A stretch of 64,000 nt of DNA from Pseudomonas bijieensis (lineage in GTDB: Bacteria; Pseudomonadota; Gammaproteobacteria; Pseudomonadales; Pseudomonadaceae), in NCBI RefSeq assembly GCF_013347965.1, contig NZ_CP048810.1, positions 5,083,501 through 5,147,500 on the forward strand. The letters are read 5' to 3'. Numbering within the stretch: position 1 is the first letter of the stretch; every line of letters begins with the position of its first letter. Shown piece by piece: positions 1 through 64,000 of the stretch. The notes under the pieces were generated by a model, which saw only the letters and a program-made list of their open reading frames with translations, did not search any database and was not told where the DNA came from. Position numbers and translations under genes: made by a program.

Positions 1-1245
1 ATGCCGGCAGTGCTGGCCGGTCGCGACTTGATGGCCGCCGCCCAGACCGGTACCGGCAAGACCGCCGGTTTCGCCGTGCCGCTGTTGCAACTGCTGACCA
101 CCGAGGGACCGAAAGTCGCGGCCAACTCGGTGCGGGCGTTGATCCTGGTGCCGACCCGCGAGCTGGCCGAACAGGTCCATGAAAGCGTGCGTCAGTACGC
201 GCAAAACTTGCCGCTGAGCACTTACGCTGTGTACGGCGGCGTCAGCATCAACCCGCAGATGATGAAACTGCGCAAAGGCGTCGACCTGCTGGTCGCCACG
301 CCGGGCCGCTTGCTCGACTTGTTCCGCCAGAACGCGCTGAAGTTCAACCAGTTGCAGACCCTGGTGCTGGACGAAGCCGACCGTATGCTCGACCTGGGCT
401 TCTCCGAAGAACTGGCGAATATCTACAAGGCCCTGCCGAAGAAGCGCCAGACCCTGCTGTTCTCGGCAACCTTTTCCGATGCGATCCGCTTGCTGGCCGG
501 GCAGATGCTCAACGATCCGCTGAGCATTGAAGTGAGTCCGCGCAACGTGGCCGCCAACACCGTCAAGCAATGGGTGGTGACGGTGGACAAGAAGCGCAAG
601 CCGGAATTGTTCGTGCACCTGATGCGCAAGAACAAGTGGAAGCAGGTGCTGGTCTTTGCCAAGACGCGCAACGGCGTCGATGCGCTGGTGGAAAAACTCC
701 AGGGCCTGGGCGTCAACGCCGACGGCATCCACGGTGACAAGCCCCAGGCCACCCGCCAGCGTGCCCTGGACCGCTTCAAGGCCAGCGAAGTGCAGATCCT
801 GGTGGCCACCGATGTCGCCGCCCGTGGCCTGGATATCGAGGATTTGCCGTTGGTGGTGAACTTCGACCTGCCGATCGTCGCCGAAGACTACATCCACCGT
901 ATCGGTCGTACCGGTCGGGCGGGCGCTACGGGGCAGGCGATTTCTTTAGTCTGCGCCGATGAAGTGAATCTGCTGTCGGCCATCGAGATGCTGACCCGTC
1001 AGACATTGCCCCGGCAGATGGAGCAGGACTTCGAGCCTGAGCATCGGGTGCCGGACACTGATGCCAGTGGCCAGGTCATCAAGAAACCGAAAAAGCCGAA
1101 GAAACCAAAGGCCTCGGGCGGTGGTGGCAAGCGCAACCTGGGCAAGTGGGTGGACAGCGGCGATTCCTCGCCTGTGGAACCCTCGGTCAAGCCTGTGCGA
1201 AAAGTGCCGGTGTTCAATACCGGGCCGCGTAAGCGTAAGCCTTGA
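1..1245 (+). CDS. rhlE: DEAD-box ATP-dependent RNA helicase, RhlE type (5'-truncated)
   Basis: RNA helicase that remodels structured RNA. Motif I (AQTGTGKT), Ia (PTRELAEQ), Ib (TPGRLLD), II (DEAD), III (SAT) and VI (HRIGRTGRAG) are all readable in order. The two RecA-like domains are followed by a Lys/Pro-rich basic tail (from about residue 360), typical of RhlE proteins and used for RNA binding. The reading frame is open to the first base of the window. The Q motif and about 30 N-terminal residues expected before the MPAVLAGRD segment are missing, so the ATG at position 1 is an internal Met and the true start lies upstream. Confidence 0.93.
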   Translation: MPAVLAGRDLMAAAQTGTGKTAGFAVPLLQLLTTEGPKVAANSVRALILVPTRELAEQVHESVRQYAQNLPLSTYAVYGGVSINPQMMKLRKGVDLLVATPGRLLDLFRQNALKFNQLQTLVLDEADRMLDLGFSEELANIYKALPKKRQTLLFSATFSDAIRLLAGQMLNDPLSIEVSPRNVAANTVKQWVVTVDKKRKPELFVHLMRKNKWKQVLVFAKTRNGVDALVEKLQGLGVNADGIHGDKPQATRQRALDRFKASEVQILVATDVAARGLDIEDLPLVVNFDLPIVAEDYIHRIGRTGRAGATGQAISLVCADEVNLLSAIEMLTRQTLPRQMEQDFEPEHRVPDTDASGQVIKKPKKPKKPKASGGGGKRNLGKWVDSGDSSPVEPSVKPVRKVPVFNTGPRKRKP

Positions 1246-1272
1246 TGATCTGCTCTATCTGATAAACCACTT

Positions 1273-1352
1273 TCGCGAGCAGGCTCGCTCCCACATTCGA
1301 CCGAGTTCTTTCAGAAAGAATGCGATCACTGTGGGAGCGAGCCTGCTCGCGA
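1273..1352. repeat. REP inverted pair (REPIN-like)
   Basis: Two oppositely oriented copies of a 23-bp Pseudomonas REP core (TGTGGGAGCGAGCCTGCTCG plus CGA) at 1273-1295 and 1330-1352, in the gap between two convergent genes. Such pairs fold into a large hairpin in RNA and often lie at transcription ends. Confidence 0.92.
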
Positions 1353-1369
1353 TGGCCGCGCCTCGATCT

Positions 1370-2611
1370 TCAATCCAGGCGCTGTAACCACTCCACCATG
1401 CCCAACCCCGCCGCCCGGCCGCTGGCAAAGCACGCCGTGAGCAGGTAGCCGCCGGTCGGCGCTTCCCAATCGAGCATTTCCCCAGCGCAGAACACGCCAG
1501 GCATTTGCTTGAGCATCAGGCGTTCATCCAGGGCTTCGAACGCCACGCCACCGGCGCTGCTGATTGCTTCGTCCAAAGGCCGGGTCTTTACCAGGGTGAC
1601 CGGCAAGGCCTTGATCGCCTGGGCCAGCCGCGCCGGGTCAGCGAAACAATCGGCGGGTGTGAGCTCGCGCAACAGCGCCGCCTTGACCCCATCGATGCCC
1701 AACTGGCTGTGCAGGTGCTTGGCCAATGAGCGTGAACCGCGAGGCTTGCTCAGGGCTTGCTGGATTTTGTCCACAGGTCGCCCTGGCAGCAGGTCCAGAT
1801 GAGTCGTTGCGCTGCCGTGTTGGTTGATCGCTTCGCGAATCGCTGCCGACAACGCATAGATCAAGCTGCCTTCGATGCCCGTGGTGGTGATCACGCATTC
1901 GCCGAGGCGCGGCACATCGTCGTTAAGGCCGATGGCGATGTTTTTCAGTGGGGCGCCGGCGAATTTGCTGATCATCAGGTCGCTCCAGGCCTCGACCTCG
2001 AACCCGCAGTTGCTCGGTTGCAACGGTGCCAGGGCCACGCCGTGCTGTTCCAGCGCCTGCATCCAGGCGCCGTCAGAGCCCAGGCGTGACCAGCTGCCGC
2101 CGCCCAGTGCCAGCAGTGTCGCGTCGGGGCGTAGTGTTTTCTCACCTTCCGGACTGGCTATTCGCAAACTGCCATCGGGGTTCCAACCGAGCCAGCGATG
2201 ACGGGTGTGGATCACCACGCCGGCATCACGCAGGCGCTTGAGCCAGGCGCGCAACAGCGGGGCGGCTTTCATGTCGGTAGGAAACACTCGCCCGGAACTG
2301 CCGACGAAGGTGTCGATGCCCAACCCGTGAATCCATGTGCATAACTCATCCGCACCGAATGCCCGCAGCAGCGGCGCGAGGTTCGGTGCGCGCTCGCCAT
2401 AGCGGGACAGGAGGGCCGGGAAGGCTTCGGAGTGGGTGATGTTCATGCCGCCAACGCCAGCCAGCAGGAATTTCCTGCCTACCGATGGCATGCCGTCGTA
2501 CAGGTCGACCTGAAGGCCGGCCTGGCTCAACACCTCGGCCGCCATCAGGCCGGCGGGGCCGCCGCCGATGATGGCGATGTTCGGTGTGGAAGGCTTGGCG
2601 GTCGAGGTCAT
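1370..2611 (-). CDS. NAD(P)/FAD-dependent flavoprotein (BaiN/HI0933-like family)
   Basis: Predicted FAD-dependent oxidoreductase of 413 aa. The N-terminus carries a dinucleotide-binding Rossmann motif (IIGGGPAGLMAAE) followed by the GRKFLLAGVGGMNITH segment characteristic of the HI0933/BaiN-like flavoproteins. The C-terminus ends with the second FAD-contact motif (FCAGEMLDWEAPTGGYLL). The substrate is not known for most members. It is transcribed convergently with rhlE and flanked by REP pairs on both sides, so it is probably monocistronic. Confidence 0.85.
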   Translation of the reverse strand: MTSTAKPSTPNIAIIGGGPAGLMAAEVLSQAGLQVDLYDGMPSVGRKFLLAGVGGMNITHSEAFPALLSRYGERAPNLAPLLRAFGADELCTWIHGLGIDTFVGSSGRVFPTDMKAAPLLRAWLKRLRDAGVVIHTRHRWLGWNPDGSLRIASPEGEKTLRPDATLLALGGGSWSRLGSDGAWMQALEQHGVALAPLQPSNCGFEVEAWSDLMISKFAGAPLKNIAIGLNDDVPRLGECVITTTGIEGSLIYALSAAIREAINQHGSATTHLDLLPGRPVDKIQQALSKPRGSRSLAKHLHSQLGIDGVKAALLRELTPADCFADPARLAQAIKALPVTLVKTRPLDEAISSAGGVAFEALDERLMLKQMPGVFCAGEMLDWEAPTGGYLLTACFASGRAAGLGMVEWLQRLD

Positions 2612-2664
2612 GATTTGAACTGTGGGGGCTGGAATAGGCGGGGCATTCTACCAGCACAGATCCC

Positions 2665-2753
2665 TGTGGGAGCGGGCTTGCTCGCGAATGCGGTGTGTCA
2701 GTAACATAAATATCGACTGGCGCACCGCATTCGCGAGCAAGCCCGCTCCCACA
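2665..2753. repeat. REP inverted pair
   Basis: Inverted copies of TGTGGGAGCGGGCTTGCTCG extended by CGAATGCGG, at 2665-2693 and 2725-2753. The arms match for 29 bases and stand upstream of the flavoprotein gene. Confidence 0.92.
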
Positions 2754-2891
2754 GGAGTAGGTAGGTGCTCTTGAGAGCTGATCAAAAAACAACCAGGACT
2801 GCGCAAGCTATAGTCAACACAGCCTGTAGGCCGTTTCGCTCAGGTTATCCACAGGCCGGCCCACAGGCATTGTGGGTAACGCGCCCAGCGT

Positions 2892-3812
2892 TCAATGACA
2901 ACCTGATGACGACCAGACCTTTTGTACGCTGTGGTGCAGGATCCCATGGCGACGGGCCAGGGCCTGGCGGTCCTTGCTGTAGCCGCCGCCGATCACGCCG
3001 ACCACCGGGATATCGCGTCCCAGGCAATGGCGCATGACGCTCTCGTCCCGGGCGGCGAGGCCTTCGTCGGTCAGCTTCAGGTAACCGAGGGCGTCGTCCT
3101 TGTGGACATCGACGCCGGCGTCATACAGCACCAGGTCGGGCTGGTAGAGCGGCAGCAGATAGTTGAGCGCATCGTCCACCACCTTCAAGTAAGCGGCGTC
3201 GCCCATGCCCATGGGCAAGGGGATGTCCCAGTCGCTTTGGGCCTTGCGTGCGGGAAAATTCTTTTCGCAGTGCAAGGAAACTGTCACGGCATCGGGGGTG
3301 TCATGGAGTATTCGAGCGGTGCCGTCGCCCTGATGTACATCGCAATCGAAAATCAGCACCCGCGAGACCCGACCGCTGGCCAGGAAATAGCGACTGATCA
3401 CCGCCAGGTCGTTGAAAATGCAGAACCCGGCCGGGTGGTCGTAATGGGCGTGATGGGTGCCGCCGGCCAAGTGACAGGCCAGACCGTGCTCAAGGGCCTG
3501 TTCGGCGGCCAGGAGCGAGCCGCCCACGGCGCGTACCGTTCGACGGGCCAGGGCTTCGCTCCAGGGCAGGCCGAGTCGCCGTTGGTCTTCGCGGGACAAC
3601 TCGCCGCCCATGTAGCGTTCGATATAGCCACGGTCGTGGGCCACGGCGAGAATGTCTGGCGGACACAGCGCCGGGCGCAGCAGGTCGGCGTCGCGGGTCA
3701 GGCCGCTGTCGACCAGGTGATCGCGCAGCAGGCGAAACTTATCCATGGGGAAACGATGTTCGGCCGGGAATTCGGGACTGTAGTCTTCGTGATAGATCAG
3801 TGGCAGCGGCAT
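2892..3812 (-). CDS. Histone deacetylase-like (acetylpolyamine/acuC family) amidohydrolase
   Basis: 306-aa class II histone-deacetylase-fold zinc amidohydrolase. In bacteria these remove acetyl groups from small amines or proteins. Visible family marks are the GGTHHAHYDHPAGFC active-site stretch with tandem His, the metal-binding DCDVHQGDGT segment, the YDAGVDVHKDD segment with a further metal ligand, and GVIGGGY near the C-terminus. The start chosen is the ATG at 3812, where homology to the fold begins (MPLPLIYHEDY). The frame is open 52 codons further upstream, but that part overlaps the promoter side of the divergent acetyltransferase gene and has no recognisable content. Confidence 0.85.
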   Translation of the reverse strand: MPLPLIYHEDYSPEFPAEHRFPMDKFRLLRDHLVDSGLTRDADLLRPALCPPDILAVAHDRGYIERYMGGELSREDQRRLGLPWSEALARRTVRAVGGSLLAAEQALEHGLACHLAGGTHHAHYDHPAGFCIFNDLAVISRYFLASGRVSRVLIFDCDVHQGDGTARILHDTPDAVTVSLHCEKNFPARKAQSDWDIPLPMGMGDAAYLKVVDDALNYLLPLYQPDLVLYDAGVDVHKDDALGYLKLTDEGLAARDESVMRHCLGRDIPVVGVIGGGYSKDRQALARRHGILHHSVQKVWSSSGCH

Positions 3813-3885
3813 GGTGTTTTCAGTGGTGATTATGTGACGGATCCTACCAGCGTTGTAGACTCTGGGGCATGGAAGGGGAGTGAAG

Positions 3886-4455
3886 ATGGAGCCGATACTG
3901 GAACTGGAAAGCGCACGGCTGCTGTTGCGGCAGTGGCGTGACGAGGACTTGCCGGAATTTGCCGCCATGTGCGCAGACCCACAGGTGATGCGTTATTTCC
4001 CCGCGCCCTTGAGCCGCCTGGAAAGCGCCGCCCTGATCGGTCGCGTGCGTGGGCATTTCGCCGAGCATGGTTTTGGTTTGTGGGCCCTGGAGCGCAAGGA
4101 CACCGGGGCCTTCATTGGCTTTACCGGGCTCGGTGTGGTCGGGTTCGACGCGCCGTTCACACCGGCCATCGAGATCGGCTGGCGTCTGGCGCGGGAGCAC
4201 TGGGGGCTGGGCTATGCCAGCGAGGCGGCGTGGACCGCACTGCGCTGCGCCTTCGACCAGTTGTTGCTGGACGAAGTGGTGGCGTTCACCGCTGTGGATA
4301 ACCTGCCGTCGCAAAAGGTCATGCAGGCCATCGGCATGCAGCACGATCCGGCTGACGACTTCGAACACCCAAAGCTCGCGGTCGGGCATCCATTGCGTCA
4401 CCATGTGCTCTATCGCATCAACCGTGAACAGTGGCTACAGACCCTGCACGGTTAG
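3886..4455 (+). CDS. GNAT-family N-acetyltransferase (RimJ/RimL-like)
   Basis: 189-aa GNAT acetyltransferase that would transfer acetyl from acetyl-CoA to an amine. The acetyl-CoA pyrophosphate-binding motif is visible as REHWGLGYASEAA, preceded by the family's ARLLLRQWRDEDL opening strand. The ATG at 3886 is preferred over the GTG at 3880 because the AAGGGGAG ribosome-binding sequence ends at 3880, which leaves 5 nt to this ATG and none to the GTG. The substrate cannot be told from sequence. Confidence 0.85.
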   Translation: MEPILELESARLLLRQWRDEDLPEFAAMCADPQVMRYFPAPLSRLESAALIGRVRGHFAEHGFGLWALERKDTGAFIGFTGLGVVGFDAPFTPAIEIGWRLAREHWGLGYASEAAWTALRCAFDQLLLDEVVAFTAVDNLPSQKVMQAIGMQHDPADDFEHPKLAVGHPLRHHVLYRINREQWLQTLHG

Positions 4456-4559
4456 CCGACACGGACGTTTACAATGCCCGCCACAATGGCTCGGGCCAAC
4501 AATCGATCCACCGCCGCAGCGCAGACTGCGCGGTGTTGCGCTGTGTGAGGAAAGTCTGA

Positions 4560-5429
4560 ATGAGCCACGTGTTGGAAGATCTGGTCGACCTGCTGACCCT
4601 GGAACCGATCGAAGAGAACCTGTTTCGCGGTCGCAGCCAGGACCTGGGGTTCCGTCAGTTGTTCGGTGGCCAGGTGCTGGGTCAGTCGTTGTCGGCGGCC
4701 AGCCAGACCGTGGAGGAGGCGCGTCATGTGCACTCAATGCACGGTTATTTCCTGCGTCCGGGTGATGCCGCACTGCCGGTGGTCTACCAGGTGGACCGGG
4801 TGCGTGATGGCGGCAGTTTCAGCACCCGCCGGGTGACGGCGATCCAGAAGGGCAACCCGATTTTCACCTGCAGTGCGTCGTTCCAGTATGACGAACAGGG
4901 CTTTGAGCACCAGAGCAGCATGCCGCAAGTCGTCGGGCCGGAGAACCTGCCGTCCGAGTTGGAGCTGACCCAGCAGCGCGCGCACCTGTTGCCTGAGCAC
5001 ATGCGCGAAAAACTGCTGTGCCCCATGCCGATCGAGGTGCGCCCGGTCACCGAAAAAGACCCTTACAACCCGCAACCGGCCGATCCGATCAAGTACGTGT
5101 GGTTCCGCGCCGATGGCGCCCTGGCCGATTCGCCAGCGTTGCACAAATACCTGCTGGCCTACGCCTCGGACTTCGGCCTGTTGACCACTTCGCTGCTGCC
5201 CCACGGCAAATCGGTGTGGCACAAGGATATGCAGGTCGCCAGCCTCGACCACGCCTTGTGGTTCCACGCCGACCTGCGCGCCGATGACTGGTTGCTCTAC
5301 GCGATGGACAGCCCGTGGGCTGGCAATTCCCGCGGGTTTTCCCGTGGCAGCGTGTTCAATCGCGCCGGGCAACTGGTGGCCTCGGTGACCCAGGAAGGCT
5401 TGATCCGCCATCGCAAGGACTGGGCATGA
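4560..5429 (+). CDS. tesB: Acyl-CoA thioesterase II
   Basis: 289-aa double-hotdog thioesterase hydrolysing medium and long-chain acyl-CoA to free fatty acid and CoA. The first hotdog opens with FRGRSQDLGFRQLFGGQVLGQ and contains the HSMHGYFLRPGD strand. The second contains AYASDFGLLTTSLLPHG and ends in SVTQEGLIRHR, which supply the Asp and Gln of the TesB Asp-Thr/Ser-Gln active site. A clear GAGGAAA ribosome-binding site precedes the ATG. The stop overlaps the start of the HAD phosphatase by 4 nt (ATGA), so the two genes are translationally coupled. Confidence 0.95.
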   Translation: MSHVLEDLVDLLTLEPIEENLFRGRSQDLGFRQLFGGQVLGQSLSAASQTVEEARHVHSMHGYFLRPGDAALPVVYQVDRVRDGGSFSTRRVTAIQKGNPIFTCSASFQYDEQGFEHQSSMPQVVGPENLPSELELTQQRAHLLPEHMREKLLCPMPIEVRPVTEKDPYNPQPADPIKYVWFRADGALADSPALHKYLLAYASDFGLLTTSLLPHGKSVWHKDMQVASLDHALWFHADLRADDWLLYAMDSPWAGNSRGFSRGSVFNRAGQLVASVTQEGLIRHRKDWA

Positions 5430-6019
5430 GCCTGGCCGACGTTCGACACTGGGTATTCGACATGGACGGCACGCTGACCATCGCCGTGCATGATTTCGCG
5501 GCGATCCGCGTGGCTCTGGCGATTCCGGCCGAAGATGACATCCTCACCCACCTGGCGGCGTTGCCGGCCGATGAAGCCGCAGCCAAGCATGCCTGGCTGC
5601 TGGAGCACGAACGGGACCTGGCGTTGGGCTCCAAGCCCGCACCGGGGGCGGTCGAGTTGGTGCGCGAACTGGCGGCGCGTGGCGTTCGCCTGGGGATCCT
5701 GACCCGCAACGCCCGCGAGCTGGCCCACGTGACCCTTGAAGCCATCGGCCTGGCGGACTGTTTCGCCGTGGAAGATGTGCTGGGCCGCGACGAAGCACCG
5801 CCCAAGCCTCATCCCGGTGGCCTGTTGAAACTGGCCGAGGCCTGGAACGTGGCACCTGAGACAATGGTGATGGTCGGTGACTACCGTTTCGACCTGGACT
5901 GCGGGCGTGCTGCTGGGGCGCGGACGGTGCTGGTGAACCTGCCGGACAATCCATGGCCGGAGCTGACGGATTGGCATGCGCGCGATTGTGTCGAGTTGCG
6001 GCGGATGCTTTTGGCTTGA
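5426..6019 (+). CDS. HAD-family phosphatase (phosphoglycolate phosphatase-like)
   Basis: 197-aa haloacid dehalogenase-fold hydrolase. Motif I is FDMDGTLT (both catalytic Asp present), motif II is ILTRNA, and motif III/IV is PPKPHPGGLL followed by MVGDYRFDLDCGRAAG. A small helical cap lies between motifs I and II, as in the Gph/YjjG-like subfamilies. The ATG at 5426 gives a 4-nt ATGA overlap with tesB; a longer in-frame extension inside tesB has no homology signal. Substrate unknown; phosphoglycolate or another small phosphate ester is likely. Confidence 0.88.
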   Translation: MSLADVRHWVFDMDGTLTIAVHDFAAIRVALAIPAEDDILTHLAALPADEAAAKHAWLLEHERDLALGSKPAPGAVELVRELAARGVRLGILTRNARELAHVTLEAIGLADCFAVEDVLGRDEAPPKPHPGGLLKLAEAWNVAPETMVMVGDYRFDLDCGRAAGARTVLVNLPDNPWPELTDWHARDCVELRRMLLA

Positions 6020-6043
6020 GGGTTGTATTGTCTGATCGATCGT

Positions 6044-6138
6044 TATCGCGAGCAGGCTTGCTCCCACAAGGGGATTTCTGTTGATCGCAGAATTTGTGTC
6101 CACACCAGATCTACTGTGGGAGCGAGCCTGCTCGCGAT
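6044..6138. repeat. REP inverted pair
   Basis: Inverted REP cores at 6044-6068 (TATCGCGAGCAGGCTTGCTC then CCACA) and 6115-6138, lying between the convergent HAD phosphatase and secreted hydrolase genes. Confidence 0.9.
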
Positions 6139-6163
6139 GAGGTTCTGGCATTCGCTAAAAAAC

Positions 6164-7111
6164 TCACTGACCAAACAACACCCTCAACCCCTCAGGCGAA
6201 GTCAGCATCCCATTCCCGTTATGCCCCACCCCCGGCACTTCGATCAGCCGCTGGTTCAACCCCACGGGATGGCGCCGGGTCAGGTAGTCAAAGAAGAAAT
6301 GCCCGCGCAATAACCGATACGGCCCCTGGGTCTGCGCTTCGCAGCCCTTATCCAGCGCCGGCTGCTCCGGATCGGTGTCTTGTTGCCCGAGCAAATAGAC
6401 GATGTCGCGCTTGACGTAGTTATTTTCCAGTTGCGTGGGTGTTTGTCCCGCCGCGTAGGCGGGCAAATCCTGCAGGCCGTATTTCCAGTGGTTGAAGCCA
6501 GGGCAACTGGCAGGGTCGAAAGCCATGGGGCGTTGGGCATCGAAGTAGGCATAGGACGACGGGTTGGCGATGACAAAGCGTGGCTCTATCCGATATTGAC
6601 CGTGGGCGAGCAGGGCATAACGCTGCACGACCTGGGCGCCGCCGGAATGGCCGGCGATGACGATTTCTTTCACTTCGGGAAACTGCTGCCGGTCACTGAC
6701 GCGCGCAACGATGTCGTCCAGAACCTGGTAGGAACTGACCGGATTGGGCCCTGTGGACAGGCCTCCGGCCATCCAGTCGTTGCCGTGCCAGCGCAGGACG
6801 TCATTGGGTAGCGTGTGGCGAGCCACGTCCTGCTCATTGAGGAACTGCGGGGCGATGATCAGGGTGGTGCCCAGTTGCCCGGCCTGCCCGGCAGCCTTTT
6901 CGGCGCTGTGCAGATAGGTGTTGGCATTGCGCAGCCGACCGTGGAGGATGATCAGCACACGCTGGATAGACGCCGGGGGCGGGCTCACGGCGACGGCCAT
7001 GGCTCCGCCTTTGAGTTGCAGGCGCCCTTGGGCGACCACCTTGACGCTGTGTTCCTCGGCCTGGGCCACGGCGCAGCACAGCACCAGCCCGATCAATGCC
7101 CCCCACTTCAT
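6164..7111 (-). CDS. Secreted alpha/beta hydrolase
   Basis: 315-aa protein with a short cleavable signal peptide (MKWGALIGLVLCCAVAQA, cleavage probably after AQA). The alpha/beta-hydrolase core shows VLIILHGRLRNA near the N-terminus, the nucleophile elbow GHSGGAQ, and a late His in VPGVGHNGNGM. Most likely a periplasmic esterase or lipase-like enzyme with unknown substrate. Its ATG (7109-7111) directly abuts the TAG stop (7112-7114) of the metallopeptidase gene, so the two are co-transcribed and probably coupled. Confidence 0.8.
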   Translation of the reverse strand: MKWGALIGLVLCCAVAQAEEHSVKVVAQGRLQLKGGAMAVAVSPPPASIQRVLIILHGRLRNANTYLHSAEKAAGQAGQLGTTLIIAPQFLNEQDVARHTLPNDVLRWHGNDWMAGGLSTGPNPVSSYQVLDDIVARVSDRQQFPEVKEIVIAGHSGGAQVVQRYALLAHGQYRIEPRFVIANPSSYAYFDAQRPMAFDPASCPGFNHWKYGLQDLPAYAAGQTPTQLENNYVKRDIVYLLGQQDTDPEQPALDKGCEAQTQGPYRLLRGHFFFDYLTRRHPVGLNQRLIEVPGVGHNGNGMLTSPEGLRVLFGQ

Positions 7112-7999
7112 CTACAGGGTTTTCGCCGCGAACGTGTCGCACTGGCTGACCTGGCCCTGGGCGAAGCCGGTCTTGAACCAGCGCACTCGTTGTGCCGAAG
7201 TGCCATGGGTGAAGGAGTCCGGTACCACGCGGCCCTGGCCTTGTTGCTGCAAGCGGTCATCACCGATGGCATTGGCGGCGTTCAAGGCCTCCTCGATGTC
7301 CCCCGGCTCCAGCCAGTTCAGGCGTTTTTGCGCATGGTTGGCCCACACGCCGGCCAGGCAGTCGGCTTGCAACTCCTGGCGTACCAATAAGCCTCCATCA
7401 CCTTCCATCTGCCGACCTTGTTGGCGGGCTTCCTGGATTTTCGCCGACACGCCGAGCAGGGTCTGCACATGGTGTCCGACTTCGTGGGCGATGACGTAGG
7501 CCTGGGCGAAGTCCCCGGCGGCAGCGAAGCGTTGGGACATTTCCTTGAAGAAGCTCATGTCCAGGTAAACCTGGCGATCGGCCGGGCAATAGAACGGACC
7601 GGTCGCCGAAGAGGCGAGACCGCAGGCCGAGTTGACCCGACCGCTGAACAACACCAGTTTCGGTTGTTGGTATTGGCGTCCGGCTTGCTGGAAGACCTGG
7701 CCCCAGGTGTCTTCGGTGTCGCCGAGGATCGAGCGCACGAATTCGGCCTGTTCATCGTTGGCCGGTGGCGCCTGGCGGGTTTGTGAGGAGGCGGGCGCAG
7801 AGGTCTGGTCCATCTGCCCGGCCAGTTGTCCGAGAATCTGCATCGGATCCTGGCCGGTGATCCAGCCAATGCCGACGATCAGAATGATGGCCGTCAGGCT
7901 CAAGCCCTTGCCGCCGCCGAAGCGCATCCCGCCACCGCCCCCACCGTCACCGCGAGCGTCCACCACGTTGTCACTGCGGCGACCTTTTTTCCATAACAT
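7112..7999 (-). CDS. ypfJ: YpfJ-type neutral zinc metallopeptidase
   Basis: 295-aa membrane-anchored protein of the neutral zinc metallopeptidase family (YpfJ/KPN_02809 type). It has a Gly-rich cytoplasmic N-terminus (GDGGGGGGMRFGGGKG), one transmembrane segment (LSLTAIILIVGIGWI), and a periplasmic domain with the zinc-binding HEVGHH motif at residues 172-177. The downstream ELQADCLAGVW segment fits the third zinc ligand of this family. The start at 7999 is supported by an upstream AGAGGA ribosome-binding site; a 34-codon extension upstream lacks homology. Confidence 0.88.
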   Translation of the reverse strand: MLWKKGRRSDNVVDARGDGGGGGGMRFGGGKGLSLTAIILIVGIGWITGQDPMQILGQLAGQMDQTSAPASSQTRQAPPANDEQAEFVRSILGDTEDTWGQVFQQAGRQYQQPKLVLFSGRVNSACGLASSATGPFYCPADRQVYLDMSFFKEMSQRFAAAGDFAQAYVIAHEVGHHVQTLLGVSAKIQEARQQGRQMEGDGGLLVRQELQADCLAGVWANHAQKRLNWLEPGDIEEALNAANAIGDDRLQQQGQGRVVPDSFTHGTSAQRVRWFKTGFAQGQVSQCDTFAAKTL

Positions 8000-8148
8000 G
8001 TGGGCGTTCCTCTGATTGACCGGAGTGTCACTGTACTGCCGTTGCGGTGAGTCTAGCTTTTGGGGCGTCAGGATGCGCGTGGCGCCTGAGCTTTCAGGCA
8101 ATCATCGCGGGGTTTGGTTCATCAGGGCATGAATGAATGGCTCACCGG

Positions 8149-8184
8149 TTCCAGAATTTGAATTACACTTTGCATATTCTGGAA
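8149..8184. promoter_or_regulatory. Inverted repeat, candidate IclR operator
   Basis: Perfect 9-bp inverted arms TTCCAGAAT (8149-8157) and ATTCTGGAA (8176-8184) separated by 18 bp, just upstream of the IclR-type gene start at 8212. IclR regulators commonly bind TTCCA/TGGAA-type palindromes and repress their own genes, so autoregulation is the natural reading. This is inference from position and symmetry. Confidence 0.55.
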
Positions 8185-8211
8185 CTTGCGAACATTACAT
8201 CTGGATCTCTC

Positions 8212-8988
8212 ATGGCCGGCAGTCAAATCGAACGGGTTTTCAATGTGCTGGAAAGCCTCGCCAGTGACCCTCGCGGGTGGCCGCTGCTCGGCTTGGCCGA
8301 ACAGTTGCAGATCCCCAAGAGTGCCACCCACCGTTTGCTCGCCGAACTGATGCGCCTGGGCTATGTGCGCCAGAACCCCGAGAACCTGCGTTATCACTTG
8401 TCGACCCGCCTGGTTGCCATGGGTTTTCGCTATCTGTCGCGAAGCGGTGCCGACATCGTGCAGCCAGTGCTCGATCGCCTGGCACGGGAAACGGGTGAAC
8501 TGGTGCGCCTGGGTGTCATCGAAGGGGAGTGCCAGACCTGGATCGCCAAGTCTCAGGGGGCTCGTTCCGGCTTGCGCTACGACCCGGACATGGGGCGTGA
8601 GACGCCGTTGTTCTATACCGCGTCGGGCCATGCCTGGCTGGCGTGCATGAGTGATGCCGAGGCGTTGGCGCTGGTGGCGCGCCAGGCCGTGCAAATGCCG
8701 GCGGACGCCGGGCCGAACGCGCCACGCAGCAAGGCTGAACTGCTCCAGTACCTGCACCAGGCTCGTGAGCAAGGCTATGCCTGTGTCGAGGAAAGCTCGG
8801 CGATCGGCACGTCGGCCATTGCCGCTGTGGTCCGTCATCCATTGGATGGCCGGGTCATAGGTGTGCTGAGTGTTGCCGGGCCCAGCGCTCGGATGACACG
8901 GGCACGCCTGCATGAGCTGGCACCGACCTTGCTGGTGTTTGCGGAGGAGTTGTCGCAAGCCAGCCAGGCCTCGGAGTTGTTCAGCTGA
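8212..8988 (+). CDS. IclR-family transcriptional regulator
   Basis: 258-aa regulator. Residues 1-65 form the winged helix-turn-helix (IERVFNVLESLA, then LAEQLQIPKSATHRLLAELM). The rest is the IclR ligand-binding domain with the PLFYTASGHAWLA and SAIGTSAIAAVV segments. The ATG at 8212 is preferred over an upstream in-frame ATG at 8137 because a palindromic operator candidate lies between them and homology begins at MAGSQIERV. It precedes a DMT transporter by 54 bp and lies next to a quinate/shikimate degradation cluster, so control of aromatic or small-acid uptake is plausible but not shown. Confidence 0.88.
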   Translation: MAGSQIERVFNVLESLASDPRGWPLLGLAEQLQIPKSATHRLLAELMRLGYVRQNPENLRYHLSTRLVAMGFRYLSRSGADIVQPVLDRLARETGELVRLGVIEGECQTWIAKSQGARSGLRYDPDMGRETPLFYTASGHAWLACMSDAEALALVARQAVQMPADAGPNAPRSKAELLQYLHQAREQGYACVEESSAIGTSAIAAVVRHPLDGRVIGVLSVAGPSARMTRARLHELAPTLLVFAEELSQASQASELFS

Positions 8989-9042
8989 ATCCACGGTCGC
9001 AGATATTGGTTCTTCCCTACACACGCAACGCAGGATTCCTAC

Positions 9043-9921
9043 ATGACCGTCAGCACCCCGCTTTCCGGCGTCAATCAGGCCTTCAAGGGCATCCTGCTTA
9101 TTCTCTGTGCGACGTTCCTGTTCTCCAGCCATGACGCACTGTCGAAATATCTCTCGGGTTTCTATCCGATCATCATGGTGGTGTGGGCCCGATACGTGGT
9201 GCATACGTTACTGATGGCAGGTATTTTCCTGCCGCGCTCGGGGCTGCGGGTCCTGCGGACCAAGCGCCCTCTGTGGCAACTGGCCCGGGCCCTGTGCCTG
9301 CTGGGGACCAGCCTGTTCTTCACCACGGCCCTGATGTATATCCCGTTGGCCGAGGCGACCGCGGTCAACTTCCTGGCCCCGGTGCTGGTCACCGCGCTGT
9401 CGGTGCCATTGTTGGGCGAGCATGTGACGCGTGGCCAATGGATCGCGGTGATCTTCGGTTTTATCGGGGTGTTGATCATCGTCCATCCGGGCGGGGATCT
9501 GTTTACGCCGGCGGTGTTGTTGCCGTTCTGTTCGGCGCTGTTTTTCTGCTTCTACCAGTTGCTCACGCGCAAGCTCAGTGAGATCGACAGCCCGACCACC
9601 AGCAACTTCTTCGCCGGCCTGTGCAACACCTTGGTGATGAGCGCACTGGTGCCGTTCTTCTGGCAAGTGCCGAGCCTGTTGCACGGGGCGATGATGCTGG
9701 CGCTGGGGGCCTGCGGGATGACGGCGCACCTGATGCTGACCCAGGCCTTCCGCTTTGCCGCCCCGGCGCTGCTCGCGCCGTTCGGGTACTGCCAGATCGT
9801 GTTTGCCGGCTTGCTGGGGTGGTTGCTGTTCAACCACACGCCGACGCTGACCACGGTGGTGGGCATCGCTCTGATTTGCTTGAGCGGGCTGGCGGCGGCG
9901 TGGCAACAGCGGCGTAAATAA
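9043..9921 (+). CDS. DMT-superfamily (EamA) transporter
   Basis: 292-aa inner-membrane protein with about ten transmembrane helices in two EamA repeats. The first repeat starts at FKGILLILCATFLFSSHDALSKY and the second after residue 150. AEATAVNFLAPVLVTALS is the typical helix-4 signature. It probably exports or imports a small metabolite. An AGGA ribosome-binding site stands 7 nt before the ATG. It follows the IclR gene closely in the same direction and is likely its target. Confidence 0.85.
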   Translation: MTVSTPLSGVNQAFKGILLILCATFLFSSHDALSKYLSGFYPIIMVVWARYVVHTLLMAGIFLPRSGLRVLRTKRPLWQLARALCLLGTSLFFTTALMYIPLAEATAVNFLAPVLVTALSVPLLGEHVTRGQWIAVIFGFIGVLIIVHPGGDLFTPAVLLPFCSALFFCFYQLLTRKLSEIDSPTTSNFFAGLCNTLVMSALVPFFWQVPSLLHGAMMLALGACGMTAHLMLTQAFRFAAPALLAPFGYCQIVFAGLLGWLLFNHTPTLTTVVGIALICLSGLAAAWQQRRK

Positions 9922-9939
9922 CTGGCTACACAGACCTCC

Positions 9940-9969
9940 TGTGGCGAGGGGATAAATCCCCTCGCCACA
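9940..9969. repeat. Short palindromic repeat, GTGGCGAGGGGAT class
   Basis: Nearly pure palindrome: TGTGGCGAGGGGAT, two bases, then its exact complement. The same core recurs in larger form near 25.1 and 42.8 kb. It sits between the convergent DMT and MFS genes and could serve as a bidirectional terminator. Confidence 0.85.
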
Positions 9970-10006
9970 AAGGTGCTCGGCTTGATTGCTCGAAACTGGC
10001 CCGGTA

Positions 10007-11344
10007 TCAGTTTTCCAGCGTCGGCACCTTGCGCGGCGCCATGAAGTACAGCCAGGTCAGGGCAATGAAGTACATCGCCGGAATCAGCGTGAACAGCACG
10101 GTGTAGTTGTTATTGGTGATCGTCAGGATGTGGCCCACCAGTTGGGTCATGAACATCCCGCCGATGGCCGCGCACATGCCGCCGAAGCCGAACACCGTGC
10201 TCATCATGTGCTTGGGCGTGTAGTCCATCACCAGGCTCCAGATGTTGGCAGTCCAGGCCTGGTGCGCGCCGATGGCCAGGGAAATGGCAAACACCGCCAT
10301 CCACAGGTTGCTTGCGCCGGCCGCCATGATCACGCCGATGATGCAGCAGGCGAACAGCAGCATGGACACCAGTCGCGCCTTGATCGGATTGAGGCCGCGA
10401 CCGATCAGGAACGAAGACAGGATGCCGCCGCCCACGCTGCCGAAGTCGGCGGTGAGGTAGATGATGATCAACGGGATGCCCATCTGGGTCACGTTGATGC
10501 CCAGGTTGTATTGCTGGTTCAGGAACGGCGGCAGCCAATACAGGTAGAACCAGAACACCGGTGCGGTGATCGAGTAGGCCAGGGCGAAGGCCCAGGTGCC
10601 CCGCATGCGCAGGATGCGGGAGAACGGCACGCGGACCTGGTCTGGCTCGTCCTGGGCCTGGATGTAGTCCAGTTCCGACTGTTTGACGCGGGGATGATCT
10701 TCCGGGTTGAAGTATTTCAGGCCCCAGAACAGTAGCCAGATCCCGCCCAGCGCGGCCATGCACAGGAACGCGGCCTGCCAGCCCCATACGTGCAGGACCA
10801 GCGGCAGCAGCATCGGGGTGAACATCGCGCCGACGTTGGTCCCAGCGTTGAAAATGCCAGTGGCCACCGCCCGTTCACCGGCCGGGAACCACAGCCGCGT
10901 GGTCTTCACGCAGGCCGGGTAGTTGGCAGCTTCGGTCAGGCCCAGGATAAAGCGGCAGACCATGAAGCCCACCGCCGAGGTGGCCAGGCCGTGGGCGCCG
11001 GTCGCCAGGCTCCAGAGCAGCACGGCGCAGAAGAACACGCGCTTGACGCCGATCCGGTCGATCAGCCGCCCTTGCAACACGAAGCCGACGGCATAACCGA
11101 CCTGGAACCAGAAGTTGATGTTGGCGTAATCCATCGCCGTCCAGCTCATCTCCTTGGCAAGAATCGGCTGCATCACGCCCAGGGCGGCGCGGTCGATGTA
11201 GTTCAGGGTGGTGGCAAAAAACACCAGGGCGAGCATGCCCCAACGGGTCTTGCCTACGGCCATGGCGCCGCGGATCTTGTCACCGATGCCACTGGTCGAG
11301 ACACCCAGGCCGGGGGCCAGGCGGGAGCTTTGGGAAGGAATCAT
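10007..11344 (-). CDS. MFS transporter, anion:cation symporter (ACS) family
   Basis: 445-aa major facilitator with twelve predicted helices. LNYIDRAALGVMQP in helix 1 and the GFMVCRFILGLTEAANYPACVKTTRLWFP region (helix 4 with the following loop) are typical of the ACS family that carries hexuronates, phthalates and other organic acids. It is divergent from the quiC-type gene with a shared 270-bp promoter region, so quinate, shikimate, dehydroshikimate or a related acid is the likely substrate. The start at 11344 has no strong ribosome-binding site; an internal Met at 11263 is an alternative. Confidence 0.85.
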   Translation of the reverse strand: MIPSQSSRLAPGLGVSTSGIGDKIRGAMAVGKTRWGMLALVFFATTLNYIDRAALGVMQPILAKEMSWTAMDYANINFWFQVGYAVGFVLQGRLIDRIGVKRVFFCAVLLWSLATGAHGLATSAVGFMVCRFILGLTEAANYPACVKTTRLWFPAGERAVATGIFNAGTNVGAMFTPMLLPLVLHVWGWQAAFLCMAALGGIWLLFWGLKYFNPEDHPRVKQSELDYIQAQDEPDQVRVPFSRILRMRGTWAFALAYSITAPVFWFYLYWLPPFLNQQYNLGINVTQMGIPLIIIYLTADFGSVGGGILSSFLIGRGLNPIKARLVSMLLFACCIIGVIMAAGASNLWMAVFAISLAIGAHQAWTANIWSLVMDYTPKHMMSTVFGFGGMCAAIGGMFMTQLVGHILTITNNNYTVLFTLIPAMYFIALTWLYFMAPRKVPTLEN

Positions 11345-11459
11345 AGCGGGTACCCGTTTTTGAAATTCTTATGGTTGGTCTGGGTCTGTCCATTGATGCC
11401 GGCGGCCAGGGCCTGCGTCAATGTGGAAGCGATGGTGCGCAGTGAGCAAAAAATCGTCA

Positions 11460-11493
11460 ATTCGACAATCGGCATTTTGTTCGATAATCGCCC
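11460..11493. promoter_or_regulatory. Tandem PcaR-like (IclR-type) operators
   Basis: Two direct copies of a 15-bp motif: ATTCGACAATCGGCA (11460-11474) and GTTCGATAATCGCCC (11479-11493). The second differs at one position from GTTCGATAATCGCAC, the PcaR site that I recall from P. putida. They lie between the divergent MFS carrier and quiC genes. A related site occurs upstream of aroQ. Confidence 0.6.
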
Positions 11494-11614
11494 AAAAAAC
11501 TAACCGGATGGTACATATTAAATTGCTGAAAGAAACCGGCAGCTCAATAATCGGCTGACTCTTTAAAAAGCGGCGCACCTTTTGTAGCCGATGCCTGTCC
11601 CGGGAGCCGAAGTC

Positions 11615-13516
11615 ATGCAGCGTTCCATTGCCACCGTGTCCTTGAGCGGTACCTTGCCGGAAAAACTCGAAGCCATTGCCGCCGCCGGTTTTGACGGGGT
11701 GGAAATCTTCGAGAACGACCTTCTCTATTACGATGGCAGCCCTCGGGAAATCAGGCAGATGTGCGCCGATCTGGGCATTGCCATCACCTTGTTCCAACCG
11801 TTTCGTGACTTCGAAGGCTGCCGCCGCGATCGCCTGGCGCGCAACCTGGAGCGCGCCGAGCGCAAGTTCGACCTGATGCAGGAGCTGGGCACCGATCTGG
11901 TGCTGGTGTGCAGCAACGCCTCGGCCGACAGCGTCGGTGATGAACAGATCCTGGTCGATGACCTGCGCTTGCTCGCCGAACGCGCCGGTGCGCGTGGCTT
12001 GCGTATCGGTTACGAAGCGCTGGCCTGGGGGCGGCACGTCAATACGTATCAACAGGTCTGGAACATCGTGCGCCAGGCCGATCACCCCAGCCTCGGCGTG
12101 TTGCTCGACAGCTTCCACACCTTGTCCCTCAAGGGCGATCCGAGTGCGATTGCCGAGATCCCCGGCGAGAAAATTTTCTTCGTACAAATGGCCGACGCGC
12201 CGATCCTGGCGATGGATGTGCTGGAGTGGAGTCGGCATTTCCGCTGCTTCCCCGGGCAGGGTGAATTCGATTTGCCTGGCTTCCTGGCGCCGATCATCAA
12301 GAGCGGCTACACCGGGCCGTTGTCCCTGGAAATCTTCAACGACGGCTTCCGCGCCGCGCCGCCACGGGCCAATGCCGCCGACGGTCTGCGCTCGCTGCTG
12401 TACCTGGAAGAAAAGACCCGCCAGCGCCTGGCCGAAGAAGCGCCGTCCACCGGCAATGCCGATATCCTTTTCGCCACACCGCCGGCGAGTGAATACAACG
12501 GCATCGAGTTTCTCGAGTTTGCTGTGGACGATAACCTCGGCGCCAAACTGTCCCATTGGCTGGAGCGGCTGGGCTTCGTCAAGGCCGGTCAGCATCGCTC
12601 CAAGAATGTGAGCCTGCTGCGCCAGGGCGATATCAACCTGATCCTCAACACTGAGCCGTACTCCTTCGCCCACAGCTTCTTCGAAGCTCATGGACCATCG
12701 TTGTGCGCCACTGCCGTGCGGGTGAAAAACAGCGCCAGTGCCCTGGAACGGGCGGTGGCCTACAAGGGTCAGCCTTATCGCGGGTTGGTGGGCCCCAACG
12801 AACTGGAACTGGCGGCGGTGCGTGCCCCGGACGGCAGCCTGATCTACCTGGTGGATCAGGAAGCCGATGTCTATGGCACCGATTTCAACTTGCAGCCCGG
12901 TGCCGTGATTGGCGCCGGACTCAAGCGCATCGATCACATGGCGATGGCGCTGCCGGCCGACAGCCTCGACAGTTGGGTGCTGTTCTACAAGAGCCTGCTG
13001 GATTTCGAGGCCGATGACGAAGTCGTCTTGCCCGACCCTTATGGCCTGGTAAAAAGCCGTGCGTTGCGTAGCCGCTGCAGTTCGATCCGCTTGCCGCTGA
13101 ACATTTCCGAGAACCGCAATACCGCGATCTCACACGCACTGTCGAGTTATCGCGGTTCGGGGGTGCATCACATCGCTTTCGACTGCGACGACATCTTCGC
13201 CCAGGTCAGCCGTGCCAAGGAAGCTGGTGTGCCGTTGCTGGACATCCCGCTCAACTACTACGACGACCTGGCGGCGCGGTTCGATTTCGATGATGAGTTT
13301 CTCAGCGAGCTGGCGTATTTCAACGTGCTGTACGACCGCGACGCCCAGGGTGGCGAGCTGTTTCACGTCTACACCGAGCCGTTCGAGGGGCGGTTTTTCT
13401 TTGAAATCATCCAGCGCAAGAACGGTTATGCCGGTTACGGCGCGGCCAACGTCGCGGTGCGCCTGGCGGCCATGGCCAAGTCCCGCAGCGGTGGCTTGCG
13501 GCACGCCAAGTTGTAG
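11615..13516 (+). CDS. quiC: 3-dehydroshikimate dehydratase, QuiC-type fusion with HPPD-like domain
   Basis: 633-aa two-domain enzyme converting 3-dehydroshikimate to protocatechuate, which feeds the beta-ketoadipate pathway. Residues 1 to about 270 are a xylose-isomerase-like TIM barrel (GFDGVEIFENDL, GYEALAWGRHVNTY, LLDSFHT, LSLEIFND) that carries the dehydratase metal site. From about residue 290 a vicinal-oxygen-chelate domain follows, resembling 4-hydroxyphenylpyruvate dioxygenase (IEFLEFAVDD, IDHMAMALP, GSGVHHIAFDCDDIF, GRFFFEIIQR). The start at 11615 has a GGGAG ribosome-binding site 8 nt upstream and matches the family N-terminus MQRSIATVSL. Neighbouring aroQ, aroE-like and MFS genes support quinate/shikimate catabolism. 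Confidence 0.9.
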   Translation: MQRSIATVSLSGTLPEKLEAIAAAGFDGVEIFENDLLYYDGSPREIRQMCADLGIAITLFQPFRDFEGCRRDRLARNLERAERKFDLMQELGTDLVLVCSNASADSVGDEQILVDDLRLLAERAGARGLRIGYEALAWGRHVNTYQQVWNIVRQADHPSLGVLLDSFHTLSLKGDPSAIAEIPGEKIFFVQMADAPILAMDVLEWSRHFRCFPGQGEFDLPGFLAPIIKSGYTGPLSLEIFNDGFRAAPPRANAADGLRSLLYLEEKTRQRLAEEAPSTGNADILFATPPASEYNGIEFLEFAVDDNLGAKLSHWLERLGFVKAGQHRSKNVSLLRQGDINLILNTEPYSFAHSFFEAHGPSLCATAVRVKNSASALERAVAYKGQPYRGLVGPNELELAAVRAPDGSLIYLVDQEADVYGTDFNLQPGAVIGAGLKRIDHMAMALPADSLDSWVLFYKSLLDFEADDEVVLPDPYGLVKSRALRSRCSSIRLPLNISENRNTAISHALSSYRGSGVHHIAFDCDDIFAQVSRAKEAGVPLLDIPLNYYDDLAARFDFDDEFLSELAYFNVLYDRDAQGGELFHVYTEPFEGRFFFEIIQRKNGYAGYGAANVAVRLAAMAKSRSGGLRHAKL

Positions 13517-13619
13517 GGAAATCGTAAATGCGGCGGTAAAGGGCAATGCCGTGGCTTCCTTCACTGCACGGTGCGGCCCATAATCGCCAGCCTGTGCAGT
13601 GATGGCCGTGAGCCCCGCA

Positions 13620-14298
13620 ATGACTATGAATCCAGAGCTTTCCGCAGCGCTCGACGAACCCGTCGCCACGCCGCGCAAGAGTCGCAAGAACAACCCGGAG
13701 AAGACCCGGGAGAACATTCTTCAGGAAGCCATCGTCGAGTTCGTCCAGCAAGGCCTGGCTGGCGCCCGGGTCGACGCCATCGCCGAGCGCATCCACACCT
13801 CCAAGCGCATGATCTACTACTACTTCGGCAGCAAGGAGCAGTTGTACGTCGAGGTGCTGGAAAAACTCTACGGGGATATCCGCACCACCGAGAGTCGCCT
13901 GCACCTGGCCGAGCTGGCCCCGGTCGACGCGATCCGGCGCCTGGTGGAGTTCACCTTCGACCACCATGACCGTAATGTGGATTTCGTGCGCATTGTCTGC
14001 ATCGAGAACATCCACAACGCCGAATACGTGAAGCAGTCAGGCGCGATCAAGGCGATGACCAATACCATCCTCGATTCCCTGGGCGTGATCCTGCGGCGCG
14101 GTGCTGAAGAGGGCGTGTTCCGTCCTGATCTCCAACCCCCTGGACGTGCACTTGCTTATCAGTTCTTTCTGCTTTTACCGTGTGTCCAACCGCCAGACGT
14201 TCGGCGAGATCTTTCAGATCGACCTGTCGGATGAAGCGGTCAAGCAGCGGCATCGGCGGATGGTTTGTGAGTCGGTGTTGAGATACTTGCAGGCCTGA
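13620..14298 (+). pseudogene. TetR-family regulator, frameshifted near its C-terminus
   Basis: TetR-type repressor whose N-terminal helix-turn-helix is intact (ENILQEAIVEFVQQG, then TSKRMIYYYFGSKEQLYVEVL). The frame runs to a stop at 14234, but after DL at about 14130 the sequence stops resembling the family. The expected continuation (NPLDVHLLISSFCFYRVSN ... ESVLRYLQA) is found in the next frame and ends at 14298. Removing one C from the CTCC (14130-14133) or from the C5 run at 14136-14140 restores a single frame. Either the last third of the ligand domain is mutated or there is a one-base sequence error. It sits between quiC and the aroE-like gene and is a plausible local regulator. The start is uncertain (13602 or 13620). 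Confidence 0.8.
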
Positions 14299-14310
14299 TT
14301 CTGGAAACCT

Positions 14311-14399
14311 TGTGGGAGCGAGCCTGCTCGCGATAGCGGTATGCCAGTCAAGTCGATGCTGGCTGATCCACCGCTATCGCGAGCAGGCTCGCTCCCACA
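14311..14399. repeat. REP inverted pair
   Basis: Inverted REP cores beginning TGTGGGAGCGAGCCTGCTCG at 14311 and its complement ending at 14399; the arms extend through ATAGCGG. They separate the convergent TetR and aroE-like genes. Confidence 0.92.
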
Positions 14400-14419
14400 G
14401 GGGGGAGTATCACTAGACC

Positions 14420-15277
14420 TTAATGATTCATGCTCTGGAAATGCGCCAGCATCCGTTGTGCATCCGGCGCCACGCCGCTGAACAGTTCGAACGCCTTCAC
14501 CGCCTGGAACACGGCCATGTTGCCGCCGTCCAGCGTGCGGCAGCCGAGGGCACGGGCGTTGCGCAGCAGTTCGGTTTCCAGTGGGAAGTAGACGATTTCC
14601 GCGACCCACAACTCGCCCCGCAACAGCTCGACCGGTACCGGCATGCCCGGCAGTTTTGCCATGCCCATGGGCGTAGTGTTCACCAGGCCGTCGGCATCGG
14701 CCATGGCGCTGGCCAAGTCATGCCCGGCCCGGGCGCGGCCTGCGCCGAAGTGTTGGTTGAGGTTATTAGCCAGGGCCTCGGCACGGCTGACTTCGACGTC
14801 AAAAATGCTCAGCGTCTGCACGCCTTCTGCCAGTAGCGCATGGGCCACCGCCGCGCCAGCGCCACCGGCGCCCATCTGGACCACGCGCTGGCGCGCCACA
14901 TCTCCCAGGCCGCGCCGAAAACCTTCGGCGAACCCCAGGCAGTCGGTGTTGTGGCCAATGCGTTTGCCATTCTTGAGCACCACGGTATTCACCGCGCCAA
15001 TGCCCCGGGCCTCCGGTGACAGTTCGTCCAGCAATGGGATGATCGCCTGCTTGCAGGGAAAGGTAATGTTCAGGCCGGTGAAGTCCATGCGCTCGGCGGC
15101 CTTGAGCAAATCGGGCAGGGCGCCGCTGTCGAGTTTCAGCGCGTCGAGGTCGATCAGCCGATAGAGGTAGCGCATGCCCTGGGCATCGCCTTCACGCTCA
15201 TGCAGCGCCGGTGTGCGAGACGCCTGGATGCCCGCACCGATCAGGCCGGCCAGCACAGTGATATTCGACATGCTCAT
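14420..15277 (-). CDS. aroE: Shikimate/quinate dehydrogenase (AroE-like, catabolic context)
   Basis: 285-aa NAD(P)-dependent dehydrogenase interconverting shikimate and 3-dehydroshikimate, and possibly quinate and dehydroquinate. The substrate site is visible as SRTP near the N-terminus, NITFPCK with the catalytic Lys, and NTDCLGF with the catalytic Asp. The cofactor fold follows as VVQMGAGGAGAAVAHAL. Its ATG at 15277 shares one base with the aroQ stop (TGATG), so the pair is coupled. Placement beside quiC and a second-type dehydroquinase suggests a degradative isozyme; the biosynthetic aroE probably lies elsewhere. Confidence 0.88.
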   Translation of the reverse strand: MSMSNITVLAGLIGAGIQASRTPALHEREGDAQGMRYLYRLIDLDALKLDSGALPDLLKAAERMDFTGLNITFPCKQAIIPLLDELSPEARGIGAVNTVVLKNGKRIGHNTDCLGFAEGFRRGLGDVARQRVVQMGAGGAGAAVAHALLAEGVQTLSIFDVEVSRAEALANNLNQHFGAGRARAGHDLASAMADADGLVNTTPMGMAKLPGMPVPVELLRGELWVAEIVYFPLETELLRNARALGCRTLDGGNMAVFQAVKAFELFSGVAPDAQRMLAHFQSMNH

Positions 15278-15717
15278 CAACCCTTCAAACGCTGACTGAA
15301 ATGTTCCAGGGCCATGCGATAACCATGGCTGCCAAACCCGCACATCACGCCGATGGCGACCGATGAGACGAAGGAGTGGTGGCGAAAGGTTTCCCGGGCG
15401 TGGACGTTGGACAGGTGGACTTCGATGACCGGCACTTCGCTCGCCACCAGGGCGTCGCGGATTGCCACCGAGGTGTGGGTCCAGGCTGCCGGGTTGATGA
15501 CGATGCCGGCGCATCGGCCGCGTGCGCCATGCACCCAGTCGAGCAACTCGCTTTCCTGGTTGGTCTGGCGAAACTCCACCGCCAGGCCGAATTCTTCAGC
15601 AGCACGGCCGCACAGTGCCGAGATGTCGGCGAGGGTTTCGTGGCCATAAGTTGCCGGCTCGCGGGTGCCGAGCAGGTTCAGGTTCGGGCCGTTGAGCACC
15701 AGAACGATCGGAGGCAT
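15277..15717 (-). CDS. aroQ: 3-dehydroquinate dehydratase, type II
   Basis: 146-aa dodecamer-forming type II dehydroquinase, usual length for the family. Signature regions are [20 protein letters not shown] (catalytic Arg and Tyr), [17 protein letters not shown] and [17 protein letters not shown] (catalytic His). It converts dehydroquinate to dehydroshikimate, the substrate of the nearby QuiC-type enzyme. First gene of an aroQ-aroE unit. Confidence 0.95.
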
Positions 15718-15829
15718 CGCAATTTCTCCACATTTTTATTGTTGGCGTCGGCCAGGTTCAGCCGCTGGAGATAAATTGTACTAGATGGTTAATTTGGTCA
15801 AACAAAGCAGCCGACATCGGCCAATAAGT

Positions 15830-15844
15830 GTTCGATGATCGAAC
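15830..15844. promoter_or_regulatory. PcaR-like operator upstream of aroQ
   Basis: GTTCGATGATCGAAC, the core of a perfect palindrome TGTTCGAT-G-ATCGAACA (15829-15845), about 112 bp upstream of the aroQ start. It shares GTTCGATNATCG with the site in the quiC/MFS promoter region, suggesting one regulator for both transcription units. Confidence 0.55.
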
Positions 15845-15895
15845 ATGACCTTTGTCGGGAGAGGAGGGAGGGCACTTGTGGCGAGGGCATTTATT

Positions 15896-15920
15896 TGTGG
15901 GAGCAAGCCTTGCTCCCACA
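15896..15920. repeat. REP-derived hairpin
   Basis: TGTGGGAGCAAG, one base, then its exact 12-base complement. A compact degenerate REP unit between the trmA 3' end and the aroQ promoter region. Confidence 0.8.
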
Positions 15921-15963
15921 GAGTTTTGCTCCGTCCAGCCCATAGGGGAGGACGCCCCAGCGT

Positions 15964-17043
15964 TTAACGCCGAGTCAACAACACCCCAGATTCCATGTGA
16001 TGGGTCCAGGGAAATTGATCGAACAACGCGCAGCGCGTGATGCGGTGGGTGTCGTTCAGTTGCGCGATATTCGCGGCGAGGGTGTCAGGGTTGCAGGAGA
16101 TGTACAGGATGTTGTCAAAACGGCGGGTCAGCTCGCAGGTGTCCGGGTCCATGCCGGCGCGGGGCGGGTCGACGAAGACGCTACCGAATTCGTAGCTCTT
16201 GAGATCGATACCGTGCAAGCGACGGAAGGGCCGGACTTCGTTCAAGGCTTCGGTCAGTTCTTCGGCGGACAGACGTACCAGCGTGACGTTATCCACAGCG
16301 TTTTCGCTGAGGTTGCTCAACGCGGCATTCACCGAGGTCTTGCTGATCTCGGTGGCCAACACTTTGCGTACGCGAGTGGCCAGGGGCAAGGTGAAGTTGC
16401 CGTTGCCGCAGTACAACTCCAGCAGATCGTCGCTGCGATCGCCCAAGGCCTGGTAGGCCCAGTTGAGCATCTTCTGGTTCACCGTGCCGTTGGGCTGGGT
16501 GAAGGCGCCTTCGGGTTGGCGATAGCTGAAGGTCCGGCCGCCGACGTCGAGTTTCTCCACCACGTAGTCGTGGCCGATCACTTCGCGCTTGCCCTTGGAG
16601 CGACCGATGATGCTCACGCCCAGGTCGGTCGCCAGTTTCGCGGCCGCCGCGTGCCAGTGTTCATCCAGCGGGCGGTGATAGCACAGGGTGATCATCGCAT
16701 CGCCCGCCAGGGTGGTCAGGAACTCCACCTGGAACAGCTTGTGGCTCAAGGGCGCGCTGGCCTGCCAGGCGGCCTTGAGCTGCGGCATCAACTGGTTGAT
16801 GCGCAGGCTGGCGATGGGAAATTCCTCGATGAGGATCGGTGTGCGCTTGTCGTCCTGGGAGAACATTGCGTAGTGCCGTTCGCCGGCCTCGCGCCACAGG
16901 CGGAATTCGGCCCGCAGGCGAAAGTTTTTCAGGGGCGAATCGAACACCGCAGGTTCTGGTGCATCGAACGGGGCCAACAGGTCACGCAAGCGGGTGACCT
17001 TGTCCTGCAACTGGGCGGCATAGGCCTGGGAATCAAAAGTCAT
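15964..17043 (-). CDS. trmA: tRNA (uracil-54-C5)-methyltransferase
   Basis: 359-aa SAM-dependent enzyme that makes ribothymidine-54 in the tRNA T-loop. Visible are the SAM motif [24 protein letters not shown], the nucleophile Cys in YISCNPDTL, and the C-terminal [10 protein letters not shown] with the conserved general-base Glu. The start at 17043 gives a 4-nt ATGA overlap with the upstream permease gene; the alternative start 4 codons earlier lies inside that gene. Confidence 0.95.
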
Positions 17044-18335
17044 GCGTTGAACCAACCCAATTTGATCACGAACAGGATCGACAGAATGACCAGCGCCGGG
17101 TTCAGCTCACGGCCACGACCCGACACCAGCTTGATGGCGGTCCAGGCGATGAAGCCGAAGGCGATGCCGTTGGCGATGGAATAGGTGAAGGGCATCGCCA
17201 GGGCGGTGACCACCACGGGGGCGGCGACGGTGATGTCGTCCCAGTCGATTTCCGCCAGGCCCGAGGTCATCAGCACGGCGACGAACAGCAAGGCTGGGGC
17301 GGTGGCGAAAGGCGGGACACTGGCGGCCAGTGGCGAGAAGAACAGCGCCAGCAGGAACAGGATCGCCACGACGATGGCGGTCAGGCCGGTGCGGCCGCCA
17401 GCGCTGACGCCCGCTGCCGACTCGATGTAGCTGGTGGTGGTGGAGGTGCCCAGCAGCGAACCGGCCATGGCGGCGGTGCTGTCGGCGATCAGCGCACGGC
17501 CCATCTTCGGCATATGGCCGTCCTTGCCCATCAGCCCGGCGCGCTTGGCGACGCCGATCAGGGTGCCGGAGTTGTCGAACAGGTCGACGAACAGGAAGGC
17601 GAAGATCACGCTCACCAGGCCAATGTCCAGGGCGCCCTTGATGTCCAGTTGCAGGAAGGTTGGGGCCAGGGACGGTGGTGCGGAAATGATGCCGCCAAAC
17701 GGGGTGAAACCCATCAGGATCGAGACGATGGTGACCGCCAGGATGCCGATCAGTACCGCGCCGCGGACTTTCAGTGCTTCGAGGGCGACGATCAGGATGA
17801 AACCAAGGGTGGCGAGGATTGGCGCCGGCTGTTTCAAATCGCCGAGGCCGACCATGGTCGCCGGGTTTTTCACCACGATGCCGGCATTGTTCAGGGCGAT
17901 CAGCGCCAGGAACAGGCCGATACCGGCGGCAATGGCCGAACGCAGGGGCAGCGGGATGCTGTTGATGATCCATTCGCGGATGCGGAAGATCGAGAGAATG
18001 AAGAACAGCACGGCGGAGATGAACACTGCGCCCAGCGCCACTTGCCAGGTGTGGCCCATGTGCAGGACTACGGTGTAGGTGAAGAAGGCATTCAGGCCCA
18101 TGCCCGGGGCGAGGGCGATCGGGTAGTTGGCGATCAGGCCCATGACCGTGGAGCCGATGGCCGCGGCCAGGCAGGTGGCGACGAACACCGCGCCTTTGTC
18201 CATGCCGGTTTCGCCGAGGATGCTCGGGTTGACGAACAGAATGTAGGCCATGGCCAGGAAGGTCGTGACGCCCGCCAGGATTTCGGTCCGCACGTTGGTG
18301 TTGTGTGCCTTGAGTTGAAACAGCCTTTCCAGCAT
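17040..18335 (-). CDS. NCS2-family purine permease (AzgA/GhxP-like)
   Basis: 431-aa inner-membrane purine (adenine/guanine/hypoxanthine) permease with about 12-14 helices. Family markers include [21 protein letters not shown] at the start, [15 protein letters not shown], and the [20 protein letters not shown] substrate loop. The ATG at 18335 follows GGGAG at proper spacing; a long upstream open frame has no homology and overlaps the divergent gene. It overlaps trmA by 4 nt. Confidence 0.92.
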
Positions 18336-18539
18336 GTCTGCTCCCCGTGGCGCGCCCGGCGCCGTGAATGTATCGACCTCAACAGCAAAGCACAGGTCGC
18401 CAGCGGCGCCCGGGAATTTTCTGTGGGTCGGAAAAAGCCGCGCATCATACCAGCAGCGTAGCGTTGTGGCTGCGATCGTCGTCGATGTTTTGCCAACGCG
18501 CCAAGTGGGCCATACTGCGCGCGGTTCCGGGAGATCTCT

Positions 18540-18995
18540 ATGTATCGCATGAATAAAAAGCTGATGGCGGCAGTGGGCTGCACGCTGGGCCTGTGGTTGC
18601 CCGGCCAGGCTGCGAATGCCGCGTCGGCGCCACCGCTGAGTGAGGTCAAGGTGCTCAAGGTCGAGTCGCCGGCCTGTGGCTTCGAGGACATCGCCTTGGG
18701 GCAGGCGCAGACGCGTTGCGATCACAGTGGCCCGAATATCAAGGTCTACGTGCTGGAGGTCGGCTATGGCCGTCAACCCCATGTCACCCTGGACGGCTTT
18801 GAAGTCGACGGCACCCGCTCGCCGGTGTGCGCGTACAGCAATGGCAATCTCAATGACTGCTCGGTGCGGACCAAAGTCGTGGGCTATTTGTACGTCTTCG
18901 ACCTGAAGGGTAAGCAAGAGGGGACCTTCAGCTTCAGCAACATCTCGATCAACGCGCCGGGCAACCGGATGTCGACCCAGCTGTACATCAAATAA
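18540..18995 (+). CDS. Secreted protein, DUF4879/YolA-like
   Basis: 151-aa exported protein. A signal peptide runs through about residue 27 (basic MYRMNKK, hydrophobic core, AANA|ASA). The mature part has four Cys (ACGFED, TRCDHSG, PVCAYSN, NDCSVRT) that could form two disulfides, and the DHSGPNIKVYVLEVGYGRQP stretch resembles DUF4879 proteins such as Bacillus YolA. Function unknown. It is divergent from the purine permease and monocistronic, followed by a repeat hairpin. Confidence 0.65.
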   Translation: MYRMNKKLMAAVGCTLGLWLPGQAANAASAPPLSEVKVLKVESPACGFEDIALGQAQTRCDHSGPNIKVYVLEVGYGRQPHVTLDGFEVDGTRSPVCAYSNGNLNDCSVRTKVVGYLYVFDLKGKQEGTFSFSNISINAPGNRMSTQLYIK

Positions 18996-19009
18996 CCGCT
19001 ACCCCATGC

Positions 19010-19101
19010 AGGAGCTGTCGAGCGAAGCGAGGCTGCGATCTTTAACCCCACGCTTGAATCTCAAGCGCATATCAAAAGATCGCAGCCTTCGGCAGCTCCT
19101 A
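19010..19101. repeat. Pseudomonas AGGAGCTG...GATCTTT inverted repeat
   Basis: Inverted arms beginning AGGAGCTGTCGAG... with GGCTGCGATCTTT, and ending AAAGATCGCAGCC...CAGCTCCT (to 19101). This is another widespread Pseudomonas intergenic repeat family, different in sequence from the GAGC-type REPs. Confidence 0.85.
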
Positions 19102-19132
19102 CACTACAAGCATCATCCAGCGGAGAGCGCCC

Positions 19133-19699
19133 ATGATTCCTGGAACCAAGATCCCCCGAGCCCTGATAGCCGTCGCCGAGGGTGTCGACGACTTGCAGAC
19201 GGTCACCCTGATCGACGTGTTGCGTCGAGCGCAGATCGAAACCGTGGTGGCGAGCATCGAAGGGCGGCGCATGCTCACCTGCGCCCGCGGCACGCGCCTG
19301 ACGGCCGATGGCATGCTGGTGGACATGCTCGTGCAGGATTTTGACCTGATCGTCCTGCCGGGCGGCATCATCGGTGCCCAACACCTGGCGGCCCATCAGC
19401 CGCTGCAACAACTGATCAAGGGCCAGGCCGCCACCGGACGTTTCTTCGCCGCCATCGCCGAAGCCCCGGCCCTGGCGCTACAGGCATTCGGCGTCCTGCG
19501 CCAGCGGCGCATGACCTGCCTGCCGGCGGTGAGCCAGCAACTGTCCGGTTGCAGCTTCGTCGATCAACCCGTGGTGGTGGACGGCAACTGCATCACCGCC
19601 CAAGGCTCGGCTGCCGCCCTGGCGTTTGCCTTGATGCTGGTGGAACAACTCAGCGGCAAGGGCGTAAGAAGCGTGGTGGCGGCGGAGCTGCTGGCCTGA
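19133..19699 (+). CDS. DJ-1/PfpI-family protein lacking the nucleophile cysteine
   Basis: 188-aa DJ-1/ThiJ-fold protein similar in length and order to YajL. Recognisable blocks are RALIAVAEGVDDLQTVTLID, FDLIVLPGGIIGAQHL and a C-terminal TAQGSAAALAFALMLVEQL. At the nucleophile elbow, where the family has AICAAP, this protein reads AIAEAP, so the reactive Cys is Ala. The conserved early Glu/Asp region is kept. Glyoxalase- or chaperone-type redox chemistry through that Cys is therefore not expected; it may be a binding protein. Single gene between repeat elements. Confidence 0.75.
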   Translation: MIPGTKIPRALIAVAEGVDDLQTVTLIDVLRRAQIETVVASIEGRRMLTCARGTRLTADGMLVDMLVQDFDLIVLPGGIIGAQHLAAHQPLQQLIKGQAATGRFFAAIAEAPALALQAFGVLRQRRMTCLPAVSQQLSGCSFVDQPVVVDGNCITAQGSAAALAFALMLVEQLSGKGVRSVVAAELLA

Positions 19700-19733
19700 C
19701 ACTCGTCAAGCCGACACCGGCCTGTGGTACCGC

Positions 19734-19826
19734 TATCGCGAGCAGGCTCGCTCCCACAGGGATTTATGGTGGATGCAGGATCTATGAGCACCCGAGAACC
19801 CATGTGGGAGCGAGCCTGCTCGCGAT
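19734..19826. repeat. REP inverted pair
   Basis: TATCGCGAGCAGGCTCGCTC at 19734 and its inverted partner ending at 19826, in the leader region before the molybdenum oxidoreductase operon. Confidence 0.92.
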
Positions 19827-19986
19827 GGCGTCAGCACATTCAACCTCAGTGCAAGCTGACCCACTGAAGGCGCTGGCTTCCAACGTCAATCATTTGCCTT
19901 GAACGCTTCACCCCACCCAGAAGTCGTACCCCTTATGACGGCGGTTTCCCAAAACGCCGCGAGTACGACCAACCGTGAGGTGTTCC

Positions 19987-20511
19987 ATGAGCGCGACCCT
20001 GTCCGAAGCGACGCCGGCATCCTTCGCCCGTCATCCTATCCGTCTGACACTTAATGGCCTGGTGCGTGAACTGCAGGTGTTGCCCTGGACCACGCTGCTG
20101 GACCTGCTGCGCGAGCAACTTGACCTGGTGGGCAGCAAGAAAGGCTGCGACCACGGCCAGTGCGGTGCCTGCACGGTGCTGCGCGATGGCAAGCGTATCA
20201 ACGCCTGCCTGACCCTGGCCGTGATGTGCGACGGCGCCGAGTTGACCACCGTCGAAGGCCTGGCCGGTGACGATGCCTTGCATCCCATGCAGCAGGCTTT
20301 CATCACTCATGACGCGTTCCAGTGCGGTTATTGCACGCCGGGGCAGATCTGTTCAGCGGTGGGGCTGGTCAACGAGGGCAGGGCGCAGACCCGCGCAGAG
20401 ATCGGTGAACTGATGAGCGGCAACCTTTGCCGGTGCGGCGCCTACAACAACATTCGCGATGCTATCGAAGAGGCTTTGCCGCTCTGCCAGCAACCGGGAG
20501 GTGATCAATGA
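19987..20511 (+). CDS. paoA: Molybdenum aldehyde oxidoreductase, [2Fe-2S] subunit (PaoA-like)
   Basis: 174-aa electron-transfer subunit of a xanthine-oxidase-family complex. The plant-type cluster is GCDHGQCGACTVL with a following Cys (INACLTL); the second cluster is CGYCTPGQI plus NLCRCGAYNN. Unlike E. coli PaoA there is no twin-arginine leader, so the complex is probably cytoplasmic. The ATG at 19987 has GAGG 6-9 nt upstream. It overlaps paoB by 4 nt. Confidence 0.9.
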   Translation: MSATLSEATPASFARHPIRLTLNGLVRELQVLPWTTLLDLLREQLDLVGSKKGCDHGQCGACTVLRDGKRINACLTLAVMCDGAELTTVEGLAGDDALHPMQQAFITHDAFQCGYCTPGQICSAVGLVNEGRAQTRAEIGELMSGNLCRCGAYNNIRDAIEEALPLCQQPGGDQ

Positions 20512-21509
20512 ATCCTTTCCAGTACAGCAAACCCGCCACTGTGCAGGCTGCCGTCGACTTGTCGAGCCCGGTGTCACGTTTCATCGCCGGCGGCACCAAT
20601 CTGCTGGACCTGATGAAAGAGAACCTCACCCGCCCCGAACACCTGATCGACATTACCGGGCTGCCCCTGGCGGACCTCAGCGAAACCCCTTCCGGCGGGG
20701 TGATGATCGGTGCGCTGGTGAGCAATGCCGACCTGGCCTGGCACCCCTGGATCGAACGCCGCTATCCGCTGCTGTCCCAGGCGATCCTGGCCGGCGCCTC
20801 GCCGCAGTTGCGCAACATGGCCAGCACTGGCGGCAACCTGTTGCAACGCACCCGCTGCTATTACTTCTATGACGCCAGCGTGCCGTGCAATAAACGCCGA
20901 CCCGGCAGCGGTTGCCCGGCCCGCAACGGTTTGAACCGGATCCACGCGATCTTCGGTGCCAGCGAACAATGTGTCGCCACTCATCCTTCCGACATGTGCG
21001 TGGCCTTGGCGGCCTTGGAGGCGGTGGTCCATGTCCTGGGGCGGGGTGGCGCGCGGACCATCGAGTTTGCCGACTTCCATCGCTTGCCCGGTGATGCCCC
21101 GGAACGGGATAACCAACTGGCCGATGATGAGCTGATCACTGCTATTGAGTTGCCTGCCGCCGGTTTTGCCGACCATAGCCACTACCTGAAGATCCGTGAC
21201 CGCGCCTCCTACGCTTTTGCGCTGGTCTCGGTAGCGGCGGCGCTGGAGTTGGACGGGCCGGTGATTCGCCAGGCGCGCCTGGCCCTTGGCGGCGTGGCGC
21301 ACAAACCCTGGCGCGACCGGGCTGTGGAGAGCTGGCTGGCCGGGCAGACCGTCAGTCGCGAAACCTTCACTGCCGCCGCCGATGCGCTGCTGCAAAACGC
21401 CGAGCCGTTGGAGCACAACGGCTTCAAGGTCCGATTGGCGCGCCGGGCAATTGTCCGCGCCTTGAGTGATGCCGCATTGGGTTGCGTACCGCAGGGAGGA
21501 CACGCCTGA
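20508..21509 (+). CDS. paoB: Molybdenum aldehyde oxidoreductase, FAD (and [4Fe-4S]) subunit (PaoB-like)
   Basis: 333-aa FAD-binding subunit. FIAGGTNLLDLMKEN and GASPQLRNMASTGGNLLQRTR bind FAD. A Cys-rich insert follows (TRCYYFYD, PCNKRRPGSGCPARNG, SEQCVATHPSDMC), matching the extra [4Fe-4S] cluster of E. coli PaoB/YagS rather than ordinary xanthine dehydrogenase. It passes electrons from the molybdenum centre to an acceptor. Coupled by ATGA to paoA and by TGATG to paoC. Confidence 0.9.
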   Translation: MNPFQYSKPATVQAAVDLSSPVSRFIAGGTNLLDLMKENLTRPEHLIDITGLPLADLSETPSGGVMIGALVSNADLAWHPWIERRYPLLSQAILAGASPQLRNMASTGGNLLQRTRCYYFYDASVPCNKRRPGSGCPARNGLNRIHAIFGASEQCVATHPSDMCVALAALEAVVHVLGRGGARTIEFADFHRLPGDAPERDNQLADDELITAIELPAAGFADHSHYLKIRDRASYAFALVSVAAALELDGPVIRQARLALGGVAHKPWRDRAVESWLAGQTVSRETFTAAADALLQNAEPLEHNGFKVRLARRAIVRALSDAALGCVPQGGHA

Positions 21510-23710
21510 TGAACGCTTCGAGCAAATCCATAGGGCAGCCACTGGACCGCATCGATGGCCTGCTCAAGGTCACGGGCCAGGCTCGTTATGCCGGTGAGTA
21601 CCCCGAGGACGGCCTGCTGCACGGCAGCGTCGTGTCCGGCACTCTCGCTCGCGGCCGCGTGCTGCGCATCGATGCCTCCCGAGCCCTGGCGCTGCCCGGT
21701 GTGGTCGCGGTCATCGATCACACCAATCGGCCGAGGATCGCCAGCTACGATGAGCCCTACCAGGATGCCGATGCGGCGGACGGTTCGCCGTTCCGGCCGC
21801 TGTACAACGACCACGTGCTCTACAGCGGCCAGCCATTGGCCCTGGTGGTCGCGGAAAACCTTGAGCTGGCCCGGTATGCAGGTTCCCTGGTTGAAATCGA
21901 ATACGAGGCCCAGGAGCATCAGACCGATCTGATCACTCTGCAAAACGACGCCCATCCGGCACCGGCCGAACTGCCCAAGCCCCGTGGGAATTTTCAGGGC
22001 GAGTACGCCAGCGCCGCGCTCAGCGTGGATGTGTCCTACAGCACGCCGATTGAACACCACAACCCGATGGAGCCACACGCCTCCACTGTGCTGTATCAGC
22101 CTGATGGCAGCCTGCACATCCACGACAAGACCCAAGGCACGCAAAACTGCCAGGCCTATGTGCAAAAAGTGTTCGGGCTGGAGAAAGAGCAGGTGCGAGT
22201 GTTCGCCGCGTTTGTCGGCGGCGCCTTCGGTTCAGGGCTGCGCCCGCAGTACCAATTACCTTTGGCGGTGATGGCGGCACTGGCCCTCAAGCGCTCCGTG
22301 CGGGTCAGCCTGACGCGCCAACAGATGTTTACCTTTGGCTATCGGCCGCGAACCCTCCAGCGCGTGCAACTGGGGGCGGCGGCCAACGGTCGCTTGCTGG
22401 CCGTGGCGCACACCGCCGTCGGCCAGACTTCGCGCTTCGAGGACTTCACCGAGCACGTGGTGGAGTGGAGCGGCATGCTCTATCACTGCGATAACGTCCA
22501 GTTGACTTACAAACTCGTGCCCCTGGACGTCTACACGCCCCTGGACATGCGCGCGCCCGGTGCCGCCCTTGGGCTGATTGGCCTGGAATGCGCCATGGAT
22601 GAACTGGCCTGTGCCCTGGCGCTCGATCCGGTCCAGTTGCGGTTGATCAACTACGCCGAGCGCAACGAGAACGAAGGTAAGCCGTATTCCAGCAAAGAGT
22701 TGCGCGAGTGTTATGCCCAGGGCGCCCGTCGTTTCGGCTGGGACAAGCGCAACCCGGAGCCGCGCAGCATGCGTGAGGGGCGGCAACTGGTGGGTTGGGG
22801 CATGGCCGGTGGTGTATGGGAGGCCATGCAGCAGAAAGCCAGCGCCCGGGCCTCGCTGGACCTCGATGGCAAGCTGACTGTCAGCAGCGCCACCACGGAT
22901 ATCGGCACCGGGACCTACACGGTCATGACCCAGATCGCCGCCGAGGCGTGCGGCGTTGCCCTTGAGGACGTCACGTTTGTCCTGGGTGATTCGTCGCTGC
23001 CCACCGCGCCATTGCAGGGCGGTTCGTTCACGGTTTCGTCGGTGGGCACCGCCGTGCAGCAAGCCTGTGAAGCGCTGAAGGAAAAACTCCTGGCCGTGGC
23101 TCGCCAGGCGTGTCCGGCCTTCGGTGGCGCGACCCTTGAACAAGTGACGTTTGTGGATGGCCAACTGCGGCTGGGCGAAGCGAGCGTTGCATTAGCGGAG
23201 TTGGCGCAGAAAAGCGGCGAGACCCCGTTGCAAGCCCAGGTCACGGCCAAGCCGGATGAAAAACGCCAGGCCTACGCCACGGCCACGCACTCGGCGGTGT
23301 TCGTTGAAGTGCTGGTGGATGAAGACCTGGGGACGGTGAAGGTCAACCGCGTGGTGAGCACCATCGCCGCCGGCCGGGTCGTCAACCCGAAAACCGCCCG
23401 CAGCCAGATTCTCGGTGGCGTGGTATGGGGCGTCGGCATGGCTTTGCACGAAGAAACCCTGACCGATCACACCCTGGGTCGCCACATGAATCACAACCTG
23501 GCCGAGTATCACGTGCCGGTCAGTGCCGACATCGGCGACATCGAGGTGATCTTTGTCGAGGAGCGTGACGAGATCGTCAATGCGCTGGGTTCCAAGGGCG
23601 TGGGTGAAATCGGCATCGTCGGGGTGGCCGCGGCGGTGGCCAATGCGATTTACCATGCCACCGGCAAGCGGGTGCGGGACTTCCCCATCACCCTCGACAA
23701 GTTGCTCTAG
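21509..23710 (+). CDS. paoC: Molybdenum aldehyde oxidoreductase, molybdopterin-binding subunit (PaoC-like)
   Basis: 733-aa catalytic subunit oxidising aldehydes or aromatic aldehydes to acids. Visible are VTGQARYAGE at the start, the GGAFGSGLRPQYQLPLA molybdopterin loop, DMRAPGAALG, TDIGTGTYTVMTQIAAE, and the active-site Glu in GSKGVGEIG near the end. A strong GGGAGGA ribosome-binding site is at 21494-21500 and the start overlaps the paoB stop by one base. The MCD-cofactor chaperone (PaoD/XdhC) is not in the window. The 3' end overlaps the convergent MFS gene by 3-4 nt. Confidence 0.9.
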   Translation: MNASSKSIGQPLDRIDGLLKVTGQARYAGEYPEDGLLHGSVVSGTLARGRVLRIDASRALALPGVVAVIDHTNRPRIASYDEPYQDADAADGSPFRPLYNDHVLYSGQPLALVVAENLELARYAGSLVEIEYEAQEHQTDLITLQNDAHPAPAELPKPRGNFQGEYASAALSVDVSYSTPIEHHNPMEPHASTVLYQPDGSLHIHDKTQGTQNCQAYVQKVFGLEKEQVRVFAAFVGGAFGSGLRPQYQLPLAVMAALALKRSVRVSLTRQQMFTFGYRPRTLQRVQLGAAANGRLLAVAHTAVGQTSRFEDFTEHVVEWSGMLYHCDNVQLTYKLVPLDVYTPLDMRAPGAALGLIGLECAMDELACALALDPVQLRLINYAERNENEGKPYSSKELRECYAQGARRFGWDKRNPEPRSMREGRQLVGWGMAGGVWEAMQQKASARASLDLDGKLTVSSATTDIGTGTYTVMTQIAAEACGVALEDVTFVLGDSSLPTAPLQGGSFTVSSVGTAVQQACEALKEKLLAVARQACPAFGGATLEQVTFVDGQLRLGEASVALAELAQKSGETPLQAQVTAKPDEKRQAYATATHSAVFVEVLVDEDLGTVKVNRVVSTIAAGRVVNPKTARSQILGGVVWGVGMALHEETLTDHTLGRHMNHNLAEYHVPVSADIGDIEVIFVEERDEIVNALGSKGVGEIGIVGVAAAVANAIYHATGKRVRDFPITLDKLL

Positions 23711-24945
23711 GCTTTTGCTTCGTCCACCGGTTCGTGCATCCGGTCACGGTTGGCCAGGGTCGGGAACAGTTTGATCCAGGCCCCGGTCACCAGCAGCGTG
23801 CCGATGCCGCCCATGACCACCGCCGGCACGGTGCCGAACCAGTGGGCGGTGAGGCCGGACTCGAACTCGCCCAACTGGTTCGAAGCGCCGATGAACAGCC
23901 CGTTCACCGCGCTGACCCGGCCACGCATTTCATCCGGTGTTTCCAACTGCACGAAGGAGGCGCGGATGACCATGCTGATCATGTCCGCCGCGCCCAACAC
24001 CACCAGCACCGCCAGGGAAAACCAGAACGAGGTGGAGAGGCCGAAGGCAATGGTGGCGACGCCGAACACGCCCACCGCAGTGAACATCACTCGGCCGACC
24101 TTGCGCTCCACGGCAAACCGCGCCAGCCACAGCGACATCAGCAAGGCCCCGACCGCCGGCGCCGAGCGCAACAGACCCAGGCCCCAGGGACCGGTGAGCA
24201 GGATGTCCTTGGCGAACACCGGCAGCAGCGCCGTCGCGCCGCCGAGCAACACCGCGAACAGGTCCAGGGAAATCGCGCCGAGAATGTCCGGGCGACTGCG
24301 AATGAAGCGAATCCCGGCCAGCAATGAATCCAGCGTCGCCTTGCCTTTGTTCAGCGGCGTCTGCCGAGCGGGCAGGTTGAGCATCAGGCAACAGGCGATG
24401 AGGTAGAGCACCACGGTCGGTCCATAGACCCAGATGCTGCCGAAGGCATAGAGCAGGCCGCCGAGTGCCGGGGCGACGATGGTGGCCGATTGCTGGGCCG
24501 ATTGCGCGGCGGCCACGGCCCGGGGAAACAGGCCCGCCGGCACGATACTGGGCAGCAGCGCCTGGGTGGTGGGCATCTCGAAGGAGCGGGCGGCGCCCAG
24601 GAGGAAGGCAAGGATGAAGATCATTTCCCGGGTGACATTGTCGGTGGCGCTGCCGATCACCAGGGCCAGGGCAATCATTGCCTGCAATGACTGGCAAATG
24701 GCCGCGACCTTGCGCCGGTCATAGCGGTCAGCCACATGCCCGGTGTGAAGCATGAACAGCACGCGCGGGGCAAACTCCACCAACCCCACCAGGCCCAAGT
24801 CGAGGACGTTGCCGGTCAGTTGATAGAGGTTCCAGCCAATGGCCACGGTGAGCATCTGGAAGCCGCTGGCGGTGAATATCCGTGCCAGCCAGAAGGCGAT
24901 GAAGGGACGATGGTGACGGAGCAGCAGCGGCGCTTGGCTGGGCAT
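23707..24945 (-). CDS. MFS exporter (EntS-like, MFS_3)
   Basis: 412-aa twelve-helix major facilitator resembling EntS and other small-molecule exporters. FIAFWLARIFTASGFQMLTVAIGWNLY opens helix 1, GHVADRYDRRK is the motif-A loop, and ETPDEMRGRVSAVNGLFIGASNQLGEFESG is characteristic of this family. Substrate unknown. Its last codons overlap the convergent paoC stop. The ATG at 24945 has no clear ribosome-binding site. Confidence 0.82.
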   Translation of the reverse strand: MPSQAPLLLRHHRPFIAFWLARIFTASGFQMLTVAIGWNLYQLTGNVLDLGLVGLVEFAPRVLFMLHTGHVADRYDRRKVAAICQSLQAMIALALVIGSATDNVTREMIFILAFLLGAARSFEMPTTQALLPSIVPAGLFPRAVAAAQSAQQSATIVAPALGGLLYAFGSIWVYGPTVVLYLIACCLMLNLPARQTPLNKGKATLDSLLAGIRFIRSRPDILGAISLDLFAVLLGGATALLPVFAKDILLTGPWGLGLLRSAPAVGALLMSLWLARFAVERKVGRVMFTAVGVFGVATIAFGLSTSFWFSLAVLVVLGAADMISMVIRASFVQLETPDEMRGRVSAVNGLFIGASNQLGEFESGLTAHWFGTVPAVVMGGIGTLLVTGAWIKLFPTLANRDRMHEPVDEAKA

Positions 24946-25061
24946 CTATGACGGGTCCGGTGGTGAAGACCACGAGATTATCACCGAGCTGTAACAGGAA
25001 GTTGCGTTGGCTGGAAAAATAGTTAGCCAAACATCTACTTTTCACTTAGCACGCTTTTTTT

Positions 25062-25155
25062 TGTGGCGAGGGGATTTATCCCCGCTCGAGTGCGCAGCGC
25101 TCGCAAAAGCTTGGGGCCGCTTCGCGCCCCAGCGGGGATAAATCCCCTCGCCACA
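25062..25155. repeat. Long inverted repeat, GTGGCGAGGGGAT class
   Basis: TGTGGCGAGGGGATTTATCC at 25062 and its complement GGATAAATCCCCTCGCCACA ending at 25155, separated by further complementary sequence (CGCAGCG/CGCTTCG region). Same family as 9940 and 42743. Confidence 0.88.
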
Positions 25156-25281
25156 ACAGTGCACTCCTCAAGATTCAAGGAATCCTGGTTTGGAGCAGGG
25201 TTTCGACACTGAGACAACCTGCCACGCGACAAAAGACCACGCCGTCCATCGGTAATAATGCGACTACTCTTTGAGCATTGC

Positions 25282-25295
25282 TTGATCCAGGTCAA
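25282..25295. promoter_or_regulatory. ANR/FNR-like box upstream of cioA
   Basis: TTGATCCAGGTCAA matches the ANR consensus TTGAT-N4-ATCAA at nine of ten fixed positions. In P. aeruginosa, ANR represses cioAB under low oxygen; the site here, about 157 bp upstream of the start codon, fits the same logic. Confidence 0.55.
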
Positions 25296-25451
25296 TACCT
25301 CTCGGGGCGTTGGGCTGGCGGCCATCCGGCCAGAGTCCTGCGTTGTGACGGTTATAAAAAAGAACGATTTGAAAAGCATCGCACTCCATATCCCTGGGGC
25401 TTGTGATGCAGGCCCCGCCCGCAGCCGGTTTTACCTGACAGAGGAAGACTT

Positions 25452-26882
25452 ATGTTCGGTTTGGAGGCGCTCGATCTCGCCCGAATCCAGTTCGCGTTCA
25501 CCATCTCGTTCCACATCCTGTTCCCGGCCATCACCATTGGCCTGGCGAGTTACCTGGCGGTACTCGAAGGCCTGTGGCTCAAGACTCGCGACGATACCTA
25601 CCGCGACTTGTACCACTTCTGGTCGAAGATCTTCGCCGTCAACTTCGGCATGGGCGTGGTGTCCGGTTTGGTCATGGCCTATCAGTTCGGCACCAACTGG
25701 AGCCGTTTCTCGGACTTCGCCGGGGCGGTGACCGGACCGCTGCTGACCTACGAAGTGCTCACGGCGTTCTTCCTCGAGGCGGGTTTCCTGGGGGTGATGC
25801 TGTTTGGCTGGAATCGCGTTGGCCGTGGCCTGCACTTCTTCTCCACGGTGATGGTGGCGATCGGTACGTTGATCTCGACCTTCTGGATCCTGTCCTCCAA
25901 TAGCTGGATGCAGACTCCGCAGGGTTACGAAATCGTCGATGGCCGGGTGATTCCGGTGGACTGGCTGGCGGTGGTGTTCAACCCCTCGTTCCCCTATCGC
26001 CTGCTGCACATGTCCACGGCGGCGTTCGTTGCGACGGCGTTCTTCGTCGGTTCATCGGCGGCCTGGCATCTCTTGCGCGGTCGCGATACCCCGGCCATCC
26101 GCCGGATGCTGTCGATGGCGATGTGGATGGCCTTGCTGGTGGCACCGATACAGGCGGTCATCGGCGACTTCCATGGCCTGAACACCCTCAAGCATCAACC
26201 GGCGAAGATCGCTGCCATCGAGGGCCACTGGGAAAACGTCGGCAATGAGCCCACCCCGCTGATCCTGTTCGGCTGGCCAGACATGCAGGCCGAGAAGACT
26301 CGCTTCGCCGTGGAAATCCCCTATCTGGGAAGCCTGATCCTGACTCACAGCCTGGACAAACAGGTGCCGGCCCTCAAGGAGTTCCCTCCTGAGGACCGAC
26401 CGAACTCGACCATCGTGTTCTGGTCGTTCCGGGTCATGGTCGGCCTTGGATTGCTGATGATCTTCACTGGCCTGTGCAGTCTATGGCTGCGCCGCAACGA
26501 TCGGATCTACCAATCACGACCGTTCCTCCACATGGTGTTGTGGATGGGCCCCTCCGGCCTGGTCGCGATCCTGGCCGGCTGGTTCACCACGGAGATCGGC
26601 CGCCAACCCTGGGTGGTCTATGGCTTGATGCGCACGGCCGATGCTTCCTCCGGCCACAGTTTCGCGCAGATGAGCATCACCCTGGTGCTGTTCGTCGTGG
26701 TGTATTTCGCGCTGTTCGGCGCGGGCTTGAGCTACATGATGCGTCTGGTGCGCAAGGGGCCGCAGGTCCACGAAACCGAGCCGAGCGATGGTGGCCCGGG
26801 CCAGAAACGTACGCCGGCCCGGCCATTGTCGGCCGCCGATGACCATGTGGACCAAAACGACCGCTCGAACAAGGGGAATTGA
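25452..26882 (+). CDS. cioA: Cyanide-insensitive ubiquinol oxidase subunit I
   Basis: 476-aa bd-type quinol oxidase subunit holding the three haems. LARIQFAFTISFHILFPAITIGLASYL begins the protein (axial His in helix 1), and GRQPWVVYGLMRTADASS is the characteristic bd signature. The quinol-binding Q-loop is short, as in the CioA branch rather than E. coli CydA. It oxidises ubiquinol and reduces oxygen without proton pumping. AGAGGAAG precedes the ATG. Followed 3 bp later by cioB and then by the small accessory gene. Confidence 0.95.
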   Translation: MFGLEALDLARIQFAFTISFHILFPAITIGLASYLAVLEGLWLKTRDDTYRDLYHFWSKIFAVNFGMGVVSGLVMAYQFGTNWSRFSDFAGAVTGPLLTYEVLTAFFLEAGFLGVMLFGWNRVGRGLHFFSTVMVAIGTLISTFWILSSNSWMQTPQGYEIVDGRVIPVDWLAVVFNPSFPYRLLHMSTAAFVATAFFVGSSAAWHLLRGRDTPAIRRMLSMAMWMALLVAPIQAVIGDFHGLNTLKHQPAKIAAIEGHWENVGNEPTPLILFGWPDMQAEKTRFAVEIPYLGSLILTHSLDKQVPALKEFPPEDRPNSTIVFWSFRVMVGLGLLMIFTGLCSLWLRRNDRIYQSRPFLHMVLWMGPSGLVAILAGWFTTEIGRQPWVVYGLMRTADASSGHSFAQMSITLVLFVVVYFALFGAGLSYMMRLVRKGPQVHETEPSDGGPGQKRTPARPLSAADDHVDQNDRSNKGN

Positions 26883-26885
26883 GTC

Positions 26886-27893
26886 ATGGGTATTGATCTT
26901 CCGCTGATCTGGGCCGTGGTCATCATCTTCGGCATCATGATGTACGTGATCATGGACGGCTTCGACCTGGGGATCGGCATTCTCTTCCCCTTCGTCAAGG
27001 GTGAGCGCGACCGCGACGTGATGATGAACACCGTGGCGCCGGTCTGGGACGGTAACGAAACCTGGCTGGTGCTCGGTGGTGCCGGGCTGTTCGGGGCATT
27101 TCCGCTGGCTTATTCGGTAGTGCTTTCGGCACTGTACCTGCCGTTGATCCTGATGCTCATCGGGTTGATCTTCCGCGGCGTGGCCTTCGAATTCCGCTTC
27201 AAGGCCAAGGCCGAGAAGCGCCACCTGTGGGACAAGGCATTCATTGGTGGTTCGCTGACGGCCACTTTCTTCCAGGGGGTGGCGCTGGGGGCATTCATTG
27301 ATGGCTTCGAGGTGGTCAATCGCCAGTTCGCCGGCGGCTCCTTGGACTGGTTCACGCCATTCACGGTGTTCTGTGGCTTGGCGTTGATCGCCGCCTATGC
27401 GTTGCTTGGCTGCACCTGGCTGATCATGAAGACCGAGGGCAAGCTGCAAGAGCAGATGCATGACCTGGCGCGGCCGCTGGCGTTCGTGGTGTTGGCGGTG
27501 ATCGGTATCGTCAGCATCTGGACACCGCTGGCCCACGCGGACATCGCCGCCCGCTGGTTCACCCTGCCGAACCTGTTCTGGTTCCTGCCGGTGCCGATCC
27601 TGGTGCTGGTGACCATGTACGGCTTGTTCCGCGCGGTGGCGCGTAACGCCAACTACACGCCATTCATCCTGACCCTGGTGTTGATTTTCCTCGGCTACAG
27701 TGGCCTGGGCATCAGCCTGTGGCCGAATATCGTGCCGCCATCGATCTCGATCTGGGACGCCTCGTCACCGCCCCAGAGCCAAGGCTTCATGTTGGTCGGC
27801 ACGCTGTTCATCATTCCGTTGATCCTGGTGTACACCTTCTGGAGCTACTACGTGTTCCGCGGCAAGGTGACCCATGATGATGGTTACCATTGA
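26886..27893 (+). CDS. cioB: Cyanide-insensitive ubiquinol oxidase subunit II
   Basis: 335-aa integral membrane subunit of the bd-type oxidase, about eight or nine helices. Family marks include YVIMDGFDLGIGILFPFVK near the start, WDGNETWLVLGGAGLFGAFP and the C-terminal IPLILVYTFWSYYVFRGKV. A GGGGAA ribosome-binding sequence lies before the ATG, within the 3' end of cioA. Works as heterodimer with CioA. Confidence 0.95.
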   Translation: MGIDLPLIWAVVIIFGIMMYVIMDGFDLGIGILFPFVKGERDRDVMMNTVAPVWDGNETWLVLGGAGLFGAFPLAYSVVLSALYLPLILMLIGLIFRGVAFEFRFKAKAEKRHLWDKAFIGGSLTATFFQGVALGAFIDGFEVVNRQFAGGSLDWFTPFTVFCGLALIAAYALLGCTWLIMKTEGKLQEQMHDLARPLAFVVLAVIGIVSIWTPLAHADIAARWFTLPNLFWFLPVPILVLVTMYGLFRAVARNANYTPFILTLVLIFLGYSGLGISLWPNIVPPSISIWDASSPPQSQGFMLVGTLFIIPLILVYTFWSYYVFRGKVTHDDGYH

Positions 27894-27904
27894 GGACGTT
27901 GAGC

Positions 27905-28069
27905 ATGGCCAAACCTGACTTGAAGGACATCGAGGCCGCCGAACGCAAGCCGCTTTGGCAGCGGCTCGGCTGGCTGGCGCTGATCTGGGCCGGCAGTGTG
28001 CTGGCGTTGTTCATCGTCGCCAGCCTGATGCGGATGTTCATGAATGCCGCGGGGCTGACCACCCACTGA
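27905..28069 (+). CDS. Small CioB-linked membrane peptide (DUF2474-type, CydX-like)
   Basis: 54-aa protein with one transmembrane helix (LALIWAGSVLALFIVASLMR) after a charged N-terminus and a KPLWQRLGW segment, ending GLTTH. It starts 12 bp after the cioB stop with GAGGACGTTGAGC in front of the ATG. Short single-helix proteins in this position (CydX/CydH and DUF2474 types) stabilise bd oxidases; the same role is inferred here. Confidence 0.85.
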   Translation: MAKPDLKDIEAAERKPLWQRLGWLALIWAGSVLALFIVASLMRMFMNAAGLTTH

Positions 28070-28075
28070 TTTCCC

Positions 28076-28100
28076 TGTGGGAGCAAGCTTTGCGCCCACA
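28076..28100. repeat. REP-like hairpin after cioAB
   Basis: TGTGGGAGCAAGC followed by an imperfect complement ending GCGCCCACA. It lies 7 bp after the cio accessory gene and before the convergent rlmG, so it probably ends transcription. Confidence 0.7.
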
Positions 28101-28109
28101 GAGGACGAT

Positions 28110-29234
28110 TTATTTCCGGGCTTTGAGTATCACGAACTTCGGCGTGGCGGCCACTTGTTCGACGCCTCGGAACAACCGCGCCAGTTTGCTGTGGTAGCCC
28201 AGGTGCCGGTTGCCGACGATGTACAGCGCGCCACCCACCACCAACGCTTCGCGAGCCTGCTGGAACATTCGCCAGGCGAGGAAATCGCCCACCACTTGCT
28301 GCTGGTGGAAAGGCGGATTGCATAACACCACATCCAGCGACTGCGCCTCTTGTCCCGCCAGGCCATCGCCGGCCCGGATGATCACTTCCCTATCGCCCAA
28401 GGCCGCACGCCAGTTCTCGGCGGCCGATTGCACGGCCATATACGACTCGTCCACCAGGGTGTAGTGGGCGTCGGGGTTTTGCAGGGCACTGGCGATGGCG
28501 AGCACGCCGTTGCCGCAGCCCAGGTCCGCGACACGGGCTGTCCCGAGGTTTTTCGGCAGATGTGGCAGGAACGCGCGGGTACCGATGTCCAGGCCTTCGC
28601 GGCAGAACACGTTGGCATGGTTGAGCAGTTCGATCTTCGGTTCGTCCAGCCAGTAACGCGTGGGGTAGGGCGATACGCTGGGCGGCTTGGCTTGCGGCGT
28701 GGCGATCAACAGGCGGGCTTTTTTCTGCGCCAGGGAGGCCTGCACCGGGCCAATATAGCGCTCCAGCAAATCGCCGGCGGCCCGCGGCAAGTGCTTGATC
28801 ATGGCCCCGGCAATCACCTGGGCGCCTGGTGCCAGTTGGCCTTGCAGGCGAATCAGCTGTTCCTCCAGCAGGGCCAGGGTTTTCGGTACTTTGACCAGGA
28901 CACGATCGAATGGGCCGGTCGGGGGCTCGCTGGCAGGCAACGTCGGCACCGCATCGAAGGGGCGACCGTTGCGCACCAGGTTTTTCTCCAGCGCCTGCAA
29001 TGCCAGGAAGGAATCATTGCTGCTGGTTACTTGGACCTTGCCGGCCAGGCTGGCCGCCAGGGCGCCGAAGCCGTCATTGAGCACCAGGACCCGAGTCTGC
29101 GCGCTCGGCTGTTGTTCGGCCAGGTACGCGAGCAGGTATTCATCGGCCGCATCGAAGGCTTGCAGTGGTTCGTTCTGCTGTTCGGGTTGGCGGATCAGGT
29201 CGAGTTGGGCGAAGGGGCTGTCGAGCAGGGGCAT
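28110..29234 (-). CDS. rlmG: 23S rRNA (guanine-1835-N2)-methyltransferase
   Basis: 374-aa SAM-dependent rRNA methyltransferase of the RlmG/RsmC group: an inactive N-terminal methyltransferase-like half and a catalytic C-terminal half. The C-terminal half shows VADLGCGNGVLAIA (SAM-binding) and VVLCNPPFHQQQ (NPPF catalytic motif). Modifies G1835 of 23S rRNA. Convergent with the cio operon. Confidence 0.92.
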   Translation of the reverse strand: MPLLDSPFAQLDLIRQPEQQNEPLQAFDAADEYLLAYLAEQQPSAQTRVLVLNDGFGALAASLAGKVQVTSSNDSFLALQALEKNLVRNGRPFDAVPTLPASEPPTGPFDRVLVKVPKTLALLEEQLIRLQGQLAPGAQVIAGAMIKHLPRAAGDLLERYIGPVQASLAQKKARLLIATPQAKPPSVSPYPTRYWLDEPKIELLNHANVFCREGLDIGTRAFLPHLPKNLGTARVADLGCGNGVLAIASALQNPDAHYTLVDESYMAVQSAAENWRAALGDREVIIRAGDGLAGQEAQSLDVVLCNPPFHQQQVVGDFLAWRMFQQAREALVVGGALYIVGNRHLGYHSKLARLFRGVEQVAATPKFVILKARK

Positions 29235-29415
29235 GGCTGGGGACTCTGGAGATCAACGAATGTCCCGCTGCCTGGAGGTAGGTGTCTGTGCGGGACCGCC
29301 TGAATGAACTGCGTCGCGTGCAAGAAGCGGCATCATTCAAGTGGGACCGTAAATGGTACGTTTTTTTGTTGCACATTACTCGCAGGTTTTCAGCCTGACG
29401 CTGCCACTCCACTGT

Positions 29416-30129
29416 TCAGATCACATGGATCTGGGCCGCTTTTGCCACCGCTGAAATTTTATTGCTGACGTTCAGTTTCCGCATGCAGCTGCACACATGG
29501 AAGTTCACGGTTCGTTCGGAAAGACAGAGAATCCTGCCCACTTCCGACGCTGTCTTGCCTTCGGCAGACCACCTCAACACTTCGATCTCTCTGGGCGACA
29601 GGTGGTATTTGGGCTTGACTGCCAGGGCGTCAGACAATTTTTTGCTGGCGAGTACGTGCAGCCTTTGACTGGCGAAGATGGCATAGCCGAGATTTGCGTA
29701 GTGTTCCTCGATATCAATGGGGCAATGACTCCGGGCCAGGCTGAACAGGCTGCAACGTGACCCCTGGTCATCATGAACGGCTTGGGTCCAGCCGTACTTG
29801 AGTCCCTGTCGATTAAGTTCTCGCCATAACTTGGGGGCCTGAGCGAAAACAGTCTCATCCCATAAGATAGGGAGCGGTGATTGATTGCAATGTGCTACTA
29901 ATGGATCGTTCGATGCATAGCCATTCTGTTCATAAAGTCTGTCCCACCCATAAGGGTAGTTATTGAGGTTCACCTTGCTGGTGTGCTTGTCGGGGCTTCC
30001 GAGATAGGCTGCAAATGCGCAATATTCAAATCCCTGATTGTTAAAGAAATTCAGGACCAGACGATAGGCCGTCTGCAGGTCTTTTTCACAAGACAACTTT
30101 CTCAATAGCAAGTCCTTCCACTTTTCCAT
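29416..30129 (-). CDS. LuxR-type quorum-sensing regulator (solo)
   Basis: 237-aa transcription factor with an N-terminal acyl-homoserine-lactone-binding domain and a C-terminal LuxR helix-turn-helix (LSPREIEVLRWSAEGKTASE then LSERTVNFHV). All key ligand residues are present in the right spacing: W62, Y66, D75-P76 and W90, corresponding to TraR W57, Y61, D70-P71 and W85. The ATG at 30129 is chosen because AGGAGAG lies just upstream; an ATG 14 codons earlier has no such site. No luxI-type synthase is in the window, so it is an orphan sensor. Its region is AT-richer than the surroundings. Confidence 0.9.
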   Translation of the reverse strand: MEKWKDLLLRKLSCEKDLQTAYRLVLNFFNNQGFEYCAFAAYLGSPDKHTSKVNLNNYPYGWDRLYEQNGYASNDPLVAHCNQSPLPILWDETVFAQAPKLWRELNRQGLKYGWTQAVHDDQGSRCSLFSLARSHCPIDIEEHYANLGYAIFASQRLHVLASKKLSDALAVKPKYHLSPREIEVLRWSAEGKTASEVGRILCLSERTVNFHVCSCMRKLNVSNKISAVAKAAQIHVI

Positions 30130-30421
30130 CGCTCTCTCCTGGGTTGATTCGTCCATGCGGATCCAATCCATGATGCGAAATTTCAGTGTAGGACTATTCT
30201 TAGTTTGTAGTGAGTTTTTTTTGATTTGCTTACATTGAGAGATGTTTAAAAAAATAAACTTTTTAATTAATTATTGCTACAGCTACTGCGGTTTTGTATA
30301 GGTTCGGTAAAGGTTTTTGCCGGTGGCGCGAAATTAGTGGTTAAAGTGCTATTGCTCACCGTTGGTGGTGGAGACGCCCGCTTTGCGGGACACTGTGAGT
30401 CTTGTCCCATTGGAGTGGCTC
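30130..30421. promoter_or_regulatory. Divergent, AT-rich luxR/fpr promoter region
   Basis: 292 bp between two divergent starts. The part at 30180-30300 is strongly AT-rich (runs of A and T around 30246-30275), unlike the GC-rich genome. No clear lux-box dyad is visible. GGAG at 6 nt before 30422 is the fpr ribosome-binding site. Confidence 0.5.
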
Positions 30422-31198
30422 ATGAGCGACAGCGCAGAGAAGTTCACCCGCCAGACCCTGCTCGATGTCCAGCCGTTGACATCTCATTTGTTTACTTTGC
30501 GTACGACCCGGGATCGCGGCTTTCGCTTCCGGGCGGGTCAGTTTGCCCGGCTGGGGGTTGTCAAGGCGGACGGGAGCACCGTCTGGCGGGCGTATTCCAT
30601 GGTGTCTTCGCCGTTCGACGAGTTCCTCGAGTTCTTTTCCATCGTGGTTCCCCATGGTGAGTTCACCAGTGAACTCAGTCGCTTGCAGCCGGGTGACGAA
30701 CTGCTGGTGGAGCGGCAGGCCATCGGCTACCTGACACCGGATCGTTTCGTCGACGGTCGGGATTTATGGCTGCTGTCCACGGGGACGGGGGTGGCGCCGT
30801 TTCTTTCGATCCTCCAGGATTTTGAGGTCTGGGAGAAATTCGAGCGGATCATCCTGGTGTACAGCGTGCGCGAAGCACGAGAGCTGGCGTATCAGGAGTT
30901 GATCAAGGACCTGACCCAGCGCGACTACCTGGCCGAGTACGCTCATAAGTTTCGTTTCATTGCGACCGTCACCCGCGAGCAGCATCCAGGGGCGCTCAAT
31001 GGGCGGATTACCACGCTGATCGAAAATGGTGAGCTGGAGCGAGTGGCCGGTGTAGCGCTGACGCCGGAGCATTCGCGAGTGATGTTGTGTGGCAACCCGC
31101 AAATGATCGACGACACGCGCAAGTTGCTCAAGGCCAGGGGGCTGCAACTGAGCCTGACCCGTCGGCCAGGCCAAGTGGCGGTGGAAAACTACTGGTAG
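30422..31198 (+). CDS. fpr: Ferredoxin/flavodoxin--NADP+ reductase
   Basis: 258-aa bacterial-type FNR transferring electrons between NADPH and ferredoxin or flavodoxin, used in oxidative stress defence. FAD is bound by RAYSMVSSP, NADP by STGTGVAPFLSIL, and the C-terminus ends VENYW as expected for subclass I bacterial FPR. The ATG at 30422 has GGAG at good spacing; the upstream open frame is not homologous. In other Pseudomonas a LysR gene (finR) stands here; in this strain the divergent neighbour is a LuxR solo. Confidence 0.95.
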   Translation: MSDSAEKFTRQTLLDVQPLTSHLFTLRTTRDRGFRFRAGQFARLGVVKADGSTVWRAYSMVSSPFDEFLEFFSIVVPHGEFTSELSRLQPGDELLVERQAIGYLTPDRFVDGRDLWLLSTGTGVAPFLSILQDFEVWEKFERIILVYSVREARELAYQELIKDLTQRDYLAEYAHKFRFIATVTREQHPGALNGRITTLIENGELERVAGVALTPEHSRVMLCGNPQMIDDTRKLLKARGLQLSLTRRPGQVAVENYW

Positions 31199-31240
31199 GC
31201 TGATGTCGATCAGTTGGGGGTATGGCTGTGACCGACTGGT

Positions 31241-31654
31241 TCAGGGCCGTTCGTTCTGAGCCTTGAGCAGGTCGCGAATCTCGGTGAGCAGCAATTCTTC
31301 CTTGGTTGGAACGGGAGGCGCGCTAGGGGCTACGGCTTCTTCGCGCTTGAGGCGGTTGATGGCCTTGACGCCCATGAAAATGGCGAACGCCACGATGATG
31401 AAGTCTATGGTGCTCTGGATGAATTTACCGTAGGCCAGTACCACGGCAGGTGCATCACCTTGGGCTGCCTTGAGGGTGATGGCCAGGTCACTGAAGTCCA
31501 CCCCACCGATCAGCAGGCCAATTGGAGGCATGACCACGTCGCCAACGAATGACGAAACGATCTTGCCAAAAGCGGCACCGATGATGATCCCGACGGCCAT
31601 GTCGACGACATTGCCCTTGACCGCGAAGGCCTTGAACTCGCTTAGCACGCCCAT
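31241..31654 (-). CDS. mscL: Large-conductance mechanosensitive channel
   Basis: 137-aa inner-membrane osmotic safety valve. N-terminal amphipathic helix and helix 1 read [20 protein letters not shown] followed by [21 protein letters not shown], diagnostic of MscL. Helix 2 ([18 protein letters not shown]) and a charged C-terminal bundle ([13 protein letters not shown]) follow. Normal length. Confidence 0.97.
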
Positions 31655-31833
31655 GAGTTATTCCTTGTGACAGATGAAAGATGAGTGGCAGTGTAAATCA
31701 GCCTAGCGAGTCCCGCTCGAAACACCGGCTTACAAAGCTTCAGTTATCGACCCGGCCCTGGGGGAAAAGTTTTCAAAGTGCCATCAATCGCGCGTGATAC
31801 GCGGTTTTAGCATAGCCCCCCATAACGTTTTTT

Positions 31834-31859
31834 CTATCGATGCGGTACGGCATTTCTAT
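31834..31859. promoter_or_regulatory. Possible OxyR half-sites upstream of katB
   Basis: CTAT at 31834-31837 and 31856-31859, spaced 22 bp as in the OxyR pattern ATAG-N7-CTAT-N7-ATAG-N7-CTAT. The two intervening ATAG elements are not conserved. It lies about 80 bp before the katB start. Weak evidence. Confidence 0.25.
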
Positions 31860-31936
31860 TTAGGTTTTCCTTTTTCGAGCACTAGCCTCTGGATGGCGCA
31901 CATGGATGCGCTCTATAACATCAGAGGAACACGCCT

Positions 31937-33478
31937 ATGAATACTTCCTTCGGCTACGGGCCTTATTCCCATCGCCGCGCTTTTTTTGTGCTGACCGCGA
32001 GCCTCTTGTCCTTGTCGGTCAACGCGGCCACCCTGACCCGGGACAACGGTGCGGCTGTCGGCGACAACCAGAACTCGCAAACGGCGGGCCCCAACGGCCC
32101 AACCCTGTTGCAAGACGTGCAGTTGATCCAGAAGCTCCAGCGCTTTGACCGTGAACGCATCCCCGAGCGCGTGGTGCATGCCCGTGGTACCGGCGCCCAT
32201 GGCACATTCACGGTGTCCGACGATCTCAGCGACCTGACCAAGGCCAAGGTCTTTGCCGCAGGCCAGGTCACGCCAGTGTTCGTGCGTTTTTCTGCCGTGG
32301 TACACGGCAATCATTCGCCGGAAACCCTGCGCGACCCCCGTGGTTTTGCCACGAAGTTCTACACCGCCGACGGTAATTGGGACTTGGTGGGTAACAACTT
32401 TCCGACCTTCTTCATTCGTGATGCCATCAAGTTTCCAGACATGGTCCACGCCTTCAAACCCGACCCGCGGACCAATCTGGACGATGATTCACGTCGTTTC
32501 GATTTCTTCTCCCATGTACCAGAATCGACCCGCACTCTGACCGAGTTGTATTCCAACTCCGGGACCCCGGCCAGTTACCGTGAAATGGACGGTAACGGCG
32601 TGCATGCTTACAAACTAGTTAATGCCAAGGGCGAAATTCATTATGTGAAGTTTCATTGGAAAAGTTTGCAGGGGCTGAAAAACCTCGATCCGAAAGAAGT
32701 TGTGAAAGTTCAGGGTCAGGATTACAGCCATATGACAAACGATCTGGTGGCTCATATTAATAAGGGCGACTTCCCGAAGTGGGACTTGTACGTCCAGGTA
32801 CTGAACCCACAGGACCTTGCCAAGTTTGACTTCGACCCACTGGACGCGACCAAGATCTGGCCGGGTGTGCCTGAGCGAAAAGTCGGGCAAATGGTCTTGA
32901 ACCGCAATCCGGCGAATGTCTTCCAGGAAACCGAACAGGTGGCCATGGCGCCGGCCAATCTTGTGCCGGGTATCGAACCTTCCGAGGACCGTCTGCTCCA
33001 GGGGCGAGTCTTTTCCTACGCCGACACGCAGATGTACCGGATAGGCGCCAATGCCCTGCAATTGCCGATCAATGCCCCCAAGGTGGCAGTGAACAACGGT
33101 AACCAGGACGGTGCGATGAACCCGGGCAGCACCAGCACCGGCGTGAACTATCAGCCAAGTCGCCTGACCCCTCGTGAAGAGCCGCAAGCGGCACGCTACA
33201 GCCAGACTGCGCTGACCGGCAGTACCCAGCAGGCGAAGATCCAGCGTGAGCAGAACTTCAAGCAGGCCGGTGATTTGTATCGTTCGTTCAGCAAGAAAGA
33301 GCGTGATGACCTGATCGAAAGCTTCGGCGGCTCTTTGGCGACCACCGATGACGAGAGCAAGCACATCATCCTGTCGTTCCTCTACAAGGCTGACCCTGAG
33401 TACGGCACTGGCGTGGCCCGTGTCGCCAAAGGCGACCTGGCCCGGGTCAAGGCCCTGGCGGAAAAACTGAGCGACTGA
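31937..33478 (+). CDS. katB: Secreted catalase
   Basis: 513-aa monofunctional haem catalase with an N-terminal signal peptide (RRAFFVLTASLLSLSVNA). The distal His region reads RVVHARGTGAHGTF, the Asn region VGNNFPTFFIRDAIKFPD, and the proximal haem Tyr lies in RLLQGRVFSYADTQMYRIG. It detoxifies peroxide in the periplasm. The neighbouring ankyrin gene reproduces the katB-ankB operon of P. aeruginosa, where AnkB is needed for full catalase activity. Confidence 0.93.
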   Translation: MNTSFGYGPYSHRRAFFVLTASLLSLSVNAATLTRDNGAAVGDNQNSQTAGPNGPTLLQDVQLIQKLQRFDRERIPERVVHARGTGAHGTFTVSDDLSDLTKAKVFAAGQVTPVFVRFSAVVHGNHSPETLRDPRGFATKFYTADGNWDLVGNNFPTFFIRDAIKFPDMVHAFKPDPRTNLDDDSRRFDFFSHVPESTRTLTELYSNSGTPASYREMDGNGVHAYKLVNAKGEIHYVKFHWKSLQGLKNLDPKEVVKVQGQDYSHMTNDLVAHINKGDFPKWDLYVQVLNPQDLAKFDFDPLDATKIWPGVPERKVGQMVLNRNPANVFQETEQVAMAPANLVPGIEPSEDRLLQGRVFSYADTQMYRIGANALQLPINAPKVAVNNGNQDGAMNPGSTSTGVNYQPSRLTPREEPQAARYSQTALTGSTQQAKIQREQNFKQAGDLYRSFSKKERDDLIESFGGSLATTDDESKHIILSFLYKADPEYGTGVARVAKGDLARVKALAEKLSD

Positions 33479-33503
33479 TTCACAGTCCGGCAAGTGCATA
33501 GCC

Positions 33504-33590
33504 TGTGGGAGCAAAGCTTGCTCGCGAAGCAGGCGCTGCGGTCTGAATCCAGACCGAGTTGTCTGCGTCGCGGGCAAGCATGCGCCCACA
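33504..33590. repeat. Degenerate REP inverted pair inside katB-ankB
   Basis: TGTGGGAGCAAAGCTTGCTC at 33504 and an imperfect inverted copy (GCGGGCAAGCATGCGCCCAC) ending about 33590, between katB and ankB. The hairpin may reduce ankB expression or stabilise katB mRNA. Confidence 0.75.
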
Positions 33591-33612
33591 GTCGTATGCC
33601 AGAGGAGACATC

Positions 33613-34164
33613 ATGATGCGCAGATTCCTTTTATCGATGCTTGCGATCTGGTCAATGAGCGTACTGGCCGATCAGCCAATACCCACTGAGCCGGCGGTCG
33701 TACAGGAACAGTTGCAAAACTATTATTTCGACGCCGCTCGCCGCGGCGATGTGCCGATGCTCGATACCTTTATAGAGGCCGGTTACTCGTTGGATACCCG
33801 GGATGAAAAGGGCTACACCGCGCTGATTCTGGCGGCCTATCACGGCCACGGCCCGGCGGTGGAGCGGCTGCTGGCGGCAGGGGCCGATGCCTGTGCCCAG
33901 GACAAACGCGGCAACACAGCGTTGATGGGCGCCATTTTCAAGGGCGAAGTGCAGATTGCCCGGCGTCTGCTGTCCACCGATTGCAGTCCGGACCAACGCA
34001 ATGGTGCCGGGCAGACCGCAGCGATGTATGCCGGTCTGTTCAAGCGTGATGAATTGCTCGACGCCTTGAAGGCCAAGGGCGCCGACCTGGAGGCCAAGGA
34101 TCCGTTGGGCAATACCGCGATGGGACTGGCCAAGGGTGAAATCAGAATGCCGGCCCCTCAGTGA
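33613..34164 (+). CDS. ankB: Periplasmic ankyrin-repeat protein
   Basis: 183-aa protein with a signal peptide (MMRRFLLSMLAIWSMSVLA) and about four ankyrin repeats from residue 35 (for example DEKGYTALILAAYHGHGPAV and DKRGNTALMGAIFKGEV). AGAGGAGA lies 4-7 nt before the twin ATGs at 33613/33616. In P. aeruginosa AnkB supports KatB in the periplasm; same position here, about 135 bp after katB with a REP pair between. Confidence 0.9.
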   Translation: MMRRFLLSMLAIWSMSVLADQPIPTEPAVVQEQLQNYYFDAARRGDVPMLDTFIEAGYSLDTRDEKGYTALILAAYHGHGPAVERLLAAGADACAQDKRGNTALMGAIFKGEVQIARRLLSTDCSPDQRNGAGQTAAMYAGLFKRDELLDALKAKGADLEAKDPLGNTAMGLAKGEIRMPAPQ

Positions 34165-34206
34165 ACCTTCACTGGGCTATCATCGCGGTTTTGACCCGGA
34201 GTTCAG

Positions 34207-35574
34207 ATGGCCAAGGCAAAGCGCATGTACGGCTGCACCGAGTGCGGCTCGACCTTTCCCAAATGGGCCGGCCAGTGCAGCGAGTGCGGGGCCTGGAACA
34301 CCCTGACCGAAACCATGGTGGAGAGCGGCGGAGCGGCGGCGCCCACCGGTCGCACTGGCTGGGCCGGGCAGCAGGCGCAGATCAAGACCCTGGCCGAAGT
34401 CAGCGTCGAAGAAATTCCACGTTTCTCCACCGCGTCCGGTGAACTGGACCGCGTACTGGGCGGTGGCCTGGTAGACGGTTCGGTGGTGCTGATCGGCGGT
34501 GATCCGGGTATCGGCAAATCCACCATCCTGTTGCAAACCTTGTGCAACCTTGCCACCCGCATGCCGGCGCTGTATGTCACCGGCGAAGAGTCCCAACAGC
34601 AGGTCGCCATGCGCGCCAGGCGCCTGGGCTTGCCCCAGGACCAACTGCGGGTCATGACCGAGACCTGCATCGAAACCATCATCGCCACGGCACGCCTGGA
34701 AAAACCCAAGGTGATGGTGATCGACTCGATCCAGACGATTTTCACCGAACAACTGCAATCGGCCCCCGGCGGTGTGTCCCAGGTGCGCGAAAGCGCGGCG
34801 TTGCTGGTGCGCTACGCCAAGCAGAGCGGCACGGCGATTTTCCTGGTGGGCCACGTCACCAAGGAAGGTGCGTTGGCGGGGCCACGGGTGCTGGAGCACA
34901 TGGTCGATACGGTTTTGTATTTCGAGGGCGAATCCGATGGTCGCCTGCGTTTGCTGCGGGCGGTGAAGAACCGCTTCGGTGCCGTCAACGAACTGGGTGT
35001 GTTCGGCATGACCGACCGGGGCCTGAAAGAAGTCTCGAACCCTTCGGCGATCTTTCTGACACGAGCCCAGGAAGAAGTCCCCGGCAGTGTGGTCATGGCA
35101 ACGTGGGAAGGGACTCGCCCGATGCTGGTGGAAGTGCAGGCGCTGGTGGACGACAGCCATTTGGCGAACCCGCGCCGGGTCACCCTGGGCCTGGATCAGA
35201 ACCGGCTGGCCATGCTGCTGGCGGTGTTGCATCGACACGGTGGGATTCCGACTCATGACCAGGACGTGTTCCTCAACGTCGTGGGTGGGGTCAAGGTGCT
35301 GGAAACCGCATCCGACCTGGCGTTGATGGCGGCGGTCATGTCCAGTCTGCGCAACCGGCCGCTGCCCCACGATCTGTTGGTGTTCGGCGAAGTGGGGCTG
35401 TCAGGCGAAGTGCGGCCGGTGCCCAGTGGGCAGGAGCGGCTCAAGGAGGCGGCCAAGCACGGCTTCAAACGCGCCATCGTGCCCAAGGGCAACGCGCCGA
35501 AAGAAGCGCCGGCGGGGTTGCAGATCATTGCCGTGACACGCCTGGAACAGGCGTTGGATGCGTTGTTCGAATAA
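34207..35574 (+). CDS. radA: DNA repair protein RadA (Sms)
   Basis: 455-aa RecA-like helicase promoting branch migration in recombinational repair. An N-terminal C4 zinc finger (C-x2-C ... C-x2-C within the first 30 residues), Walker A GGDPGIGKST, the RadA-specific KNRFG motif, and a C-terminal Lon-protease-like domain (GEVGLSGEVRPVP) are all present. Full length. Confidence 0.97.
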   Translation: MAKAKRMYGCTECGSTFPKWAGQCSECGAWNTLTETMVESGGAAAPTGRTGWAGQQAQIKTLAEVSVEEIPRFSTASGELDRVLGGGLVDGSVVLIGGDPGIGKSTILLQTLCNLATRMPALYVTGEESQQQVAMRARRLGLPQDQLRVMTETCIETIIATARLEKPKVMVIDSIQTIFTEQLQSAPGGVSQVRESAALLVRYAKQSGTAIFLVGHVTKEGALAGPRVLEHMVDTVLYFEGESDGRLRLLRAVKNRFGAVNELGVFGMTDRGLKEVSNPSAIFLTRAQEEVPGSVVMATWEGTRPMLVEVQALVDDSHLANPRRVTLGLDQNRLAMLLAVLHRHGGIPTHDQDVFLNVVGGVKVLETASDLALMAAVMSSLRNRPLPHDLLVFGEVGLSGEVRPVPSGQERLKEAAKHGFKRAIVPKGNAPKEAPAGLQIIAVTRLEQALDALFE

Positions 35575-35598
35575 CACTGGCCATTGCGGAAGAAATGT

Positions 35599-35686
35599 AT
35601 GTGGGAGCAAAGCTTGCTCGCGATGCAGGCGACTCGATTTCGAAAGACCGCATCGCAGCCATCGCGGGCAAGCCTTGCTCCCACAT
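35599..35686. repeat. REP inverted pair
   Basis: ATGTGGGAGCAAAGCTTGCT plus CGCGATGC at 35599 and inverted partner GCATCGCAGCC...CCTTGCTCCCACAT ending at 35686, between the convergent radA and PilZ genes. Confidence 0.85.
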
Positions 35687-35714
35687 GGATCCCCGTGCCA
35701 AGGGGCGGAGCAGC

Positions 35715-36071
35715 TCAGATATGAATCAACGCCGCCAACTCCCGCTCCAGTTCATCATGATCGGCCAGGTTCAGCTCCACCAGTCGGCGCAGGTGGGCGA
35801 TGGAGTCCAGGTCGATATGCTCGCAGACGAAGCCCAGGTGGCCGTGGTCGTCGTGAGCCAACCGAACCTCCATCTGCACTTCCACCTCATTGCTCAGGTG
35901 AATGTCGGCAGTAAAGGTTTTCTCGGGATTACCCAGCCAGGGCTCGGGCTTTTCGATCAGCAGGCCCTTGAGGGACAGGTCCAGCAGCTCCACCGGCCAT
36001 TTGTATGGGGGCTGGCTCAGTTCGGTCCTGGCATGGAATTCGATTCGTACGAAGCGGCGACGATCGCTCAT
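35715..36071 (-). CDS. PilZ-domain protein (cyclic di-GMP receptor)
   Basis: 118-aa stand-alone PilZ protein. The c-di-GMP-binding residues are visible as RRRFVR at the N-terminus (RxxxR) and DLSLKG (D/N-x-S-x-x-G) about 30 residues on. It would bind c-di-GMP and act on motility, exopolysaccharide or adhesion. The ATG at 36071 follows AGAGGG at proper spacing and matches the family start MSDRRRF. Confidence 0.88.
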   Translation of the reverse strand: MSDRRRFVRIEFHARTELSQPPYKWPVELLDLSLKGLLIEKPEPWLGNPEKTFTADIHLSNEVEVQMEVRLAHDDHGHLGFVCEHIDLDSIAHLRRLVELNLADHDELERELAALIHI

Positions 36072-36229
36072 TACGTATTCCCTCTGAAGATTCATTGACT
36101 ATAGACCCTGCTGGCGGAGCATCGTCACCGTTCGGCCGCCGACAGACGAATGTCGGGTATGGCCTTTGCCCTGGTTAGCGCTAAACTCCAGTGGCTGCCT
36201 TTCTTGTCCACCCTGGCTGGAATATAAAA

Positions 36230-38296
36230 ATGAAAAACAATAATAGCCTGCTGCGCCATCTACCCTGGCTACTGCTGGCCGTCGTAGGAGCGTGCGCCCT
36301 GGGCGTCGTGGCTTTGCGTCGAGGCGAGGCGATCAACGCCTTGTGGATCGTCGTCGCAGCCGTGGCCATCTACCTGGTCGCCTACCGCTACTACAGCCTC
36401 TTCATCGCCAACAACGTGATGCAACTCGATGCGCGCCGGGCCACCCCCGCCGTGCTCAACAACGATGGGCTGGACTATGTCCCGACCAACAAACACATTC
36501 TCTTCGGCCACCACTTCGCGGCCATTGCCGGCGCGGGGCCGCTGGTCGGGCCGGTGCTGGCGGCGCAGATGGGCTACCTGCCCGGTACGCTCTGGCTGAT
36601 CGCCGGCGTGGTGCTGGCCGGGGCGGTGCAGGACTTCATGGTCCTGTTCCTGTCCACCCGCCGCAACGGGCGCTCCCTGGGCGACATGGTCCGCGAGGAA
36701 ATGGGCCGCATCCCCGGCACCATCGCGCTGTTCGGCTGCTTCCTGATCATGATCATCATCCTCGCGGTGCTGGCGCTGATTGTGGTCAAGGCCCTGGCCG
36801 AGAGCCCGTGGGGCATCTTCACGGTGATGGCGACCATCCCGATCGCGATGTTCATGGGCCTCTACATGCGCTACATCCGCCCGGGCCGCATCGGCGAGAT
36901 CTCGCTCATCGGCGTGCTGTTGCTGCTGGGCTCGATCTGGCTGGGCGGGCAGATCGCCGCCGACCCGGTCTGGGCCAAGGCCTTCACCTTCACCGGGATC
37001 CAGATCACCTGGATGCTGATCGGCTACGGTTTTGTCGCGGCGGTACTGCCGGTGTGGCTGATCCTGGCGCCGCGGGACTACCTGTCGACCTTCCTCAAGA
37101 TCGGCACCATCGTCGCCCTGGCCATCGGTATCCTGGTGACCATGCCCGAGCTGAAAATGCCGGCGTTGACCCAGTTCACCGACGGCACCGGGCCGGTGTG
37201 GAAGGGCGGGCTGTTCCCGTTCCTGTTCATCACCATCGCCTGCGGCGCGGTCTCGGGCTTCCATGCGCTGATCTCCTCGGGCACCACGCCCAAGCTGCTG
37301 GATAACGAAACCAACGCCCGCTATATCGGTTACGGCGGCATGTTGATGGAATCCTTCGTGGCGATCATGGCCATGGTCGCCGCGTCGGTGATCGAGCCAG
37401 GCGTGTACTTCGCCATGAACAGCCCGGCGGCGATCGTCGGCGGTGACGTGGTGGCCGTGGCCCAGACTGTCAGCAGTTGGGGCTTCGCCATCACGCCAGA
37501 GGCGCTGCAAGCAGTGGCCAAGGACATCGGCGAGACCACCGTGCTGGCCCGTGCCGGCGGTGCGCCGACCCTGGCGGTGGGGATCGCACAGATCCTGCAC
37601 TCGGTGCTGCCGGGTGAAAACACCATGGCGTTCTGGTACCACTTCGCGATCCTGTTCGAGGCGCTGTTCATCCTCACGGCGGTGGACGCCGGCACCCGTG
37701 CCGGGCGGTTCATGCTGCAGGATCTGCTCGGCTCGTTCGTGCCTTCGCTCAAACGTACCGAATCCTGGCCGGCCAACCTGATCGCCACCGCCGGTTGCGT
37801 GGCGCTGTGGGGCTACCTGCTGTACCAGGGCGTGATCGATCCGCTGGGCGGCATCAACACCTTGTGGCCGTTGTTCGGCATCTCCAACCAGATGCTGGCC
37901 GGTATCGCGCTGATGCTCGCCACCGTGGTGCTGATCAAGATGAAGCGCCAGCGCTACGTCTGGGTCACGCTGCTGCCGGCGTCCTGGCTGCTGATCTGCA
38001 CCACCACCGCGGGCCTGATCAAGCTGTTCGACGCCAACCCGGCGATCGGCTTCCTGGCCCTGGCACGCAAATACAACGATGCCCTGGCCGCCGGTCAGAT
38101 CCTGGCCCCGGCCAAGAGCATTGAGCAGATGCAGCACGTGGTGTTCAACGCCTACACCAACGCGACGCTGACGGTGTTGTTCCTGTTCGTGGTCTTCAGC
38201 ATCCTGTTCTACGCGCTCAAGGTCGGCATCGCCGCCTGGGGCACCAAGGAACGCACGGACAAAGAAGCGCCATTCCAGGCACTGCCGGACGCTTGA
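36230..38296 (+). CDS. cstA: Carbon starvation protein A (pyruvate/peptide transporter)
   Basis: 688-aa inner-membrane protein of the CstA/BtsT family with about 16-18 helices. Signatures include [40 protein letters not shown], and [17 protein letters not shown]. Family members take up pyruvate or peptides. It is followed 13 bp later by a YbdD/YjiX gene and then a YjiA GTPase, the same order as E. coli yjiY-yjiX-yjiA. The ATG at 36230 is the only start at the beginning of homology; its ribosome-binding site is weak. Confidence 0.95.
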
Positions 38297-38309
38297 GAGG
38301 ATTGCAACG

Positions 38310-38507
38310 ATGTTCAATGACTTGAGTCGCCTGGGTAAATACCTCGGTCAGGCCGCCCGCCTGATGGTCGGCATGCCCGACTACGACAACTACGTCGAGC
38401 ACATGCAGACCAAACACCCGGACAAGCCGTTGATGGACTACGAGGCGTTCTTTCGCGAACGCCAGGAGGCCCGTTACGGCGGCAAGGGTGGGCCCAAGTG
38501 CTGTTGA
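38310..38507 (+). CDS. YbdD/YjiX-family small protein
   Basis: 65-aa cytoplasmic protein always found with CstA-type transporters. The family features [33 protein letters not shown] and the terminal CC are visible. GAGAGGATTGCAACG precedes the ATG. It probably modulates the transporter. Confidence 0.93.
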
Positions 38508-38534
38508 AGCACCGCTTGGGTTGAGGTAATCCCC

Positions 38535-38624
38535 TGTGGGAGCGGGCTTGCTCGCGAAGGCGTAGTGTCAGTTAGCAGATCATGCGGCTGACCCACCGCG
38601 ATCGCGAGCAGGCTCGCTCCCACA
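38535..38624. repeat. REP inverted pair within the cstA operon
   Basis: TGTGGGAGCGGGCTTGCTCG at 38535 and inverted GCGAGCAGGCTCGCTCCCAC ending at 38624, between yjiX and yjiA. The two arms are of slightly different subtype (gggctt versus gagcct). Confidence 0.88.
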
Positions 38625-38664
38625 TTGGCTTGTGGTCTTCTTTTAATTTCGAAACAGGAGAACC

Positions 38665-39636
38665 ATGTTGTCCTCTCCCATCCCGGTCACCATCCTCAGC
38701 GGCTTCCTCGGCGCAGGCAAGACCACGCTTTTGCGCTATCTGCTCAAGGCCGAGCACGGCCTGAAAATCGCCGTGATCGAGAATGAATTCAGCGATGCCG
38801 GCATCGATACCCAGCTATTGGGCGACGAGCCGGTGCAAGTCATGACCCTGGCCAACGGTTGCGTGTGCTGCACCATTCACACCGACCTGACCAAGGCCCT
38901 GTACCTGCTGCTCGAACGACTGGACAGCGGCGAAATCGCCTTCGACCGCCTGGTGATCGAATGCACCGGCCTGGCTGATCCGGCGCCAGTGGCGCAGACG
39001 TTCTTCATCGACGAGGACTTGCGCGAGCGCTATATCCTCGACGGCATCCTGACCCTGGTGGACGCCGCGCACGCCGAGATCCACCTGACCCAGGCCATCG
39101 CCCAGGCCCAGGTCGGGTTTGCCGATCGCCTGCTCCTGAGCAAGACCGATCTGGTGGACGCGGCCCAGGTCCAGGCCCTTGGCGAGCGTCTGGCGCGGAT
39201 CAACCGGCGCGCGCCGATCAGGGTGGTCGAACACGGCAAGATCGACCTGGCCGAGCTGCTCGACATTCGTGGTTTCAACCTCAATGCCGACCTGGGCGCG
39301 GGGTTCAGCCTGCGTCCGGTTGGCAAGGCGACCCCGGGCGATCGCATCAGCAGCCTGGTGCTGCGCACAGACAAGCCGCTGGATATCGACAAGCTCAGTG
39401 AGTTCATGAACCAGTTGCTGGAAGAACATGGCAAGCAATTGCTGCGCTACAAAGGCGTGCTGAACATCGCGGGCGAACCCCGTCGGCTGGTGTTCCAGGG
39501 CGTGCTCAAATTGTACGGTTTCGATTGGGACACCGAATGGGCGCCAGGCGAAGCCCGGGAAAGCGTGATCGTGTTCATCGCCGACGAACTGCCCGAAGAG
39601 AAGATCCGCGCCGGCTTCGAAGCCGCTCTACTTTGA
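38665..39636 (+). CDS. yjiA: COG0523/CobW-family GTPase (YjiA-like)
   Basis: 323-aa metal-chaperone-type P-loop GTPase. Walker A is GFLGAGKTTLL, the metal-binding motif is CVCC (GCVCCTIHTDL), Walker B/NKxD-like segments follow (SKTDLVDA), and a C-terminal CobW_C domain is present. AGGAGA before the ATG. E. coli YjiA binds zinc and hydrolyses GTP. Ends convergently, overlapping by 9 nt the 3' end of the GntR gene. Confidence 0.92.
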   Translation: MLSSPIPVTILSGFLGAGKTTLLRYLLKAEHGLKIAVIENEFSDAGIDTQLLGDEPVQVMTLANGCVCCTIHTDLTKALYLLLERLDSGEIAFDRLVIECTGLADPAPVAQTFFIDEDLRERYILDGILTLVDAAHAEIHLTQAIAQAQVGFADRLLLSKTDLVDAAQVQALGERLARINRRAPIRVVEHGKIDLAELLDIRGFNLNADLGAGFSLRPVGKATPGDRISSLVLRTDKPLDIDKLSEFMNQLLEEHGKQLLRYKGVLNIAGEPRRLVFQGVLKLYGFDWDTEWAPGEARESVIVFIADELPEEKIRAGFEAALL

Positions 39637-40341
39637 CGATCCCGTGCCTGCGGTCAGCAGCAGTTTTTGCTCCAGGTGGTCCAGGTGCTCGTCCATCAGC
39701 CGCAGCGCTTCGTTGACGTTACGGCCTTCCACCGCGTCGACGATTGCCAGGTGTTCCTGCCAGGCGCAGTGCCGGCGGGATTTGACCTCGTGCCGCGCCA
39801 GGGCCAGCGAGGTCAATGGCACCAGGCTACCGAGGAATTGTGCCAATGGCGCGTTGCCGGCCATGGCGGCCAGTTGCAGGTGAAACTCGCCGGACAGGCG
39901 TATCGCCGGGCCGCGCTCACCGCGATCCAGGCAGCGCTGCTCCTGTTCCACCAGATCCCGCAGATGCCGTAGATCCTGCGGTTGCGGTGCCTTGCAGGCC
40001 AGGCGCACCAGGGTCTGCTCAGCCAGGCGGCGGGCGTGGAGGATCTGCCGGGTCTGTTCCAGGTCCGGTGCGGCGACTTGTGGCCGGTGATTCGGTCGCA
40101 GGATCACCACTTGCTGGTGGGACAGGCGCGCCAGCACCCGGCGAATGATGCTGCGGCTGACACCGAACACATCCCCCAGGCTTTCTTCGGTGAAGCGGCT
40201 GGCCGGGGCAATGCGTTGTTCGAGGATGGCGTCGAAGATTCGCGGGTAGATATCGTCCACCGACGGTTTGCCGATCCGGCCGGGCAGAGGCAGGGCGGCA
40301 AGCATATTGCGATTATGTTGATGGGAAACGAGAGTGTTCAT
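39628..40341 (-). CDS. GntR-family transcriptional regulator (FCD type)
   Basis: 237-aa regulator with N-terminal winged helix (TEESLGDVFGVSRSIIRRVLA) and a C-terminal helical FCD effector domain with His ligands (GEFHLQLAAMAG, HCAWQEHLAIVDAV). The ATG at 40341 has GGAG at 6 nt. It follows a second GntR gene and dctA in the same direction; the effector is unknown, an organic acid is plausible. Confidence 0.85.
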   Translation of the reverse strand: MNTLVSHQHNRNMLAALPLPGRIGKPSVDDIYPRIFDAILEQRIAPASRFTEESLGDVFGVSRSIIRRVLARLSHQQVVILRPNHRPQVAAPDLEQTRQILHARRLAEQTLVRLACKAPQPQDLRHLRDLVEQEQRCLDRGERGPAIRLSGEFHLQLAAMAGNAPLAQFLGSLVPLTSLALARHEVKSRRHCAWQEHLAIVDAVEGRNVNEALRLMDEHLDHLEQKLLLTAGTGSSK

Positions 40342-40363
40342 GGCGGTCTCCGCAGGCAATGGC

Positions 40364-41068
40364 TCAGGTGCCGAGGTTGTCGTCCGGAATATTCAATTCG
40401 ATGCCCATGCGCTGGCCTTCCCGGAGAATGTGCCGACGCATTTCGGCGCTGGCCTGGGCGCTGTTCTTGCCCCGGATGGCACGGACCACGGCTTCGTTTT
40501 CTTCCAGGCGCTCGGCCAGGTGTTCGGGTGAGTTGCGCAGCACATCGGCGCTTTGCTTGAGGGCGTTGCTGGTCTGCTGGACCACGTTCTGGAAGATCGG
40601 GTTGGACGTCAGGGCAAACAATTCTTCATGGAAGGCGATGTAGGCGTTGGCGCAGGCATCGCTGTCATTGGCTTCCAGGGCTTCGCGCATGTCCATGAGG
40701 GTCAGGCGCAACTGGCCGACCTCCTTGCTGCTGATGGACTGGGCCACCAGGCCAACGATGAAGGGCTCCAGGGTGTAGCGCAGTTGCAGCACGTCTTCCA
40801 GGCTCGCGCCGGCCATGGCGCTGCCTTCACGGGTGGCATCGTTGAGACTGGCCTCCAGCACCACCACGCCCTTGCCGGGCATCGATCGCACCAGGCCCAG
40901 GGTCTCCAGCACAATCACCGCTTCACGCAGGCTGGGTCGGCTGATGCCCAGTTGTTCGGCCAGCTCGCGTTGGCCGGGCAGCATCTCGCCCGAGCGCCAT
41001 TGGCCCCGGGCCAGGGCGGCGCGGAGCTTCTCCACCACGGAATTGACGACGGTTGATGAACTGATCAC
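40364..41068 (-). CDS. GntR/FadR-family transcriptional regulator
   Basis: 234-aa FadR-subfamily regulator. The wHTH reads LPGQRELAEQLGISRPSLREAVIVLETLGLV, followed by an FCD domain with AFHEELFALTSN and MRRHILREGQRM. It lies 59 bp after dctA. Two FadR/LldR-like sites upstream of dctA make this the likely regulator of C4-dicarboxylate uptake. Confidence 0.88.
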   Translation of the reverse strand: MISSSTVVNSVVEKLRAALARGQWRSGEMLPGQRELAEQLGISRPSLREAVIVLETLGLVRSMPGKGVVVLEASLNDATREGSAMAGASLEDVLQLRYTLEPFIVGLVAQSISSKEVGQLRLTLMDMREALEANDSDACANAYIAFHEELFALTSNPIFQNVVQQTSNALKQSADVLRNSPEHLAERLEENEAVVRAIRGKNSAQASAEMRRHILREGQRMGIELNIPDDNLGT

Positions 41069-41127
41069 ATGTCACTCCTTGAAAATCACTCAGGCGGTGC
41101 CGGTTCGCGGGCCGGCACCGCAGTCTT

Positions 41128-42441
41128 TCAGAATTGCTGGTGATGGGCACTGCCCACCGGTTTTCTGGGTTGGAAGGTATAGCCTTGTTGACCGGACAGC
41201 ACCTTGCGCGCACGAGGGATGTCGATGTCTTTTTCCCAGCGGGCGATCGCCACGGTCGCCACGCAATTGCCAATCAGGTTGGTCAGGGCGCGACCGATGC
41301 CCATGAACCAGTCCACGGCCAGCACCAGCACCAGGCCGACCACCGGGATTGCCGGGATCGCGGTCAGCGTGGCCGCCAGGATCACCAGCGCCGAGCCGGG
41401 AATCCCATGGGCGCCCTTGGAGGTGATCAGCGAGACCAGCAGGATGGTCAACAGATCGCTCATGGCCAGGGGCGTACCGGTCGCGTTGGCGATGAAGACA
41501 ATGGCCAGGGTCAGGTAGATCGAAAAACCATCGAGGTTGAACGAGTAGCCGGTGGGAATGACCAGGCCCACGGTAGAGCTGCCGACCCCCAGGTGTTCGA
41601 GTTTGCGCATGATCTGTGGCAACACGGCGTCGGACGACGCGGTGCCGAGTACGATCAGCAGCTCTTCGCGCAGGTATTTGAGGAACGGCAGCATCGGCAG
41701 GCCCGACACGCGCATCACCACGCCCAGGATCACCGCGACAAAAGCGATGCAGGTCAGGTAGAACAGGCCGACGAGGTTGCCCAGGTGCTGTAGCGAATCC
41801 AGGCCGTATTTGCTGGTGGTGAAGGCAATGGCGCCAAAGACACCGATAGGGGCCAGGCGCACGATCATGCCCATGATGCGGAAGATCACGTGGCTGAGTT
41901 CGTTGATCAGGCGGGAAATACCGGACGCGGCATCACCGACGAGATTCAGTGCGCTGCCAAACAGCACGGCAAACAGCAGCACCTGCAGGATGTTGTTCTC
42001 CGCGAATGCTCCGATCACTGACGTCGGGATCAGGTTCATCAGGAACTGGGTGGTGGTGACCATGTGCTGGCCGCGCTGGGCGATATCGCCCATGTCGGCG
42101 CTGGAAAGCTGGTCAAGATGGATGTTCGCGCCGCTGCCGATGCCCGTGGTGAAGGCAAAGACCAGGCCGATGACCAAGGCGATGGTGGTGAGTATTTCGA
42201 AATAGATGACCGACTTGAGGCCGATGCGCCCGACCTTCTTGAGATCACCGGCGCCGGAGATGCCGCTGACCACCACGCAGAACACGATCAGGCCGATGAG
42301 CATCTTGATCAGCTTGATAAAGCCGTCGCCGAGGGGTTTGAGCTGTGCAGAGTATTCGGGAAGGGTAAGCCCGCAGACGATGCCGAGCACCAGTCCGAGG
42401 ACAACTTGAAGGAAGATCGACCGCGAGCACCATTTGAGCAT
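41128..42441 (-). CDS. dctA: C4-dicarboxylate:cation symporter
   Basis: 437-aa inner-membrane carrier for succinate, fumarate and malate. It shows the DAACS family signatures GTASSDAVLPQIMRKLEHLG (HP1 serine-rich tip), GYSFNLDGFSIYLTLA (helix 7) and SKGAHGIPGSALVILAATL (HP2). The start at 42441 is where DctA homology begins (MLKWCSRSIFLQVVLGL). Leads an operon-like run with two GntR regulators. Confidence 0.95.
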   Translation of the reverse strand: MLKWCSRSIFLQVVLGLVLGIVCGLTLPEYSAQLKPLGDGFIKLIKMLIGLIVFCVVVSGISGAGDLKKVGRIGLKSVIYFEILTTIALVIGLVFAFTTGIGSGANIHLDQLSSADMGDIAQRGQHMVTTTQFLMNLIPTSVIGAFAENNILQVLLFAVLFGSALNLVGDAASGISRLINELSHVIFRIMGMIVRLAPIGVFGAIAFTTSKYGLDSLQHLGNLVGLFYLTCIAFVAVILGVVMRVSGLPMLPFLKYLREELLIVLGTASSDAVLPQIMRKLEHLGVGSSTVGLVIPTGYSFNLDGFSIYLTLAIVFIANATGTPLAMSDLLTILLVSLITSKGAHGIPGSALVILAATLTAIPAIPVVGLVLVLAVDWFMGIGRALTNLIGNCVATVAIARWEKDIDIPRARKVLSGQQGYTFQPRKPVGSAHHQQF

Positions 42442-42511
42442 GGGAGGGATTCCTGGTTCGGTGTCCATGTCCGCCGGCGCTGGGGCTGTTGGCGTCAGGA
42501 CTTCATTATTG

Positions 42512-42608
42512 TGGTCTTACCGGTTTGTCCAGTGCAGGCACAGTCTAGGCGCTGTTTTTGCGGGTATGCAAGCTTGATTGTGATGATTTGGCTTTACCGG
42601 TCTTACCA
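42512..42608. promoter_or_regulatory. Pair of FadR/LldR-like operators upstream of dctA
   Basis: TGGTCTTACCG (42512-42522) and CGGTCTTACCA (42598-42608). Each is close to the GntR/FadR-subfamily palindrome TGGT-N3-ACCA and they are 86 bp apart, about eight helical turns, which would allow looping. Located 71-167 bp upstream of the dctA start. Confidence 0.6.
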
Positions 42609-42742
42609 GTTGTGGTGAAAGCCTTGAGCTTGAGCCTTTTTCCGGCCGGAAAAAATTTTGCCGCCAGATGCCTACGCAAATAGTGAGGAGAGAACACAAG
42701 ACTGTGGCGCAATGCTGTTCACTTAAGGATTGCTTGATTCAT

Positions 42743-42873
42743 TGTGGCGAGGGGATTTATCCCCGCTGGGCTGCGCAGCAGCCCTGACCCGGCCACTGTG
42801 GTGTGCCAGGTGAATCGCATTCAAGCTTTTGGGGCTGCTGCGCAGCCCAACGGGGATAAATCCCCTCGCCACA
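42743..42873. repeat. Long inverted repeat, GTGGCGAGGGGAT class
   Basis: Arms of over 40 bp: TGTGGCGAGGGGATTTATCC, then CCGCTGGGCTGCGCAGCAGC at the left, and the complementary GCTGCTGCGCAGCCC...GGGATAAATCCCCTCGCCACA at the right, about 45 bp apart. Confidence 0.9.
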
Positions 42874-42927
42874 GGGGATAGATGGGTTGTCCCTGTCTTA
42901 CATTAAAATGTTCTACGGGTATTTTGT

Positions 42928-43458
42928 TCAGAGAATACTCAGAATGAACGTCGCTTTTGACTGTTCTTCCGTCTCGGCAAGATAGAGATAAGGCGAACCT
43001 CGCAGTCTTAATCCCCCCACATGTTTTTTATTGGCGGTCATGAGCGAAATGCGGGTGTGGCCGGATTTGATATTTTTCGGCGTGATGACATTCTGTTGAA
43101 AGTCGATAAGGGTGAAAAGAGTCGGCTTTTTAGTATTGGGATCCTTTGCACCAAGTACTTCGAACCAGCTTTTACTGAGCACTTTGTTGTAGTGCTCGCC
43201 AGTGTTTTTTAGGGTCAGGAGATAGCCATTCGCGGTATGCCGGAAGTGCAACCGCAAGGGTTCACCGCGCGTCCTCGGATCTTCGGCGCGCATGCCAAGC
43301 AGGTGTGAATGATCCTGGGTCTGGGGTTTGCCGGTATAAAAACCACCGCTGAAAGAGCTGACGGTCGCCAGCGCGGGTTTGCCATGCAGCCTTTCCAGTA
43401 GATTGACGTGAGCGCTAAACATATCAAGTGTTGCATGAAAGGAATTTTCACTGTCCAT
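42928..43458 (-). CDS. Hypothetical protein
   Basis: 176-aa cytoplasmic protein with no family that I recognise. It has no signal peptide, membrane helix or Cys clusters and is rich in short beta-like stretches (LRLHFRHTANGYLLTLKN, VGGLRLRGSPYLYLAETEE, ATFILSIL), which suggests an all-beta fold. Base composition is lower in GC than neighbours, and codon use is less biased, compatible with transfer. AGGAG lies upstream of the ATG. It stands alone between dctA and glyA. Confidence 0.7.
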   Translation of the reverse strand: MDSENSFHATLDMFSAHVNLLERLHGKPALATVSSFSGGFYTGKPQTQDHSHLLGMRAEDPRTRGEPLRLHFRHTANGYLLTLKNTGEHYNKVLSKSWFEVLGAKDPNTKKPTLFTLIDFQQNVITPKNIKSGHTRISLMTANKKHVGGLRLRGSPYLYLAETEEQSKATFILSIL

Positions 43459-43616
43459 GTGAATATTGACTCCTGTAGTTGTTGATTAAATTTTGGATGG
43501 GGCGAACTGGATCTTATTGAGTTGTTAATCCCTTGTGGGGCTGTCTGTATTACAGGAGGTTAAATGCTGGCTGGCGTTAGTTGTTTGGTCGTATGTTTTA
43601 CAACGCCAATAAAAAA

Positions 43617-43645
43617 GGCCCGCATCTTTCGATGCGGGCCTTTTT
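43617..43645. terminator. Rho-independent terminator of glyA (bidirectional form)
   Basis: Perfect 10-bp stem GGCCCGCATC / GATGCGGGCC with TTTC loop, preceded by six A and followed by five T. On the minus strand it ends glyA, 22 bp after its stop; it could act in both directions. Confidence 0.92.
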
Positions 43646-43666
43646 GGTTACGTTTTGGCGAGCTGA

Positions 43667-44920
<1,254 letters not shown>

Positions 44921-45047
44921 GGCGGTCCTCAAGGATCGGGGGCAGAAAAGGGGGGCATTCTAACCCAACCGGTTTTGGAAGGCATATGAAAGGACATCAT
45001 GTCGCGGACGAATGGGTTTCACGCAACAGGGGTGTCACCTGTGCAGG

Positions 45048-45121
45048 CCCTATCGCGGGCAAGCCTTGCTCCGACAGAAGTCTGCGTTCCCCTGTGGGAG
45101 CAAGGCTTGCCCGCGATAGGG
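45048..45121. repeat. REP inverted pair, cgggcaagc subtype
   Basis: CCCTATCGCGGGCAAGCCTT at 45048 and an inverted copy ending CGATAGGG, near-perfect over about 30 bp, between glyA promoter region and the morA 3' end. Confidence 0.88.
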
Positions 45122-45142
45122 CGGCCCAGATGGTACAAGGCC

Positions 45143-48100
45143 TCAGTCGAGCATGAACAACGCATCATTGCTGAACTGCGCTTCAAACCGGTTGGCCGGC
45201 ATCGGCCGACCGAACAGGTAGCCCTGGACTTCGTCGCAGCCGTGTTCGCGCAAAAAGTCCAATTGCTCGTGGGTCTCGACCCCTTCGGCGATTACCGCCA
45301 GGTTGAGGCTGTGGGCCATGGCGATGATCGCCCGGGCGATCTGTGCATCCTGCTCGCCGGACGGCAGGCCGTCGACAAACGTGCGGTCGATCTTCAGCAC
45401 GTCGATGGGGAATTGCTTGAGGTAATTGAGCGAGGAATAACCGGTGCCGAAGTCATCCACGGCGATGCTCAGTCCCAGGTTTTTCAAGCCGGCCAGAATC
45501 TGCATCGCCTCGCTGACTTCGCGCATCAGGATACTTTCGGTCAGTTCCAGCTCCAGGCAGGCCGGCGGCAGGCCGGTGCTGCGCAGGATATTGGCGATGC
45601 GCGTGCCCAATTGGCCGTCGGAGAACTGCCGGGCGGAAATGTTGACCGAGACCTTTGGCACCCGGACCTTGGCCTGGTGCCACGTCCTGAGCTGCCGACA
45701 GGCTTCGGTGATGACCCAGTCGCCGACGTCCACTACCAGCCCGAGTTCTTCGAGTACCGGGATGAAGTCTCCCGGCGGCACCAGGCCGCGACGTGGATGG
45801 CGCCAGCGCAGCAGCGCTTCGGCGCCGGTCAAACGTTTGCCATCGCCGCTGAACTGCGGCTGGTAGTACAACACGAACTCGTTCTGTTCCAGGGCGTGGC
45901 GCAAATCGCTTTCCAGTTCCAGGCGCTCCAGGGCGCTGGCGTTCATGTCGGCCTGATAGAACTGGAAGTTGTTCTTGCCGCGTTCCTTGGCGTGGTACAT
46001 GGCCGTGTCGGCGTTTTTCATCAACTGGCTCAGTTCACTGCCATCCTGGGGACTCAGGGCGATGCCGATACTGGCGGTGACGAAGAACTCCCGGCCTTCG
46101 AGCACGAATGGCCGGACCAGGCTGGCGAGGATCTGCTCGGCCACGGTAATGGCCCGGTTCAGCGCCATTTCGCGGCTGGCGCGCGGCTGCAGCAACAGGG
46201 TGAATTCGTCGCCGCCCATGCGCGCCACGGTATCGTCGTCGGCGACACAACCGAGCAGGCGCGTGGCCATTTCCTTGAGCATCCGGTCACCGGCGGCGTG
46301 ACCCAGGGAGTCGTTGATGGGCTTGAAGCGGTCCAGGTCGAGGAACATCAGCACCACCCAGGTCTTCTGCCGCTCGGCCGATTGCAGCGCGGTGTGCAGG
46401 CGATCCTGGAACAGCGTGCGGTTGGGTAGGTGAGTCAGGGCGTCGTAATAGGCCAGGCGATGAATGCGTTGCTCGCTGGCCTTGCGTTCGCTGATGTCGC
46501 TGAAAAAACACACATAGCTGGCCAGGTCGCCTTCGTCATCGAGCACGGCGGTGATGCCGACCCAGGCCGGGTAATGCTCGCCATTGCGACGCTTGAGCCA
46601 GACTTCGCCTTCCCAGGTGCTGTGCTGTTGCAGTTGCTTGAGCACGTAGCGCAGGTGGGCTTCCTGCTGCTCGTCCACGGTCAGCATGTTGGGCAACTGG
46701 TCCAGCACTTGCGACACGGCATAACCGCTGACGCGACTGAAGGCTTCGTTGGCCTGGACAATGTAGCCCGCCGGGTCGGTGATCAGGATTGCCGAAGTCG
46801 AATGCTCGAATACCGTGGCGGCCATGCGCAGGTCTTTTTCGGCGCGACGCTGCTGGCTGATGTCGCGGCCGACGCCGAGCACGCCTTCGAACGCGCCGCT
46901 TTCATCCCACACCAGCACCAGCCGCAACTCGATGGGGATCTTGCGCCCGTCGGCACGCAGGCAGTCGAACAGGAACAGCTGGGTCTGCATCTGGTTGCGC
47001 AGCTCGGCCAGTTGTTCGGGCTTGTCGAGGGCCTTGCTGACCCGGTCCATCAGGCTGTAGATGCCGGTCAGTTGTTGCGGATTGGCGATGATCGATTGCC
47101 AGCCGTTCTGGAAAATCCAGTCGGCGGTGTAGCCCAGCACCGCTTGCACCGACGGGCTGACATAGTTGAGCGAAAGCTTGTTGTCGGTGGAGAAGATCAC
47201 GTCGCTGATGCTTTCGGCGAGCATCCGGTAGCGTTGCTCGCTGTCGCGCAGCGATTCGCTGGCCTCGATCTGCTCTGTGACGTCCTTGGCCACGCCGATG
47301 ATGCGTGTCACCTGGTCGTGCCGGTCCCGGGCCAGGGCCTGTTCACGGATGTCGAAGCAGCGCCATCTGCCATTGCGATGACGAAAGCGCAGCTGGCATT
47401 GCAACAGTTGCGTGTACCCGCCCCGGCGCTGTTCCTGGCGCAGGTTGTGGTAGTGATCGGCGTCTTCGCTGTGCAGCAGGATTTCCCAGAAGTACTCGCC
47501 CATCTGGTGCAGTTCGGTGCGGTCGTATCCCAGGGTCTGGCCCAGGTGATGGTTGCTGAAGATCATCCGCTGGCTGATGACGTCCTGCACATAGAGATGA
47601 TCCGGCACGGTGCGCACCACGTCGGACCAGAAACCCTCGCGTTCGAGCAGCGAGAGTTCGATCAGCTTGCGGCTGGTGATGTCACTGATGCTCAGGATGA
47701 CCGCGTTGTAGTCGTGCTGTTTTTCCGGCAGGCGCAAGACCAGCCACAGGTGCTGGTCGCGGCCATGGGCGTCCTGGAGCTTGATTTCCAGTTCCAGTTG
47801 CTTGTGTTGGTCGAGCAGTGCTTCGAGCAGCTTCGAACCAACGGGGTTGTGTTCCTGCGCACCCTTGCCGACCAGCAGTTGCCAGGCCTGGTCGCAGGAG
47901 TCGACGTTGAGCAGTTTCAACGCCATCTGGTTGACTTCGGTGACGTGAACTTCCTGGCGCAATTGTTCGAGTTGATGAGAGGTTTTCATCCAGGCGCGCA
48001 GTTGATCGCCATTGTGCAGGCCGGCCCGCTCAAAAAAGGCCTTGAGCCCCGACAGGTCGAGCACACACAGGGCTACGCCGGTGCCTTCGAAAATGTCCTG

Positions 48101-48991
48101 GTAGCGCCGCCGACCTTCATGCAACTGTCGCTGCCGCCGGCGCATGTTCAACAGCGCGATCACTGGCAACAACGAAAACGCCAGGCCCAGCAGGCATTTG
48201 CCGATGAAGGCCGGCAGCAGTTGCTCGAGCACCTGGCGACGGTCGAACAGCCCCCGCAACTGCCAGTCGCTGCTGCTCAGGGGGATGGTCAGTACGGTGT
48301 TCTCCAGGTCATCCGGCGACAAATGGGTAGGGCTGCTCGAGGGCAGGCTTTCGTCGCGGCTGATGATCTGCTGGTTGAGACGGTTTTCCACCAGCCACAG
48401 CGGGCGCAGCCCCACATCGGCCTGCTTGGTCAGGGTCGAGAAAAAGCTCGGCGTCAGGCGCAGGGCCCAGTAGCCACGGCTGCTACCGCTGGCCTGGTGC
48501 AGCAATAGATGCACCACGGAGCCGTCTTCGGCATTGCTGAAATAATGTGCCTGGGCCCGGCTACGTCGCACCAGCTCACCCAGGTAATCGGCGTCGTGAC
48601 TGCCGGCGTCGCTGTCACTGAGCACTCGGCCGGAGGGGCTCAGCAGTGCCAGGCTGCGCAATTCAGGGAGCGATTGCTGGAGTTTGCGAACCAGGGCCCG
48701 CTGTTCGTCGGCTGTTTGTGGTTGTTCGACGATCGGTAGCAGGTTAAGGGCGATTTGCGCGTTCAGGGCCATGTTCAGGCTGACCTGCGCGGCGAGATCG
48801 GCGGTGTAGTCGATGGTGTATTGGCGTTGTTGCTGCTGGGTTTCGCGCAGTTGGTCGAGCAATTGCCAGAACAGCAACCCGAGCAATAGCAGCACGAGGG
48901 TGGCCAGCGCGCCCTTCAATGTCCCGCGCAGGGGCGAGCCAGGCACGACAGCGGGTGCGCGAGGGGACAGGGGCGGCGTGACGTTGGACAA
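45143..48991 (-). CDS. morA: Membrane PAS-GGDEF-EAL cyclic di-GMP enzyme, MorA
   Basis: 1282-aa bifunctional c-di-GMP regulator of motility and biofilm. A transmembrane segment at about residues 27-47, a periplasmic sensor region, and a second membrane segment at about 262-287 are followed by several PAS domains (roughly 300-850), a diguanylate cyclase domain with intact GGDEF at 926-930 and a phosphodiesterase domain with intact EAL at 1058-1060 ([11 protein letters not shown]), plus DDFGTGYSS and KIDRTFV. Both catalytic halves look active. Gene order glyA-morA supports the name. Confidence 0.9.
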
Positions 48992-49262
48992 GCTGTAATC
49001 CTGCGGTTTGCTGGACTGGCGCGACGTGCACTATAAGCCGGACGCCCGAAGGGCGGCTAGCATGCCTTGACTTGTGGCAAAGTGCCAGCCCCTGGCGGCT
49101 GGACCTTGACCGACGGTTGAGGTAGCTTTGCCGATCAAACAAGAGCGTTCCAGCTCCAGATCCCCAGGCTCTATCCGCCCGCAGGCATTGATGACCGTCA
49201 AGTGCCGGCGCCGCGCATGGCCTGGCTCGTTCTTTTCACCTGTCACTGACGCTAGGTTCACC

Positions 49263-50927
49263 ATGGCTCAATACGTCTTCACCATGCATCGGCTGAGCAA
49301 AGTTGTTCCGCCGAAGCGGGAAATCCTGAAAAACATTTCACTGTCCTTCTTCCCCGGCGCCAAGATCGGCGTACTGGGCCTCAACGGCTCGGGTAAATCC
49401 ACGCTGCTGAAAATCATGGCCGGCGTCGATAACGAATTCGACGGCGAAGCCCGGCCAATGCCGGACCTGAATATCGGTTACCTGCCGCAGGAACCTCAGT
49501 TGGACCCGAGCAAGACCGTTCGCGAAGTGGTCGAGGAAGCGGTCAGTGTGATCAAGGACGCCCAGGCGCGCCTCGACGAGGTCTATGCCGCCTACGCCGA
49601 CCCGGATGCCGACTTCGACAAGCTGGCCGCCGAACAGGCCAAGCTCGAAGCGATCCTGCAGGCCAGCGACGGCCACAACCTGGACCGCCAGCTGGAAGTC
49701 GCCGCCGATGCGCTGCGCCTGCCGGCCTGGGACGCGAAGGTCGAGCACTTGTCCGGCGGTGAGAAGCGCCGCGTGGCCTTGTGCCGCCTGCTCCTGTCGG
49801 CTCCGGACATGCTGCTGCTCGACGAACCAACCAACCACCTGGACGCCGATTCCGTCGCCTGGCTCGAACACTTCCTGCACGACTTCCCAGGTACCGTGGT
49901 CGCGATCACGCACGACCGTTACTTCCTGGACAACGTCGCCGGCTGGATCCTGGAGCTCGACCGTGGTGCAGGCATTCCGTATGAGGGCAATTATTCGGGC
50001 TGGCTGGAAGCCAAGTCCGATCGTCTGGCCCAGGAATCCAAGCAGCAGTCGGCCCATGAAAAAGCCATGAAGGAAGAACTGGAATGGGTGCGCAAAGGCG
50101 CCAAGGCCCGTCAGTCCAAATCCAAGGCACGCCTGCAACGCTTCGAGGAAATGCAGTCCCAGGAATTCCAGAAGCGCAGCGAAACCAACGAGATCTATAT
50201 CCCGGCCGGTCCGCGCCTGGGTGACAAGGTCATCGAGTTCAAGAACGTCACCAAGGGCTATGGCGATCGCGTGCTGATCGACAACCTGTCGTTCTCCATG
50301 CCCAAAGGCGCCATCGTCGGTGTGATCGGTGGTAACGGTGCGGGTAAATCCACGCTGTTCCGCATGTTGATGGGCAAGGAAACCCCGGATTCGGGCAGCA
50401 TCGAAATCGGTGAAACCGTGCAACTGGCCTGCGTCGACCAGAGCCGCGAAGACCTGGACGGCAGCAAGACCGTGTTCCAGCAGATCTCCGACGGCTCCGA
50501 CCAGATCCGTATCGGCAACTATGAAATCCCGTCGCGCACTTATGTGGGCCGCTTCAACTTCAAGGGCGGCGACCAGCAGAAGTTCGTCAAGGACCTGTCC
50601 GGTGGTGAGCGTGGTCGCTTGCACCTGGCGCTGACCCTGAAGGAGGGCGGTAACGTCCTGCTGCTCGACGAACCGTCCAACGACCTCGACGTCGAAACCC
50701 TGCGTTCCCTGGAAGAAGCCCTGCTGGACTTCCCGGGCGCCGCCATTGTGATCTCCCACGATCGGTGGTTCCTCGACCGCGTGGCGACTCACATCCTGGC
50801 GTACGAAGACGACTCGCAAGCGGTGTTCTTCGAAGGCAACTACACCGAGTACGAAGCCGATCGCAAGAAGCGCCTTGGCGAAGCGGCTGCCCAGCCGCAT
50901 CGCGTACGGCACAAGAAACTGGCCTGA
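49263..50927 (+). CDS. ettA: Energy-dependent translational throttle protein (ABC-F)
   Basis: 554-aa ABC-F ATPase that binds the ribosomal E site and gates translation according to energy state. Two ATP-binding cassettes: Walker A GLNGSGKSTLLK and GGNGAGKSTLF, signatures LSGGEKRR and LSGGERGR, and Walker B segments LLLDEPTNHLD and LLLDEPSNDLD. The arm/linker region (about 100-300) is present. The ATG at 49263 begins MAQYVFTMHRLSKVVPP as in EttA; the upstream open frame is not coding. Confidence 0.95.
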   Translation: MAQYVFTMHRLSKVVPPKREILKNISLSFFPGAKIGVLGLNGSGKSTLLKIMAGVDNEFDGEARPMPDLNIGYLPQEPQLDPSKTVREVVEEAVSVIKDAQARLDEVYAAYADPDADFDKLAAEQAKLEAILQASDGHNLDRQLEVAADALRLPAWDAKVEHLSGGEKRRVALCRLLLSAPDMLLLDEPTNHLDADSVAWLEHFLHDFPGTVVAITHDRYFLDNVAGWILELDRGAGIPYEGNYSGWLEAKSDRLAQESKQQSAHEKAMKEELEWVRKGAKARQSKSKARLQRFEEMQSQEFQKRSETNEIYIPAGPRLGDKVIEFKNVTKGYGDRVLIDNLSFSMPKGAIVGVIGGNGAGKSTLFRMLMGKETPDSGSIEIGETVQLACVDQSREDLDGSKTVFQQISDGSDQIRIGNYEIPSRTYVGRFNFKGGDQQKFVKDLSGGERGRLHLALTLKEGGNVLLLDEPSNDLDVETLRSLEEALLDFPGAAIVISHDRWFLDRVATHILAYEDDSQAVFFEGNYTEYEADRKKRLGEAAAQPHRVRHKKLA

Positions 50928-50949
50928 TTCGGTCAGTTGCATAAAAAAA

Positions 50950-50977
50950 CGGAGCCTTCGAAAGGCTCCGTTTTTTT
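50950..50977 (+). terminator. Rho-independent terminator of ettA
   Basis: 9-bp stem CGGAGCCTT / AAGGCTCCG with a three-base loop, seven A upstream and seven T downstream, 23 bp after the ettA stop. Confidence 0.92.
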
Positions 50978-50998
50978 ATGGCCGCCGCAAATATTCCC

Positions 50999-51088
50999 TG
51001 TGGGAGCGGGCTTGCTCGCGAAGGCGTCGGATCAGCAAGCATTGTGGTTGACTGACCCAGCGCTTTCGCGAGCAAGCCCGCTCCCACA
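50999..51088. repeat. REP inverted pair after lanM
   Basis: TGTGGGAGCGGGCTTGCTCG plus CGAAGGCG at 50999 and its inverted partner ending CCACA at 51088, between the convergent ettA and lanM. Probably limits read-through into either gene. Confidence 0.92.
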
Positions 51089-51104
51089 AGGTATGTGGCT
51101 GTTT

Positions 51105-54100
51105 TTATCCCGTGGACTGCTTCGCAAAATCGAGCGAAAGAATATTCGGAAGGGTCGGATCCATCTCGTACAGCAAGGCATAGCCTGCACCGGTTATTCC
51201 AGTCAACAGACTGACATCGGGCACCCGATCGCTGTCGAGATAGGGCCCTTCGAAAAACTGCCGGGAGACATCCTCAAGTGCTTTTCTGACTCTGCTGATG
51301 CCCTCAGGATTATCCGAGTGCCGATACAGGTCATACAGGCAGAGCAGATTGCCAAAATCGCCATGACAAAGGTTGTAGCCATCGCCAAACCCGTGTTGCC
51401 AGAGATTGTTTTCGCACCGCTGTATATCGTCGAGCACTGTCTGCCGGGTCGCTTCGTCCAGGGCGTCCCCCATCGACTCCATGAGCTGTCGCCTGGCGAT
51501 GAGGATACCGCCGTCGCCGTGGCACCATTTGGACGCATGGTCCAGCGGCCCGAGGTTGCGCAGGTCCAGCCAGAAACCATCCCGACTCAAGCGGTTTTCT
51601 CCCTCGAGCACCTGGACGGCCAGGGGCACCAGGGTCACGTCGCCGGTCACCTCATAGGCTTTGCACAATGCATGGATGACACCCGAGAGGCCGTGGGACA
51701 AGCCTGTCAAAATGACGGAGCGCTCATCACGTCGCAGAAGCTGGCCGTCTTCAATCAGGATTTGGCTCTTTATGTAGTCGACCATGCGTTGGATCGCCGG
51801 CCGCACATCCTCTTGCGCAGAGAGTGCATGGATATTGGCCAGCAGTGTCACAGCACCACAACAACCGCCCAGGAAGTCGAAATCATAGTCTTCAGGAGGC
51901 ACTTCAATCAGTTGGGTCAGCAGGCCAGCAATTTTCTCATCATGCCTGGCGTCCCCAGTGATCTGGCGACGATTGATGAGCAGATAGAGGTAAGCCCCCA
52001 GTCCGTGATACGCGCTGACAGTCAAATCGGTTTTGAAAAAGCCGAAGCGTTGTTCCAGTGAGTCCAGGACCTGATCCATGCGTGACAGAAAGTGTGGTTT
52101 GCCGCTCACCTTGAACAGGCTCAGATAAAACAGGCCAATCCCGGCGATACCGGAGTACAGCCCGTGATCCATTGGCGACGGATATTTTCTCTGAGTCGTG
52201 GGGTGTGTATGGAAAGACAGCCAGCTTACATCCTCTACTGCGCCCACTATTGCGAGTTCCTCGAGGCGGGTGCTGATCCTCAGGATCGCGTCGAGGGGCT
52301 CCTTTTCAAGGTTCGCCAGGGGCTGCTCGATACGCGATGGAAGATGTCCATTCTGTTCTGGGAACAAACAGATTTCGAGCAAGGTGCGTTGCAAGGCCCA
52401 GTCTTTGCGAGACAGGTTGGCTATTTTCTGTAGGCAGCTTTCTAGCGGGGGCTCCACGGCTGCCATCGGTATTGTTTCACCCTGTGCGCTCGTAAAATAG
52501 TTGGCGTTCAGCGGCATGGTAAAGCACGGAATGCTGGACCTTTGCAGGTCGGCTATTTCATAGCGGGGAATGCCCTTTTCCCGATAGGGTTCTTTCAAAT
52601 CCTTCCACAAGGTCGCGAGCAGAAGTTCTCTGTCGAGCATGTTTTGCATGAAGCGTGGGTGGCGGATCAGCCCGATGAAATCAGCGTAGCGCTGAGAGTT
52701 TTTCAGCAACACCCGGGTCGACAGTTCGCCTGCGGCTTGTTCAAGCCTTTGCATGATCGCGTGCCGATGAACCATGAGTCTGCCATAGGCATATTCAAAG
52801 CCTTGGAGAAGCTCTGCTTTATAAGCTTCGGGCCCCTTGCGCTCACCCTGCAAAAGAGGCAGGTGTTTTTGCGTCAGGTGGTGTTCGAATTCAACTTTAC
52901 GCAGATGGTAAAAGCCACTGTCGAAAATCAGGGAATTGCGGGTCGAGATGAATAGAGCTTGCCGGGTCAGACCGCTTTGGTCGTTTTTGGACTGTTGTGA
53001 AAAGGGTACGAAGCCGCTGGAACATATCGACCGCTGGACCAATTTAAAGCTATTGGACAGTGCGCAGCCAGCGGGAAGGTCAGTGAGCAGGTCGCTGGTG
53101 GAGGCCGTGAACAAACACTCGAGGTCAATCATGACCGGACTGTTGCCGCACGCGATAATGTTTTCGTAGTGAAAGTCGATCCCATTCAACGCATGGATGA
53201 TGGCTATTTGTGCCCCCAATTTTTCATAGAACAGTCCAACCTCCGCTTCGCTGTCACAAGGCAGGTTGTCGATTTTTTCTACCCAGCTATGTCGCTCGCG
53301 GCTGAGGATCCTTGGGGTGTGGATGGAAAAACAATCCGCACCTGTCCACTCATGCAATTGTCCAAGAAGACGATAGAAAAAAATCGCCTCCCGGTTTGCT
53401 CTTGGCTTGTAGACCAATGAAGTCGTGCTGATTTTGACTTGGCAAACCGTTTCGCCGCGACCATGGGGGTCACCCAGGCCAAGCTCGATAGCCTCGATTT
53501 TCCGGGATGGGATCGAAAATTCCCGCTCCAGCGCTTCCGCATCGTCGGCGAAGTTGTGAATGACTGCATAAAGGTAATGGAGGGTGTCTTCCAGCAGGTC
53601 AAACAGCAGTGTCGCCAGCACTGGGTAGGATTCGAAGAATTTCAGCAGCGGCAATGTGTGCAGATGCTCATTGAATCCGTTCAGGTCAATGTCATCACCG
53701 TTCGCAATTCGTGTATTCAAATAATGGACCAGGCTTTGTTCTGCCGTGCGTCCAACCCGGGCCAGGACATAGCGTTCAAGGCTTGCAAACAAAGCGGGTT
53801 CATCAATGTGCGTTGACGCATTCAAATAGCGCTCATCGGCCTTGAAGGTGTCGACGAAATAAAGAAAAAAACGATAGCTGAACCAATAAAAATTATCCGT
53901 GCCGCCTGAGCTTTCTTTTTCAATGCTAATGCTATCGAGGCGAGCAAGTTTATCCTTGAGGGTGTTCAAGGCGGTTTCGCCATCGGCGGGCAAGCACTGC
54001 TGGTTGATAGGCTCCTTGATATAAGATACCAGTTGTTCCCTGTTCAACCCAAAGTGATTCAGCAAGGTTTGGTCGTCAGCATGCAGACGGGTCAGGTTGT

Positions 54101-54179
54101 TTTCAAAAAGGGCGATGTCGCCTTCGGAAGAACCTCTGTGCTTCCCTCGCTGATCCAACTTCAAAGCGTTAACAAGCAT
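51105..54179 (-). CDS. lanM: Class II lanthipeptide synthetase LanM
   Basis: 1024-aa bifunctional enzyme that dehydrates Ser/Thr of a precursor peptide and adds Cys thiols to form (methyl)lanthionine rings. The N-terminal dehydratase (DUF4135) has LVYKPR (Y257-R260), the kinase-like FHYEN (H337...N340) and IDLECLF (D352). The C-terminal LanC cyclase has zinc ligands C886 in WCHGDGG and C938-H939 in LCHGDFG, with the Gly-rich GLYSGIAGIGLF, GLSHGLSGV and LTGITGAGYALL repeats. AGGAG stands before the ATG. Two precursor genes lie immediately upstream in the same direction. Composition is AT-richer than neighbouring core genes, suggesting horizontal acquisition. No LanT, LanP, immunity or regulator is adjacent. 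Confidence 0.95.
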   Translation of the reverse strand: MLVNALKLDQRGKHRGSSEGDIALFENNLTRLHADDQTLLNHFGLNREQLVSYIKEPINQQCLPADGETALNTLKDKLARLDSISIEKESSGGTDNFYWFSYRFFLYFVDTFKADERYLNASTHIDEPALFASLERYVLARVGRTAEQSLVHYLNTRIANGDDIDLNGFNEHLHTLPLLKFFESYPVLATLLFDLLEDTLHYLYAVIHNFADDAEALEREFSIPSRKIEAIELGLGDPHGRGETVCQVKISTTSLVYKPRANREAIFFYRLLGQLHEWTGADCFSIHTPRILSRERHSWVEKIDNLPCDSEAEVGLFYEKLGAQIAIIHALNGIDFHYENIIACGNSPVMIDLECLFTASTSDLLTDLPAGCALSNSFKLVQRSICSSGFVPFSQQSKNDQSGLTRQALFISTRNSLIFDSGFYHLRKVEFEHHLTQKHLPLLQGERKGPEAYKAELLQGFEYAYGRLMVHRHAIMQRLEQAAGELSTRVLLKNSQRYADFIGLIRHPRFMQNMLDRELLLATLWKDLKEPYREKGIPRYEIADLQRSSIPCFTMPLNANYFTSAQGETIPMAAVEPPLESCLQKIANLSRKDWALQRTLLEICLFPEQNGHLPSRIEQPLANLEKEPLDAILRISTRLEELAIVGAVEDVSWLSFHTHPTTQRKYPSPMDHGLYSGIAGIGLFYLSLFKVSGKPHFLSRMDQVLDSLEQRFGFFKTDLTVSAYHGLGAYLYLLINRRQITGDARHDEKIAGLLTQLIEVPPEDYDFDFLGGCCGAVTLLANIHALSAQEDVRPAIQRMVDYIKSQILIEDGQLLRRDERSVILTGLSHGLSGVIHALCKAYEVTGDVTLVPLAVQVLEGENRLSRDGFWLDLRNLGPLDHASKWCHGDGGILIARRQLMESMGDALDEATRQTVLDDIQRCENNLWQHGFGDGYNLCHGDFGNLLCLYDLYRHSDNPEGISRVRKALEDVSRQFFEGPYLDSDRVPDVSLLTGITGAGYALLYEMDPTLPNILSLDFAKQSTG

Positions 54180-54198
54180 GCCGTAGCTCCTGGCATGG

Positions 54199-54223
54199 AT
54201 AGAGCAGGCGATGCCTGCTCTAT
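54199..54223 (-). promoter_or_regulatory. Perfect stem-loop between precursor gene and lanM
   Basis: ATAGAGCAGGC - GAT - GCCTGCTCTAT, an 11-bp perfect stem with a 3-nt loop, in the 84-bp gap between lanA1 and lanM. No T-run follows, so it is better read as an mRNA processing or attenuation structure that keeps precursor mRNA in excess over synthetase mRNA. Confidence 0.65.
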
Positions 54224-54263
54224 GTTTATAAGTGTTGCCTGTGTGATGATTGGTTAACTGGGG

Positions 54264-54422
54264 TTAACACATGATTGTCGAGCATTCGAGGTTGGTGCAC
54301 GTTCCAAAAGTATTGCATTCCATCGTGGTTGCCAGCATTCCCCCAATGTTGTTGGCGGGCGCTTGGTAAGCGTCGAATTCGAGATGGAAGTCGCCGGACA
54401 TGTTCAGGATTTTTTCGCTCAT
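54264..54422 (-). CDS. lanA1: Lanthipeptide precursor peptide 1
   Basis: 52-aa peptide. The leader starts MSEKILNMSGDFHLEFDAYQ and runs to a double-glycine site (NNIGG, G27-G28). The C-terminal core from residue 29 includes TTMECNTFGTCTNLECSTIM and ends in C52. Cys are C36, C42, C47 and C52 with Thr/Ser placed a few residues before each, so up to four (methyl)lanthionine rings are possible. GAGGAAAT lies 4-11 nt before the ATG. The leader start is shared with the second precursor 161 bp upstream, and lanM follows 84 bp downstream. Confidence 0.88.
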   Translation of the reverse strand: MSEKILNMSGDFHLEFDAYQAPANNIGGMLATTMECNTFGTCTNLECSTIMC

Positions 54423-54582
54423 GGTATTTCCTCATCAATTATTAAACATCACGTACAGTAATCTGCGGTCAATCGGAGCCGATCAGTGCGCCCGAACTGT
54501 AGGATGTGAAATGAAGTTTTTTATGAATGGGATTAGGGATGTTAAAAGTCGTGTTGCATGGACGACTTTGAAAGGGTGGGAT

Positions 54583-54726
54583 TTAGCACAAAAGAGCGGT
54601 GCACCCTATGGTGCCGCACTCGACAATGGTCAGCGCTGCTGACTCAATGCCAAGACTGTTAACTTGTCGGTAGGACATGAAGTCACCGTCGAAGTCACCT
54701 GACATTGCCAGTATTTGTTCGCTCAT
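54583..54726 (-). CDS. lanA2: Lanthipeptide precursor peptide 2
   Basis: 47-aa peptide. The leader starts MSEQILAMSGDFDGDFMSYR; the likely cleavage is around ESA (residues 28-30). The core ALTIVECGTIGCTALLC (31-47) contains exactly three Thr (33, 39, 43) and three Cys (37, 42, 47), each Thr preceding a Cys, which suggests three methyllanthionine rings and no spare residues. The LTI-ECGT order resembles actagardine-type class II lantibiotics. AGGAG precedes the ATG. It is the first gene of the lan unit. Confidence 0.87.
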   Translation of the reverse strand: MSEQILAMSGDFDGDFMSYRQVNSLGIESAALTIVECGTIGCTALLC

Positions 54727-54774
54727 TATGTTTCTCCTCTTTTGTTGTTATGCACCTGTTGGGGTGCGGGAAAA

Positions 54775-54803
54775 ACAGTAGCATGCTCCTGATTTGACAC
54801 CAA
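54775..54803 (-). promoter_or_regulatory. Candidate sigma-70 promoter of the lan operon
   Basis: On the minus strand TTGGTG (54803-54798) and TACTGT (54780-54775) are 17 bp apart, about 50 bp upstream of the lanA2 start. Moderate matches only. Confidence 0.35.
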
Positions 54804-54828
54804 CTTGTCGTTATGACCTTATGTTGCG

Positions 54829-54854
54829 GTTACATGTTGCTACAGGCATGTAAC
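54829..54854. promoter_or_regulatory. Inverted repeat upstream of the lan promoter
   Basis: Perfect 8-bp arms GTTACATG (54829-54836) and CATGTAAC (54847-54854) with a 10-bp spacer, lying just upstream of the candidate promoter. Symmetry and size suit a dimeric activator site; the protein is unknown. Confidence 0.45.
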
Positions 54855-54955
54855 CTACTGTCATCACCTTCTAGTGATAGAGCTTTTAGAACGCCGATCC
54901 TGTTGGTGATGAGAGTGGTTTGCAATGTTTTATCGGTGCACTTAATGACAGTCGC

Positions 54956-55447
54956 TTAATCAAGCTCTATCGCAATGATTTCAATGGCGAGATTCCCCAC
55001 CGGTCGCTCCCAGATCACCTCATCCCCGACCTTCGCTCCCAGTAACGCTCGCCCCAGCGGCGAGCCCCAGTTGATCAGTCCGCTGGCCGCATCGGCCTGG
55101 TCTTCACCGACCAGTTGCACCCGCTGTTCATGATCATGCTCGTCGACGAAGGTCACCCAATGTCCGATCCGCACCTGATCCATTGATGTCGGTACAACGA
55201 CCTGCGCACTCTGCAAACGCTGGTTGAAGTAGCGCAGGTCGCGTTCAATGTCGGCGATGCGTTGTTTGTCTGCTTGATCGCCTTTGGCCGCGTGTTGGCC
55301 ATGTAGCGCTTGTAACTGGGCGACGCGGGCCTGCAACTGGGCAAGTCCCGAAGGGGTCACGTAGTTGGGTTGCGCACTGACCTGGCGTTCGACCGGCTGG
55401 TCGGCCTGGGCTGCGGCGTTGTCTTCGTTGACGAAAGCGCGACTCAT
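54956..55447 (-). CDS. GreA/GreB-family transcription elongation factor
   Basis: 163-aa protein. The N-terminal part contains the start of a coiled coil (YVTPSGLAQLQARVAQLQALH, then RIADIERDLRYFNQRLQSAQ), the C-terminal part an FKBP-like Gre domain (GHWVTFVDEHDHEQRVQLVG, INWGSPLGRALLGAKVGDEV). The N-terminal region before the coil is longer and less conserved than in GreA. It may help restart stalled RNA polymerase. GAGGAG before the ATG. Confidence 0.85.
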   Translation of the reverse strand: MSRAFVNEDNAAAQADQPVERQVSAQPNYVTPSGLAQLQARVAQLQALHGQHAAKGDQADKQRIADIERDLRYFNQRLQSAQVVVPTSMDQVRIGHWVTFVDEHDHEQRVQLVGEDQADAASGLINWGSPLGRALLGAKVGDEVIWERPVGNLAIEIIAIELD

Positions 55448-55517
55448 GGTGTTCTCCTCTATTGGAGTTTGGGCCATGGTCGCAGGGTTTTGGTTTCGAT
55501 GAATGTCTGTACGCGAC

Positions 55518-55874
55518 TCACTGCGAGCGATAAGCCCGGGCGGCGTCTTGGTCTTTCTGTTGCTGCCAGGCCCGTTCACGTTCGTCCCAATGGCGTTCGC
55601 GATAGGCATTACGCTCTTCGCTCTCGCGCATGGCCTGGCACTGACGGAAACCATCGCTCCAGCCTTCGGCGTAGCGCGGGTCCTTGAGGTAGCGCGGTAC
55701 GTCTTTCCTGAACTGGCCGGTGATCACTCCCGCCGCTTGCCGGCCACTGCTGCAACCATCGTCGTAGCCGTCGGCGAACGCAGGTGGATAACCCCGGGCG
55801 ATCAAGTCTTCGTGGGTGGTTTCACAGCCACCGAGCAACATCAACATACCCAGGACCACTGCCACACGCTTCAT
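55518..55874 (-). CDS. Small lipoprotein, unknown function
   Basis: 118-aa predicted lipoprotein: MKRVAVVLGMLMLLGGC has a lipobox LGGC ending in the lipidated Cys at residue 17. The mature part has two Cys (DGCSSG, RQCQAM), a central GWSDGFRQCQ and a charged Gln/Arg-rich C-terminus (ERERAWQQQKDQDAARAY). Two starts are possible (55874 and 55901); the first gives a standard signal peptide. Confidence 0.78.
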   Translation of the reverse strand: MKRVAVVLGMLMLLGGCETTHEDLIARGYPPAFADGYDDGCSSGRQAAGVITGQFRKDVPRYLKDPRYAEGWSDGFRQCQAMRESEERNAYRERHWDERERAWQQQKDQDAARAYRSQ

Positions 55875-55977
55875 TCCGCTTTTCCGCCGATTCCCGCTCA
55901 TACAAGAAGTCTAGGAGTGAATTCGTCAGAAAGGCGTGAAAGGCCGGTGATTAATCCGTTCGTTGCACGCGCCGTTG

Positions 55978-57831
55978 TCAGTAGTGGTACCACTTCACCT
56001 CAAGCATCACCTCGTTCTCCGGCGAGGCCAACTGGCTGAATTCCCGCTGGGCGCTCAGGCGCAGGCCGAGGTTGCGGGACAATTCCCACTGCTGATTCAG
56101 GCTCAGACTACGGCGCACTTCGCCGTTGACGAAATAATCGCCCTTGGCTTCCAGGCTCAGGTTGCCCAGGGGAATTTTCCACAGCACACCGCTGTTGAAG
56201 CCGGCAGCCGGGGCGATGAATTGGGCGAAGTCATTGTTGTGCTCGACTCGCACCGTGCCCAGGGCAAAGCCCAGCACATCTTCACCCAGCGCCCAGGTGC
56301 CGCCCGCGCCGCCATTGACGTGACTGACCAGGGTTTCATCGTCGTGTTTGCCCGGTACCCGCTCCAGGCCGCCGGTGACCTGCCAGGACAGTGGCTGCAG
56401 CAACTCATTGCGCGGCGTCAGCGAGCGAATGGTTGCCAGGTCGAGTTGCTGCACCTGCCAATCATTGCCTTCGTACTGGCGCAGTTTCAATTGCAGGATC
56501 TCGATCTGCGCGCCCAAGGGGAAACTCTCGGCGTTGTCATTGAGGTCGTGGTAGGCCATGCGCAAGCCATATTCGCCGAACGCCCGGTCGCCCCGCGTGC
56601 CGAGGCCGGCCTGCCAGGTGCGTGATTCATGACCGTCCTCGGGCAGGCCCGGTTGCGGGATTTCGAGTTCTGGCGCGGGGTTCTGGTTGATCGCCCGTAA
56701 CAGTTCGAAGCTGCGCTGGGCGCGTTGCGGATCGCGTTCCTGGCCATTGGCGCGATAGCGTTCCAGGCGATAGGCCGCATCGATGATCAGCGCCTGGCGT
56801 TCGCGCGCCAGCGCTTTGAATCCAGGCGTTTGCAGTTGTTGCTGGTCGGCGCTGACTTTCAGTACCCATTGCTGCTCATCGTCGCTGAGCGGCTCGGCGC
56901 GGCTGAGCAGTTCCCGTTCCCGGGACGGTCGATACTGGATGCTTTCCACCAACCCGGCTTCTTTCACTGCCTTGACGGTGTCGGTGGGAATCGCCGTCAG
57001 TGGGAATTGTTCGGTCAGGCGCAGGCTGGGACGGGCCACTTGCAGCAGCTCGAGCAGGCGATAAGAGCAGTTTTCGTCGAAGAAGAAATAGTCGAACTGG
57101 ATCTGCTTGAGTTCCCAGACGTGCTCGACCATGCGCTCGGTTTCCGCCTGGCTCAGGTTCAGGTGGTATTCCCACAGGTCGCGGTTCTCCAGGCTACGGT
57201 ACTCGGAGAGTTTTTCCTGGTATGGCACCAGGGCGAAGAGGCCGGGATAGCCCCCCATCAGGCCTTTCCAGGCGTAAAGGATGCTGTTGTCCGAACCTTC
57301 GATGTAGGCGCCGAAATTGATCGCATAGCTGAGCAGGGCGGTCTTGTCGCTTTGCACGTCGGCCTGGTCGATGCGCAGCAGGGTATGGCCGAACATCGAG
57401 GACGGGCTGTTCAGGTAGGCGGCGGGAAAGATCATCACCGCGCTGTGGGGCGACACGTCCTTGAACCACTGGTTGAATTCGCTGCAATCGACGGTCGGCA
57501 GGTCGGTCAGGTTGAGCTGCGCCTTGAGCCAGCGCGTTCGCGCCGGGTACACGCACTGGGCATGCTGCTGGCCGGCGCTGGCAGGGCCATAGAGGGCTCG
57601 CAGCGTGGCGGTCAGTTCTCGGTCAGGATGTTGATTGCCGTCGGGGGCGAGGAAGAATTTTTTGTCGCTGATATAGCTGCGCCAGCCACCCAGTTTGGCG
57701 GTTTCGTAGTGGCCCAGGGAAATCCAGAAGCGGTCATTGGCCAGTTGCTGCAAACGTTGAGGATCGACATGAGGCGCGGCGGACAGCGGGGCGCACACAC
57801 AGAGCGCCAGCCAGGCAAGGCGTTTGAGCAT
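55978..57831 (-). CDS. DUF4105-type outer-membrane-associated protein
   Basis: 617-aa exported protein with signal peptide MLKRLAWLALCVCAPLSA. The region around residues 140-270 (FPAAYLNSPSSMFGHTLLRI, NFGAYIEGSDNSILYAWKGL, FFDENCSYRLLELL) matches the DUF4105 domain with conserved His and Cys, reminiscent of NlpC/P60-like hydrolases. The C-terminal half reads like beta-strands of an outer-membrane barrel and ends in an aromatic residue (WYHY). Its role is unknown; it may process an envelope lipid or peptide. Confidence 0.75.
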   Translation of the reverse strand: MLKRLAWLALCVCAPLSAAPHVDPQRLQQLANDRFWISLGHYETAKLGGWRSYISDKKFFLAPDGNQHPDRELTATLRALYGPASAGQQHAQCVYPARTRWLKAQLNLTDLPTVDCSEFNQWFKDVSPHSAVMIFPAAYLNSPSSMFGHTLLRIDQADVQSDKTALLSYAINFGAYIEGSDNSILYAWKGLMGGYPGLFALVPYQEKLSEYRSLENRDLWEYHLNLSQAETERMVEHVWELKQIQFDYFFFDENCSYRLLELLQVARPSLRLTEQFPLTAIPTDTVKAVKEAGLVESIQYRPSRERELLSRAEPLSDDEQQWVLKVSADQQQLQTPGFKALARERQALIIDAAYRLERYRANGQERDPQRAQRSFELLRAINQNPAPELEIPQPGLPEDGHESRTWQAGLGTRGDRAFGEYGLRMAYHDLNDNAESFPLGAQIEILQLKLRQYEGNDWQVQQLDLATIRSLTPRNELLQPLSWQVTGGLERVPGKHDDETLVSHVNGGAGGTWALGEDVLGFALGTVRVEHNNDFAQFIAPAAGFNSGVLWKIPLGNLSLEAKGDYFVNGEVRRSLSLNQQWELSRNLGLRLSAQREFSQLASPENEVMLEVKWYHY

Positions 57832-57877
57832 AGTCGGCTACTTGGAAAGTCGAAAAAAAAGACCGAAGGGGCCCCAA

Positions 57878-57908
57878 AAAGAAAACCCGCTCCCCGAGAG
57901 GAGCGAGT
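57878..57908 (-). terminator. Possible terminator of the DUF3015 gene
   Basis: On the minus strand CTCGCTCC, a short loop, then GGAGCGGG followed by TTTTCTTTTT. It lies directly after the stop of the DUF3015 gene. Confidence 0.6.
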
Positions 57909-57918
57909 GCTGTCGAGC

Positions 57919-58407
57919 TTAAGCTTGAGTGGCGTACTTGGCCAGGCGAGGATCGTTTTTCAACACGGCCAGGGTATTGGTATGCACATCTTCGGCGGTC
58001 ACGTCAGCCTTGCTGAAGATCTGCTGAAAGTGCTCGTGGGTGACGGCGGAGAAGTGCGCGCGGTCTTCCGGGGCTACGCCCAGTACCACGGCGTAGGTGG
58101 TCAGCGCTTCGCCCTGACCCTTGGCCATGTCCTCGGACAGCTCGTTCATCATGCCATTCATGGCCAGCCAGGACTTGCCACCGTAGGTCAGTGCCGCGTT
58201 GGTCGAGCAACCGTTGGTGCCGGATGTCATGCCGAAGGTAGCGTTACCGGAAGTGCCGTTGGTGGTGGATGCCAGGAAGTGAGCCGGGGTGCCACGCTGA
58301 CCTTCGAACAGCATGTTGCCCCAGCCGCAATCCGGGCCGCCCGGCGCCTGAGCCATGGCGTTGATGGATACAGCGGTGAAGAGAGTACCGAGAAGAATCC
58401 GTTTCAT
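57919..58407 (-). CDS. DUF3015-family periplasmic protein
   Basis: 162-aa exported protein with signal peptide MKRILLGTLFTAVSINAMA. The mature region begins QAPGGPDCGWGNMLFEGQ and has STTNGTSGNATFGMTSGTNG, characteristic of DUF3015. Two Cys could pair. Function unknown. The ATG at 58407 has AGAGAAC upstream. Starts upstream of the DUF4105 gene in the same direction with a terminator-like hairpin between. Confidence 0.85.
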   Translation of the reverse strand: MKRILLGTLFTAVSINAMAQAPGGPDCGWGNMLFEGQRGTPAHFLASTTNGTSGNATFGMTSGTNGCSTNAALTYGGKSWLAMNGMMNELSEDMAKGQGEALTTYAVVLGVAPEDRAHFSAVTHEHFQQIFSKADVTAEDVHTNTLAVLKNDPRLAKYATQA

Positions 58408-58693
58408 AGCTATGTTCTCTTTATGTGCATACCGATGGACAGGGTCTGGCACCTCGTTCCTGTTGGGCTAGGCGCCAGTGGGCCGGTTATTGTTCCAGCC
58501 GCGCAATTTGGAGTTTAGGCACGATCCCAGGGTTCCGTGACATTTTGCAAAAACATTACGGGGGGATCGCTTCTCTCCGGGCCCGCCCGAGGTTTTCCCG
58601 TTGACTATGCTTTGGGCAGAGACGCTCCTTGCCAGTCAGGTACAGGCGGCGCCAGAATGCCGCTATCTGCCCCGCCTGATGTAAGGAAGCCCG

Positions 58694-61132
58694 ATGCCTG
58701 ATCCTGTTGCTGCCAGCTTGCGTCTAGCGCCCGAAGCGCTGACCCGTCCGTTTTCCGCTGAACAGTTCAGCTTCTCTACCACCAATGATCTGGAGCCCTT
58801 CCGCGGTGTGCTTGGCCAGGAACGTGCGGTCGAAGCCTTGCAGTTCGGCGTGGCCATGCCGCGCCCCGGTTACAACGTATTCGTCATGGGCGAGCCCGGC
58901 ACTGGCCGGTTCTCGTTCGTCAAACGCTACCTCAAGGCCGAAGGCAAGCGCCTGCAGACCCCGGCGGACTGGGTCTACGTCAACAACTTCGATGAGCCCC
59001 GCGAACCCCGTGCCCTGGAACTGCCATCGGGCACGGCCGGGGCTTTCATCGCCGACATCAACGGCCTGATCGACAATCTGCTGGCGACTTTCCCGGCTGT
59101 GTTCGAACACCCGTCCTACCAGCAGAAAAAAAGCGCCATCGACCGCGCTTTCAACCAGCGCTACGACCGTGCCCTGGATGTGATCGAGCGCCTGGCGCTG
59201 GAGAAGGATGTCGCGCTGTATCGTGACAGCAGCAACATCGCTTTCACGCCGATGAGTGAAGGCAAGGCCCTGGACGAGGCGGAATTCGCCCAGTTGCCGG
59301 AAGCCGAGCGCGAGCGTTTCCATGAGGACATCTCGGGCCTGGAAGAGCGCTTGAACGAAGAGCTCGCCAGCCTGCCGCAGTGGAAGCGCGAATCCAGTAA
59401 TCAACTGCGCCAGCTCAACGAAGAAACCATCACTCTGGCCCTGCAACCGTTGCTGGCACCGTTGTCGGAGAAGTACGCCGAGAACGCTGCGGTCTGCGGT
59501 TATTTGCAGGCCATGCAGGTCTATCTGCTCAAGACCGTGGTCGAGCAATTGGTGGACGACAGCAAGACCGACGCCATCGCCCGCAAGCTGCTGGAGGAGC
59601 AATACGCCCCGAGCCTGGTGGTGGGGCATCCGTCCAGCGGTGGCGCGCCGGTGGTGTTCGAGCCGCACCCGACCTACGACAACCTGTTCGGCCGGATTGA
59701 ATACAGCACCGACCAGGGCGCGCTCTACACCACCTATCGGCAGCTGCGTCCGGGTGCCTTGCACCGGGCCAATGGCGGTTTCCTGATTCTCGAAGCGGAA
59801 AAAATGCTCGGCGAGCCGTTCGTATGGGATGCGCTCAAGCGCGCCCTGCAATCGCGCAAGCTGAAGATGGAATCGCCGCTGGGCGAGCTGGGACGGCTGG
59901 CGACGGTCACCCTTACACCGCAACACATCCCGTTGCAGGTCAAGGTCGTGATCATCGGCGCCCGTCAGCTGTATTACGCCTTGCAGGACCTGGATCCGGA
60001 CTTCCAGGAAATGTTTCGCGTGCTGGTGGATTTCGACGAAGACATCCCGATGGGCGACGAGAGCCTGGAGCAGTTCGCCCAATTGCTCAAGACCCGCACT
60101 TCGGAAGAGGGCATGGCACCGCTGACCGCCGACGCGGTGGCGCGCCTGGCGACCTACAGCGCGCGGCTGGCCGAACACCAGGGGCGCTTGTCGGCGCGTA
60201 TCGGCGATCTGTTCCAACTGGTCAGCGAGGCGGATTTCATTCGCCAACTGGCCGGTGACGAGATGACCGACGCCGGCCACATCGAGCGGGCCCTCAAGGC
60301 CAAGGCTACCCGTACCGGGCGCGTCTCGGCACGGATCCTCGACGATATGCTGGCCGGGATCATCCTGATCGACACCGACGGCGCGGCGGTGGGCAAGTGC
60401 AACGGGCTGACGGTGCTTGAGGTCGGCGACTCGGCGTTTGGTGTGCCGGCGCGAATTTCCGCCACGGTGTACCCGGGCGGCAGCGGCATCGTCGATATCG
60501 AACGGGAGGTCAACCTCGGCCAGCCGATCCACTCCAAGGGCGTGATGATCCTCACCGGCTACCTGGGTAGCCGTTATGCCCAGGAGTTCCCGTTGGCGAT
60601 CTCGGCCAGCATCGCCCTTGAGCAATCCTACGGTTACGTGGACGGCGACAGTGCGTCCCTGGGCGAGGCTTGCACGCTGATCTCGGCTCTGTCGAAAACG
60701 CCGTTGAAGCAGTGCTTCGCCATCACCGGCTCGATCAACCAGTTCGGTGAAGTGCAGGCGGTGGGCGGGGTCAACGAGAAGATCGAAGGCTTCTTCCGCC
60801 TCTGCGAAGCCCGTGGGCTGACCGGTGAGCAGGGGGCGATCATTCCCCAGGCCAACGTCGCCACCCTGATGCTCGACGAGAAAGTCCTGGCTGCCGTGCG
60901 CGCCGGTCAATTCCATGTTTATGCAGTGCGTCAGGCCGATGAAGCCCTGAGCCTGCTGGTGGGTGAGCCTGCCGGCGAGCCGGATGAAAACGGCGAGTTC
61001 CCGGAGGGCAGCGTCAACGCCCGGGTGGTGGAACGGCTGCGGGTGATCGCGGAGATGATCAGCGAAGACGACATCAAGGAAGCGGAAAAGGAACTGGCGC
61101 AGCAAGCCTTGGCGGAGGCCAAGCCGGCTTGA
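58694..61132 (+). CDS. Lon-like ATP-dependent protease (LonB/YcbZ-type)
   Basis: 812-aa AAA+ protease of the COG1067 group. The Walker A region reads GEPGTGRFSF, with Arg where Lys is usual. The catalytic dyad is S653 (GDSASLGE) and K696 (GGVNEKIEGF), spaced 43 residues as in E. coli Lon. A long helical insertion (about 150-300) and no N-terminal Lon substrate domain separate it from classical Lon. I recall the same gene as PA4576 in P. aeruginosa, followed by the same neighbours as here. Confidence 0.92.
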   Translation: MPDPVAASLRLAPEALTRPFSAEQFSFSTTNDLEPFRGVLGQERAVEALQFGVAMPRPGYNVFVMGEPGTGRFSFVKRYLKAEGKRLQTPADWVYVNNFDEPREPRALELPSGTAGAFIADINGLIDNLLATFPAVFEHPSYQQKKSAIDRAFNQRYDRALDVIERLALEKDVALYRDSSNIAFTPMSEGKALDEAEFAQLPEAERERFHEDISGLEERLNEELASLPQWKRESSNQLRQLNEETITLALQPLLAPLSEKYAENAAVCGYLQAMQVYLLKTVVEQLVDDSKTDAIARKLLEEQYAPSLVVGHPSSGGAPVVFEPHPTYDNLFGRIEYSTDQGALYTTYRQLRPGALHRANGGFLILEAEKMLGEPFVWDALKRALQSRKLKMESPLGELGRLATVTLTPQHIPLQVKVVIIGARQLYYALQDLDPDFQEMFRVLVDFDEDIPMGDESLEQFAQLLKTRTSEEGMAPLTADAVARLATYSARLAEHQGRLSARIGDLFQLVSEADFIRQLAGDEMTDAGHIERALKAKATRTGRVSARILDDMLAGIILIDTDGAAVGKCNGLTVLEVGDSAFGVPARISATVYPGGSGIVDIEREVNLGQPIHSKGVMILTGYLGSRYAQEFPLAISASIALEQSYGYVDGDSASLGEACTLISALSKTPLKQCFAITGSINQFGEVQAVGGVNEKIEGFFRLCEARGLTGEQGAIIPQANVATLMLDEKVLAAVRAGQFHVYAVRQADEALSLLVGEPAGEPDENGEFPEGSVNARVVERLRVIAEMISEDDIKEAEKELAQQALAEAKPA

Positions 61133-61483
61133 TGTTTTCCTGACCGCCGCAAGCCCCTGTGGGAGAACAGCCTGTGGGAGCAAAGCTTGCTCGCGATAAC
61201 GTTTGTCCAGTCAACAGAAATGTTGCATATGACAACCCCATCGCGAGCAAGCTTTGCTCCCTCAGGCTTGCTCTCACAATCAATGTTTTGTTGATTATTA
61301 CTGAAAGGTGCCACCACTTTGGCGTCAATATTCACACTGTGACCGCTCGGCGCATTCTGGTCTCGAAACCCCTTGTAGTCGGAACTTTTCTTCTATCCTC
61401 TGCTCAAGGATAACGAGAGTCATCATCGGATCGAAACAGCCTCTTCCCGAGACTGAATACCGGATCTACCGAGGGGCGCCGCC
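61133..61483. other. 351-bp intergenic region with REP pair
   Basis: Contains a degenerate REP inverted pair and the promoter side of the following small gene. No additional gene or conserved RNA was recognised. Confidence 0.7.
61173..61263. repeat. REP inverted pair
   Basis: TGTGGGAGCAAAGCTTGCTC plus GCGAT at 61173 and inverted ATCGCGAGCAAGCTTTGCTC ending at about 61263. Additional partial copies (TGTGGGAGAACAG and GGCTTGCTCTCACA) flank it, suggesting degenerate duplication. Confidence 0.82.
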
Positions 61484-61825
61484 ATGTCGCGCAACCTTTG
61501 CCTCACTCGTCAATGCCTGGGCCTTGTCACCCGTATCGAATGCGCCATCCGTCCCCTGGCGGGAGATACCGGGATGTGGACCTTGCTCTTCGCCGCCGGA
61601 ATGGCCGGTGAACAACCTTCCGCCATCAAGGCCCAGGGGCCATTCCCCGGCCCGACTGCCGCCGAATCCATCCTCGATACCATTGTGCAGAGCCTGACAT
61701 TGCACGGCTATGAGCTGGCCGACGACCCGCAGATCTGGTCCCTGCACATGCAAGCCCAACTGCGTGAAATCAATGGAGGCCGTTGTCGCAACGTGGGTGG
61801 CTTCGAGTTTCGCCCGCTGCACTGA
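61484..61825 (+). CDS. Conserved hypothetical protein (PA4575-like position)
   Basis: 113-aa soluble protein of unknown function. No signal peptide or membrane segment. PTAAESILDTIVQSLTLHGY and QIWSLHMQAQLREINGGR look like helices. The position between the Lon-like protease and YqhA matches PA4575 of P. aeruginosa as I recall it. An overlapping minus-strand frame exists, but codon bias and synteny favour this one. Confidence 0.65.
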   Translation: MSRNLCLTRQCLGLVTRIECAIRPLAGDTGMWTLLFAAGMAGEQPSAIKAQGPFPGPTAAESILDTIVQSLTLHGYELADDPQIWSLHMQAQLREINGGRCRNVGGFEFRPLH

Positions 61826-61957
61826 AGGCCAACACCGCGCGGACACTGGCAGTAAAGTTTTGACACAAGGGCAGGGACCACGGAGGGCCCCGGCATTTGT
61901 GGGGCCAGTCGTGGCTGATATACTCGCCGCGATTTTTCAGCCCTGGTGTGAGACTCA

Positions 61958-62446
61958 ATGGAACGCTTTATCGAAAACGCAATGTATGCCTCCCGTTGGC
62001 TGCTGGCGCCAATCTATTTCGGGCTGTCCCTGGGCTTGCTGGCCCTGGCGCTGAAATTCTTCCAGGAAGTCTTTCACGTCATCCCCAACGTGTTCTCCAT
62101 GGCCGAGTCCGACCTGATCCTGGTGCTGCTGTCGCTGATCGACATGGCGCTGGTGGGCGGCCTGCTGGTGATGGTGATGATTTCCGGCTACGAGAACTTC
62201 GTCTCGCAACTGGACATCGGTGACGACAAGGAAAAACTCAACTGGCTCGGCACCATGGACTCTTCATCGCTGAAGATGAAGGTTGCTGCCTCGATCGTGG
62301 CCATTTCCTCCATCCACCTGTTGCGCATTTTCATGGATGCCAAGAACGTCGATCCCGAACACTTGATGTGGTACGTGATCATCCATATGACCTTCGTGGT
62401 CTCGGCATTTGCCATGGGTTACCTGGATAAACTGACCAAGCACTGA
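61958..62446 (+). CDS. yqhA: YqhA/UPF0114 membrane protein
   Basis: 162-aa inner-membrane protein with about four helices ([40 protein letters not shown], and two C-terminal helices around [14 protein letters not shown]). The [11 protein letters not shown] and [20 protein letters not shown] stretches are hallmarks of the TIGR00645/UPF0114 family. Function unknown. Confidence 0.92.
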
Positions 62447-62648
62447 GGTCGTTTCATCGCCCTGGCGCGACGCCCGCCTGCCGAGAAGCAGGCGGGCGTT
62501 GTCGTTTCTGGCGGCGGCCCTTGATGCGGGGCTCGTCACCCGCCCCGGCATCTGTGCTAGTCTGCTCGCCCTTTTGGTTCCGGGCGCTCCCGGAGGCGCT
62601 GTGGTACACACGGCAACTCTGGAGCCGTCCGCACAGCGGAGCAGCATC

Positions 62649-63266
62649 ATGTCCGAAGTTAACCTGTCCACCGACGAAACCCGCGTCAGCTACGGCATTG
62701 GCCGCCAGTTGGGCGACCAACTGCGCGACAACCCGCCACCGGGCGTGAGCCTGGACGCGATCCTGGCCGGCCTGACCGACGCGTTCGCCGGCAAGCCAAG
62801 CCGCGTGGGCCAGGAAGAGATGTCCGCCAGCTTCAAGGTCATTCGTGAAATCATGCAGGCCGAAGCCGCTGCCAAGGCTGAAGCCGCTGCTGGCGAAGGC
62901 CGTGCATTCCTGGCCGAAAACGCCAAGCGTGAAGGCATCACCACCCTGGCTTCCGGCCTGCAATTCGAAGTGCTGACTCAGGGTGAAGGCGCCAAGCCGA
63001 CCCGTGAAGACCAGGTGCGTACCCATTACCACGGCACCCTGATCGACGGCACCGTATTCGACAGCTCCTACGATCGTGGCCAGCCAGCCGAATTCCCGGT
63101 AGGCGGCGTGATCCCAGGCTGGACCGAAGCACTGCAACTGATGAACGCCGGCAGCAAATGGCGCCTGTACGTGCCGAGCGAACTGGCTTACGGCGCTCAA
63201 GGCGTTGGCAGCATTCCGCCGCACAGCGTACTGGTGTTTGACGTCGAGCTGTTGGACGTTCTGTAA
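62649..63266 (+). CDS. fklB: FKBP-type peptidyl-prolyl cis-trans isomerase
   Basis: 205-aa FklB/FkpA-like isomerase. An N-terminal helical dimerisation domain (VSYGIGRQLGDQLRDN) is followed by an Ala/Glu-rich helix and the FKBP domain (VRTHYHGTLIDGTVFDSSYD, FPVGGVIPGWTEALQLM, YGAQGVGSIPPHSVLVFDVE) with all core binding residues. No signal peptide, so cytoplasmic like FklB. The start at 62649 matches the family MSEVNLSTDE. Confidence 0.95.
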   Translation: MSEVNLSTDETRVSYGIGRQLGDQLRDNPPPGVSLDAILAGLTDAFAGKPSRVGQEEMSASFKVIREIMQAEAAAKAEAAAGEGRAFLAENAKREGITTLASGLQFEVLTQGEGAKPTREDQVRTHYHGTLIDGTVFDSSYDRGQPAEFPVGGVIPGWTEALQLMNAGSKWRLYVPSELAYGAQGVGSIPPHSVLVFDVELLDVL

Positions 63267-63297
63267 GACCCTGCCTGGTTTAGCGTCGGGCAAATAG

Positions 63298-63386
63298 GTG
63301 GGAGCGGGCTTGCTCGCGAATGCGGACTGTCAGTCGACATTATCGTTAACTGACACACCGCTTTCGCGAGCAAGCCCGCTCCCACA
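63298..63386. repeat. REP inverted pair
   Basis: GTGGGAGCGGGCTTGCTCGC with following GAATGCGG and an inverted partner ending CCACA at 63386, between the convergent fklB and the Fur-box gene. Confidence 0.9.
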
Positions 63387-63398
63387 TGACGTCTGCGT

Positions 63399-63656
63399 TC
63401 ATCCGTGGAACCTGGCATTGAAATCGCCAGTCGGGCGCAACGCCCGGGCGTAGCAGAACAGGAACAGATTGCGCACCAGCTCCTTGAGCACCAACGGTTC
63501 GCTGGAATTGAGGCTGTTGAGGTCCAGATCCCCTTGGTCCTGCAGCTCGCTCAAGGCTTCTTCTTCAAGCACCGCACAAACTTCCCCGGTTTCCCGATGC
63601 AGGATCCTGAGGTAGGGATGTGGGCGGTCCAGCCAGGCATCGATCAAATAAGTCAT
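63399..63656 (-). CDS. Small iron-regulated protein (PA4570-like)
   Basis: 85-aa acidic cytoplasmic protein of unknown function, reading MTYLIDAWLDRPHPYLRILH then LEEEALSELQDQGDLDL and a C-terminal LVRNLFLFCYARALRP. The ATG at 63656 has AAGGAG 9 nt upstream; the ATG at 63665 would leave no spacing. A Fur-box-like sequence lies just upstream. In P. aeruginosa the gene at this position (PA4570) is, from memory, strongly induced by iron starvation. Confidence 0.82.
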   Translation of the reverse strand: MTYLIDAWLDRPHPYLRILHRETGEVCAVLEEEALSELQDQGDLDLNSLNSSEPLVLKELVRNLFLFCYARALRPTGDFNARFHG

Positions 63657-63680
63657 GGTTCTCATCTCCTTGATGGATTC

Positions 63681-63699
63681 GATGAGAATAATTCTTATT
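63681..63699. promoter_or_regulatory. Fur box
   Basis: GATGAGAATAATTCTTATT agrees with the 19-bp Fur consensus GATAATGATAATCATTATC at 13 of 19 positions and stands 25 bp upstream of the start codon of the small gene, a typical repressor position. Confidence 0.7.
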
Positions 63700-63822
63700 C
63701 GCTAAATAGCAAGCCTCTATTGGTGTTCCGATTGTTTTTCTGATGATGGGTTGTGGCCGCTCAAGACGGCTGGCACCTGGCCGGCGCCCGAGAAATGGGC
63801 CTAGAGCGGGGAGGGTGGGGCA

Positions 63823-63849
63823 CCATCCCGCACACGGGGTGCGGGATGG
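63823..63849 (-). terminator. Terminator-like hairpin after yjdM
   Basis: 10-bp perfect stem CCATCCCGCA / TGCGGGATGG with a 7-nt loop, 13 bp past the stop of the yjdM gene. No T-run follows on the minus strand, so it may be a Rho-dependent end or mRNA stabiliser. Confidence 0.5.
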
Positions 63850-63861
63850 AATACAGCAAGA

Positions 63862-64000
63862 TCAGACTTTTCTGACGAACTCGGATTTGAGTTTCATCGG
63901 GCCGATGCCGTCGATCTTGCAGTCGATGTCGTGGTCGCCATCGCACAGGCGGATGTTCTTGACCTTGGTGCCGACCTTGACCACCAGCGAAGTGCCCTTG
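63862..64000 (-). CDS. yjdM: YjdM/PhnA zinc-ribbon-family protein (5'-truncated by window end)
   Basis: Only the last 45 codons are inside the window. They read [20 protein letters not shown], then [20 protein letters not shown] and V-stop, matching the C-terminal domain of YjdM/PhnA proteins almost residue for residue. The N-terminal zinc ribbon lies beyond position 64000. Function of the family is unclear despite the historical alkylphosphonate label. Confidence 0.88.

Follow-up and report, generated by a model that had tools for sequence, protein, structure and literature searches.

Three genes for putative lanthipeptide biosynthesis lie together on the minus strand of the analyzed window, a stretch of 64,000 nucleotides from Pseudomonas bijieensis. 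The largest, lanM (51105..54179), encodes a bifunctional class II lanthipeptide synthetase of 1024 amino acids with a dehydratase domain at about residues 185-555 and a LanC cyclase domain at about residues 668-1013. The protein scores above the cut-offs of the profiles PF13575 (262 bits) and PF05147 (178 bits), and its match to the LanM model TIGR03897 reaches 557 bits (cut-off 304). The catalytic positions were located via an alignment with CylM and LicM2, and their roles were taken from PMC4550811. D237, H239, K258, D335, H337, N340, D352 and R489 as well as the zinc ligand C886 are identical in all 86 family members, while C938 and H939 are kept in 85 of the 86, each with one gap. Eleven of the 13 checked positions are identical to CylM, and these are invariant within the family except for gaps; at the position of CylM R510, 84 of the 86 members carry Lys. 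The phosphate-elimination Thr (CylM T512) corresponds to Ser495, and the family has Ser here in 29 and Thr in 57 of 86 members. We counted Ser495 against the explanation favored below, though it is common to all 29 of these enzymes. A full-length LanM with intact dehydratase and zinc-ligand residues, as originally predicted, was confirmed by the profile scores and the alignment, Ser495 being a small departure.

The precursor genes and the flanks of the locus

Two paralogous short genes, lanA1 (54583..54726, minus strand, 47 amino acids) and lanA2 (54264..54422, minus strand, 52 amino acids), encode the precursors. Both had been predicted, with 47 and 52 codons and a ribosome-binding site each, and both were found: lanA1 (54734..54739), lanA2 (54428..54433) and likewise lanM (54187..54191) have a purine-rich Shine-Dalgarno-like stretch on the minus strand ahead of the ATG. 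The precursors share the leader consensus M..(I/L)..(M/L)SG(D/E)F...F..Y, followed by a core with tandem Thr/Ser-Cys units, a pattern which fits 88 of 92 distinct precursors. Based on this pattern, three rings are predicted for LanA1 (T33-C37, T39-C42, T43-C47) and four for LanA2 (T32/T33-C36, T38-C42, T43-C47, S48/T49-C52). Since the rings of Dyella LanII overlap according to NMR (PMC9576775), it is not certain that those of LanA1 and LanA2 do not. A double Gly at most 12 residues away from the first unit occurs in 18 of 91 precursors and in none of the LanA1 rows of alignment A1; a conserved double-glycine-type cleavage site is absent from the precursor family.

Neither small frame matched a Pfam family, no Nif11/NHLP leader was detected with Pfam up to E=1, and NCBIfam gave no credible match. 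The LanA1 core, which we took to resemble actagardine-type lantibiotics, gave no match to the family models either, and this likeness was dropped. Small ORFs are easily over-called, and together with the missing database matches this could suggest that the two frames arose by chance and that LanM modifies something else. We give this reading practically no weight, as it is contradicted by the co-occurrence of precursors and LanM over 398 genomes (see below), by the conserved spacing of Thr and Cys and by selection: the dN/dS values are 0.20 for lanA1, 0.13 for lanA2 (0.08 for its core) and 0.16 for lanM, values that show purifying selection on each of them. By co-occurrence and selection, both precursors are real, as the original prediction had it.

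The locus is inserted between core functions, also as predicted. On one side lies an ettA-like ABC-F gene (49263..50927, plus strand, start approximate) and on the other a gene for a GreA/GreB-type factor (54956..55447, minus strand); both are outside the system. LanT, immunity or regulator genes are not adjacent to the locus.

Family distribution and changing precursor sets

The LanM family was detected in 18 of 398 Pseudomonas genomes, in agreement with the supposed rarity of lanthipeptide clusters in the genus, and precursors were found in exactly the same 18, in a search whose first-look candidates were scored in part (17 of 18-31 in many genomes). Among 144 relatives searched, no further genome with the LanM family appeared. 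One to three precursors lie upstream of lanM in 36 of the 36 family loci examined, a set in which some genomes are counted twice and one locus has a broken lanM. Apart from the one genome with this broken lanM, the erosion of the small frames that had been looked for in relatives was not found.

The family falls into three sub-lineages. Of the 12 clade A genomes in the precursor search, ten have two precursors and two (G340, G313) have three, whereas the nine named loci of clade B and the one locus of clade C have a single precursor each. The sets also vary in composition. The whole genome of P. frederiksbergensis SI8 (L036) holds one full LanA1 and otherwise a fragment of 30 columns, and that of P. 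citri (L039) holds LanA2 only; locus L003 carries one LanA1 and two LanA2, and locus L011 an additional precursor downstream of lanM. Two precursors in most and three in the remaining genomes of clade A, and the fact that two precursors occur in 39% of class II clusters generally, would fit a two-component lantibiotic, in which LanA1 and LanA2 are jointly active and each is weak alone; this had been suggested as one of two readings, beside one enzyme with two products. However, family members keep either peptide alone, and an obligate two-component lantibiotic is therefore unlikely; the single precursors of clades B and C and the variable copy number at L003 and L011 likewise speak against joint action, which we regard as quite improbable. 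The precursor sets fit one synthetase with a changeable product set, and part of the best explanation is that one LanM modifies the two paralogues LanA1 and LanA2, either of which can be lost without the other.

The missing export and immunity genes and the low G+C content of the island (49-53% vs 61%), which suggests a foreign origin, could also point to the decaying remnant of a full cluster. Signs of decay were found in one genome (G388) with a fragmented lanM and a LanA1 lacking one core Cys; the same Cys loss occurs in the precursor cluster P0178 (15 contigs). But the minimal layout is repeated in clades A, B and C, down to about 40% LanM identity, the catalytic residues of LanM are invariant, and the dN/dS values lie at 0.13-0.20, which leaves a remnant very improbable. 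Loci of each of the three sub-lineages regularly lack an exporter gene, and this layout is not that of a broken cluster. The exporter-less three-gene island was confirmed for P. bijieensis; the missing export genes are a trait of the family and not of this strain alone. The chromosomal site adjoins housekeeping genes in all three clades. Within clade B the LanM distance does not follow the distance of the neighboring genes, and simple vertical descent of the locus is not shown.

Two conserved hairpins

The gap between lanA2 and lanM contains a perfect stem-loop (54200..54222, minus strand), whose sequence hardly changes across all 15 rows of clade A. At the same place, hairpins of different sequence are predicted in all nine clade B loci and the one clade C locus. 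Allowing up to two mismatches, the P. bijieensis hairpin is present as a single copy in the genome, and a repetitive element was rejected on this ground. The stem-loop probably keeps LanM expression below that of the precursors. A second, small stem-loop lies in the presumed 5' leader of lanA1 (54752..54767, minus strand). It was defined after viewing the alignment and is supported by changes on both sides in five of five pairs (25 of 27 rows, L036 and L039 excluded); the shuffle test of single sequences is weaker, with 11 of 27 at p<=0.05. Just before it, a putative extended -10 element (54775..54783, minus strand; TG, one base, TA...T) has columns conserved across 25 aligned loci and may be the promoter. 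A general promoter/terminator scan gave the same counts as in shuffled sequences.

Leader removal, export and proposed scheme

A LanT or C39 exporter encoded elsewhere had been considered. The only C39 peptidase match in the P. bijieensis genome is the amyloid protease FapD, and an unlinked LanT was rejected. A LanT-type peptidase-exporter was not found in 17 of the 18 family genomes; in the 17 genomes besides P. bijieensis, frames as long as FapD were classed by their size. Weak C39 matches in 15 exporter-length frames from 14 family genomes all belong to type I secretion ABC proteins (TIGR03375 above cut-off), and a stronger match in G058 to an HlyB-type protein (TIGR01846 above cut-off); such domains are not known to cut peptides. 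The one family genome with a C39 peptidase-exporter (G209) encodes it away from lanM, with TIGR03796 as best model (503 bits, below the cut-off of 853). A Gly-rich small frame lies a few kb from this exporter.

As the genome search gave no LanT, unlinked host functions may remove the leader and carry out any export. For RiPPs, proteases and exporters encoded away from the cluster are known; microcin B17 is matured by TldD/E and class III lanthipeptides by AplP-like enzymes (PMC10885120). The P. bijieensis genome contains three TldD/E-family and 15 ABC-exporter membrane-domain matches. These candidates argue against the idea that the modified peptides stay inside the producer, for instance as regulator, stress or anti-phage effector, which would account for the lack of exporter, double-Gly site and adjacent immunity gene and for the site beside housekeeping genes. 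As PADLOC gave no match, a defense system was rejected, and an intracellular role is at present a minor alternative. Only tentatively do we consider that the family peptides act inside the Gram-negative producer or exit via a host route new for lanthipeptides, and are kept for that and not for antibiosis.

With high probability, the three genes form an intact class II lanthipeptide locus, one of a family in Pseudomonas, and work by the following scheme. LanM would bind the conserved short leader of each precursor, phosphorylate Ser and Thr of the core and eliminate the phosphate to give Dha and Dhb, and the LanC domain would close (methyl)lanthionines, mostly from Thr/Ser to a Cys three or four residues downstream, yielding three consecutive rings in LanA1 and four in LanA2. 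The lanA2-lanM stem-loop would hold back LanM relative to the precursors, and host functions would complete maturation. The locus very probably makes two lanthionine-ring peptides, apparently without a dedicated export gene. With two or three genes and natural variants without one or the other peptide, the family is a minimal and experimentally easy system in which leader cleavage and export are directly approachable.

Gammaproteobacterial lanthipeptides have barely been studied; the first two were characterized in 2022 (PMC9576775). The locus is not new in kind, as a probable relative, LanII-23 from Pseudomonas ogarae, was already modified in E. coli, with five dehydrations, four (methyl)lanthionines and all Cys in rings (Nat Commun 2022, PMC9576775). 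LanA2 has four Cys and would resemble it in ring number and Cys usage, and P. ogarae belongs to the same P. corrugata subgroup as P. bijieensis; species kinship and Cys count make LanII-23 a probable member of this LanM family. The main text of that paper mentions it twice, in neither place with a bioactivity, a ring map, a partner peptide or an analysis of exporters. What is new is how the family is distributed, its lack of an exporter, the loss of one or the other paralogue and the two conserved hairpins. Pseudomonads of this subgroup are studied for plant protection, and the P. bijieensis strain is plant-associated. Dyella LanII, whose orthologues were proposed as rhodanocins, is likewise class II and gammaproteobacterial but differs by its 23-residue core, overlapping rings and other spacing; the C39 protease LahT150 failed to cleave it, and AspN was used instead (PMC9576775).

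LicM2/CylM-type synthetases of Bacillota share the architecture and catalytic residues of LanM, and LanMs of named genera outside Pseudomonas show 26-27% identity among the 120 of 188 matches listed. Class II lantibiotic clusters of Bacillota encode a C39 exporter and in many cases immunity proteins; in contrast to such canonical LanT-dependent clusters, the present one has neither a LanT-type C39 exporter nor a conserved double-Gly site, and like those of microcin B17 and class III lanthipeptides matured by host proteases it is without a protease gene. Prochlorosin/ProcM-type systems also combine several precursors with one synthetase, but the present family has far fewer of them, and they adjoin lanM in the genomes searched.

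Locus, enzyme and RNA features

The window belongs to a complete Pseudomonas genome of 6,730,360 bp. Three genes on the minus strand follow one another in the transcription order lanA1 (54583-54726), lanA2 (54264-54422) and lanM (51105-54179), encoding two short precursors and a class II lanthipeptide synthetase. As originally predicted, they are flanked by core genes, a GreA/GreB-type gene and ettA. The listed start of the Gre-type frame (54956-55654) is 55654; a start at 55447 is likelier, since many relatives match from residue 1 of the shorter form, often in frames barely longer. A 1282-aa frame at 45143-48991, with PAS-like, GGDEF and EAL-like parts by reading, was present in 19/19 neighbourhoods compared. 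Two facing REP-like palindromes, which we take to be of the BIME type, lie between lanM and ettA (51000-51088); similar pairs occur in the Gre-ettA spacer of the lanM-less relatives L053-L055 and elsewhere in the window.

Against TIGR03897, the LanM family model, the synthetase reached 557 bits, and it was the single match to DUF4135 in the whole genome. Alignment to LicM2 and CylM located the kinase, lyase and zinc-site residues, with roles as given in PMC4550811, so that the dehydratase residues and zinc ligands are intact as predicted. Conservation was assessed in 86 sequences, comprising the window's LanM and 85 of its 90 best database matches (five under 900 aa were excluded). Nine catalytic positions were invariant and two further ones showed one gap; the elimination Thr was Thr in 57 and Ser in 29 sequences, and the position equivalent to CylM R510 was Lys in 84. 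Judged by these residues, the enzyme looks active.

The lanA2-lanM gap holds a perfect stem-loop (z = -4.8 over a 101-nt stretch) which is unique in the genome and almost letter-identical in 15/15 rows of clade A, the sub-lineage of the LanM family that includes the window. Hairpins of unrelated sequence occupy the precursor-lanM gap in the two other sub-lineages, clade B (9/9) and clade C (1/1), which argues for a structural role, e.g., mRNA stabilisation or partial termination, that would set the precursor-to-enzyme ratio. A short hairpin upstream of the first precursor had both-side changes in 5/5 pairs; pairing held in 88.7% of cells, and double changes occurred in 17 cells vs. at most three when slid; the signal was weak when sequences were tested singly. 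Upstream of the lanA1 promoter region, the stretch at 54780-54841 appeared well conserved by eye in clade A (L003-L006, L010, L032-L035, L037, L038), and clade B, likewise by eye, has its own, different one about equally far upstream. Both are possible activator sites.

Distribution and genomic context of the family

Among 398 Pseudomonas genomes drawn evenly from the genus, 23 had some LanM match and 18 carried the LanM family of the window, which bears out the predicted rarity of lanthipeptide clusters in Pseudomonas. Clade A accounts for 12 of the 18 (LanM identity 75-100%; lanM in pieces in one), clade B for five (42-45%) and clade C for one (41%). The remaining five genomes (G006, G105, G168, G203, G385) have only distant LanM matches of 22-29% identity, without precursors of the window's family; these are other kinds of Pseudomonas lanthipeptide loci. 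A further search, with the precursor alignment, which in many genomes scored only 17 first-look candidates, returned precursors in the identical set of 18 genomes. With patterns from the window's LanM, 18 loci were retrieved from a named genome collection, all in Pseudomonas. Among the best 120 of 188 protein database matches, LanM identity dropped from about 40%, reached by sequences of Pseudomonas and unnamed metagenomic origin, to 26% in Bacillus. Precursor matches with an organism given came from Pseudomonas and were annotated as hypothetical.

Clade A loci occupy the interval that separates the Gre-type gene from ettA. At the best 30 Gre-gene loci from 149 genomes, ettA adjoined Gre in 14 (the empty site), lanM was present in two, and neither was seen in 14. 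Clade B loci are found at the opposite end of the ettA - GGDEF/EAL - glyA block, adjoining glyA or a few genes off, and the clade C locus occupies a different genomic place. The G+C content of lanA1, lanA2 and lanM is 49-53% vs. 61% for the window. Uncorrected LanM distances were roughly fivefold those of the GGDEF/EAL protein nearby, and the two correlated weakly in clade A and not at all in clade B; transfer of the locus within the genus is therefore possible.

Precursor genes and the number of products

Pooled Nei-Gojobori dN/dS was 0.20 for lanA1 (n = 14 sequences; G388 copy excluded), 0.13 for lanA2 (n = 11; L006-L008, the second L003 copy and the G388 copy excluded) and 0.16 for lanM (n = 14). 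Together with the co-occurrence of precursors and LanM in the same 18/398 genomes, these values establish that lanA1 and lanA2 are real genes. Of 92 distinct precursors, 62 showed three units (predicted Ser/Thr-to-Cys ring pairs), 26 four units and four neither pattern. Shuffled cores matched in 10 of 18,400 cases, a figure that measures regularity and is no independent test, the pattern being drawn from the same 92 precursors. In G388 (L086) lanM is split into three open pieces, LanA2 is seemingly intact and LanA1 lacks one core Cys that is invariant in 35 rows of the precursor alignment (G388 not among them); the precursor cluster P0178 (15 contigs) shows the same loss.

The original prediction had offered either a two-component lantibiotic or one enzyme with two products. 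Ten of the 12 clade A genomes carry two precursors and two carry three. L003 has two LanA2 copies, and L011 has an extra precursor downstream of lanM. The latter (L011 5101-5253, equal to L037 11601-11753 of the same genome) combines a leader of LanA2 type with a core of three units and a short tail after it. Pseudomonas citri (L039) encodes LanA2 only in its whole genome, P. frederiksbergensis SI8 (L036) LanA1 and a fragment of leader length, and a single precursor was present in each of the nine clade B loci retrieved by name, as in the clade C locus. Given these two genomes, the single-precursor clades and the varying copy number, it is unlikely that the two peptides are obligately paired; a set of paralogous products that can change fits better, which favours the second of the two predicted readings.

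Export, leader removal and relation to known lanthipeptides

A genome-wide C39 search, suggested with the prediction that no LanT adjoins the locus, matched only FapD (434 bits vs. 330 with NF058616), which belongs to the fap amyloid operon and is adjoined by FapC and FapE. A FapD-sized C39 frame was found in 18/18 family genomes. Fifteen weakly matching frames (21-31 bits) in 14 of these genomes were dismissed as LanT exporters, all being TIGR03375 type I secretion ABC proteins, as was a stronger match in G058 (77 bits) of HlyB type. A protein truly resembling a peptidase-exporter (140 bits) was found in G209 alone among the 18. This C39 peptidase-exporter (L083, 7357-9492) has a small Gly-rich frame (2403-2720) a few kb off, and the two may form an unrelated cluster for a double-glycine bacteriocin or microcin. 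No recurrent exporter- or protease-like gene beside lanM emerged from the 19 neighbourhoods, compared as clusters of ORFs no shorter than 90 aa, including antisense frames, with sequences judged by reading; the clade C locus is neighboured by genes of TCA-cycle type and one for a branched-chain amino acid transporter. As a possible cleavage site, GG was present at most 12 residues from the first unit in 18/91 precursors. Since the window's genome has three TldD/E-family and 15 ABC-exporter membrane-domain matches, a host route for maturation and export is possible; precedents for proteases outside RiPP clusters are described in PMC10885120.

The prediction of a class II lanthipeptide locus was thus a sound observation, the locus being intact and conserved. 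What keeps it of interest is that the usual exporter-protease is absent across the family and that LanA1 and LanA2 are not obligately paired. We found no published work on LanA1, export or function of this LanM family in the mostly open-access literature searched. Class II clusters in Pseudomonas have been catalogued (PMC8719888, PMC8704066, PMC11205049), and the P. corrugata subgroup includes both P. bijieensis and P. ogarae (PMC8878242). The P. ogarae peptide LanII-23 acquired five dehydrations and four (methyl)lanthionines in E. coli and, together with one from Dyella, was presented there as the first lanthipeptide of gammaproteobacteria to be characterised (PMC9576775). Judged by its Cys count, LanII-23 would be of the LanA2 type, with four Cys, all in rings; the chemistry of the lan locus has already been demonstrated for a probable relative.
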